Positions 1 to 33,839 of a stretch of DNA of 33,839 nucleotides are shown here, in pieces; the stretch's first letter is position 1; every line of letters starts with the position of its first letter. The DNA is from a virus, in IMG/VR virus record IMGVR_UViG_3300020189_000772, positions 1 to 33,839 of that record; one strand, written 5' to 3'. Position numbers and translations under genes: made by a program. The notes below the pieces were generated by a model. The model was not told where the DNA came from, ran no database searches, and worked only from the letters and a program-made list of their open reading frames with translations.

Positions 1-377
1 TCATCACCTGTGACGGGAGACAGAGCCTCAGACTTGGCAACGCAAATAAGGTTGCCCTGTCGTGCTAGGCGAACCATAGTGCCTCGATCCTCATTACCAT
101 CTGCATCAATTGTAGAAACAATCTCGATGAGGTTCAGCCATCCTGCATGGTTTTTGGCAAAGAGAGAAAAGCCATCGAAAGAACAGCCAATGATAGGTTT
201 GATATCATTGTCGATGCAGGCTTTGTAGAAAGATACAGCACCACTGATTGTTTTGTAATCAGCGATGCCACATGCAGGGTAAGAATTCTGCTTACATTTC
301 TTAGCAAGCTCATTTGGCTTGGAAAAGCCGTATTGTAGCGAATAGTGGGTGTAGTTCAGTAGCGGGAACCACTTCAT
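1..377 (-). CDS. dnaE: DNA polymerase III alpha subunit (DnaE-type), N-terminal part, cut by window edge
   Basis: Reading the minus strand from the ATG at 377 gives an open frame that runs off the left edge (about 125 residues). The start matches the PHP domain of bacterial DnaE: a YS..YGF.KP.EL segment, then ACGIADY, GAVSFYKAC and IKPIIGCSF, which correspond to the family pattern ALTDHG...GAVEFYKAAKKAGIKPIIG. In active PHP domains the first strand carries HxH and the next motif DH; here they read L-N-Y and D-Y, so the metal-binding histidines seen at these positions in proofreading PHP domains are missing. It has its own promoter at 421-449 and an AAAGGAAAA ribosome site. It would be the replicative polymerase of the phage. 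Family identity is clear; loss of PHP activity is inferred from two motifs only. Confidence 0.85.
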   Translation of the reverse strand, partial: MKWFPLLNYTHYSLQYGFSKPNELAKKCKQNSYPACGIADYKTISGAVSFYKACIDNDIKPIIGCSFDGFSLFAKNHAGWLNLIEIVSTIDADGNEDRGTMVRLARQGNLICVAKSEALSPVTGD

Positions 378-420
378 TGTTTTTCCTTTCAATATTTGTC
401 ATTCAATCGTCCTTCACCCT

Positions 421-449
421 ATTATAGTCTACGAAAGGCTATTTTGCAA
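421..449 (-). promoter_or_regulatory. Sigma-70-type promoter of dnaE
   Basis: On the minus strand: -35 TTGCAA (449-444), 17-base spacer ending in CGTAGAC, -10 TATAAT (426-421). The element overlaps the last codons of the preceding gene and lies 44 bases before the dnaE ATG. It belongs to the repeated promoter family of this window but has TTGCAA rather than TTGACA. Confidence 0.8.
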
Positions 450-783
450 GTCTTTTTTCAATTCTTTTCAAAATTTCTGTGGTTGATATCTCTTTGGTGT
501 AGGGAAGGTACACTAAAAGTATTTCATTTTCTGTCAACCACTCTTGAGTAAATTGCATTTGATCCATGTAATCTTTCCTCGCCCAGTCGTCACCAATCGC
601 TATAATATCTGGGTTCACTGATAAAATGGCGGGCTTACTGTCAGAGCCTCCGACGTTAGGTATTACTCTATCTACATACTGACAACCAAGTAAACTACGT
701 TCTCGCTCACCATAAGACATGATTGGTGGACGCTTAAACTCAGAAACAAACTCGTCTGTGTTTAGCGACACCACAAACTCCAC
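439..783 (-). CDS. Cytidylyltransferase-like protein lacking its N-terminal HxGH motif
   Basis: A frame of 114 residues, starting at a GTG, that matches the middle and C-terminal parts of glycerol-3-phosphate cytidylyltransferase-like nucleotidyltransferases: VVSLNTDEF, PPIMSYGERERSLL, YVDRVIPN, PDIIAIGDDW and the late ISTTEI motif. Intact members begin about 30 residues earlier with a strand and the nucleotide-binding HxGH motif. That part is absent because the glycosyltransferase gene stops at 833, directly upstream, and the same frame holds no ATG or HxGH between them. There is no strong ribosome site before the GTG. It is therefore either a decayed gene or a partial protein needing another subunit. 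Its position next to glycosyltransferases suggests a former role in making a CDP-activated sugar or polyol. Confidence 0.7.
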   Translation of the reverse strand: MEFVVSLNTDEFVSEFKRPPIMSYGERERSLLGCQYVDRVIPNVGGSDSKPAILSVNPDIIAIGDDWARKDYMDQMQFTQEWLTENEILLVYLPYTKEISTTEILKRIEKRLAK

Positions 784-832
784 TAATACGTCTTTGGCAT
801 TGTATTTAAAACATACGCACTGATCTTCATTA

Positions 833-2794
833 CTAATCCTCTTTTCTATCTAGGAAAAACTTATAAAATCTTTTTGATGCTTCATATTTATTCTCTACCA
901 ACTCAAAGATACCATCTTCGTTTATGAAAACATCCTCGTATAAGTTTAGATCACACTTTTGTATGATGCTGTGTCTTGATGCATATTGCCTGTTTTTGTT
1001 GTCACCATGCCAGAAATGGTAAACTGCCCCATCAATAAACGTCGAATTAAACAAATACTTAGACATATCATTTACTTTTTCAGTCATGAAATCTATATAT
1101 TTTTGAAGCTGGGTTACACCTTCCAACGATTTGAGTTTGTTTTCTCTGAGGTAAGCACTCGCTATAAGATTCCTCATGAGTCCACTCATCATACTCATAC
1201 CTTCTTTTGTTGTTCTGGTTACGCCCATACAAAAGTATTCGTCTCCACTGCCAACAACAGCGTTTGGAAATGGATTGTCTCCCATTCTTTTTAGAGAGTC
1301 AACCCTAGCGGCCCAACAAAGTCCGGGGTTCCCATGAGCATTGAAGTGAATGTCCTCATTATCCCATTCATCATACCTCTCGCAATCTCTCAATTTCGCA
1401 AGTCTTCCGACTTTAGAAAGATGCACGTCTCCAGTTTTATCGGCCCAACCAAGTTCTGAAAATAATTGGCAGAAATCAAATCCTGAACTAAGTTTATTTA
1501 TAGCTTCCTTGAGCCAATCCTTTTTCAGAAACATTATATCATGGTCTAGCCAAATAAAATATTTTTTTGATTCGCCAACGCTATTTATTGCAACATTAAG
1601 TAATGCTTCTTTTTGCCACAAACAATTTTTTTCTAGGGAGCCTCTGATGATTATTGAGCCTTCTATTTCTTGCTCCTGATCGTCAAATAAAATTTCATAA
1701 CACTTGACGAACGGGGCGACATTCTTTAATCCCTTTAAAAATAAATCGTTTGTTCTTCTTAGACTGTCGGACTTAGTAGGATTGAAATGAACAGATACAA
1801 TTTCTACTTCGTCCATGTTTTCTGGAAGATCATACTCTTCTACTTTTTGAATTGATCTAGTCTTTAATTCAAACTCTGTAATATCTGTGTTTTTTGAAAG
1901 TGAAGACAGTACAGTTTTTCTAGACTCTGGATGAAATGATTCCTCATCCTGCATATTGTTAAAATGTGTAACATAACTTTCTTCAAATCGTTTCCAAAAA
2001 TCTGCCCCATCAAAAACATTATTCCATTCTCTGCCCAATTTATTAATTTTTTTTGCGGGAGTGTTTAGTGTCAACCACATTTGGTCAAAGCACCAATGGC
2101 GTGGGTAGGGAATCTCAGGCTGAGAATAATAATGAGAGCAAGATTTGGGGATAACCATAAACCCACTGTTTAGCATTGTGTTTTTTCTATATGAAACCCC
2201 AAGTTTCTTAGAGATCAAATGCATGGTTTCATTGATCCAGTCAACACCCCTATGGTTTTTTAGATAGACTTCAAATTCATCAAAAGCAGAAATCTTATTA
2301 TTTGGCGTTATTTTGAATATATCGGGTGCAGACTCTTTTATTACAATGTCACAATCAACGAAGAGTGTCTTCTTATATCTTTGAGTGACTTGTTGTAATC
2401 TAAATTTATTTGATATGGGAAACTCTGGTACTTGATCTCCTATCAATTCAACGTAATCGGCATTGCATTTTTTTGCATAGTTTTGAATATTACTACGTGT
2501 AGCTTCCAAGAGATTCATTGCTGAGTCATTTGCTGGAATTACACAAACTGCGTAATCGCTTTTTGGGGTAGGAATATCATCAACAAAGTTTACAACGTCT
2601 ACTGAACCTGCTTTTATAGCTTTACGTATAGTTCTCACTTTGCCGTTAACCTTGTCGTGATATTTTTTTCTTTCTTCTTCTGTCAGTCCTTGACACCACT
2701 GCCAATTAGGAGGGGTGGCGGTCATTTCTTTTTTAAGAAGATCGCACCATCCCGCCTGTGGACATTGACATTTAGAAAAATCCTTATCTTCCAT
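833..2794 (-). CDS. Two-domain glycosyltransferase with a Cys-rich N-terminus
   Basis: 653 residues. The N-terminus carries four cysteines (9, 11, 17, 34) that could bind a metal. Residues about 80-290 look like a GT-A fold glycosyltransferase, with the DxD-type motif LFVDCDIVI near 147-149. Residues about 330-560 look like a second GT-A domain with IWLDHDIMF near 417-419. DxD motifs bind the metal and nucleotide-sugar phosphates. The protein would add sugars to a phage protein, DNA or host glycan; the acceptor is not visible. The ATG overlaps the end of the methyltransferase gene by about 11 bases, and the truncated cytidylyltransferase follows, so a glycan-modification cassette is likely. 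Fold assignment rests on motif patterns, not on a database match. Confidence 0.7.
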   Translation of the reverse strand: MEDKDFSKCQCPQAGWCDLLKKEMTATPPNWQWCQGLTEEERKKYHDKVNGKVRTIRKAIKAGSVDVVNFVDDIPTPKSDYAVCVIPANDSAMNLLEATRSNIQNYAKKCNADYVELIGDQVPEFPISNKFRLQQVTQRYKKTLFVDCDIVIKESAPDIFKITPNNKISAFDEFEVYLKNHRGVDWINETMHLISKKLGVSYRKNTMLNSGFMVIPKSCSHYYSQPEIPYPRHWCFDQMWLTLNTPAKKINKLGREWNNVFDGADFWKRFEESYVTHFNNMQDEESFHPESRKTVLSSLSKNTDITEFELKTRSIQKVEEYDLPENMDEVEIVSVHFNPTKSDSLRRTNDLFLKGLKNVAPFVKCYEILFDDQEQEIEGSIIIRGSLEKNCLWQKEALLNVAINSVGESKKYFIWLDHDIMFLKKDWLKEAINKLSSGFDFCQLFSELGWADKTGDVHLSKVGRLAKLRDCERYDEWDNEDIHFNAHGNPGLCWAARVDSLKRMGDNPFPNAVVGSGDEYFCMGVTRTTKEGMSMMSGLMRNLIASAYLRENKLKSLEGVTQLQKYIDFMTEKVNDMSKYLFNSTFIDGAVYHFWHGDNKNRQYASRHSIIQKCDLNLYEDVFINEDGIFELVENKYEASKRFYKFFLDRKED

Positions 2795-3344
2795 TTTTCC
2801 TCACTGCAAGCCTATAATTTTTAAAAACAACTTCTGTAGCCCACCCTTTAGTCATTTCAACAAAACAATCAATTGCCACTTTTGGCATCTTGTGCCTTTG
2901 GCCACCATTATTATTCTCCCATAGGTAATCGTCAAACAAAATTACACAACCCTTTTTAATAAGCCTGAATGATTGGATGGCGTCACTCATTACATCTACC
3001 GCTTCATGACTACCATCCACATAGATACCATGAAAGGAGTTGCTTTCTAAGGTTGGAAGAATATCTTCTGATTTTCCTCTAAGCGAAAGAAATTTACTTT
3101 CAAGACCACTCATGTTTTCTAGGAAAAGATCGTAGAGTTTTTGATCTTTCCACCAATCGACACAAACAAGTGTGTCGTCAGGATGGGTTAACATATTCTC
3201 TATGATCCACCTAGATGTTCTACCTTCAAAGCATCCAATTTCTAGGAAGTTGATAGGGTGCTCCCTTTTCTCAAGCAGCTTTGGAAATACTTTGATAAAA
3301 TCCTTTGATGAATGATCTGTAAAGTTCCTTGTGTACCTTACCAT
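2784..3344 (-). CDS. Class I SAM-dependent methyltransferase
   Basis: Begins at the ATG at 3344, with a TGGAG ribosome site about nine bases upstream; an upstream in-frame TTG at 3353 is a poorer start. 186 residues. Motif I reads FLEIGCFEGRTSRW, the glycine-rich SAM loop; the acidic residue after strand 2 is in LVCVDWW; a later IYVDGSHEAVDVMSDA is typical of the Methyltransf_24 group, often linked to sugar or antibiotic tailoring. It lies between a head-type protein and the double glycosyltransferase, with overlaps on both sides, which points to O-methylation of a sugar added by its neighbours. The substrate cannot be read from the sequence. Confidence 0.75.
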   Translation of the reverse strand: MVRYTRNFTDHSSKDFIKVFPKLLEKREHPINFLEIGCFEGRTSRWIIENMLTHPDDTLVCVDWWKDQKLYDLFLENMSGLESKFLSLRGKSEDILPTLESNSFHGIYVDGSHEAVDVMSDAIQSFRLIKKGCVILFDDYLWENNNGGQRHKMPKVAIDCFVEMTKGWATEVVFKNYRLAVRKNGR

Positions 3345-4297
3345 TTGCGGCAACTCCAGTATCGAGCTTTGTGACGAGGACCGGGATTATCACAGTTATG
3401 TCTAGCTCGGAACGATTTGCGACGAGCAGGATCAGACTTCTTGATCTTCATGTTAGGATCGCCAAAGTTGACTTTCACAACGTTGCCTTTGTCATTCTTT
3501 ACGTAGACACTGAACTTCTTTGGTCCTTTCGGTGTACGGAAAGGTTTACCAAGCTGAACCTTGCGACCTTGATATTCCGCAGCACGAGCAGGAACAAGAA
3601 CGCGACCATCTTTCTTGTAGATACCTTTACGTTTATAGGTATAAACTTCACCGGTCTTAGGATCTTCGTATTTAAAGTTGGCCTCTGCTTTATTAGCTTC
3701 AACAAAATCATAAATGTTCTGAATATAAATCTCTGCTTTAGAGATCATATCTTTAGTCCAATCTTCAAACTTTACGCCTTCTAGGTATTCTTCGATTTCC
3801 ATAAGCTGATGGTGCATCTTCATCAGTTGCTCACGTTGCATTTGACCTTCTTCGTATTCAGCAACGGTCTGCTTCCATAGCGACTGGGCTTTCTTCCAAG
3901 CCTCTGGATCAGGTCGATCTTTGTCGCCCTTCTTTGCTGGCTTGTAGTTTTTACCTTCGCGTTCTTTTTTCTTACGAATATTTTCCCAGAGTCCGGGCTT
4001 GGCTTCTGAGATGTCCCACTCTTCTGTAGGCTCATTCCAGTCAATATCTGTTTCGTACTCTGCTTCCGCAGGGCAGTACCAGTTATCTTCTGTAAGCTCT
4101 TCTGTAAATCCATATTCTTCAAAGTTGATCTGGAAGTCAGCAGCTTCGATATGAGACATCCCATCACAGGCTTTGCTCATACAGACCGCTGTACGCTGCT
4201 TCTGATCTGGATATTCTTTGTTAATTTTTGGATCACTCATACAGCGAGCAATAAATTCTACGGGCTTTTCACCGTCACGCTTTTCTGGTAGGGGCAT
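3338..4297 (-). CDS. Phage head-associated or internal protein, function unknown
   Basis: 319 residues, highly charged. The N-terminus has a segment of the type EFIARCMSD....EYPDQKQRTAVC, a short cysteine-containing motif that I recall from phage prohead protease or internal proteins. Residues about 100-210 are Lys/Glu-rich and probably helical. The C-terminal 90 residues contain VYVKNDKGNVVKVNFGDP and end with RRKSFRARHNC and ARYWSCRKW, a block recurring in proteins of large marine phages. The motifs suggest a virion or assembly protein but give no catalytic site. A ribosome site (AGGAG) precedes the ATG. Its TAA overlaps the ATG of the methyltransferase. Function beyond phage-conserved is not claimed. 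Confidence 0.6.
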   Translation of the reverse strand: MPLPEKRDGEKPVEFIARCMSDPKINKEYPDQKQRTAVCMSKACDGMSHIEAADFQINFEEYGFTEELTEDNWYCPAEAEYETDIDWNEPTEEWDISEAKPGLWENIRKKKEREGKNYKPAKKGDKDRPDPEAWKKAQSLWKQTVAEYEEGQMQREQLMKMHHQLMEIEEYLEGVKFEDWTKDMISKAEIYIQNIYDFVEANKAEANFKYEDPKTGEVYTYKRKGIYKKDGRVLVPARAAEYQGRKVQLGKPFRTPKGPKKFSVYVKNDKGNVVKVNFGDPNMKIKKSDPARRKSFRARHNCDNPGPRHKARYWSCRKW

Positions 4298-4394
4298 TTT
4301 TAACTCCTATAAGGTTGTAATCGAGGAAATAATTTATACCGTATTGGTAAGTGTTGCGACTCTAACTAATAATAATAAAATTTTCTTCTTTTTA

Positions 4395-5657
4395 TTATCC
4401 TACGCCTACGTGGATATCTGTTAATATATTCTTCTCTTCATTACCAGTAATCGGCATTGGTCTTCCATTGATACCCATCCAAGTGTTGTTTCTTTGGATT
4501 CCCATATGGTTTAACACAGTCCATCTTAAATCTAGAGGGCCGCACTCACCATCTTCTGGAAATTCAGCGTTTGCGTTAGAGGTTCCAATTACACGGCCCA
4601 AGTCGTAGCCGCCACCAGCAAACATTAGTGGTACGTTTCCACTCCAGTGATCACGTCCAGCGTTACCGTTGATTTTAGGTGTTCTTCCAAACTCTGTGGC
4701 GACAACCAGAAGGGTGTTCTCAAACAAGTCCCTAGCTTGCAACTCGTCCATCAGCAAGCCAATATATTTGTCTAGCGTTACCTGTCTGCTGTTTAGTGCG
4801 TTAACCATTCCGGTGTGCATATCCCAGCCACCATACTGAATATTTACAAACTTAGCACCGTTCTGTATAGCTCTAACTGCGGCTAAGGCATCCTTGCCTA
4901 ACTGATCATCCTTAAATGTACCGTATTTAGAATCTTCTTCAATTCTAAAAGTTTCAGCCGCTTTGCCGGTTATAGCCGTGAGAGCTTGATTTTGGAACTC
5001 TCTCCAGTCTTCTCCTCGTCCTTTGAAGGGAGAATGTTTCTCTACTAAGTCTAGCAGACCTTTTCTCTCCATGAATTTTTCCTTAGACATCTTTAACTGG
5101 AGATCGCCTACGCCTTCTCTATTGGCTTCGTAGCCCATATATTTCTGACCAAGAAAAGCTGCTCCATCCCCATCAATTTTGTTCATCTTAATATAGGTGG
5201 GTAGACCATGAGGTTGAGATACTGGCCCGTAATAGCCAGCAATCATAGCTCCGTAACTAGGATAATTCTGAACAGTACTGCCTTGGTTTCTCTCGCCACC
5301 AACAACCCAATGAGTAGCAGTTTGATGGTTAGAATCTTTATGAGCGAAACTTCTGACAATGTTAATTTTATCAGATCTTTTAGCTACTTCCTTGAAGAGT
5401 CCACCTATCTTTACCGTTGGAATTTTAGTCTCTATATGACCAGTGGCAGACCGTCTTTCTACTGTGGAATTTGGGATGGGATTAAATGTCTCGATGTGAG
5501 TCGCTCCTCCACCCATCCACAGAAAGATTACGCTTTTGTCGTTTTTAGTAATTTTGGGGGAATATTCATCAGCATAAGAAACAGCGATATTGTCGCTCGC
5601 TAGATATGCTCCACCAAGAAAACTAGTTCCGTAAGTTAAAAAATCTCGCCTTTTCAT
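4395..5657 (-). CDS. Tat-exported DUF1501 family protein
   Basis: 420 residues, the usual length of this family. The N-terminus KRRDFLTYGTSFLGGAYLA is a twin-arginine signal (RR at 3-4, FL, then a hydrophobic stretch). The body carries DUF1501 landmarks: SVIFLWMGGGATHIETFNP (42-60), a His-rich stretch near 106-116, YGGWDMH (275-281) and EFGRTPKINGNAGRDHW (322-338), an alkaline-phosphatase/sulfatase-like metal site pattern. These proteins are secreted or periplasmic and very abundant in Planctomycetes; their reaction is unsettled. A GGAGGCG ribosome site sits just before the ATG. A small frame with its own Tat-like leader ends one base upstream. I see no truncation, so it is probably functional. 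Presence in a phage is unusual. Confidence 0.88.
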   Translation of the reverse strand: MKRRDFLTYGTSFLGGAYLASDNIAVSYADEYSPKITKNDKSVIFLWMGGGATHIETFNPIPNSTVERRSATGHIETKIPTVKIGGLFKEVAKRSDKINIVRSFAHKDSNHQTATHWVVGGERNQGSTVQNYPSYGAMIAGYYGPVSQPHGLPTYIKMNKIDGDGAAFLGQKYMGYEANREGVGDLQLKMSKEKFMERKGLLDLVEKHSPFKGRGEDWREFQNQALTAITGKAAETFRIEEDSKYGTFKDDQLGKDALAAVRAIQNGAKFVNIQYGGWDMHTGMVNALNSRQVTLDKYIGLLMDELQARDLFENTLLVVATEFGRTPKINGNAGRDHWSGNVPLMFAGGGYDLGRVIGTSNANAEFPEDGECGPLDLRWTVLNHMGIQRNNTWMGINGRPMPITGNEEKNILTDIHVGVG

Positions 5658-5658
5658 C

Positions 5659-5814
5659 TTATTCGCCTCCCACGACCGTTATGGTCATCATTATGTGATT
5701 TTTGTAATTAGAGACACGTTCAGGCTGCGAACCCGCTACTGCGGCTAGACTCGCAGCGACAGAAATCTTTAAGAATTCTTTCTTTTCATTATCCGGGTGC
5801 CTCGTAGAATCCAA
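5659..5814 (-). CDS. Hidden small reading frame with a Tat-like leader, coupled to DUF1501
   Basis: Starting at a TTG (5814-5812), the frame encodes 51 residues and stops at 5659, one base before the DUF1501 ATG. Residues about 10-28, NEKKEFLKISVAASLAAVAG, resemble a twin-arginine leader with KK in place of RR, followed by a short tail ending ITVVGGE. It overlaps the last codons of the Cas4-like nuclease in another frame. The tail also contains the ribosome site of DUF1501, so translation could be coupled. No ATG is available before the leader; two in-frame ATGs lie after it. It may be a small membrane or secreted partner, or a remnant of a longer gene. Unproven. Confidence 0.4.
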   Translation of the reverse strand: MDSTRHPDNEKKEFLKISVAASLAAVAGSQPERVSNYKNHIMMTITVVGGE

Positions 5815-6829
5815 TATTAAAGTCGGGTGCAGTGCGTTTCTTCACCACCTCGTCCATCCCAAGCTGAACTAACTCCTTCTCTATAGTTATACACATATTA
5901 TCCGTCTCGCCTTCAAAGCTGTTCTTACAAAAATGACACAGATATTTACATCTAAAGTCAGTTCTCGTAGGATCTAGTACGGATGGCTTGGTATTCTGTC
6001 TAATTTCTTCTACCCGCTTTTTCAGCATACCTAGAAATCTATCTTCATCTTCCTTGGTAAAACAGAAGCTATACGGTGTAGGATCTGGTTCCCCTTCAGT
6101 ATCTTTATAGAAGAAAATACTCATAATTCTATTGGGGAAATCGGGAAACATCTTGGACATGGCGTAGAAATAGAGCAATAATTGTGGGTCATTCATCATT
6201 TTTTCGTATGTTTTTTCTTCACCACTTGCCCAATTCAGGCGACGACCGCTTTTCCAGTCAACTACCTCAATCGTATCTTCGTCGAGAAGTGTAACGAGGT
6301 CAATCGTGCCCTTGATAGCCAACTGCCCTTTTTGGGTATTGCCGTTTGCGTCTACGAAGTCGAACTTTGCCCAATCTTCCTCGATTGGCAGGTCGAAATG
6401 CGGCTCTGGATAGTATACATTTCTTTGTCTAGGGTCAAATTGACCGCCATTATGGGTAAGAAACGTATAAACCGTGTCTCTAACCTCCTTTCGCTCTTTA
6501 CGGTAGAATTTATGGGCAGATGTTTCGCCGTAATCCTTGATGGATCTGGAGATCAATTCGTCTACAAAAGCGTCAGTGTAGAGATCATCCTTGCTAACTC
6601 TGACTTTTCCACACTTATCATCTTCAATTTCTAGCCATTTTCTACGAGGATTGTCCTGCTGAAACTTTTTAAGTCCAGCAAGAATCTCCATGACCTTGTG
6701 GGCCATAGTTCCCATATCTGCTCGTTTACCGCTAGAACCTCTCCAACCTAGATTGTAGGTCAGGAAATACTGCATTTGGCAAAAATCATAATTGTTATAT
6801 GATGAACTTCTAACATAGGTTACTAACAT
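5789..6829 (-). CDS. Cas4/RecB-like PD-(D/E)XK nuclease with Fe-S cysteines
   Basis: 346 residues. PD-(D/E)XK motifs are visible: H44 in GTMAHKVME, D177 in KGTIDLV, D191 and K193 in EVVDWKSG, and the QxxxY helix QLLLYFYA near 216-220. Cysteine 17 and a cluster at 294, 298, 301 and 313 match the four-cysteine 4Fe-4S arrangement of Cas4/AddB-type nucleases. Such phage enzymes process DNA ends during recombination-dependent replication. No CRISPR array or other cas gene is present, so a Cas4 role in spacer acquisition is not supported here. The ATG is preceded by an AAAGGA site and overlaps the dNMP kinase end by 20 bases. It follows primase and kinase, in keeping with a replication role. Confidence 0.82.
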   Translation of the reverse strand: MLVTYVRSSSYNNYDFCQMQYFLTYNLGWRGSSGKRADMGTMAHKVMEILAGLKKFQQDNPRRKWLEIEDDKCGKVRVSKDDLYTDAFVDELISRSIKDYGETSAHKFYRKERKEVRDTVYTFLTHNGGQFDPRQRNVYYPEPHFDLPIEEDWAKFDFVDANGNTQKGQLAIKGTIDLVTLLDEDTIEVVDWKSGRRLNWASGEEKTYEKMMNDPQLLLYFYAMSKMFPDFPNRIMSIFFYKDTEGEPDPTPYSFCFTKEDEDRFLGMLKKRVEEIRQNTKPSVLDPTRTDFRCKYLCHFCKNSFEGETDNMCITIEKELVQLGMDEVVKKRTAPDFNIGFYEAPG

Positions 6830-7598
6830 TTTGTTCCTTTAGGCTACGGTAAAATTGTTTAACCTTCACCATCAGAACGTCGATGCTTTCAATTTTATTG
6901 TCAATATAATCTGTGAAGGGGTAGTCATCCAGAGCTACTTCGCTCGGATGGTTATCCTCGTGAACCTCGCGTGTTAATCTCACAACCTTGCCACCGGCTT
7001 GTTCAATAGCTTTCGCCTCGTTAGGGAAGCGAACGTCTGCAATAATTGCCAGTGCTGATTGTTCTCTTTGTATTTTTTTAATGCAGGAATTAACCCAGAT
7101 TGGTTCGTACATTTTACGCATAACTTCTGTACCAAAATACTGCATAAATTCACGGGCGGTCATTGGGCCTGCGGCGTGATAGTAAAGATTTTCCTCCTGC
7201 CATAGACCCTTCCAGTCATCTTCATCTGTTACTACTCCCGGCATGTTTTCCCATAGTAGATGTTCTTGGGTTTGGTTCTTTTCCGCATCTGTGCCGTACA
7301 AGCACCTAAATGGGATATCGAATAACTCCATACAAATACGTTTAAGCTCATCTGCAAAGCTGTAGAGCTTAACAAAGGGCCACATATTATTATCTGCCCA
7401 AGTTACAAATTCTTCGTCTTTACGCTCTGTCCAAAACTCTCCCCATCCAGAACCACCATCGGATGGAATCAATAACTGACCATTAGAACCAAGGTTCCAA
7501 TCTTTGATGAAGCCCTGTTCTTTTAATACAATTCCATGTAGAATGTTTGCAGTAGTATTCTTACCTGCTTGCTTGCGTCCTGAGATTCCTAGAATCAT
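6810..7598 (-). CDS. Deoxynucleoside monophosphate kinase
   Basis: 262 residues. It opens with the P-loop GISGRKQAGKNT (4-15). Then come a LFDIPFRCLYGTDAEKN segment, TAREFMQYFGTEVMR and a late ADVRFPNEAKAIEQ motif with R and HPSE, the pattern of T4 gp1-type dNMP kinases. The enzyme phosphorylates dNMPs to dNDPs in the cytoplasm and would feed both dCMP deaminase/ThyX products and salvaged nucleotides into dNTPs. The start overlaps the primase stop (TAATG), and the Cas4-like nuclease follows with a short overlap, so all three are probably one transcript. Confidence 0.88.
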   Translation of the reverse strand: MILGISGRKQAGKNTTANILHGIVLKEQGFIKDWNLGSNGQLLIPSDGGSGWGEFWTERKDEEFVTWADNNMWPFVKLYSFADELKRICMELFDIPFRCLYGTDAEKNQTQEHLLWENMPGVVTDEDDWKGLWQEENLYYHAAGPMTAREFMQYFGTEVMRKMYEPIWVNSCIKKIQREQSALAIIADVRFPNEAKAIEQAGGKVVRLTREVHEDNHPSEVALDDYPFTDYIDNKIESIDVLMVKVKQFYRSLKEQNVSNLC

Positions 7599-8677
7599 TA
7601 ATAATACCCTCTTAAATCCTGTAAAATATTCTTATCAATTTGTTCACACATCATACTTCCCAAGTCTTTTGTGTGCATCTTGGGAAACACCAACTTAAAT
7701 AATCTTCCTAGTTCCCGTTTGATCTTGATCTTCGACTCTCGCCCTGCTTGGTCGTTGTCAGTGAGGACAACAAGTCTGGTCGCACCACTGTTAAGCAATA
7801 GCTTACGCTGTTGTGATGATACGTCTTTACCAAATAATCCGACTGCATTTTTAACTCCGCACTCCCATAGTCTCCAAACATCGCCCTGCCCCTCAACTAA
7901 GAAGAGTGTGAGATGTGTATCCATTGATGGTCTAGCCAATTCGGAGATAGCGTTGTGGTAGTTGTATAAGTAATCTGACTTCCTGATTCCTTTACTGAAA
8001 ATGTATTTGGGTTCGATATATGGAACGGTAGCTCGCCCGATATACCCGCAGTATATTCCGACATTGTCCCAGATGGGTATGATTGCCCTACGTCGAAGGA
8101 TGCCTCTGGTATCACTTGGTGTTTCTCGAACTCCAAAAAATCGCAACGTTTCCGGTTCGTATCCTCTAGCAATGAAATACGGTGAAGGGCACGACTCAGT
8201 TTTTGGTCTTGTAACATGCTCCACTTCACATGAGCTTCTATCTGTTCTTCTAGATCCTTTGATTTGGCGTACAAGCTCGCTAAAATCATTATCACGCTTA
8301 GGATTATTAGTATTTCCACTGCTACCATTTTTGGATGCTCCGTTTACATCATACAATTTACAAACATATTTGAGTGCATCAGAGAATGAGTCTGTTTGCA
8401 GACAACCTTTGATGAACCCCCAAATATTACAACTATAGTGATCGTGACACCCACGAGTCCAGCAACGCCACACCTGTTTGTCAAGTGCGATAGATACACC
8501 GAATGGGTTGTCGCTGCCCTCATGAATAGGACACTTCATAAAAATGTTTTCTGCGTCCTGAGTGTACTCTAGATTAAAACTATCCAACAACTTATAAATA
8601 TCTTGGAAGATAATCTCTCGTACTTTGTTCAGGTCTAAGGTTGTGTTTTGACGTACAGCCTTGCTACACATGTACAA
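7598..8677 (-). CDS. DNA primase (zinc finger plus TOPRIM)
   Basis: 359 residues. An N-terminal zinc-binding motif reads CPIH at 49-52 and WRCWTRGCHDH with C72 and C77. A TOPRIM core follows, with LFLVEGQGDVW (E262) and VVLTDNDQAG (D307, D309), the metal-binding acidic residues of DnaG-type primases. It lays RNA primers for lagging-strand synthesis and would work with the DnaB-type helicase encoded upstream. The family usually has about 600 residues in bacteria; phage versions are shorter, as here, lacking a long C-terminal helicase-binding domain. The chosen ATG overlaps the acetyltransferase end; a second Met lies two codons in. A possible internal promoter lies just upstream in the acetyltransferase gene. 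Confidence 0.88.
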   Translation of the reverse strand: MYMCSKAVRQNTTLDLNKVREIIFQDIYKLLDSFNLEYTQDAENIFMKCPIHEGSDNPFGVSIALDKQVWRCWTRGCHDHYSCNIWGFIKGCLQTDSFSDALKYVCKLYDVNGASKNGSSGNTNNPKRDNDFSELVRQIKGSRRTDRSSCEVEHVTRPKTESCPSPYFIARGYEPETLRFFGVRETPSDTRGILRRRAIIPIWDNVGIYCGYIGRATVPYIEPKYIFSKGIRKSDYLYNYHNAISELARPSMDTHLTLFLVEGQGDVWRLWECGVKNAVGLFGKDVSSQQRKLLLNSGATRLVVLTDNDQAGRESKIKIKRELGRLFKLVFPKMHTKDLGSMMCEQIDKNILQDLRGYY

Positions 8678-9099
8678 TTACTCCCACAGTATTTACAGTT
8701 GCTTCTAGTATTATTATAGTATTCAGGAAGCTCTTTTGCAAGTTCAAAACCGAAATTTTCTAGGTTTTTACACGACATGCATCGACCATCTGGCCTAACC
8801 CAAGCGTAAGAGACTACTTGTTCGCAGTCTCCTAAATATTTTAATCTTTCTTCTGTTAATCTTTTGCCGATACCTTGACCTCGATAGTCTGGATGTACTG
8901 CGATACAGCGTAACATACAGTCTCCAACCGCTGCCCATCCTATAACCTTGTCACCATCAAGTGCTATCCATGCACAGTCAATTTCTTCTAGATGGTTCTT
9001 AAAGTACCCAGCAGCAAACGCTTCATCTACAAGTTCAACTGCGTCGAACATTTGTTTGTAACCAAACAGCGGACTGGGTATCGCTGCATATTTAATCAT
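8635..9099 (-). CDS. GNAT-family N-acetyltransferase with C-terminal cysteines
   Basis: 154 residues. Motif A, RCIAVHPDYRGQGIGKRL (64-81), is the acetyl-CoA pyrophosphate loop of GNAT enzymes. Cysteines at 107, 110, 135, 138, 142 and 144 form pairs after the catalytic core and could bind zinc. The acceptor is not known; phage GNATs acetylate host or phage proteins, peptides or antibiotics. It lies between GMP reductase and primase with near-zero gaps. A sigma-70-like promoter candidate lies within it (8713-8741) and could express the primase operon separately. Confidence 0.78.
   Translation of the reverse strand: MIKYAAIPSPLFGYKQMFDAVELVDEAFAAGYFKNHLEEIDCAWIALDGDKVIGWAAVGDCMLRCIAVHPDYRGQGIGKRLTEERLKYLGDCEQVVSYAWVRPDGRCMSCKNLENFGFELAKELPEYYNNTRSNCKYCGSNCTCVARLYVKTQP
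8713..8741 (-). promoter_or_regulatory. Candidate internal promoter before primase
   Basis: Minus strand TTGCAA (8741-8736), 17-base spacer, TATAAT (8718-8713), inside the acetyltransferase gene and ending about 35 bases before the primase start. Same hexamers and spacing as the dnaE promoter, but it lacks the CGTAGAC spacer end and lies in coding DNA (Leu-Pro-Glu-Tyr-Tyr-Asn-Asn), so chance is possible. Confidence 0.4.
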
Positions 9100-10175
9100 T
9101 ATATACTCTGATCGTTATGAGTACGATTGACACGAACAAAACGTGCCGTTTTACTAAAGTCCTTTAATGAAGTAGCTCCCGTATAAGCACAAGCACTCCG
9201 AACACCGCCACAAATATCTCGAACCACTCCATCTACCTTCCCCTTATATGGAACAACTTTAATTCTACCTTCGCTGGTAGCATAATCATTCATACCATCG
9301 TTATGTTTGTTCTGTGCTGTTTCTGATGACATGCCATAAAAAATAAGACCAGTTTTATGTTCCAAGCCCTTATCGTCTACTTCGTATTCCCATGATCCTT
9401 CACACTCGTCTGTGCCAGCGAACATACCGCCCAGCATCACAAAGTCTGCCCCAGCAGCGTAGGCTTTAGCTACATCACCAGCAGTCCTACAGCCACCATC
9501 TGCACAGATGAGGCCAAGTCTACCAGCATCAGACCTTAAACCATGAGCTACGTGGGCACACTCTGCAATAGCTGAAAGCTGTGGGTATCCAACGCCTGTC
9601 TTTAGTCGGGTCGTACATGCAGAGCCGGGACCAATCCCGATCTTTACAATGTCAACTTCGCCATGTAGGATAAGTTCTGATACCATCTCTGGTGTGCAAA
9701 CATTACCCGCCATGATAATTGAATCAGGAAATTCTAATCTGATTTTACCACAGTAGTCAACAAACCTCTCTGTGTAACCATTAGCAATATCAATACAGAT
9801 GTTAGGTTGAATAGATGAATTGTCTTCGATATAGAATAATCGCTCCAACTCATGCTCAAGATCCATACCAATACTAACCCAGACATTATGCTCTACATTA
9901 TAATATTTGTAGTAGTCATCAATCACATCAGCGGCATAATGTTTATGTAAACAAGTCACCATCTCATGATTGTTAAGGGCAGTTCCCATTTTAAATGTGC
10001 CAGTAGTGTCCATGTTGGCAGCTACCAACGGTACACCATGCCACTCTTTTGGAGACCAGTAAAACTTAAACCTCCTAGTTAAGTCTACTTCTTTTCTACT
10101 TGCCGCTCTCGATCTTTGTGGTACGAGTAAGACATCATCGAAATCTAACTTTGGTTCTGGATCAATCTTGAGCAT
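9099..10175 (-). CDS. guaC: GMP reductase
   Basis: 358 residues, close to the 347 of E. coli GuaC. TIM-barrel IMPDH/GMPR family: FDDVLLVPQRS near the start, GVPLVAANMDTTGTF, the catalytic loop GIGPGSACTTR with Cys187 (E. coli Cys186), TGVGYPQLSAI, DGGCRTAGDVAKA and FVMLGGMFAGTDE. No CBS domain insert is visible, which favours GMP reductase over IMP dehydrogenase. The enzyme uses NADPH to turn GMP into IMP, moving guanine nucleotides towards the adenine branch. It sits between helicase and acetyltransferase with near-zero gaps, so it is part of the replication operon. A phage-borne copy is uncommon. IMPDH is the main alternative; AANMDTTGTF and the overall order favour GMPR. Confidence 0.88.
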   Translation of the reverse strand: MLKIDPEPKLDFDDVLLVPQRSRAASRKEVDLTRRFKFYWSPKEWHGVPLVAANMDTTGTFKMGTALNNHEMVTCLHKHYAADVIDDYYKYYNVEHNVWVSIGMDLEHELERLFYIEDNSSIQPNICIDIANGYTERFVDYCGKIRLEFPDSIIMAGNVCTPEMVSELILHGEVDIVKIGIGPGSACTTRLKTGVGYPQLSAIAECAHVAHGLRSDAGRLGLICADGGCRTAGDVAKAYAAGADFVMLGGMFAGTDECEGSWEYEVDDKGLEHKTGLIFYGMSSETAQNKHNDGMNDYATSEGRIKVVPYKGKVDGVVRDICGGVRSACAYTGATSLKDFSKTARFVRVNRTHNDQSI

Positions 10176-10184
10176 TTTTAGCCT

Positions 10185-11648
10185 CTATTCGGTATAAAAA
10201 GGTACTTCGTAATCTTCGTCTTCATCGAAGGGTGCGTCTGCCCCTTCGATCACATCACCATCGGGTGAGGATCTCATTTCATCTCTGGTTCGCAACTCAA
10301 GCAGTTGTGCATGTTCGCCAACCATGTTCATGTTAATATAATTACCGTCAAGCAATCCAGCACCGTGACGAGCTTTTAACGTTACAACTTTCCTGTTACC
10401 ACCGTTTGGACCGTCCTCTGCTAGTTCCTCTGCGGACTTTAATTTAAATATAGAGAAAGACGTACACAACCAAATGATGCGGTCAGAACCGCTCACAGCG
10501 TCCGTAGATTCCTTTGTGATACCATCACGGTTCAACTGAACAAATGATAAACATGGGAAGTCATACTTGACTGTTAAGTTATGTAATTCTGTGATTTGAA
10601 AACCAAGAGCCTGATACTCTTGGAGATTGTTTGTAATACCGGACGACGACATGAGTTTGAGATAATCGTACACAACAAGACAGTCGTTGGTTCTGCCGTT
10701 CTCGTCCTGACCCACCTCACGAAGAATCCATCGCTTGATGATATTCATAATGGTTTCAAACTGGGCACCAGCTACACTGACATAGGTGTAGGGGATATCT
10801 CTAATTTCTTCTGCCGCATTTTTAACGGCAATAGCTTTCTCATCATCTTCTGAGAACTTGCCGGTTGCAATATCCTGAATAGGAACACCACTGATATTAG
10901 CGAGGACTCTGTTGAGATGATCCTCTTTGCTCATCTCAGTATCGAGCATAAGTACAGGAATTCCATTCCTAGCGTTATGCAGAGCCACATTATCTGCAAA
11001 GACAGACTTGCCCACTCCGGGCCTTGCGGATACGAGATCTACACACTTGCGACGTAAGCCACCACCAATGACGGAATCAAATCTGGGAAATCCACTGGAC
11101 AGTCCTATTTGGTCACATTTGTTTTCGATTAGAAATTCGATGTATTCGTCCAGATCATCGCCAAGCATTTCTGGTTTTTGACCTGACTCATCGTCACGCA
11201 AGAAATCCATAAGTGGCATTTCTACGAGATTGATAATATCATCAATGCTCTCATCACCAACTATGGAGTCAATATCTTTATCTATCTTTTTAGCAATACG
11301 TTTTGCGTTACGGGCAAACTCAAACTTTTTAACCTGTGCAGCAAAATGCAGGACGTTATCCCTCTTTACGGGATAGTCCATAAGGTCACGAATATAGTCT
11401 AGCTCATGTTCAGTCTTGACTACTTCTGTGAGGTTAAGTTGTTCGGCAGCAGAAAGAATCGCTGGAATGTCAGCTACAGCATCATTCTCCAGCACCTTCT
11501 CAATGCACTTGTAAATGACTTGGTTGTTACGGTTAGCGAAGCTGCTATGCGTAAGGAAGTCACTGATTTCAACGTAAGATTCAAAGCCATATGCAAAGAG
11601 TCCAGCTAGAACTGCCCTCTCTGCACCGACATCAGCAAGCTGATCCAT
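10185..11648 (-). CDS. dnaB: Replicative DNA helicase, DnaB-type
   Basis: 487 residues. A helical DnaB N-terminal domain is suggested by AERAVLAGLF.....EI.DFL...SFANRNNQVIYKCI (10-50). The RecA-like motor has Walker A SARPGVGKSVFAD (207-219) and Walker B CLVVYDYLKLM (about 323-333), plus the RHGAG segment near the C-terminus. It unwinds the fork as a hexamer and recruits primase. The gene starts directly after the zinc-ribbon protein (stop at 11650) and is followed by guaC. The ATG is unambiguous. Confidence 0.88.
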   Translation of the reverse strand: MDQLADVGAERAVLAGLFAYGFESYVEISDFLTHSSFANRNNQVIYKCIEKVLENDAVADIPAILSAAEQLNLTEVVKTEHELDYIRDLMDYPVKRDNVLHFAAQVKKFEFARNAKRIAKKIDKDIDSIVGDESIDDIINLVEMPLMDFLRDDESGQKPEMLGDDLDEYIEFLIENKCDQIGLSSGFPRFDSVIGGGLRRKCVDLVSARPGVGKSVFADNVALHNARNGIPVLMLDTEMSKEDHLNRVLANISGVPIQDIATGKFSEDDEKAIAVKNAAEEIRDIPYTYVSVAGAQFETIMNIIKRWILREVGQDENGRTNDCLVVYDYLKLMSSSGITNNLQEYQALGFQITELHNLTVKYDFPCLSFVQLNRDGITKESTDAVSGSDRIIWLCTSFSIFKLKSAEELAEDGPNGGNRKVVTLKARHGAGLLDGNYINMNMVGEHAQLLELRTRDEMRSSPDGDVIEGADAPFDEDEDYEVPFYTE

Positions 11649-11649
11649 G

Positions 11650-12090
11650 TTACCTTCCTGTGCATCGGTTGCATCTAATGTTTTCGCCGTAGATATAGGC
11701 GGGATTTACAGCAAAGCTGCGACCGCAAACGTGGCACTCAATAGTCTTCTTTCTTACTTTGCTACGGTTGCGTGCTACTTTACCCATACTCTCAAACTTA
11801 GCGGGGTCAAATTCGGGATCACGATCCTCACCCTCATCTACCCACTGGTTTTTTCTGGCTCTCACCGGAGTTTTCCTTTTTTCTAACTTATCGTTCTGAA
11901 CTACTCTAAAATCCTCTGTCACATTTGACCGAGTTTGCGAGGAAACCGTTTCCTCTTGTTCTATTTGTGTTTCTCTAGCTGGAGGTTTAGAAATAGTTTG
12001 ATTCATGTTAGACATTAAACCTTGTACTAACTGAGCCTTTTGCTCATCCGTTAATGATTCTAACAATGTTTTTACAATATCTTCACTCAT
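11650..12090 (-). CDS. Small zinc-ribbon protein, function unknown
   Basis: 146 residues. A short helical N-terminus (SEDIVKTLLESLTDEQKAQL) is followed by a charged, Thr/Arg-rich linker and a C-terminal zinc ribbon with CHVCGRSF and RCNRCTGR (two CxxC pairs). It sits between a possible recombination mediator and the replicative helicase, with overlaps, so a helicase-loading or single-strand-DNA-binding accessory role is plausible. I do not recognise a named family. The linker looks disordered. Confidence 0.6.
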   Translation of the reverse strand: MSEDIVKTLLESLTDEQKAQLVQGLMSNMNQTISKPPARETQIEQEETVSSQTRSNVTEDFRVVQNDKLEKRKTPVRARKNQWVDEGEDRDPEFDPAKFESMGKVARNRSKVRKKTIECHVCGRSFAVNPAYIYGENIRCNRCTGR

Positions 12091-12548
12091 TTTCTCTTCC
12101 CTTTTTCAATTAAGATATCAGCCTTGCGGCGAACGTTGTATTCTCTACTTTTTAATAGTTCTAGTCTACTCTCTGCTGTCATCAACCACTCGTTAATGTT
12201 TCTTGCTATATCATTTTCTCTTTTAATCAAATCGACCTTTGTTTCGTACTTCATGAACTGCACTTCAATTTGTGTCACTTCACTAGCCACGATACTACCA
12301 AGGTTCTCTTTACACCACCTTACAACATTCTCGCTCTGTGATCTACACCAAGCTATGTGATCTGCATACTGGTATAATTGATAAGCATAGTTGAAACAGT
12401 CGTCCTGAGTCAACTTCTCCATCTTGTCTAATGTTAGAGTTTCTGCAATAGCAAACTCTGTAGTAAAGTTTGTTGGTGCAATATTAGCTCCAGTAATATA
12501 CTGCTGTATGCCATCCAAAAACTTCTGTAGTCTATCTGCTGCGTTCAA
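12087..12548 (-). CDS. All-helical protein next to RecA, possible recombination mediator
   Basis: About 153 residues, starting at TTG with a GGAGAG ribosome site six bases upstream. Composition and spacing suggest long helices throughout, with a KYETKVDLIKRENDIARNI stretch and an Arg/Lys-rich C-terminus (REYNVRRKADILIEKGKRK). It resembles, in size, helix content and location, the UvsY-type mediators that load RecA-like recombinases on SSB-coated DNA in T4-like phages, but I cannot show homology by eye. It overlaps the nuclease upstream and the zinc-ribbon gene downstream by a few bases, so it is expressed together with them. Confidence 0.55.
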   Translation of the reverse strand: MNAADRLQKFLDGIQQYITGANIAPTNFTTEFAIAETLTLDKMEKLTQDDCFNYAYQLYQYADHIAWCRSQSENVVRWCKENLGSIVASEVTQIEVQFMKYETKVDLIKRENDIARNINEWLMTAESRLELLKSREYNVRRKADILIEKGKRK

Positions 12549-12945
12549 TTTTCTCTCTCCAGTATTCTGGGTCTTCGTCCCAACGTAGCTCTACAAGTGT
12601 GATGTCGTTAATTCTGCACCACTCTTTCTTATCCAAGTCTCTCTTCTTTGCTTGTGCAAAACCAATCCTAGACTTATGAAAGTATGGCACATACTTAAAG
12701 TGTTGTTCGCCATGCACCTCAATACCTATTGTACACGATGGAATCAAAAAGTCAAGGGCTAATTTGGATTTTTTTGTAGAAGAACCGGGAAGCGTAACTT
12801 CTTCAAGTACCTGATAGGGATGAAAAAGCTCCACTATAATTTCCCTAGCTTGTAAGTGATAGAAGCTACGCTTACTCCGATTGTTCACTAAATATTTTTT
12901 GGTATCGAGATTATACTCTCTACCATTTAAGCCTGTGACTTTCAT
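12532..12945 (-). CDS. Vsr/PD-(D/E)XK-like small endonuclease
   Basis: 137 residues. The core reads LALDFLIPSCTIGIEVHGEQHF followed by QAKKRDLDKKEWCRINDITLVELRW. The D.....E.hGEQH pattern and the following KRDxxKK....g..l..l.w segment are typical of very-short-patch-repair-like and DUF559-like nucleases of the PD-(D/E)XK superfamily. It could nick mismatched or modified DNA, or act in recombination, since RecA is directly upstream (its stop overlaps this start). No partner methyltransferase is seen nearby. A promoter-like sequence lies inside (12728-12755). Confidence 0.68.
   Translation of the reverse strand: MKVTGLNGREYNLDTKKYLVNNRSKRSFYHLQAREIIVELFHPYQVLEEVTLPGSSTKKSKLALDFLIPSCTIGIEVHGEQHFKYVPYFHKSRIGFAQAKKRDLDKKEWCRINDITLVELRWDEDPEYWREKIERSR
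12728..12755 (-). promoter_or_regulatory. Weak internal promoter candidate
   Basis: Minus strand TTGACT (12755-12750), 16-base spacer, TACAAT (12733-12728), inside the Vsr-like gene. It could give extra expression of the mediator, zinc-ribbon and helicase genes. Hexamers are near consensus but the DNA is coding. Confidence 0.25.
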
Positions 12946-14054
12946 TAGAACAAGTCTCTTACTTCCTCGATAACGATATCTCTAAGGTCTTGGTTGTCAT
13001 TTAGAAAGTTTACCAGCTTTTCCATGCCCTGAAACTTAAATGCCTTGGTTACAGCTTCTAGGTCATCTACATCAACCTCATTGTCTTTAAGATAATTTGT
13101 AACAAGGATCTGATCTTTATTATCTACCAGACATTGAATAGTAAACCAAGCACCTTTTGCTTGAATAAGGGCGAAGTCTATAGCGATCTGTGCAATCTCT
13201 TGCGATTCATCAATACCAATGCCGTAACGAATCCAGCTTGCGGCTGTACTCATAGGTGTGCCACCAGCAGCAGAAGTCTTGATTACCCAGTTAGCAACTT
13301 GACCAACGTGATTGCCTGACTCTTTGGGTACTTCCCATTTGCCACGGTGCGTGATGACCATATTGGTTCCAGCTTGGAACTGTAGCATGTTACCGCAGTC
13401 TGCCATCTTGCTGGGTGCAAAACGTGATCCACCAGTATTGGCGATATTATGAGTGATGAACACAGCGATAGCTTTCATGCGTGATACGTCACCGCTGATA
13501 CGTTTGAAGAACATAGACAACAAACGTGGTAGAGCGTTACGCACACCTGTGCGGATCTCTCCATCAATCTCGTCCTGTGGAACCATATTGGATGTAGAGT
13601 CACAGATCAAGAACAGGTTCTCTTCTTCTTTAAGAAGTCGCTCCATAATATTAAGATATGTCTCAGCAGAGACGATGGGTGTGTCGTCTGTAGCTTGGAC
13701 AATTTGGATAGCATCAACATCTAAACCTTTGATGCCACGAAAGTTTTGTTTGGTCAGACGACCTTCGGTATTTAGATAGTATACTTTCTTACCTTTGGCT
13801 TGTGCCTTGGCAGCAGCATACAGAGCGGTCGTTGTCTTTCCGGTCTTTGGGTCGCCGGTCATTACAACAACCTGACCCTCACGCAATCCACCACCAAGTG
13901 CCATGTCCAGTGCTGGACTAACGCTGATGGTGTCATACGTTTCTAATGACTCCAACACTTTAGTGCCAGACTCAATTACATTACCATACTTCTTACACAA
14001 TGTTGCGACAGTAGGATCGTCGTACTCAACAGCTTTACTTTTCTTTTTCGCCAT
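12945..14054 (-). CDS. recA: RecA-type recombinase
   Basis: 369 residues, similar to bacterial RecA (about 350). Walker A GDPKTGKTT (67-75), Walker B LFLICDST (147-154), the ALDMALGGGLREG segment at the core start, YLNTEG, and a MSTAASWI segment in the place of the conserved core. It catalyses strand exchange and probably drives recombination-dependent phage replication with the SSB, Cas4-like nuclease and the helical neighbour. Its ATG lies 20 bases inside the preceding gene. A promoter candidate at 14691-14719 could supply it. UvsX is an alternative label; phage forms intergrade. Confidence 0.87.
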   Translation of the reverse strand: MAKKKSKAVEYDDPTVATLCKKYGNVIESGTKVLESLETYDTISVSPALDMALGGGLREGQVVVMTGDPKTGKTTTALYAAAKAQAKGKKVYYLNTEGRLTKQNFRGIKGLDVDAIQIVQATDDTPIVSAETYLNIMERLLKEEENLFLICDSTSNMVPQDEIDGEIRTGVRNALPRLLSMFFKRISGDVSRMKAIAVFITHNIANTGGSRFAPSKMADCGNMLQFQAGTNMVITHRGKWEVPKESGNHVGQVANWVIKTSAAGGTPMSTAASWIRYGIGIDESQEIAQIAIDFALIQAKGAWFTIQCLVDNKDQILVTNYLKDNEVDVDDLEAVTKAFKFQGMEKLVNFLNDNQDLRDIVIEEVRDLF

Positions 14055-14490
14055 TCTCTAGTTTCCTAAGTTTGTTTAAAAGGTTCTTTCCGCCATAACT
14101 CTTTTTTCTAGTCTTGGCGTTTTTCTTCACTTCAATTTCTTGCTTCGGTTTTGACTTCTGATCTTCAATCTGTAGCTCGTATTTCTTAATAATCCCAACA
14201 ACCTTTGGATGGTTTAGGGAAAAGATACCTTTGAACTCTGGTGACTCAATTGCTTTGACAAGTGCTTCTTCACTGTAGTTCTTTAGTATACTGTTGGCTT
14301 TAAAAAGTTGTTTCTTATAAGTCCAGTCCCAAGGTTTTTTGTTCCAGAATTTGTAGGGTAGAGATCCCTCATTCTTGTTTTCTGCGTTACGTTGGCACAT
14401 GATCGCAGCAACATATTGGGCACAAGTGCAATAGTCTCCTGTTGTTAAGTGTTTGTATTTACTCTTTTCGCTTCTTTTCCTTTTGTTCAT
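14035..14490 (-). CDS. Lys-rich phage protein of unknown function
   Basis: 151 residues, strongly basic at both ends (opens NKRKRSEKSKYKH; Lys/Arg-rich last 40 residues). The middle contains a CTCAQYVAAIMCQRNAE helix and a WNKKPWDWTYKKQLFKA segment. Cysteines at about 22, 24 and 33 could pair or bind metal. A nucleic-acid-binding role fits the charge and the position next to recA, but no family is recognised. It overlaps recA by 20 bases and the gene upstream by 32 bases. Confidence 0.55.
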   Translation of the reverse strand: MNKRKRSEKSKYKHLTTGDYCTCAQYVAAIMCQRNAENKNEGSLPYKFWNKKPWDWTYKKQLFKANSILKNYSEEALVKAIESPEFKGIFSLNHPKVVGIIKKYELQIEDQKSKPKQEIEVKKNAKTRKKSYGGKNLLNKLRKLENGEKEK

Positions 14491-14893
14491 TGTAGATTAT
14501 AGCCTCGCTAAAACATCCAGATAAATCATCATCGTACTGCTTGTCTAAAATTAATTCTGGAGTCAACCACATTTGCTTGTGAACCACTCCATCGTTTAAT
14601 GTTCCCACAGTGAAGTAATTTTTTGTTGGTTGACCGATAGCACCGAGAGCGGATCTCACTAAATACAGTGCCTCACACTCTCCTATATCTATTATACATT
14701 TGTTAGACCTAAATTGCAAGTGCAAATCCTCAATAAACACAGAATTTTTCTCGCAATAGTCTTTTACTTCGTACCACACATCGTAATCAGAAAAGAACCA
14801 ATGCTTTTTATCGGTTGTCATAACCTTAACGAAGATTTTGCTTATATTTTTTCTGTCCGACGAGTAAAACTCGCCCCATTTCTTATCGTCCAT
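14459..14893 (-). CDS. Hypothetical phage protein
   Basis: 144 residues, with a mixed strand/helix pattern and a segment DDKKWGEFYSSDRKN at the start; no catalytic motif, signal or membrane segment is visible. The last third is acidic and ends in EKKRKE. It overlaps the basic protein downstream and hosts a good internal promoter candidate. A real gene by operon position and clean spacing (3 bases after the previous stop). Confidence 0.55.
   Translation of the reverse strand: MDDKKWGEFYSSDRKNISKIFVKVMTTDKKHWFFSDYDVWYEVKDYCEKNSVFIEDLHLQFRSNKCIIDIGECEALYLVRSALGAIGQPTKNYFTVGTLNDGVVHKQMWLTPELILDKQYDDDLSGCFSEAIIYNEQKEKKRKE
14691..14719 (-). promoter_or_regulatory. Candidate internal promoter before the recA operon
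   Basis: Minus strand TTGCAA (14719-14714), 17-base spacer, TATAAT (14696-14691), with CACTTGCAA context like the repeated promoter family (CACTTGACAA). It lies within the hypothetical gene, about 200 bases before the next start, and could raise RecA expression. Confidence 0.45.
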
Positions 14894-14896
14894 TTG

Positions 14897-15202
14897 TCAC
14901 CTGATATTCGTGGTACACTTGGAACTTCTCCTAGTTCCATTATTTGTAAACTTAGCACGTTTTGCATCTGACATTTCTGCTGCATTTTGAGTCATAACCG
15001 TAGACCCTTTTCCATTTCTAGCAAACTGCTGTAGCAGCAAAGTCTCTGCCTTCTGCTTATCGTCAACTGGAATGGTCTTAATGTATTTCTCAATGCTAGA
15101 CTTAGCTCTGTCTAAATCCTTGCACAAGTCTTCCATCGGTTTTTCCAGATGGCTTTCAATGTAAAACTTCTCTGCCTTACTGAGCGGTCCCTTCTTAGTC
15201 AT
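14897..15202 (-). CDS. Small phage protein, function unknown
   Basis: 101 residues. The first half, SKAEKFYIESHLEKPMEDLCK...AKSSIEKYIK, has the rhythm of a helix-turn-helix segment of the kind seen in small phage regulators and terminase small subunits. The second half is basic and probably disordered (NNGTRRSSKCTTNIR). Overlaps the upstream gene by 8 bases. DNA binding is plausible but not shown. Confidence 0.5.
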   Translation of the reverse strand: MTKKGPLSKAEKFYIESHLEKPMEDLCKDLDRAKSSIEKYIKTIPVDDKQKAETLLLQQFARNGKGSTVMTQNAAEMSDAKRAKFTNNGTRRSSKCTTNIR

Positions 15203-15527
15203 TTAAAAATCCTCGTTGAGCCTTGGTTAAGTAAATTGAATTGTTAGTTTTTAAATATGTAACATAAAAATCAAAGGTGCTTCTGGAAACCTTTTTAATT
15301 TGCGTATCTAGATTTCTCTCTCTTCTACCATATGGACCCATTGGATCGAATGGTGTACTTTGATAAGTTCTGATATAGCAAGTTTCTTTACCTTCTGAGT
15401 TCTGCACAATTTTAGCATAGTGAGGCAATTTATGCTGCTCATCTTTGTCTAATACTTCTCCAGTTTTCCCAAATAGGAATACAGTCTTGTCTTCTTGTGG
15501 TAAAAATTTTCCGTCAACAAATCTCAT
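15195..15527 (-). CDS. Hypothetical phage protein
   Basis: 110 residues, beta-rich by pattern (FVDGKFLPQEDKTVFLFG, then ETCYIRTYQS and DFYVTYLKTNNSIYLT), basic, no membrane segment. It starts within 4 bases of the FmdB-like gene stop and overlaps the next gene. No family recognised. A small DNA- or RNA-binding or virion protein is possible. Confidence 0.5.
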   Translation of the reverse strand: MRFVDGKFLPQEDKTVFLFGKTGEVLDKDEQHKLPHYAKIVQNSEGKETCYIRTYQSTPFDPMGPYGRRERNLDTQIKKVSRSTFDFYVTYLKTNNSIYLTKAQRGFLND

Positions 15528-15877
15528 TTACGGCCCTCCATTATATATCTAGTTTTTTGTTGTGGTGTCATTTTATTAATTTCTTTTGGTGTAGCGGTTC
15601 CATACTTGTCGTACCAAGCCTTTGGTGCTTCTGGTGTTGACTCACGTTTTTTTGCTTCTGCTTCTGCAATTTTGTTTTTGTTTTCTCTAGCGTTTTTATC
15701 CGCAAGACCACCAATAGTTTCGCTTCCAGAAACAAATCCGTGAAGACCACCAGTCAAAACTTTAAACAGTTTCTTCTTACCACACTCAGGACATTTCTTG
15801 AGTGGGTCGTCAGTCATTTTTTGCCACTCTTCAAAAGAGTGTTCACATGCACTACACTCGTAAATATATGTTGGCAT
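15524..15877 (-). CDS. FmdB-family zinc-ribbon protein
   Basis: 117 residues. The N-terminus MPTYIYECSACEHSFEEWQ...KKCPECGKKKLFKVL is the FmdB/Zn_ribbon_8 signature, with two CxxC pairs at residues about 8-11 and 34-37. The rest is charged and Lys/Glu-rich with an AEAEAKKRE stretch. FmdB-like ribbons are common in phages and bacteria; their job is uncertain (nucleic-acid or protein binding). It sits directly after phoH. Confidence 0.75.
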   Translation of the reverse strand: MPTYIYECSACEHSFEEWQKMTDDPLKKCPECGKKKLFKVLTGGLHGFVSGSETIGGLADKNARENKNKIAEAEAKKRESTPEAPKAWYDKYGTATPKEINKMTPQQKTRYIMEGRK

Positions 15878-16549
15878 TTAATTCTCCAATGCTCTTAAAA
15901 ATCTTCCTATAATCCCATTCCTCTGAATATCTTCGTAGCCTAGTTTGCAAATTCCAATTCCTTCAATACGGTCTAGTCTATTCATGCAAAACTCAAGACC
16001 ACTCCGACCTCGGAGGTCGTTCTGCTCAATGTCTCCATTGATAATGACTTTACTATTTTCGCCCATACGAGAGACAAACATTTTGATCTGATCTTCTGTA
16101 CAATTTTGTGCCTCATCTAAAATCATGTAAGAGTTGTGGAATGTAGACCCTCTCATGACTTCTAGAGGTTTGTATTGGATCTGACCTTCATTGGAATAAA
16201 GTCCGTAGTATGCTTGACCAAGAAAGTGTTTTAAGTTTTCTTTCATTGGCAAAAGATAGGGTGCGATTTTTTCACCCATCTCTCCCGGCAAAGACCCGAT
16301 GTCTTTACCAGTACAAACTAATGGTCTAGTTACAATGATTTGCCCAATCCTATTCTGATGTAGGTGTTGAGCGGCGATTCCTGCTGCTATAAAAGACTTA
16401 CCAGAACCCGCTGGGCCAGAACAAAGTATAATATCGTTCTCTACGATTGCCCTGATATAGTCTCTTTGATTATCTGTTTTTGCTTCTAAAGGCTTAATTT
16501 TGTGATTAGGTTTCTTGTTGTCTTCTCGTCTTTGTCGTTTAGTTCTCAT
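15878..16549 (-). CDS. phoH: PhoH-like ATPase
   Basis: 223 residues. Walker A GPAGSGKS (45-52), then VTRPLVCTGKDIGSLPGEMGEKIAPYL, the PhoH signature, Walker B YMILDEAQNCTEDQIKMF and a GDIEQNDL motif, all in order. PhoH proteins are widespread in marine phages; they are thought to act on RNA or in stress response. The first 25 residues are very basic. The gene follows the MazG-like gene and precedes the FmdB ribbon. Confidence 0.87.
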   Translation of the reverse strand: MRTKRQRREDNKKPNHKIKPLEAKTDNQRDYIRAIVENDIILCSGPAGSGKSFIAAGIAAQHLHQNRIGQIIVTRPLVCTGKDIGSLPGEMGEKIAPYLLPMKENLKHFLGQAYYGLYSNEGQIQYKPLEVMRGSTFHNSYMILDEAQNCTEDQIKMFVSRMGENSKVIINGDIEQNDLRGRSGLEFCMNRLDRIEGIGICKLGYEDIQRNGIIGRFLRALEN

Positions 16550-16572
16550 GTAAAACCCTTATGTGGGAAAGT

Positions 16573-16947
16573 TTATAGATCGGTCTCCTTAACGAACACG
16601 CCGTCAACCATCTTTCCTTTCCTATCTTTAATGTCATCCCATGCCTTCCTAAGACACTTAGAGATGCTCAATTTGTTCCTCTCTGCAATATTGATTAGCA
16701 CAACAATCATGTCGCCAATATCGTCAGAGACATCTTTACCTTTGCAAATGCTGTCAGAAAGCTCACCAGCTTCCTGCATTAGTTTGCAAAACTGATCTTT
16801 ATCTGTAGAACCTTCAATCAGATTACGGTCGTGATGCCACTGCGTAATCTTCTCAATGTAGGTCTTAGTTCCCATATTGCGTGGAATGTTATTTACGCTT
16901 TCGAGCATTGCATGTCTTACTAGATAATCTTTACATTCTTCACTCAT
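16573..16947 (-). CDS. MazG-like nucleotide pyrophosphohydrolase
   Basis: 124 residues. Contains the metal-binding MazG pattern: EAGEL (with a preceding Q and L) and DDIGDMIVVLINIAER, i.e. ExxE and D(I)xD, as in all-alpha NTP pyrophosphatases. These enzymes hydrolyse NTPs or dNTPs to NMPs; phage ones may trim non-canonical or (p)ppGpp pools. It overlaps nrdB by 8 bases, so it is part of the nucleotide operon. Confidence 0.82.
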   Translation of the reverse strand: MSEECKDYLVRHAMLESVNNIPRNMGTKTYIEKITQWHHDRNLIEGSTDKDQFCKLMQEAGELSDSICKGKDVSDDIGDMIVVLINIAERNKLSISKCLRKAWDDIKDRKGKMVDGVFVKETDL

Positions 16948-18016
16948 AAGTAAATCCTCCTAAGTCCATATCATCTAAATCATTTTTACTAGCACCGATT
17001 TTGTAGCTAGTAATTTCATGTTCCTGTGGAGCCACCTGAACGCTTTCGCTCTGCATCCAAGCCTGTGTCCAACCTGCGATTGGGTTTTTTCCAACGTTTT
17101 CGTATGGAAGCCCAATAGCTTTCCTTCGAGACATGCACAACCAATCAATATATTGGTGTAGTACGGTCTCGTTGAGTCCAATGATTGATCCGTTTTGGAA
17201 TAGGTACGATGCCCATTCTTTTTCTTCTGCCGCTGCTCTATCAAACATTTCAACGGCGGTATCTTGACACTTGGCGGCTGTACTAACAAATCCTTCTGAC
17301 TCTTCCGTATGGAGAATCTTTAGGATCTGCTGAGTATTGGTTAGGTGCAAAGCCTCATCGCGTTTGATGAGCTTGATAATATCTGCGTTGCCGACCATCT
17401 TCTTGTTCTCTGCAAACGCAAAGCTACAGACAAAGCTGACATAAAACCGGATAGCCTCAAGAATATTGATACTAATAACCGTCATGTAGATTTGCTTCTT
17501 CAGGTCTGCCTTAGATGTTGTATCGCAAGCCATGCCCATCAAATTATTATAGTCTGCGATAGCACTGTCTGCCCGCTTCATAATCTCTTTATCTTCATAA
17601 ATTCCGCCAAATATTTCGGAACTGTCAGCGAATACGTTCTGAATGATATAACTGTAACTCTGTGAGTGAATCTTCTCAAAGAATTGCCATGTCATCAGGC
17701 AGGCTTCTAGTTCTGTATTGGTGACGAACTCCAACAGAGTAGGAACGCCACGGCAGATTACGCTGTCGAGCATAGTCTGATATTTAAGATTGGAAGTAAA
17801 AATAAACTTCTCATTGTCCGACATCTCTTTGAAGTCGCCACGATCTTTCTTTAGCTCAATCTCTTCTGGTCGCCAGAAGTTCATCATTTGCTTGCTGTCA
17901 AGCTCCTTGAAGATTGGATACTTGACAACATCGTACCGCTGAACTCCAAGGTCTTTACCAAGGAATAGCGGTTGGCTCATTGGGTCTACGTTCTTGGTGT
18001 TGAAAATAGTCTTCAT
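16940..18016 (-). CDS. nrdB: Ribonucleotide reductase small subunit, class Ia
   Basis: 358 residues. All ligands of the diiron/tyrosyl site are present: D84 (MLDSVI), E114 and H117 (FEKIHSQSY), the radical Tyr121, E187 (ILEAIRFY), E221 and H224 (RDEALHL). The ligand spacing equals that of E. coli NrdB (D84, E115, H118, Y122, E204, E238, H241), so a class Ia oxygen-dependent enzyme with a Tyr radical is expected. It supplies the radical to NrdA for NDP reduction. The gene overlaps the nucleotidyltransferase by 4 bases and the MazG-like gene by 8. Confidence 0.92.
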   Translation of the reverse strand: MKTIFNTKNVDPMSQPLFLGKDLGVQRYDVVKYPIFKELDSKQMMNFWRPEEIELKKDRGDFKEMSDNEKFIFTSNLKYQTMLDSVICRGVPTLLEFVTNTELEACLMTWQFFEKIHSQSYSYIIQNVFADSSEIFGGIYEDKEIMKRADSAIADYNNLMGMACDTTSKADLKKQIYMTVISINILEAIRFYVSFVCSFAFAENKKMVGNADIIKLIKRDEALHLTNTQQILKILHTEESEGFVSTAAKCQDTAVEMFDRAAAEEKEWASYLFQNGSIIGLNETVLHQYIDWLCMSRRKAIGLPYENVGKNPIAGWTQAWMQSESVQVAPQEHEITSYKIGASKNDLDDMDLGGFTYE

Positions 18017-18426
18017 TTTTTTTTGGCCTCTTGAATTTTTTGCCTTAAACCGGATGATGAATACCCGAACCTCTTGCAGTAATGAATTTCTATGTCTAAC
18101 TCACTACCAGTAAACTCCGTCTTTGTTATGTAGTCTTCGCCTAAGAATCTGATATGATAGTCACCACTTTTTAATATGGCATACAGGTCTTCCTCAGTCT
18201 CGTAGGGTATTATTTCATCAATAAACACGTTTGATTTTAATCTTAGGTATCTTTGATAAACCGTCTCTATTGGTTTGTTTTTATCTGGTCTATCAATTGT
18301 TGGGTCGGTGTGTAAGCCTACTGTAAGTTTTCTACAGTGCTCTTTGCACTCTTCCAACATAAGTATATGACCGGCATGACATAGATCAAAAGCCGAACAG
18401 ATGAAACCGTTTTTCATATCGCACAC
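18013..18426 (-). CDS. Nucleotidyltransferase of the cytidylyltransferase type (intact HAGH)
   Basis: 137 residues. FDLCHAGHILMLEE (13-26) contains the HxGH nucleotide-binding motif; the usual TVGLHTDP and a closing YSSSGLR (the S-S-T/S-x-I/L-R-type motif) are in place. Glycerol-3-phosphate cytidylyltransferases, NMN adenylyltransferases and phosphopantetheine adenylyltransferases share this fold; length fits the first. It lies between nrdA and nrdB, which is common in phages. The substrate cannot be fixed from sequence. Overlaps nrdA by 13 bases. Confidence 0.75.
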   Translation of the reverse strand: MCDMKNGFICSAFDLCHAGHILMLEECKEHCRKLTVGLHTDPTIDRPDKNKPIETVYQRYLRLKSNVFIDEIIPYETEEDLYAILKSGDYHIRFLGEDYITKTEFTGSELDIEIHYCKRFGYSSSGLRQKIQEAKKK

Positions 18427-20642
18427 GCTCCCGATTCACAGTTCATATCCTTCTCAGTGTCACCATCACCATCCGGGGTGTTGGCGTAGTAAAAGTTTTT
18501 CAGTCCATACTTATAACCATAAATTTGATCTTTAATGAGGACACTCAATGGAATGTTTCCACCCTCATAGTGAGAGTAATTATAATACAAATTTGTACTC
18601 ATACTCATATCCACAAACTTCTGGATCACAGCAGCTACGTTGAGCATAGCCTGATTGTTTGGCATGTCCCACGCAAGTGTGTAGAAGTTCTTTCTCATAT
18701 GATAGTTTGGCACTAATTGTTTCAGTACACCATTTTTTGCCTTCTTGTGAATCAGCAACGATCTGACGGGTTCAATTCCATTGGTAGAGTTCTGAATAAC
18801 GGAGCTAGACTCGCAAGGCATAATAGCAGATAAAGTAGAGTGCCGAAGACCATGTTTTTTAATCCTCTCACGTAGCCCCTCCCAATCCATGTTATAATTT
18901 GGTTTAATTAATTCGTCTACAGTTTTCTTGTACCAGTCGATAGGTAAAAGACCGTCTGAGTATTTAGTCTCATCAAACTTAGAACATGCACCTTTTTCTT
19001 CTGCCAACTCACAACTTGCATTAAGAAGATTCCACTGAATCTGTTCCATAGTCTCATGGATCAACTCTAATGCTTCTGGGTCTTCATACTTTAGCTTGTT
19101 CTTAGCTAAGAAGCCAGCAAGGTTAGTAATACCAATTCCAAGTGATCGCCTATTTTTGGTAAAGTTTTCGCCTGCAAGTACGGGGTAATCTTGGTAATCA
19201 ATAACAGAGTCAAGAGTCCGTACAGCAATTCGACATGCTTCTTCAATATCCTTCTCATCGTTCATCTCCAACAGGTTCAACGCCGACAAAATGCAAATAC
19301 CAATCTCGCCCTCTGCATCATCAATAGCCTGAATAGGATTTGTCGGATGGATAATTTCTTGACAAAGATTTGACATATAGCATGGTACACTCCACGATCC
19401 ATGTTCATTGGCTGAGTCAATGTTCATGCTGTAGATACGCCCAGTTTCCAAGCGTTCGCGAGCAAAGATTTCTGCCAGCTTTCTTGCTGGAATCTTCTTT
19501 CTGAACTTTAGTGATCTCTTGCCTTCATATTTAAGGTATAGTTCTTCAAACTTTTCGTTATCACCAAACGCTTCGTACAAACCTCTTGCTTCGCTGGGGC
19601 TGAACAAAGTAATATCTTCGTTGGCAATCAAGCGATCATAGAATAGCTTACAAAACTGAATACTATAATCCAATTTACGCACTCTATTGTCGTCTGTACC
19701 AGCGTTGTTTTTGAGAACCATAATGTCCTCAATCTCATAATGCCAGAATGGTACATGCACCGTAGCAGAGCCTCCACGAAGCCCGTTCTGAGACGTTGAT
19801 TTAACTACCGACTCAAAGTTCTTTAAGTATGGGATGAGTCCTGTATGGATGACCTCACCGCCTCTGATGGGTGAGTTGATTGGTCGCATACGTCCGATGT
19901 TGAGTCCGATCCCAGCACGCCTCGCAGTATACTTGCCAACCGCATGAATACTAGAAAATATAGCGTCAAGATTATCGTCGATATCCACCAAAACACAACT
20001 GGCGAACTGACGTATATTAGTCCTAACACCAGCCATGATAGGAGTTGGCAAGTTAATCTGGAATGTGGAGTAGCAGTCATACGCTTGCTTTACCTCGTTA
20101 ATATCATCGAATAAACACATGGCAATAGCCATATAAGCAAATTGTGGAGTCTCATAAATATCCCCTGTACTTCTGTTTTTTACCAAGTATTTATCAATCA
20201 TTTGCTGTAGACCAGCATATGTAAACATATCATCACGACTGTGACTAATATACTTACCGAAGGCATCAATCTCTTCTTCGCTCCACTTTTTCTCTAGTTG
20301 TGGGTCATAGATGCCATTATCTACGTTTCTACGAATGAACATCAGGAAGTCAGTGGGCTGATCTCCGTAGCCCCAAACTTCTTTTCTGAGTTGCATGTTT
20401 AGCAGTCTAGCAGCGACATACTGATAGTTGGGTGCAGATGTTGAAATCAAATCGTTTGCTGACTTGATGAGAATTTGATGAATCTCTGAGCTAGTAACCC
20501 CATCATATAGGGACAGGTTGGCGTTCATCTCAACATCAGAGAGTGACACACCATTAATACCTTTAACTGCCCAGCTTACAACTTTGTGGATCTTTTCTAC
20601 TGAGAAATCTTCTTTAGATCCATCACGCTTTGTAACCTGCAT
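18414..20642 (-). CDS. nrdA: Ribonucleotide reductase large subunit, class Ia
   Basis: 742 residues, the family length. N-terminal ATP-cone (VTKRDGSKEDFSVEKIHKVV). The barrel contains NLCQEIIHPT with the catalytic Cys, the second site Cys in QFASCVLVDI, the loop PCESSSVIQNSTNGIEPVR, and the redox pair CESGACAI at the C-terminus, the dithiol docking tail of class Ia enzymes. Reduces NDPs to dNDPs with NrdB; the ATP-cone implies dATP inhibition. It has its own consensus promoter (20700-20728), with a terminator of the upstream unit just before, so this operon is independently controlled. No intein is seen. Confidence 0.93.
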   Translation of the reverse strand: MQVTKRDGSKEDFSVEKIHKVVSWAVKGINGVSLSDVEMNANLSLYDGVTSSEIHQILIKSANDLISTSAPNYQYVAARLLNMQLRKEVWGYGDQPTDFLMFIRRNVDNGIYDPQLEKKWSEEEIDAFGKYISHSRDDMFTYAGLQQMIDKYLVKNRSTGDIYETPQFAYMAIAMCLFDDINEVKQAYDCYSTFQINLPTPIMAGVRTNIRQFASCVLVDIDDNLDAIFSSIHAVGKYTARRAGIGLNIGRMRPINSPIRGGEVIHTGLIPYLKNFESVVKSTSQNGLRGGSATVHVPFWHYEIEDIMVLKNNAGTDDNRVRKLDYSIQFCKLFYDRLIANEDITLFSPSEARGLYEAFGDNEKFEELYLKYEGKRSLKFRKKIPARKLAEIFARERLETGRIYSMNIDSANEHGSWSVPCYMSNLCQEIIHPTNPIQAIDDAEGEIGICILSALNLLEMNDEKDIEEACRIAVRTLDSVIDYQDYPVLAGENFTKNRRSLGIGITNLAGFLAKNKLKYEDPEALELIHETMEQIQWNLLNASCELAEEKGACSKFDETKYSDGLLPIDWYKKTVDELIKPNYNMDWEGLRERIKKHGLRHSTLSAIMPCESSSVIQNSTNGIEPVRSLLIHKKAKNGVLKQLVPNYHMRKNFYTLAWDMPNNQAMLNVAAVIQKFVDMSMSTNLYYNYSHYEGGNIPLSVLIKDQIYGYKYGLKNFYYANTPDGDGDTEKDMNCESGACAI

Positions 20643-20699
20643 CTAGTTGTTCCTTATCTTTATACGAATGTTGTCGAATGTAGCGGATTCTTGTACTCT

Positions 20700-20728
20700 A
20701 TTATAGTCTACGAAACCGATTTTGTCAA
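20700..20728 (-). promoter_or_regulatory. Consensus sigma-70 promoter of the RNR operon
   Basis: Minus strand TTGACA (20728-20723), 17-base spacer ending CGTAGAC, TATAAT (20705-20700). It gives a 5' leader of about 50 bases with GATAAGGAAC before the nrdA ATG. One of the six repeated promoters, lying right after the terminator at 20740-20783. Confidence 0.88.
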
Positions 20729-20739
20729 GTGGAAAGTAC

Positions 20740-20783
20740 AAAAAAACCTCTCTAAAGTCAGTATTATCCAACTAAAGAGAGGT
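20740..20783 (-). terminator. Rho-independent terminator of the upstream unit
   Basis: The minus strand has a stem ACCTCTCT / AGAGAGGT (20783-20776 with 20753-20746, loop 22 bases) followed by six T. It follows the stop at 20791 and lies directly before the nrdA promoter. Confidence 0.82.
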
Positions 20784-20790
20784 CAAATTT

Positions 20791-20964
20791 CTACTGCTTG
20801 ATAGAAAGTTCGATCCCATCACCAATGTCGATAACCAAATAGTTTTCGCCATTACGTTTTACGAACTTAACTTTATCCATCATTCTTTTTGCTTTGTCAA
20901 TATCTTTCTGCTCAATGCCGTACTTGTCCATTACTTTGTCAAGTAATACATCTATTAAGCTCAT
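20791..20964 (-). CDS. Small protein after the membrane block
   Basis: 57 residues if the ATG at 20964 is used; this ATG overlaps the TGA of the previous gene (ATGA), so translation coupling is likely; an upstream start (20979) is possible. The sequence, opening MSLIDVLLDKVMDKYGIEQK, is charged, with a helix of D-K-A-K-R pattern and a strand-rich end (YLVIDIGDGIELSIK). No family recognised. It closes the export/lysis block before the terminator. Confidence 0.55.
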   Translation of the reverse strand: MSLIDVLLDKVMDKYGIEQKDIDKAKRMMDKVKFVKRNGENYLVIDIGDGIELSIKQ

Positions 20965-21431
20965 TGATTGACACCCCAAGCTACTGCTTCGAGGACATCT
21001 ACAAGATCTTGACGCTTACTATCGGTCAAAGACTGATTCTCTAAACCAATGGCGTTCTGGATTGCATACTCTACAGCGTCACCGAAACCTTCGTATTTAC
21101 CGGCAAACTCTGTATCAAAATGCAAAATACCTGCCATTACATTAAAGTTGGCAAACTGGCCCGTTGTTTTGATGATCTTATCGTCATCTCCTACAACGTC
21201 TGCTAGTTCTAGGAAGAAGCAAGAAACAAGATCTGCATCTTCTTTTGAAAAATCAATCTTAACAATGTCGTCAACCAATTCTTTATTCTCTAAAGATGGC
21301 TCATCGACAGTTGCATCTGGTACGACATCGACAATATATACATTGTTTTTAACCCATTCAAATACAGGTTCACCAAACAGTGCAACCGCACACAGAACGG
21401 CAGCTAGTATCGTTCTGAGTTGATTACTCAT
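20961..21431 (-). CDS. Exported or membrane-anchored protein of unknown function
   Basis: 156 residues. The first 20 residues (SNQLRTILAAVLCAVALFG) are a hydrophobic signal or anchor. The rest is acidic (many Asp/Glu), with helices and no catalytic motif. It overlaps the Pro-rich membrane protein upstream by 8 bases. Location in a cluster of small membrane proteins suggests a lysis or envelope role, not proven. Confidence 0.55.
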   Translation of the reverse strand: MSNQLRTILAAVLCAVALFGEPVFEWVKNNVYIVDVVPDATVDEPSLENKELVDDIVKIDFSKEDADLVSCFFLELADVVGDDDKIIKTTGQFANFNVMAGILHFDTEFAGKYEGFGDAVEYAIQNAIGLENQSLTDSKRQDLVDVLEAVAWGVNQ

Positions 21432-21714
21432 TCTTTACCTCCTGAATCGCAAATAGCGGGAAGATCTTTTTGAGTTCTCTGGCAGCGTCCTTCATACCTT
21501 GAGCCTCACAACAATCACACAAGTGTTCCCAACACTCAACTACATCAACCAAACCGTCACAAGTATCTACATGCTCAGGTGCGGGTGGTGGTAATGGCGG
21601 TGCAGGTGGTGGCACAGGATTAGACGGTACAAACCCCTTCACCTTCTCAATAATCATGGGTGCAACTAAAATAGCAGCAAGCCCAAGCATTACCCATTGA
21701 AACAAATTCATCAC
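21424..21714 (-). CDS. Small membrane protein with a proline-rich stalk (spanin-like layout)
   Basis: 96 residues. One membrane segment (LFQWVMLGLAAILVAPMII) is followed by a proline-rich stretch PVPPPAPPLPPPAP and a Cys-rich region (CWEHLCDCCEA) that would lie outside the membrane. A membrane anchor plus a rigid stalk is the layout of some inner-membrane spanins and periplasmic connectors, but the Cys pattern is not typical. No family match claimed. Confidence 0.5.
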   Translation of the reverse strand: MMNLFQWVMLGLAAILVAPMIIEKVKGFVPSNPVPPPAPPLPPPAPEHVDTCDGLVDVVECWEHLCDCCEAQGMKDAARELKKIFPLFAIQEVKNE

Positions 21715-22043
21715 TTTCCTCCAATTTCTCTCAAAATATTGTTAAGTTCTTTTTCCGATAATGATTTTCCAACGTCGATGAAAGCACCGTACATCGTACT
21801 TCTGCGTCCACTTCCTTTGACTTGTTTCCTAATCTCTCTTTTGAGAAACAGTTTAAATAACCAAGAAGGATTCCGCAGTTCCCCACGAACCTTACTTTCG
21901 CTTCTGCAACTCCACCAAAGTTTTACAAGATTGGTGATGATGCTGATAATAATTGAGATAGTCACTGGGTCTATCCCAAAGTTCTTATCTTTGACTGCAA
22001 CATGAGAAGATATTCTTGTTGCTACTTTGTTTAAGTCACTCAT
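21711..22043 (-). CDS. Small membrane-associated protein
   Basis: 110 residues. A hydrophobic segment (DPVTISIIISIITNLVKLWW) occupies residues about 25-45, and the C-terminal half is very basic (RGELRNPSWLFKLFLKREIR, then KQVKGSGRRS). The basic tail could contact nucleic acid or phospholipid. It overlaps the thioredoxin gene and the next gene by 4 bases each. Function not recognised. Confidence 0.5.
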   Translation of the reverse strand: MSDLNKVATRISSHVAVKDKNFGIDPVTISIIISIITNLVKLWWSCRSESKVRGELRNPSWLFKLFLKREIRKQVKGSGRRSTMYGAFIDVGKSLSEKELNNILREIGGK

Positions 22044-22618
22044 AGTACCTTATCCAATTCTTTAATCATGGACTCTGCACTCATTCCACCTACATTTCTT
22101 TGAAGTGGTTTATTCAAATTATCTTTATCTAACAAGATAATTGTAGGGTACGAAGTCACTTTATAGTACGAGAAATACTTCTTATGATCTTTATTGTCTA
22201 CATCGAACACAAAAAGTTTTGCCTTTTTATCTTTTAGAAACTCAACCATTTTTTCATCAGGCCAAGTATTCTTAATCATCTGCTGGCATGGTCCACACCA
22301 TTTAGCACCAAAGTGATATATATTGTATTCTGGTTCAATATCAGCAGCGACAGGTTCTTTTCCATCTTTCCCCTTACAGGCTGAACAACCCGGACATTCT
22401 GTTTTATGACCATCTCCTTGGATGATCCAGCCAGACCCGTCGCAAAGTTCTTCATCTACTTCGTCTGGCGTTGTATCTGGATTATTCATCGCAGCAATAG
22501 CCAAGCGTGTAGCTTGATAAGCTCGCATTTTTTTAGCATGGTCGCAATCTTGTGCATTACAACCAAGGGTTAAAGAAGCACCCAGACACAAAGCTAATAC
22601 ATATACTAAATTTTTCAT
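22040..22618 (-). CDS. Lipoprotein thioredoxin-like protein
   Basis: 192 residues. A hydrophobic leader ends in the lipobox LTLGC with Cys20, so a lipid anchor in the envelope is predicted. The C-terminal half is a thioredoxin fold: YHFGAKWCGPCQQMIKNTW (active site C108-x-x-C111), a strand region with FDVDNKDHKKY and SYPTIILLD (cis-Pro). An extra Cys cluster CPGCSAC (75-81) precedes it. It would reduce or make disulfides outside the cytoplasm, in contrast to cytoplasmic thioredoxins that serve RNR. It overlaps the downstream membrane gene by four bases. Confidence 0.8.
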   Translation of the reverse strand: MKNLVYVLALCLGASLTLGCNAQDCDHAKKMRAYQATRLAIAAMNNPDTTPDEVDEELCDGSGWIIQGDGHKTECPGCSACKGKDGKEPVAADIEPEYNIYHFGAKWCGPCQQMIKNTWPDEKMVEFLKDKKAKLFVFDVDNKDHKKYFSYYKVTSYPTIILLDKDNLNKPLQRNVGGMSAESMIKELDKVL

Positions 22619-22628
22619 TGTTAATGCC

Positions 22629-23555
22629 TTATAGATATTTTTTGAAACCGTAATTCGGAAGTTTCCTAGCTGGGAAACCGTCTACGTCACTAAAGACCCA
22701 AGATCCCCAGTTACCTGACAGCATACCTCTTGCATCTCGTTCCCTGATCCAGAAACTTCCATCTGGTTGCCCATGAACCTTGGGGCCACTATTCCATTTA
22801 CCCCAACTGTTTTGTACCAAGAATAGCATTTCATTGTAACGCTCTCTTGTGTCATCACAGGCTATCCAAGCCATCGCATGTGCCCAGCTACCAGATCTCT
22901 TTGCGATACCCTTTGAGTCTCGCCTACTTGAGAATCCGTAGCCAGAACAAACAGAAATACCGTAACCATTGGCTAGAGCATCTCTGGCTTCTTCGACGGT
23001 TGTGATTGCGGAAATAGTCTTCACCTGATGCTTACTAGCTTCGTCAATATAAATACTCTTAGGAATATTATGTCTTGCACCTAAGCTAGAATTATATTTT
23101 GATAGGTCTACTTTTCCATAATCTTTTCTTAAAAGAATTCCACCCTTCTCGTGGACATATTTAGCGGCACCAGAACAAGTCATCCCCTGACCCTTGTGCC
23201 CTCTACTTTGATAGATTGCTTCCGTTGCACTTCTAACTACAAAATCTTCTGACTCGCCTTTGATGTCAATTTCAACTGCTCTTGTTATGTCTATAGCATT
23301 TCTAGTAGAATGACTGACACAATCACCAGTTGTCTGCTTTTCTGATGGCCCAAAACCCTTATCGAATTTAAGCAAAGAAAGAAAGGGCAGGGAAAGTTTA
23401 CCTTCCCCTGCTCCAAATAGCTTATAAGCAGTAGCACCGAAGAGTGGAGTCTTTAACCGGCCTAGTAACTCTGCGGTTTCTTCTGGGTCACATACAGCAC
23501 CATCAAAACCGTTGCGATATGCGTTAAGCAAATCGCGTGGCGTGTTAAAGTCCAT
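22629..23555 (-). CDS. Papain-like (C1-type) cysteine protease
   Basis: 308 residues. Catalytic set in family order: Q74 and C79 in KQTTGDCVSHS, H226 in SGSWAHAMAW, N249 in VQNSWGKW. No signal peptide is visible at the N-terminus. Such C1-type proteases occur in some phages. Here the gene directly follows a holin-like gene, so it could act as a lysis or penetration protease, a virion component, or a maturation protease. A papain-like endolysin substitute would be unusual. The 18-base gap to the upstream gene contains a ribosome site (AGGAG). Confidence 0.78.
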   Translation of the reverse strand: MDFNTPRDLLNAYRNGFDGAVCDPEETAELLGRLKTPLFGATAYKLFGAGEGKLSLPFLSLLKFDKGFGPSEKQTTGDCVSHSTRNAIDITRAVEIDIKGESEDFVVRSATEAIYQSRGHKGQGMTCSGAAKYVHEKGGILLRKDYGKVDLSKYNSSLGARHNIPKSIYIDEASKHQVKTISAITTVEEARDALANGYGISVCSGYGFSSRRDSKGIAKRSGSWAHAMAWIACDDTRERYNEMLFLVQNSWGKWNSGPKVHGQPDGSFWIRERDARGMLSGNWGSWVFSDVDGFPARKLPNYGFKKYL

Positions 23556-23572
23556 TGTTTACTCCTGTTCTC

Positions 23573-23791
23573 TTAATCTTTCGGTGAAGCGTCTTTGAGC
23601 CACTTGATAGCGGTATCAAGACCAACAGCGATGATTGGAACAACAAGCGGAGTATAAATTCCGATGTCAACAACATCCAAATTTTCTGCGAAAACAGTCA
23701 ATGCTGCTGCACCGCCTACCAAAAGTGCGTTCTTGACGACACCAGAAATATCGCCCCAATTTAACTTAAACCTTTTACTACCTTCGTTCAT
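23573..23791 (-). CDS. Holin-like small membrane protein
   Basis: 72 residues, with two hydrophobic stretches (NALLVGGAAALTVFA, then IYTPLVVPIIAVGLDTAI) and a charged C-terminus (KWLKDASPKD), the size and layout of a class II holin. Its ATG overlaps the stop of the PAS gene (ATGA), and the protease follows. A holin role is inferred from shape and place only. Confidence 0.5.
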   Translation of the reverse strand: MNEGSKRFKLNWGDISGVVKNALLVGGAAALTVFAENLDVVDIGIYTPLVVPIIAVGLDTAIKWLKDASPKD

Positions 23792-24381
23792 TTTTCATTC
23801 TCCTGTGAACAAACTTGAAGATGAATTAAAAATCCTTCATGAATACCTTTAGCAACTCTGTAAGGGTATCCAACAAAATGTATGAGCCTTCCATGAACGG
23901 AAACGGTTTCAATATCAATCTTTCGGCACATCTTCAAACAGGAGTTAAACTCTGTCAGAAAATCGTCTCTTCGATCATCTTCGATAACCGTTAGCCAATC
24001 GAATCCTTCGCTACAACTACCGTTGTCTTTTGTTAATTCTAAAAATGCTTCGTTGCACCAAGTTAATCTACCCTTAATATCTGTCTCAAAAAGCGGAGTC
24101 TCGTTGTAGTGAAGGGCGGCTTTCGATCTTTGATCTAATACCTTTTGTCTAGCTTCTATTCTGTCACAAGCCTTCTTCAATGAATTTACAGTATCTTTTA
24201 AAGATTTACCGCTATTAGGTGTGACTTCTGCCTTAATAATTCTAATTGACTCCTTTACTTCTTCTTGAGATCTTTGAAATGATTTGACAAAAGTAAAGGC
24301 TCTGTATAAAAATCCTAACACTGCGATGCCTGCACCGACAAGTGTTGCTACGGCTCCTGCAAATTCTGGCGTAATCATCAT
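23788..24381 (-). CDS. Membrane-anchored PAS-domain protein
   Basis: 197 residues. N-terminal membrane segment (FAGAVATLVGAGIAVLGFLY), then a coiled-coil-like helical stretch (RSQEEVKESIRIIKAE to DRIEARQKVLDQRS), then a PAS domain: ALHYNETPLFETDIKGRLTW, CNEAFLELTKDN and DWLTVIEDDRRDDFL (residues 90-160). No kinase, HPt, GGDEF or HTH domain follows, so it would signal only by binding a partner. It is the first gene of the block including a holin-like and a protease gene, hence it may sense the membrane or a ligand and time their action. The partner is unknown. Confidence 0.72.
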   Translation of the reverse strand: MMITPEFAGAVATLVGAGIAVLGFLYRAFTFVKSFQRSQEEVKESIRIIKAEVTPNSGKSLKDTVNSLKKACDRIEARQKVLDQRSKAALHYNETPLFETDIKGRLTWCNEAFLELTKDNGSCSEGFDWLTVIEDDRRDDFLTEFNSCLKMCRKIDIETVSVHGRLIHFVGYPYRVAKGIHEGFLIHLQVCSQENEK

Positions 24382-24395
24382 AAACCTCCATAAAG

Positions 24396-24424
24396 GAAAA
24401 CCTAGCCCCCATTTCTGAGGGCTA
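24396..24424 (-). terminator. Weak terminator after the Gly-rich gene
   Basis: Minus strand stem TAGCCC / GGGCTA with a loop of about 10 bases, then GGTTTTCC. Short U run. It lies 21 bases after the stop at 24446 and before the PAS gene start, which suggests partial termination. Confidence 0.5.
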
Positions 24425-24445
24425 AGTTAATTTTGCATAGGAAGT

Positions 24446-25084
24446 TTATTCTTCAGGGGCTTCTTTGCTCTTGAAGTCATCCTGAATTGGGTTCGCTGAA
24501 CCATCTCTGTAAACAAACTCGCCGGGAATAGCACGAGTGGTATTCGCAGCAGAGTCAGCAGAGTTGGTTGAACCACCAGCAACAGCAGGGTTAATGTAAT
24601 TCTTCTCAGATCCACCACCAGTGATAGTTCTGTAAGAATTAATACCTGACGCTGGAGCAGCCAATGGATCAATGGTCATGTCGCCATAATCACGGGTCGT
24701 TTCGAGGCTAGCGATATTATCACGAACTGGGTCAGGACCGGCTTGACCACCAACCAAGGTTGTGTTAGCAACACCACCAAGAGTAGTGGAAACATTACCA
24801 CCCTTAACAACCCACTCAGTAGCACCAGCCTTATAAGCAAGTGTGCCACCAGAAACAGCTTTACCAACACCAACTCTGTCAGTGTATTGATTACCTGTTC
24901 CATCGTTAGCAACAACCTTCGAACCAAAGCTCTGGCCTTGATCGTCAGCAATCTCGGCCAAGCTAAGGCTCTTTGTCATGACACCGGCAGCGTTTGAGCC
25001 ACCACGAATGACGGTTCCACCGTCACGGACTTCTCCGAGACCAACGGCTTCGTCGCCAGCACCGGAAGGACGTACAGTAGGCAT
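24446..25084 (-). CDS. Gly/Ser/Ala/Thr-rich protein, probable virion or decoration protein
   Basis: 212 residues, with Gly, Ala, Ser, Thr and Val making up most of the sequence and with few aromatics or cysteines. The text has repeated GG.. and N-A-A motifs and no catalytic site. Composition of this kind is typical of phage structural or fiber proteins, and its higher GC and lower codon bias contrast with neighbours. An AGGAGAT site precedes the ATG. It stands between the sigma factor and the PAS gene and is followed by a weak terminator. Not a recognised family. Confidence 0.5.
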   Translation of the reverse strand: MPTVRPSGAGDEAVGLGEVRDGGTVIRGGSNAAGVMTKSLSLAEIADDQGQSFGSKVVANDGTGNQYTDRVGVGKAVSGGTLAYKAGATEWVVKGGNVSTTLGGVANTTLVGGQAGPDPVRDNIASLETTRDYGDMTIDPLAAPASGINSYRTITGGGSEKNYINPAVAGGSTNSADSAANTTRAIPGEFVYRDGSANPIQDDFKSKEAPEE

Positions 25085-25158
25085 AGTAAATCTCCTAATG
25101 AAATAAACAAAAAATGTTAGATTTCCTGATGTCCTGATCGTAGTCCAAGTCCGTTATA

Positions 25159-25626
25159 TTATACACTTTTTTTGAGTGAAACCCTCATCTTTTCAAGATT
25201 TTTCCCAATTCTAATTCTGACAGTCTCTCCACATACTTTCCTGCTCTTCGCAATCTCTGTAATTGTCATATTTTTATAGAATCTGTCAAAAATAAGCTCA
25301 GGATCGTCACAAACTGACTCAATTACGTCTTTCATTTCAAATTCTGCCATAGGATTTCGCGGGTCAGGAATGGCATTGGTCAGTTGTTGCTTGTCGCTTT
25401 TGTTAATTTTAACCTGACCAAGACACTCAAATCGTACTCCGTTGTATAGGTATGATGTAAATTTTACATTACTGGATTTGTCATACTTATTTACGGCTCT
25501 GAACAGTGCTTTTAAAACACAGCTTTGAATTTCTTCTGAAGTCAGAACATTTCTGAATGAAGATGCTGCATCATATGCAATTTTCATAGTGTCAACGTCA
25601 TTTAGGTACTGTTCGTATTTATCCAT
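25159..25626 (-). CDS. Small phage sigma factor
   Basis: 155 residues from the ATG at 25626, one base after the previous stop, with GAGGAC upstream; a start at 25665 would overlap the previous gene by 38 bases. Region 2-like helix (SEEIQSCVLKALFRAVNKYD, then FTSYLYNGVRFECL) and a C-terminal helix-turn-helix (ITEIAKSRKVCGETVRIRIG) match sigma regions 2 and 4. It would direct RNA polymerase to a phage class of promoters, probably late. No anti-sigma partner is seen. Confidence 0.78.
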   Translation of the reverse strand: MDKYEQYLNDVDTMKIAYDAASSFRNVLTSEEIQSCVLKALFRAVNKYDKSSNVKFTSYLYNGVRFECLGQVKINKSDKQQLTNAIPDPRNPMAEFEMKDVIESVCDDPELIFDRFYKNMTITEIAKSRKVCGETVRIRIGKNLEKMRVSLKKSV

Positions 25627-25627
25627 G

Positions 25628-26068
25628 TTAATTTTTGTCCTCAAAGTTAGTGAGTAGGGTTTCAATATTGTTTCTTACATCTGTGAAATCAAACATTCTG
25701 CCAACGCCAAGGAAGAATCTGTATCTACTGCATATCTTCAATACTTCAACACCTTCGCTTTTTTCAATTTTATCTTTAATTTCTCCTGTTATATTAAAGT
25801 TAGTGTGACCCATCCAGCAATCAAAGTTTTGTGACATGGAGATTTTCTCCATCAGTTGGTCATCAACCGGAACCATGAAGTTGGTTTCAGGTTGCGGAAA
25901 CATGCTTTCTAATTGCTCTAATTCTTCTTCGTCTAAATCTTCCAGAGGAATCTCTGGAGGCATGCTTTTCTTTACGATCATATCTAAAAGAGGGCTATCT
26001 AGTTGGGACTCTATCATGTCTTCATATTTCTGCCATCCTATCTGCATTTTTTTGTTTATTTTTTTCAT
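25628..26068 (-). CDS. Hypothetical phage protein before the sigma factor
   Basis: 146 residues. Acidic middle (PLEDLDEEELEQLE) and a C-terminal half with FDCWMGHTNFNIT, then VLKICSRYRFFLGVGRMFDF, which I have seen in proteins of large phages without a known function. Stop is one base before the sigma ATG. No signal or catalytic motif. Confidence 0.5.
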   Translation of the reverse strand: MKKINKKMQIGWQKYEDMIESQLDSPLLDMIVKKSMPPEIPLEDLDEEELEQLESMFPQPETNFMVPVDDQLMEKISMSQNFDCWMGHTNFNITGEIKDKIEKSEGVEVLKICSRYRFFLGVGRMFDFTDVRNNIETLLTNFEDKN

Positions 26069-26078
26069 GATAGACTCC

Positions 26079-26417
26079 TTACATTAGGTCAGTTGGTTTA
26101 ATTAATGGGTCATCCTGATTATTTTCCTCCTTCTCAACCTTTTCTTCTACATCTAATTTGTTAAATATCCTTTGCTTTTCAAGCATTTCCTTAACAAGCA
26201 TAAACATTTCTTTTTGTCTACCATCTGCAAGAAAAGCGTCTTGTGCTACTTTAAGTGTTTGAACTTGGAAACTTGTTGTGGATATTGAGGCCAATAAAAC
26301 TGCGAATTTTTTAATTATTTCTTCTGAATAATCCTCTAAGGTTATATCTATGTATATTTCACCACTGGTATCAATGCTATACTGAAGGCTTGCGAGTGTA
26401 CTTCTTTCATCTTCCAT
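26079..26417 (-). CDS. Hypothetical acidic phage protein
   Basis: 112 residues. Strand-rich start (SLQYSIDTSGEIYIDITLED), then a long amphipathic helix (KEMFMLVKEMLEKQRIFNKL) and an acidic tail EEKVEKEENNQDD. Stop is 10 bases before the next start. No family recognised. Confidence 0.5.
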   Translation of the reverse strand: MEDERSTLASLQYSIDTSGEIYIDITLEDYSEEIIKKFAVLLASISTTSFQVQTLKVAQDAFLADGRQKEMFMLVKEMLEKQRIFNKLDVEEKVEKEENNQDDPLIKPTDLM

Positions 26418-26419
26418 TT

Positions 26420-27487
26420 TTACTCCAATACCTTTAGGATTTGATTAGCTGTATTTTCCCAAGAGAACTTTTTGGCAGTTTCAATTCCAGCTTGATTCAA
26501 AGTACCCTTCTTATCAAGGATAAACTTTATCATCTTCATATACAAATCAAACTCTGCGTGAGCGTCAATCTTTGCCCAATTACCTTGATTGAAGAACCAT
26601 TTGCCATCATATGCAGGCTCTACTTCTTTTATCGACACAAGACCACAATTATCTTGAGTGCAAAACTCAGTATGTGCAGAATAATTTGTAGCCACAACGT
26701 GCTTTCCTGCTGACATCATCTCTAAAAGTTCAAGATTCCAGCCCTCTCCGCGAGAGGGAAACACACCGCAATCTACTTGAGACATAATATTATACACTTC
26801 TGCTTGTGTCTCAGCCCTTGGAATAAGTCGTACTTTTGGATGGTCGTACAACTTTTTCCATCGTGCGTCCTCTTCGGGGGAATTAAATGGATTACTGCAC
26901 ATCATCCATAACTCAGCATCTTCTCCATCCTCAAGAACCTTTTTGAAGGCGTTAATGAGAATATCGTGACCCTTACGGATTTCCCACTTGCCACAGTTGA
27001 AGAAGATCGTTGTATCGCTCTGTCTCACTGGTGCTGGCGGGAATAGTTCTGCGTCTACACCAAGGGGTACGACATTCACCCTTTCTTCCATTCTGTAGTC
27101 CCAAGCATTTTTTGGTACTTGATCCAGAACTACATCTTTCGCCCACTGTGAACAAACCATTAGTTCGTCACAAGAACTTAGATGGTGCTTCTCTTGACTA
27201 TTGAATGTATCTAGTTCAAAGATAGGGAAACCAATAAACGTACCTGACCCTATGCGTTCTGCCATCTGGTTCTGATGCCAGATTTTAATGCAGGGTGCGT
27301 TAGGGTCAAACGTGTTTGCAACTTCTATTCCTTTCCTGACCGCCGTTGCATCTTCCTGATTGGTGACTTGCGGTTGCCCGATAACAAACAGGGAAACCTC
27401 TGCCTTCTTCTGTAATGCCTTGAGTATGTTTAATCCAGCTACGCCGTAGCCAAGCTGATTGATTGGTGCTTGTAGGTTAATTCGCAT
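26420..27487 (-). CDS. GT4-type glycosyltransferase
   Basis: 355 residues. GT-B fold with an N-terminal domain opening RINLQAPINQLGYGVAGLNI, a middle strand/helix VNVVPLGVDAELF, and the donor-site motif PSRGEGWNLELLEMMSAGK near residue 245, with the E-x7-E pattern typical of Glycos_transf_1. Transfers a sugar from a nucleotide donor to an unknown acceptor. The ATG lies 11 bases within the preceding membrane gene. Together with the double GT at the other end, it suggests that sugar modification is important to this phage. Confidence 0.82.
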   Translation of the reverse strand: MRINLQAPINQLGYGVAGLNILKALQKKAEVSLFVIGQPQVTNQEDATAVRKGIEVANTFDPNAPCIKIWHQNQMAERIGSGTFIGFPIFELDTFNSQEKHHLSSCDELMVCSQWAKDVVLDQVPKNAWDYRMEERVNVVPLGVDAELFPPAPVRQSDTTIFFNCGKWEIRKGHDILINAFKKVLEDGEDAELWMMCSNPFNSPEEDARWKKLYDHPKVRLIPRAETQAEVYNIMSQVDCGVFPSRGEGWNLELLEMMSAGKHVVATNYSAHTEFCTQDNCGLVSIKEVEPAYDGKWFFNQGNWAKIDAHAEFDLYMKMIKFILDKKGTLNQAGIETAKKFSWENTANQILKVLE

Positions 27488-27980
27488 TGAATACTCCTGA
27501 AATGAACTCGTCTACGGTTTTAGTTTTTGGATTGTTTGCAAAATATTTATTGACTGTCGCTCTAGCATTTGATTTTTTTTCACCAAGACCTACCAAGGCG
27601 TTGATACATTCTGTAATCAATGGGTTAGTTTGAGTTCCTGAGACACCTTTCTTCTTTGTAGGTTTATTTTGAAGGTCTGCAATCTGCTGCTCTACTTTCA
27701 TCCTTGCGTATTTGTTTCTAAGTCTCTGGATTTCCAACTTCTCATTTTGAATCTCCACCTTTGGATCAAGAGTACAATGTGCAGCTAGGTATTCTTCATC
27801 GCCTGTGGCAATAGCAAAAAGGTCTTGATCGTCTACACTACTCGCCTTATCTGAGAATCTTAGTGGTTCTACTCCACCTTCTTCTCCAGCGATAAGACCA
27901 ATAAGAAAGCAAATACCAAAAAACACGGCGATTGCTGTACCCAACATCTTGGCAGTAAACATTAATGTTTCCGGTGACAC
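27477..27980 (-). CDS. Membrane protein with a RuvA-C-like helical domain
   Basis: 167 residues from a GTG preceded by TAGGAGAAAATCA. Membrane segment MLGTAIAVFFGICFLIGLIA, a charged coiled-coil-like region (QNEKLEIQRLRNKYARMKVE), then a C-terminal three-helix unit ITECINALVGLGEKKSNARA resembling RuvA domain III or UBA-like helices. The resemblance is by eye. First gene after the P3 promoter. Confidence 0.55.
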   Translation of the reverse strand: MSPETLMFTAKMLGTAIAVFFGICFLIGLIAGEEGGVEPLRFSDKASSVDDQDLFAIATGDEEYLAAHCTLDPKVEIQNEKLEIQRLRNKYARMKVEQQIADLQNKPTKKKGVSGTQTNPLITECINALVGLGEKKSNARATVNKYFANNPKTKTVDEFISGVFNAN

Positions 27981-28018
27981 TGATTTTCTCCTAGACTGAA
28001 GTGATTTGAATTTCCTCT

Positions 28019-28046
28019 ATTATACCATACATCGGCTATTTGTCAA
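28019..28046 (-). promoter_or_regulatory. Consensus promoter P3
   Basis: Minus strand TTGACA (28046-28041), 16-base spacer, TATAAT (28024-28019), in the same CACTTGACAAAT context as the other promoters. Drives the membrane/RuvA-C-like gene and the glycosyltransferase unit, with a leader of about 30 bases. Confidence 0.85.
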
Positions 28047-28067
28047 GTGGACTTTAGGAATTTTCAG

Positions 28068-28106
28068 AAAAAAAAACCCCGTCAAGCATCCGGCTCGACA
28101 GGGTTT
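28068..28106 (-). terminator. Rho-independent terminator after the SSB unit
   Basis: Minus strand AAACCCTGTC ... GACGGGGTTT (one mismatch in the stem) and an inner AGC/GCT pair, then nine T. It ends the unit from promoter P4 (29274) and sits just before P3. Confidence 0.88.
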
Positions 28107-28351
28107 AGTCTTGGCTGTTTTTGGAGGTAGTCGTTTAACCTGACTGTTAGCCAAGAAGTTGTAAAAAATGGAAGGGTGGGATTTACTTTTTACCCACAAC
28201 TCGGCACTACCGTAAGTAGTCAAGTGGCCTTGCACTCCTATCTCTCTGGTCAAGCACTCGCCCGTTCCTCAAGATTCGGATACCTTATCTAGCTTACGAC
28301 CTAGATCGTTCAGTCACCTTCCTATGGGTGGGAGCTACCCACTCCATATAT
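28107..28351 (-). ncRNA. Structured non-coding segment between SSB and terminator
   Basis: About 245 bases without a supported gene. Minus-strand hairpins visible by eye: ATGG-A-GTGGG TAGCT CCCAC-CCAT directly after the SSB stop, ATCTAG..CTAGAT, ACTAC TTACG GTAGT, GTGGG..CCCAC, and CTTGGCT..AGCCAAG just before the terminator. It could be a long structured 3' UTR, an attenuator or a processed small RNA. It does not look like tmRNA, RNase P RNA or 4.5S RNA by their conserved motifs. Confidence 0.4.
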
Positions 28352-28687
28352 TTACGATTGGCTCCTTGGAGTGATTGTTGAAGGATCAGGCCCAAGAGAA
28401 ATCTCGTCTGCCATGATGCAAACAGAACTCTTCTTCTGCTGATTCTCGTCCTCATAATCGTCAATCTTGAGCTTTCCTGTGATCGAAACTAGACGACCCT
28501 TGGTGAGCATGGGATTGAGGTTCTCTGCCATCTTTCCAAAGCACAATACGTTAATAAACAATGTGTCGTCATTTCGACGATCATTTACTGCCAAGCGAAA
28601 CTTAGACATTGGTGTACCTTTTTTGGTTTCACCGAAGTCTGCATCCTTAGTCAACCGTCCTGCACCATTCCAACAATTCTGATTCAT
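28352..28687 (-). CDS. ssb: Single-stranded DNA-binding protein
   Basis: 111 residues. An OB-fold SSB pattern: CWNGAGRLTKDADFGETKKG, FRLAVNDRRN, LFINVLCFGKMAENL, LTKGRLVSITGKLK and DDYEDENQQKKSSVCIMADE. It covers single-stranded DNA during replication. The long Gly-rich linker and acidic tip of bacterial SSB are absent, so tip-mediated partner recruitment is doubtful. It precedes the structured segment and terminator. Confidence 0.86.
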   Translation of the reverse strand: MNQNCWNGAGRLTKDADFGETKKGTPMSKFRLAVNDRRNDDTLFINVLCFGKMAENLNPMLTKGRLVSITGKLKIDDYEDENQQKKSSVCIMADEISLGPDPSTITPRSQS

Positions 28688-28689
28688 AA

Positions 28690-29001
28690 TTAAACTCCTA
28701 AAGCTGATCGAATTTTTCCACGTACTACTTGTGTGTTACCACGATTTGAAACGCCCGTGATCGCGTTGTAAACTGTTTCAGTAAAGTGTCGGTTCAAACC
28801 CAAGGCTTTGCCAGCCCGAAGAGTCTCCCGTTTGTTGGTTCCATAAACCGTACCCGTAGTCTTGTATGCGACTGCGGTTACTGGGTTTACTGTTTCGCCA
28901 CGGTGCTGACCGCCAGCGATAGAACCTGTAAGCTCACCTTCTGTGCTAAAATAACTGTTTGGCAATCGAGTGAGTGCCGTATAAAACTCATTACTTTCCA
29001 T
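28690..29001 (-). CDS. Hypothetical protein upstream of SSB
   Basis: 103 residues, basic, with many Thr, Gly and Asn. It contains a repeated-looking TAVAYKTTGTVYGTNKRETL and a C-terminal VYNAITGVSNRGNTQVVRGK. No signal or catalytic motif. It overlaps its upstream neighbour by one base, so operon membership with SSB is clear. Family not recognised. Confidence 0.5.
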   Translation of the reverse strand: MESNEFYTALTRLPNSYFSTEGELTGSIAGGQHRGETVNPVTAVAYKTTGTVYGTNKRETLRAGKALGLNRHFTETVYNAITGVSNRGNTQVVRGKIRSALGV

Positions 29002-29222
29002 TAAGATCCTCCTAAACTGGGACTAAATACTGTGGATGCGGGTGCATCCTGTTTCACAGGTTGTGTATTCTTTGCTTCTGTTAGAGTAGCTGAACCCTCT
29101 GATAGATAACTTTTCAGTTTATCAATCTCTGAATCAATAACAACCTTTCTTTCTTCTAGGGTTGCAATCTCACGCTGCACATTCATTAGATGTGCTTCTA
29201 CCATCTCCGCCATACTCGGCAT
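29001..29222 (-). CDS. Small coiled-coil protein
   Basis: 73 residues from the ATG at 29222, with an AGGAG site. A heptad-like segment AHLMNVQREIATLEERKVVI continues into DSEIDKLKSYL, followed by a Ser/Pro-rich tail. First gene after P4, with a leader of about 45 bases. Unknown function. Confidence 0.55.
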   Translation of the reverse strand: MPSMAEMVEAHLMNVQREIATLEERKVVIDSEIDKLKSYLSEGSATLTEAKNTQPVKQDAPASTVFSPSLGGS

Positions 29223-29273
29223 TTCTTTCTACTCCTGTAAAATGTTTTACTGGGTTTTGTCTCGGTTTACTAT

Positions 29274-29302
29274 ATTATAGTCTACGAACCGCGATTTGTC
29301 AA
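29274..29302 (-). promoter_or_regulatory. Consensus promoter P4
   Basis: Minus strand TTGACA (29302-29297), 17-base spacer ending CGTAGAC, TATAAT (29279-29274). It lies directly after the dCMP deaminase stop and drives the unit with SSB. Confidence 0.88.
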
Positions 29303-29310
29303 GTGCTTTT

Positions 29311-29844
29311 TTATAAATTTTCAAAGTTTTCTGCCGATTCAATAAGTGCGTAATTACATAGGTAATTCTTAGGAAAGAACTTGAACTCAATCCTATCCTC
29401 AATCTGTTTTAGTATTTCATCATATCCATCACTCCACATGCACGACTTTGGTGAAGATACGTTGGTGTAGTAGATTTCGTGAATACCGCACTGCCAGAGC
29501 ATTTGTAAGCATCCTCGGCATGGGATAGCCGTAATATAAGCTCTTGCACCCATTGTAGATTGCCCTTCGCGAGCAGCATTATAAACAGCATTAGCCTCTG
29601 CGTGAATCATAAATGGATACTTAGCAGGTCTTGTATTAGGCAACACGAAGTCATCTATTCCTCTGATGAAACCATTATAACCTGTCGCTATAATTGTTTT
29701 ATTCTTTACTAATACGCAACCGCACTGTGTTTCGGAATCATGACTCTTACGCGACCATAAAGTTGCAGTCGCAAAGAACATATTATCCCAATCATCGGGT
29801 CGATTTTCTTGCATTAAATAAGACAAAATAAGTTTCTCTGACAT
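29311..29844 (-). CDS. dCMP/cytidine deaminase family protein
   Basis: 177 residues from the ATG at 29844, with GGAGG five bases upstream; a TTG four codons earlier is part of that ribosome site. Zinc motif HAEANAV (81-87) with E83, and PCRGCLQML with C109 and C112. The product is dUMP, which ThyX can methylate, or uracil/uridine if a free base or nucleoside is the substrate. It follows the structured RNA unit (promoter P5). Confidence 0.85.
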   Translation of the reverse strand: MSEKLILSYLMQENRPDDWDNMFFATATLWSRKSHDSETQCGCVLVKNKTIIATGYNGFIRGIDDFVLPNTRPAKYPFMIHAEANAVYNAAREGQSTMGARAYITAIPCRGCLQMLWQCGIHEIYYTNVSSPKSCMWSDGYDEILKQIEDRIEFKFFPKNYLCNYALIESAENFENL

Positions 29845-29957
29845 AATAACCTCCAATAAGCCCCGTTTGGATGATAAGGACGAGGCGACTCCCCAGACAG
29901 CTTACGCTGCCAGAGCAAAACAAGGTTCTGCATTTACTGTTTGATCGATTTTTAAAC

Positions 29958-30035
29958 TGTTTGTTGTTGATTTATATATCTCAATGCGGACTCTAAAACT
30001 TCTGAGGTTTAAGACACATAAATCAACAACAAACA
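29958..30035 (-). repeat. Inverted repeat, 18 bp perfect, 42-base loop
   Basis: The arms 29958-29975 (TGTTTGTTGTTGATTTAT) and 30018-30035 are perfect reverse complements. It forms a long stem between the T-arm/CCA module and the deaminase leader and is not followed by a T run, so it is not a normal terminator. Confidence 0.85.
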
Positions 30036-30100
30036 ACTGGAAGCCCTTCGATCAACTTCCGATTGCAGCTATTACCTACGTCACCTGTCAAATCTACGAT

Positions 30101-30241
30101 GGCCCATCAGAAACACACTACTCTCAACCTACTCACTCGTTTTCGGAAGATCGTATGACCATCGCTCAAATACCATTTCGACTTGATATTTGAACTACCA
30201 GTCGAGTTCTGGCGATCACGGTAGTGTGCTTCTGGTGGACC
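30101..30241 (-). repeat. Imperfect inverted repeat, 21 bp arms
   Basis: Arms 30101-30121 and 30221-30241 match at 18 of 21 positions. As minus-strand RNA two mismatches become G-U pairs and one A-C remains; on the plus strand only one is G-U. The enclosed part contains a TCAAATA/TATTTGA stem and a CCAG/CTGG stem. It overlaps the CCA-end module at 30233-30241. Confidence 0.75.
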
Positions 30242-30266
30242 ATACGGGGAGTCGCACCCCGTGTCC
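30233..30266 (-). ncRNA. T-arm/CCA-like module without a 5' half
   Basis: On the minus strand, GGAC, then CGGGG TGCGACT CCCCG (a T-stem and T-loop with C56/A58-like positions), then TATGGTCC ACCA. No GGACCAT acceptor partner, D-arm or anticodon arm is found upstream. It resembles the 3' end of a tRNA or tmRNA. Confidence 0.4.
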
Positions 30267-30315
30267 AGAATGATTTTAGCAACAACATCTACAATCATAT
30301 CTGGCAAAGCCAGAG

Positions 30316-30388
30316 AGCTACCTGTGGGAGTCGAACCCACAACCTGAACATTACAAATGTTCTGCTCTGCCGATTGAGCTAAAGTAGC
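30316..30388 (-). tRNA. tRNA-Thr (UGU)
   Basis: 73-base minus-strand cloverleaf. Acceptor GCTACTT/AGGTAGC, D-arm with AGCTC..GAGC, anticodon stem GAACA / TGTTC with loop TTTGTAA (anticodon TGT), T-arm GTGGG TTCGACT CCCAC, discriminator T. CCA is not encoded. It lies 4 bases after the tRNA-like element. A phage tRNA-Thr UGU would favour ACA codons. Confidence 0.88.
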
Positions 30389-30392
30389 AAAT

Positions 30393-30451
30393 AGTGAATG
30401 GCGGGATTTTCACCCGCGAGTCTAGTGTTGTCCATCTGTCTAATCACTCAC
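30393..30451 (-). ncRNA. Shortened tRNA-like element (59 bases)
   Basis: Acceptor GTGAGTG (30451-30445) pairs with CATTCAC (30400-30394) over seven positions with one G-U. T-arm GCGGG TGAAAAT CCCGC (30417-30401) is well formed. Only 27 bases lie between them, and none gives a 5-bp stem with a 7-base loop, so no anticodon is readable. The T-loop also lacks the usual C56. Confidence 0.5.
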
Positions 30452-30582
30452 CAGCTATTATCTCCAGACATATCTGGGTTTATCGTCGTACCTACGTGCT
30501 GGGGCTTCCGACTTCACTCATTGTATAGATCAAACTGATCTAATTAAGAACCTCATCAAAATTGTTAATCGGACATACATCT

Positions 30583-30611
30583 ATTATATACTAGCAAACA
30601 CGATTTGTCAA
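30583..30611 (-). promoter_or_regulatory. Consensus promoter P5 of the structured RNA unit
   Basis: Minus strand TTGACA (30611-30606), 17-base spacer, TATAAT (30588-30583). The same CACTTGACAAATC start as P4 and P6. It lies about 130 bases before the tRNA-like element. Confidence 0.85.
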
Positions 30612-30621
30612 GTGTATTACC

Positions 30622-31020
30622 CTATTTTCTAAATAATTTTTTGATCTGTTCTGGAATACTTTTCATGGTTTCCTTACCTGAGTCTGTTAGAGTATAGTAG
30701 AAATGACCATCTTCACCAATCAGTTGGTCTACTAAGCCCTTTTTCATCAATTCCATAATAGACTGTTGTACGCTTTCTTCTAAGATTTTCTTCTCTTTTT
30801 TTAGCCAATCCAAAAGCACAGGCTCTTTGTCTACCTCAAACTCAAATATGTCATAAGCTGTTTCGCTAAACATTTTGGGATCTTGATATGTATTTGCTTC
30901 TAATTCATTAACATATTCCAATGCTTTTTCAAGTGTTGAGCAAATACCAACTGGTTCTACTGAAAAGTTAGTAAGAACTTTGCCCTCTGCTGTAATCGAA
31001 ACGATGACATATACTTTCAT
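30622..31020 (-). CDS. Small protein with winged-helix-like C-terminus
   Basis: 132 residues. The N-terminal half (VYVIVSITAEGKVLTNFSVE) is strand-rich. The C-terminal half VQQSIMELMKKGLVDQLIGE, then FYYTLTDSGKETM, has the rhythm of a winged helix with a wing of the PadR/MarR type. It may be a small transcription regulator. The stop is 11 bases before the P5 -35, so it could control the next unit. No family certain. Confidence 0.55.
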   Translation of the reverse strand: MKVYVIVSITAEGKVLTNFSVEPVGICSTLEKALEYVNELEANTYQDPKMFSETAYDIFEFEVDKEPVLLDWLKKEKKILEESVQQSIMELMKKGLVDQLIGEDGHFYYTLTDSGKETMKSIPEQIKKLFRK

Positions 31021-31031
31021 GATTATACACC

Positions 31032-31265
31032 TTAATCCAGCAATTCCTTGTAATATTTTTTAAGTGTTTCAAGTCGATCATCTGCATCTGCCAACTGAGA
31101 CAAAGCCTCATTCAGATTATTGTGCAGATCAGTCGTACTGTGATCTCCAATACCGGCTGGATGACGCAACATAATCTTCAGGGAGGTCAATGCCTGATAA
31201 CGGTCTGTCTCAGCCTTGTTGCGTAGTGCATCAATAGCGTCTGACTTGTAAGAACTGTAACTCAT
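31032..31265 (-). CDS. Small helical phage protein
   Basis: 77 residues: SDAIDALRNKAETDRYQAL, a short turn with HPAGIGDHSTTD, and a second long helix (LNEALSQLADADDRLETLKK), a coiled-coil-like pattern. Its ATG overlaps the SNase-like stop by a few bases. The motif is familiar from large phages but has no known function. Confidence 0.5.
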   Translation of the reverse strand: MSYSSYKSDAIDALRNKAETDRYQALTSLKIMLRHPAGIGDHSTTDLHNNLNEALSQLADADDRLETLKKYYKELLD

Positions 31266-31582
31266 TTCTTCTCCTCATAAGGCCAAATCCTCGCCAATTC
31301 GTCGGTTACGCCTTGGATGTGTACAATCCAGCGACCATACTTACCTGTCTTTTCTGTCTTGATTACTATTTTGCCCTCATAAGGAAAAGAAGCCGCAGCT
31401 TTGTTTAGTAGCTCTCTGCATCTTTGGGTAGCAACTAGGAAATCAGGCTGTCCTCGTTCGGGCGTGTCAACGCCAGCAAGTCTAGCCCGTATCTTCATAC
31501 GGACACTAAACCCTAGATCAACATAAAAGTCAACCGTGTCTCCGTCTACCACTCTATCAACTATTGCTTTGTATTCCCACAT
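31262..31582 (-). CDS. Staphylococcal-nuclease-like protein
   Basis: 106 residues, shorter than the usual 120-150. DGDT (13-16), RLAGVDTPERG (34-44) with the catalytic Arg34/Glu42 positions, and a later KYGRW with the second Arg. These match the SNase fold core; a Ca2+-dependent nuclease of DNA/RNA. No signal peptide. It starts at the ThyX stop (TGATG). The shorter C-terminus leaves activity uncertain. Confidence 0.75.
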   Translation of the reverse strand: MWEYKAIVDRVVDGDTVDFYVDLGFSVRMKIRARLAGVDTPERGQPDFLVATQRCRELLNKAAASFPYEGKIVIKTEKTGKYGRWIVHIQGVTDELARIWPYEEKK

Positions 31583-32280
31583 CAGCTTCTCCCGTTTTTA
31601 ATTGCTTGTAGTGTAAACTTAAATGGTTCGCCTTCGATAGTGGCAACCAAATCCCACATCTGTTGTGCGATCTCACGAATCTCTTTTTGTGCATGTTCAG
31701 AATTACGAAGTTTGATAAAGTTGGCAAAGCTACGCATATTAAACATTACATCAGCCTGAATCTGCGAGTTGTAAGTCTTGAAGAATCGTGCTGACTCTTT
31801 TGCTCGCTTGCGTCCCAATACTGGTTCAAGGTCTTTGATACATTGGTGATAGAGCCTGTTGCCTAACTGTGTATAGCTTTCCAATGCTTCAATCCAAGTG
31901 CTGTTCCTTGTATCGTGTAATCCGTGAGGAACCAACGGAAGAGGATTTATAACTCCATCTTTGACATTTATGCCTTCCCAATCTTCCGGCAGGTAATACT
32001 TATCTTCTTTTAATTCTTTATAACGTGCTGACTCAGCGTTGAGACTACTAATACGATGTTTGAGCAAATGGATATGCGATGCTATATCTGTATCAACTAA
32101 AAAGTGGACAACCCCTTTTTCAAAAGGGGTCTCATGCCCGTTTATCCAAAGCATGTTAATCAGAGATTGCACTCTCGCTCGTTTCTCGTCTGTCAAATTC
32201 CTACTTGTGCTTGTCCATGCTGAACAGGCGATCACTTCGTCTGATCCGTAATGCCCTAACAGTTCTACTTTGTTGTCCAT
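31582..32280 (-). CDS. thyX: Flavin-dependent thymidylate synthase (ThyX)
   Basis: 232 residues. The ThyX motif KHRISSLNAESARY (74-87) is the RHRxxSxNxxSxR motif with one conservative Lys, and HETPFEKG (49-56) matches the HxxxFEH helix. It makes dTMP from dUMP with FAD, NADPH and methylene-THF without producing DHF. With the dCMP deaminase, dNMP kinase and RNR it completes thymidine supply. The gene overlaps the PD-(D/E)XK gene by 16 bases. Confidence 0.9.
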   Translation of the reverse strand: MDNKVELLGHYGSDEVIACSAWTSTSRNLTDEKRARVQSLINMLWINGHETPFEKGVVHFLVDTDIASHIHLLKHRISSLNAESARYKELKEDKYYLPEDWEGINVKDGVINPLPLVPHGLHDTRNSTWIEALESYTQLGNRLYHQCIKDLEPVLGRKRAKESARFFKTYNSQIQADVMFNMRSFANFIKLRNSEHAQKEIREIAQQMWDLVATIEGEPFKFTLQAIKNGRS

Positions 32281-32831
32281 TCTCTCTCCACGAAATATTT
32301 ATGAAAGTCTTTTGACCTCAACACAACACCTGACTTGTTTCCCATGTAAGGTATCGGCTTGAATAGGTTGTTTTCTTTAGCGTCATTGTACAATTTAATA
32401 ACATCGTGCGACTGCATGATGCCCCATCGAATGTCCGATGCGTTATCTTCAATTAGTTCAATGTGACGGGCAAGGTCATAATCTTTTGGTTTTCTAAGGT
32501 TTGCACTTCCAGTATTATAGATGAACAGAATGTCTGCTGCCTCACGAATGTAGGCTTTTAGATCATTCTCTTTAAGGGTGAACTTACCAGCAGTTGGAAC
32601 CCATTTAATTTCCAATGGTACATCATTAACCTTGTAATCAGCACCAGCGGTATTACCCTTGGCGATGAATTCACCGTCATTACCGCAACCATTATTTTCC
32701 CATGAGAGTTTGGGGTCGCGGATCTTTGCAGTTTCTAGCCACTGGTGAAAGAAATACTTTTCCAGCATTGTGCCAAACTTGATGTCTTTCTTGAAAGTGC
32801 TAACACTACGATTATCAAATCTAGTTGACAT
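32265..32831 (-). CDS. PD-(D/E)XK-like protein
   Basis: 188 residues from the ATG at 32831; an in-frame TTG at 32924 would overlap a small upstream gene. Segment GADYKVNDVPLEIKWVPTAG contains D..(E)IK, the two-strand core of PD-(D/E)XK nucleases, followed by an AYIREAADILFIYNT strand/helix, as in restriction-like folds. No partner methylase is seen. Role in DNA end or host-DNA cleavage is possible. The start's ribosome site (AAAGG) is weak. Confidence 0.55.
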   Translation of the reverse strand: MSTRFDNRSVSTFKKDIKFGTMLEKYFFHQWLETAKIRDPKLSWENNGCGNDGEFIAKGNTAGADYKVNDVPLEIKWVPTAGKFTLKENDLKAYIREAADILFIYNTGSANLRKPKDYDLARHIELIEDNASDIRWGIMQSHDVIKLYNDAKENNLFKPIPYMGNKSGVVLRSKDFHKYFVEREWTTK

Positions 32832-32913
32832 AAAAATAACCTTTAATTCTTTCCCACAATGTTTTCTTGCGTTCTGCTGGTTTTGTATTCCTCTTGAATC
32901 TCGCTTTGAGTGC

Positions 32914-33021
32914 TTACTTGTCAATCTCTGAATCTAACTTCATAGTAGCCTTCTTCATCTTTTTCTGGATCTTATCCTGAAATCTGTAGAAGGAACTGTC
33001 TGACATTCCGCTATCCCTCAT
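32914..33021 (-). CDS. Micropeptide between two genes
   Basis: 35 codons from the ATG at 33021 (or 30 from 33006): MRDSGMSDSSFYRFQDKI, then a Lys-rich helix to the TAA at 32914. The first ATG lies inside the last codons of the upstream gene. The second is preceded by GGGATAGCGG. High Lys/Asp, amphipathic helix. Could be a real gene or a shadow. Confidence 0.4.
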   Translation of the reverse strand: MRDSGMSDSSFYRFQDKIQKKMKKATMKLDSEIDK

Positions 33022-33214
33022 CGTTTTCCTCATAATTATCTTGCCAGCCACGGAATAGGTGATCGTCCTCTGGCTCTATAAAGCATAAGTTATATTCTTG
33101 TTCGAATTTTGCGAACACATCTTCTGGAAAACTTATATGTATGCCATCGTTATCTGCAATATGAGTTGCTTTTTTTAGCATCTGCTTGTATGCTAGTTTT
33201 AAATCGTGAAACAT
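33011..33214 (-). CDS. Small acidic phage protein
   Basis: 67 residues from the ATG at 33214, with an AAGGAG site and promoter P6 just upstream. FHDLKLAYKQMLKKATHIAD is followed by an acidic tail ending NYEENDEG. No recognised family. Confidence 0.55.
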   Translation of the reverse strand: MFHDLKLAYKQMLKKATHIADNDGIHISFPEDVFAKFEQEYNLCFIEPEDDHLFRGWQDNYEENDEG

Positions 33215-33233
33215 TTGTTTTCTCCTTTCTTAT

Positions 33234-33262
33234 ATTATAGTCTACGTTTACTGATTTGTCAA
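33234..33262 (-). promoter_or_regulatory. Consensus promoter P6
   Basis: Minus strand TTGACA (33262-33257), 17-base spacer ending CGTAGAC, TATAAT (33239-33234). It overlaps the last codons of the membrane gene and drives the unit leading to the PD-(D/E)XK, ThyX and SNase-like genes. Confidence 0.88.
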
Positions 33263-33553
33263 GTGGGATTCTTTAATTTTTTCAAGAATTTGTCCAAGTG
33301 CCTCCTCCATAAAGATATGACCGAACCCCAAGGCTCGCAGTGACTGGTCAATTTCTCGTTGGTCTTTCAGTATTTGTTCATATGTTTCTGGTACATCGCC
33401 ATCATGAATAATCTTAGAGTTACCGTCGATCATTTCCTTTACTGGTGCATTTGATGGTTCATTGGTTACTCTGCCCAGATAGAATCCTGCAACCGCAAAA
33501 CCTATCAAAAAAACCCAACCCATAATAACATCTTTTGTTTTATATTCACTCAT
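33248..33553 (-). CDS. Small protein with an N-terminal membrane anchor
   Basis: 101 residues: VIMGWVFLIGFAVAGFYLG is one membrane segment near the start (10-28); the rest is acidic with helices. The stop overlaps promoter P6. No family recognised. Confidence 0.5.
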   Translation of the reverse strand: MSEYKTKDVIMGWVFLIGFAVAGFYLGRVTNEPSNAPVKEMIDGNSKIIHDGDVPETYEQILKDQREIDQSLRALGFGHIFMEEALGQILEKIKESHLTNQ

Positions 33554-33581
33554 TTCTCAACTCCATAATAATATCCATTAA

Positions 33582-33809
33582 TTAGCTTGACTCCAGACCT
33601 GATTTTGGAAGCCCCAAATGCACCAGTCTGACCTGATTCCTGACCTGATCCCCGACCTGACCCCAGACCTGATCCCCGACCTGACCCCAGACCTGATCCC
33701 CGACCTGACCCACGGCCTGATCCCAGACCTGATCCCAGACCTGACCCCTGACCTGATTCCTGACCTGACGCCAGACCTGACCCCTGACCTGATTCCTGTT
33801 ATTTTCCAT
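33582..33809 (-). CDS. Tandem-repeat protein (Q-V-x-x period)
   Basis: 75 residues. From residue 7 to about 61 it is built of a four-residue period Q-V-(W/R/G)-(D/G/N/R), for example [15 protein letters not shown]. The DNA repeat unit is about 12 bases (33612-33798). The non-repeated tail ends GLESS. The role is unknown. It ends one codon pattern different from the copy upstream. Confidence 0.5.
33612..33798. repeat. 12-base tandem repeat array
   Basis: About 15 imperfect copies of a unit of type CAGGTCTGGGAT on the minus strand (ATCCCAGACCTG on the plus). Variation is mostly in the last three bases. Other frames over the array are also open, including a plus-strand P-D-L-x frame, as expected for a 12-base repeat without stop codons. 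Confidence 0.9.
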
Positions 33810-33839
33810 TAGTTTGACTCCAGACCTGACGCCAGACCT
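33799..33839 (-). CDS. C-terminal end of a second repeat gene, cut by the window edge
   Basis: A minus-strand frame enters from the edge and reads [13 protein letters not shown] before the TAA at 33801-33799. It has the same repeat and the same end DNA as the repeat gene at 33582 (GGAGTCAA.CTAAT..GGA). The stop lies 11 bases past the start of that gene. Suggests tandem paralogous genes. Confidence 0.4.

Follow-up and report, generated by a model that had tools for sequence, protein, structure and literature searches.

A phage small-RNA locus containing a circularly permuted tmRNA gene and a conserved tRNA-like element

Phage-encoded two-piece tmRNA is an established kind of RNA: methylophage Melnitz has one, as do 17 of the 47 contigs clustered with it (PMC9004378). 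Bacterial permuted tmRNAs are covered by RF04321, which merges RF01849, RF01850 and RF01851 (Alphaproteobacteria, Betaproteobacteria and Cyanobacteria). The endonuclease genes described earlier in tmRNA genes lie in group I introns (PMC11915505), and mycobacteriophage DS6A has an RNA of little more than a tRNA-like domain, reported as an inhibitor or decoy of the host rescue system (PMC4131195, PMC11915505).

The locus described here lies in a 33.8-kb virus record (the whole stretch that was analysed, referred to below as the window), which also encodes ribonucleotide reductase, RecA-like and DnaB-like proteins, ThyX and dCMP deaminase. It is read on the minus strand, following a perfect promoter of the sigma-70 type, in the order promoter, tRNA-like element, tRNA-Thr(TGT) and permuted tmRNA gene (Table 1). 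A preliminary description of positions 29860-30578 had proposed a structured RNA locus with tRNA-like parts, downstream of a consensus promoter; the promoter is present, just beyond that interval. The one good tRNA that had been noticed is the tRNA-Thr, and the two incomplete tRNA-like modules are the 3' acceptor piece of the tmRNA and the separate element upstream of the tRNA-Thr.

As in bacterial permuted tmRNA genes, a CCA-ending acceptor piece, a spacer and a coding piece follow in the same order, the acceptor and P2 stems are paired, and the tag ends in -ALAA. In contrast to them, the gene is phage-borne, with an unusual T-loop and hairpin inserts in both the spacer and PK1, while its relatives include spacers with endonuclease ORFs, and close relatives have standard-order genes. 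The Melnitz tmRNA is likewise phage-encoded and permuted, but it has a glutamine riboswitch, whereas Rfam searches of the window reported no riboswitch and no group I intron, and the gene neighbourhood differs. With the tmRNA genes containing a group I intron and LAGLIDADG gene (PMC11915505), our set shares a homing-type endonuclease gene inside the tmRNA gene that is absent from the mature RNA; here, however, no group I intron was found, the enzymes are of the HNH or endonuclease VII type, and the ORF lies in the permuted spacer or, in one standard-order gene, in PK1. Four features look new: the occurrence of two gene forms, the endonuclease in the spacer, the co-variation at the elbow and the tRNA-like RNA.

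Table 1. Positions of the features of the locus within the window
Feature	Positions	Strand	Remarks
dCMP deaminase gene	29311-29841	-	Directly downstream of tmRNA gene; syntenic marker
Hairpin after tag	29860-29886	-	GCCTCG/CGGGGC; counterparts in relatives; by eye
Tag reading frame	29902-29931	-	AEPCFALAA-stop; hydrophobic -LAA type end; frame intact
tmRNA coding piece	29902-30105	-	From acceptor 5' strand GGGCCAT (30099-30105) to tag stop
Pseudoknot PK1	29941-30060	-	GGAAG/CTTCC (30039-30060) and TTGATCGA/TCGATCAA (3' strand 29941-29948); from sequence
Segment in PK1 loop	29949-30038	-	90 nt, holding inserted 28-bp hairpin
Spacer (IVS) between tmRNA pieces	30106-30232	-	127 nt, long hairpin; presumed removed
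tmRNA acceptor piece	30233-30296	-	P2 5' strand, T-arm, acceptor ATGGTCC, CCA at 30233-30235
tRNA-Thr	30315-30388	-	Anticodon TGT; 68.6 bits
tRNA-like element	30394-30520	-	67.9 bits to model R1
Promoter	30583-30611	-	TTGACA-17 nt-TATAAT; read directly

The permuted tmRNA gene and its hairpin inserts

Judged from its sequence, the main part of the locus is a circularly permuted (two-piece) tmRNA gene. On the minus strand the acceptor piece with its CCA (30296-30233) stands upstream of the 5' piece (30105 onward); GGGCCAT pairs with ATGGTCC, keeping the G3-U70 alanine identity pair, and the P2 stem is paired. The window matched RF04321 at 52.2 bits (gathering cut-off 47) over full model positions 1-213; a separate first-look search had given positions 1-156 only, at 39.3 bits. 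ARAGORN did not call a tmRNA in the window, and called the same tag, AEPCFALAA, in two relatives (L003 and L004). The T-loop, TGCGACT with G at base 55, departs from the canonical TTCRANY, a sequence that is usual for permuted tmRNA and not strictly defining, and an exact T-arm pattern search gave no match; a possible sixth T-stem pair and the long PK1 segment are the other unusual features.

Two long inverted repeats, already noticed in the preliminary description, correspond to the arms of the PK1-loop hairpin (29958-29984/30009-30035) and to a stem, some 12-14 bp long, that closes the spacer. Folding bore out the claim that they pair better as minus-strand RNA: the PK1-loop hairpin reached -33.6 kcal/mol on the minus strand versus -24.2 kcal/mol on the plus strand (minus-strand z -8.7 against shuffles), and the spacer hairpin -45.0 versus -27.4 kcal/mol (z -4.6). 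Matches of the PK1 hairpin to microRNA and Phe_leader families in Rfam were below their cut-offs and were set aside as chance on a long hairpin. The spacer of the window is without an endonuclease; its terminal inverted repeat (CAGAAGCACACTA) is common to L066, the interior of which differs. The permuted tmRNA spacer of G008 (L010, 3445-3580) has an imperfect direct repeat (AAAGTTGGGTCAGGGTTCCCA...).

A distant relative, G036, has a standard-order tmRNA with an endonuclease VII ORF (PF02945, 3.9e-19) between inverted repeats in its PK1 loop. The PK1 loop has therefore taken inserts more than once, and both it and the spacer tolerate them.

Relatives, gene order and spacer endonucleases

Thirty-seven related viral records were gathered by scans from the neighbouring deaminase and the tRNA-like core. 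RF04321 scored above its cut-off in 23 of the 37, mostly at 62-105 bits, and eight more gave weak or split matches; on inspection, five of these proved to be standard-order genes and three to be permuted genes whose spacer contains an endonuclease ORF. ARAGORN made tmRNA* calls among the relatives, with tags ending in LALAA, FALAA or AMAA, and wherever a relative's gene was read through, its tag frame proved to be preserved. For covariation, 21 distinct tRNA-like domains including that of the window (17 permuted, 4 standard) were aligned, with rows cut out by helix and helix limits set by the analyst. In this alignment 98.3% of cells were paired and compensatory, two-sided changes occurred in 13 of the 20 pairs tested; none of 500 shuffles scored as high, and no slid structure came near. 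The G3-U70 position was G-U in all 21 distinct rows, window included, and the acceptor alleles GGGGGYG/CRCCTCC, GGGCGTG/CACGTCC and GGGCCAT/ATGGTCC all retain it. The selection on RNA that had been proposed from the window is thus supported by clear covariation in relatives, whereas the statement that the unit matches no known family does not hold for its main part, given RF04321, the conserved tag and the covariation.

In five records (G021, G025, G026, G027 and G028) a standard-order tmRNA gene lies upstream of the same deaminase (RF00023, 77-108 bits). ARAGORN calls a tmRNA in four of the five, and the coding modules of four of the five genes have 73-82% identity to permuted ones (z 10-15). 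That a single phage group has tmRNA genes of both the standard and the permuted order, each followed closely by the same dCMP deaminase gene, looks new. On L136 (2713-3002) ARAGORN calls a standard tmRNA with the tag GKNTLALAA, and the contig also carries the tRNA-like element. In a deaminase tree, run with a few permuted or duplicate rows left unlabelled, the standard form needs three changes, two of them forced by well-supported branches, and one standard gene groups beside permuted ones (96/91 support). The 500 bp following the tmRNA genes of L072 and L059 are 99.8% identical, but the tmRNA genes themselves only 79%, which in this one case shows allele replacement. Because of this replacement, the repeated changes of form may represent swaps rather than fresh permutations.

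The same two sequences differ at the tRNA elbow. Six sequences, that of the window among them, combine A at D-loop base 18 with G at T-loop base 55, and eighteen combine G with U. Given the relatedness of the sequences, the association should not be read as a probability; position 18 was assigned by hand in several rows. This joint change (A18-G55 or G18-U55) looks new. The rule is not universal: in L119-L121, which make up a third type, the D-loop is shorter by one G and the T-loop reads CTCGTTA.

An HNH-type ORF lies in the tmRNA spacer of three related phages. Close homologues found from these three queries were located in a permuted tmRNA spacer in seven cases out of seven (the three queries and four independent sequences). 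Each has a TATAAT-like and a Shine-Dalgarno-like sequence of its own and reaches its stop codon 8-13 nt into the tmRNA 5' piece. An eighth match (L125), partial and at 39%, is not at a tmRNA. The spacer ORFs gave endonuclease matches in PHROG (6.5e-23 and 8.4e-27) and no significant match in Pfam. We found no report of an endonuclease ORF in a permuted tmRNA spacer in the literature searched, and an HNH family housed there looks new. From its location, we infer that the endonuclease probably spreads by cutting alleles that lack it and copying neighbouring tmRNA sequence along.

The tRNA-like element

The element upstream of tRNA-Thr consists of a 5' acceptor strand and AAGTCGG (30503-30520), a 52-nt hairpin insert (30451-30502) and a core, with the hairpin AGATGGACAACACT and a T-arm at 30394-30451. 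For this module the earlier statement of no known family stands: neither in the window nor in most relatives does it match an Rfam family, and the highest score among the relatives' elements was 29.2 bits to tRNA, in a single relative (cut-off 29). Apart from the window, 22 viral stretches contain the core, AAGTCGG...TTAGACAGAT-N-GACAA-N'-ACTAGA-YTC. In its first form, the pattern had no match in 84,980 species genomes of bacteria and archaea, and blastn found the core in no phage record. A covariance-model search of 44 records gave strong matches in 20 (55-77 bits); any others were weak, below 25 bits. The element often lies within tRNA clusters or adjoins the tmRNA.

Two-sided changes are seen in each of the seven acceptor pairs. 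The pair that closes the hairpin, with both bases left free in the search pattern, was G-C, C-G or A-U in all 20 copies that were read; the search patterns prescribed the remainder of the core, the invariance of which is therefore partly by design. Like tRNA (RF00005), the element has a 7-bp acceptor stem, a 5-bp T-stem with a 7-nt loop and a cloverleaf-like layout. Unlike tRNA, it has a near-invariant core (AAGTCGG...TTAGAC), its T-loop is mostly TGAAAAT, no tRNA was called by ARAGORN where scanned, and in place of an anticodon arm (5 bp, 7-nt loop) it has a bulged 4-bp stem with the 5-nt loop GACAA. Because of this 5-nt loop, ordinary decoding is unlikely. A conserved cloverleaf-like RNA that is without a normal anticodon arm and without a well-matching Rfam family looks new; it could be a decoy that diverts host enzymes or defences directed at tRNA, or serve as a tRNA-processing substrate that delivers the core.

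Proposed operation and alternatives

We consider it very probable that the locus is a phage small-RNA operon, comprising promoter, tRNA-like RNA, tRNA-Thr and permuted tmRNA, that serves ribosome rescue, with a probably homing endonuclease in the spacers of relatives. The CCA-ending acceptor piece would be transcribed first, with the disposable spacer next and the coding piece last; enzymes of tRNA processing would excise the spacer, and the two pieces would pair via the acceptor and P2 stems. Alanine would be loaded through G3-U70 and, together with host SmpB, the RNA would free stalled ribosomes and tag proteins with AEPCFALAA. No SmpB gene was found in the 12 phage records searched, so the host must supply this protein.

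A hint as to that host, albeit a weak one, comes from a DUF1501 protein with a twin-arginine-like N-terminus (4395-5657, minus strand; PF07394, 2.2e-61), a family that is frequent in Planctomycetes and relatives. Its best match in the host search was a 25% relative in Daejeonella; isolate phages had no match to it, and neither it nor the thioredoxin-like proteins matched a phage. Searches by blastn with the tmRNA and tRNA-like sequences found no true isolate phage relative, and the terminase of one relative has at most about 26% identity to known phages. The window also encodes an enzyme of the IMP dehydrogenase/GMP reductase family (9099-10175, minus strand) and a small sigma-70-like factor (25159-25665, minus strand), which could drive phage-specific promoters; in a related phage, a manA RNA motif (RF01745) lies downstream of the deaminase (L005, 3154-3331).

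The low score of the window (52 bits, against mostly 62-105 in relatives over the cut-off), the non-standard T-loop, the failure of ARAGORN, the possible sixth pair of the T-stem and the PK1 segment of 90 nt might all be expected if the gene had been acquired earlier, then disrupted by hairpin inserts and T-loop mutations and left nonfunctional here. We regard such decay as improbable, because the tag frame is intact, P2 is paired and the acceptor stem, although changed at several positions, is fully paired with G3-U70 kept; moreover, both inserts fold as closed hairpins that hold their flanks together, and the G55 class of T-loop recurs in relatives with intact genes. Slightly less probable still is that the RNA, by binding SmpB or alanyl-tRNA synthetase of the host, weakens the host's own ribosome rescue. 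Its altered elbow and the precedent of DS6A would fit such an inhibitor, but a decoy would not need a tag, the frame of which is kept in every relative read through. That a new structured RNA unrelated to tmRNA came to resemble tRNA pieces by convergence would account for the lack of an ARAGORN call in the window; we think it highly unlikely in view of the RF04321 match over threshold, the -ALAA tag, G3-U70 and the homologues called tmRNA* by two independent programs.

Returning to the proposed operon, the presence of both gene orders just upstream of the same gene in one group of phages allows direct tests of how gene permutation arose, and the co-variation of bases 18 and 55 is a natural experiment on the tRNA elbow. 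We judge the chances to be evenly balanced that the tRNA-like element belongs to a phage RNA family not described before (a cloverleaf that does not decode, in which an acceptor stem that varies freely, with compensation, surrounds a nearly invariant core) and that permuted tmRNA spacers house, with no intron, homing endonucleases through which tmRNA alleles are exchanged from phage to phage. The element is a candidate new phage RNA, and the relatives point to the disposable spacer of a permuted RNA gene as a place where a mobile endonuclease can reside safely in the absence of an intron.
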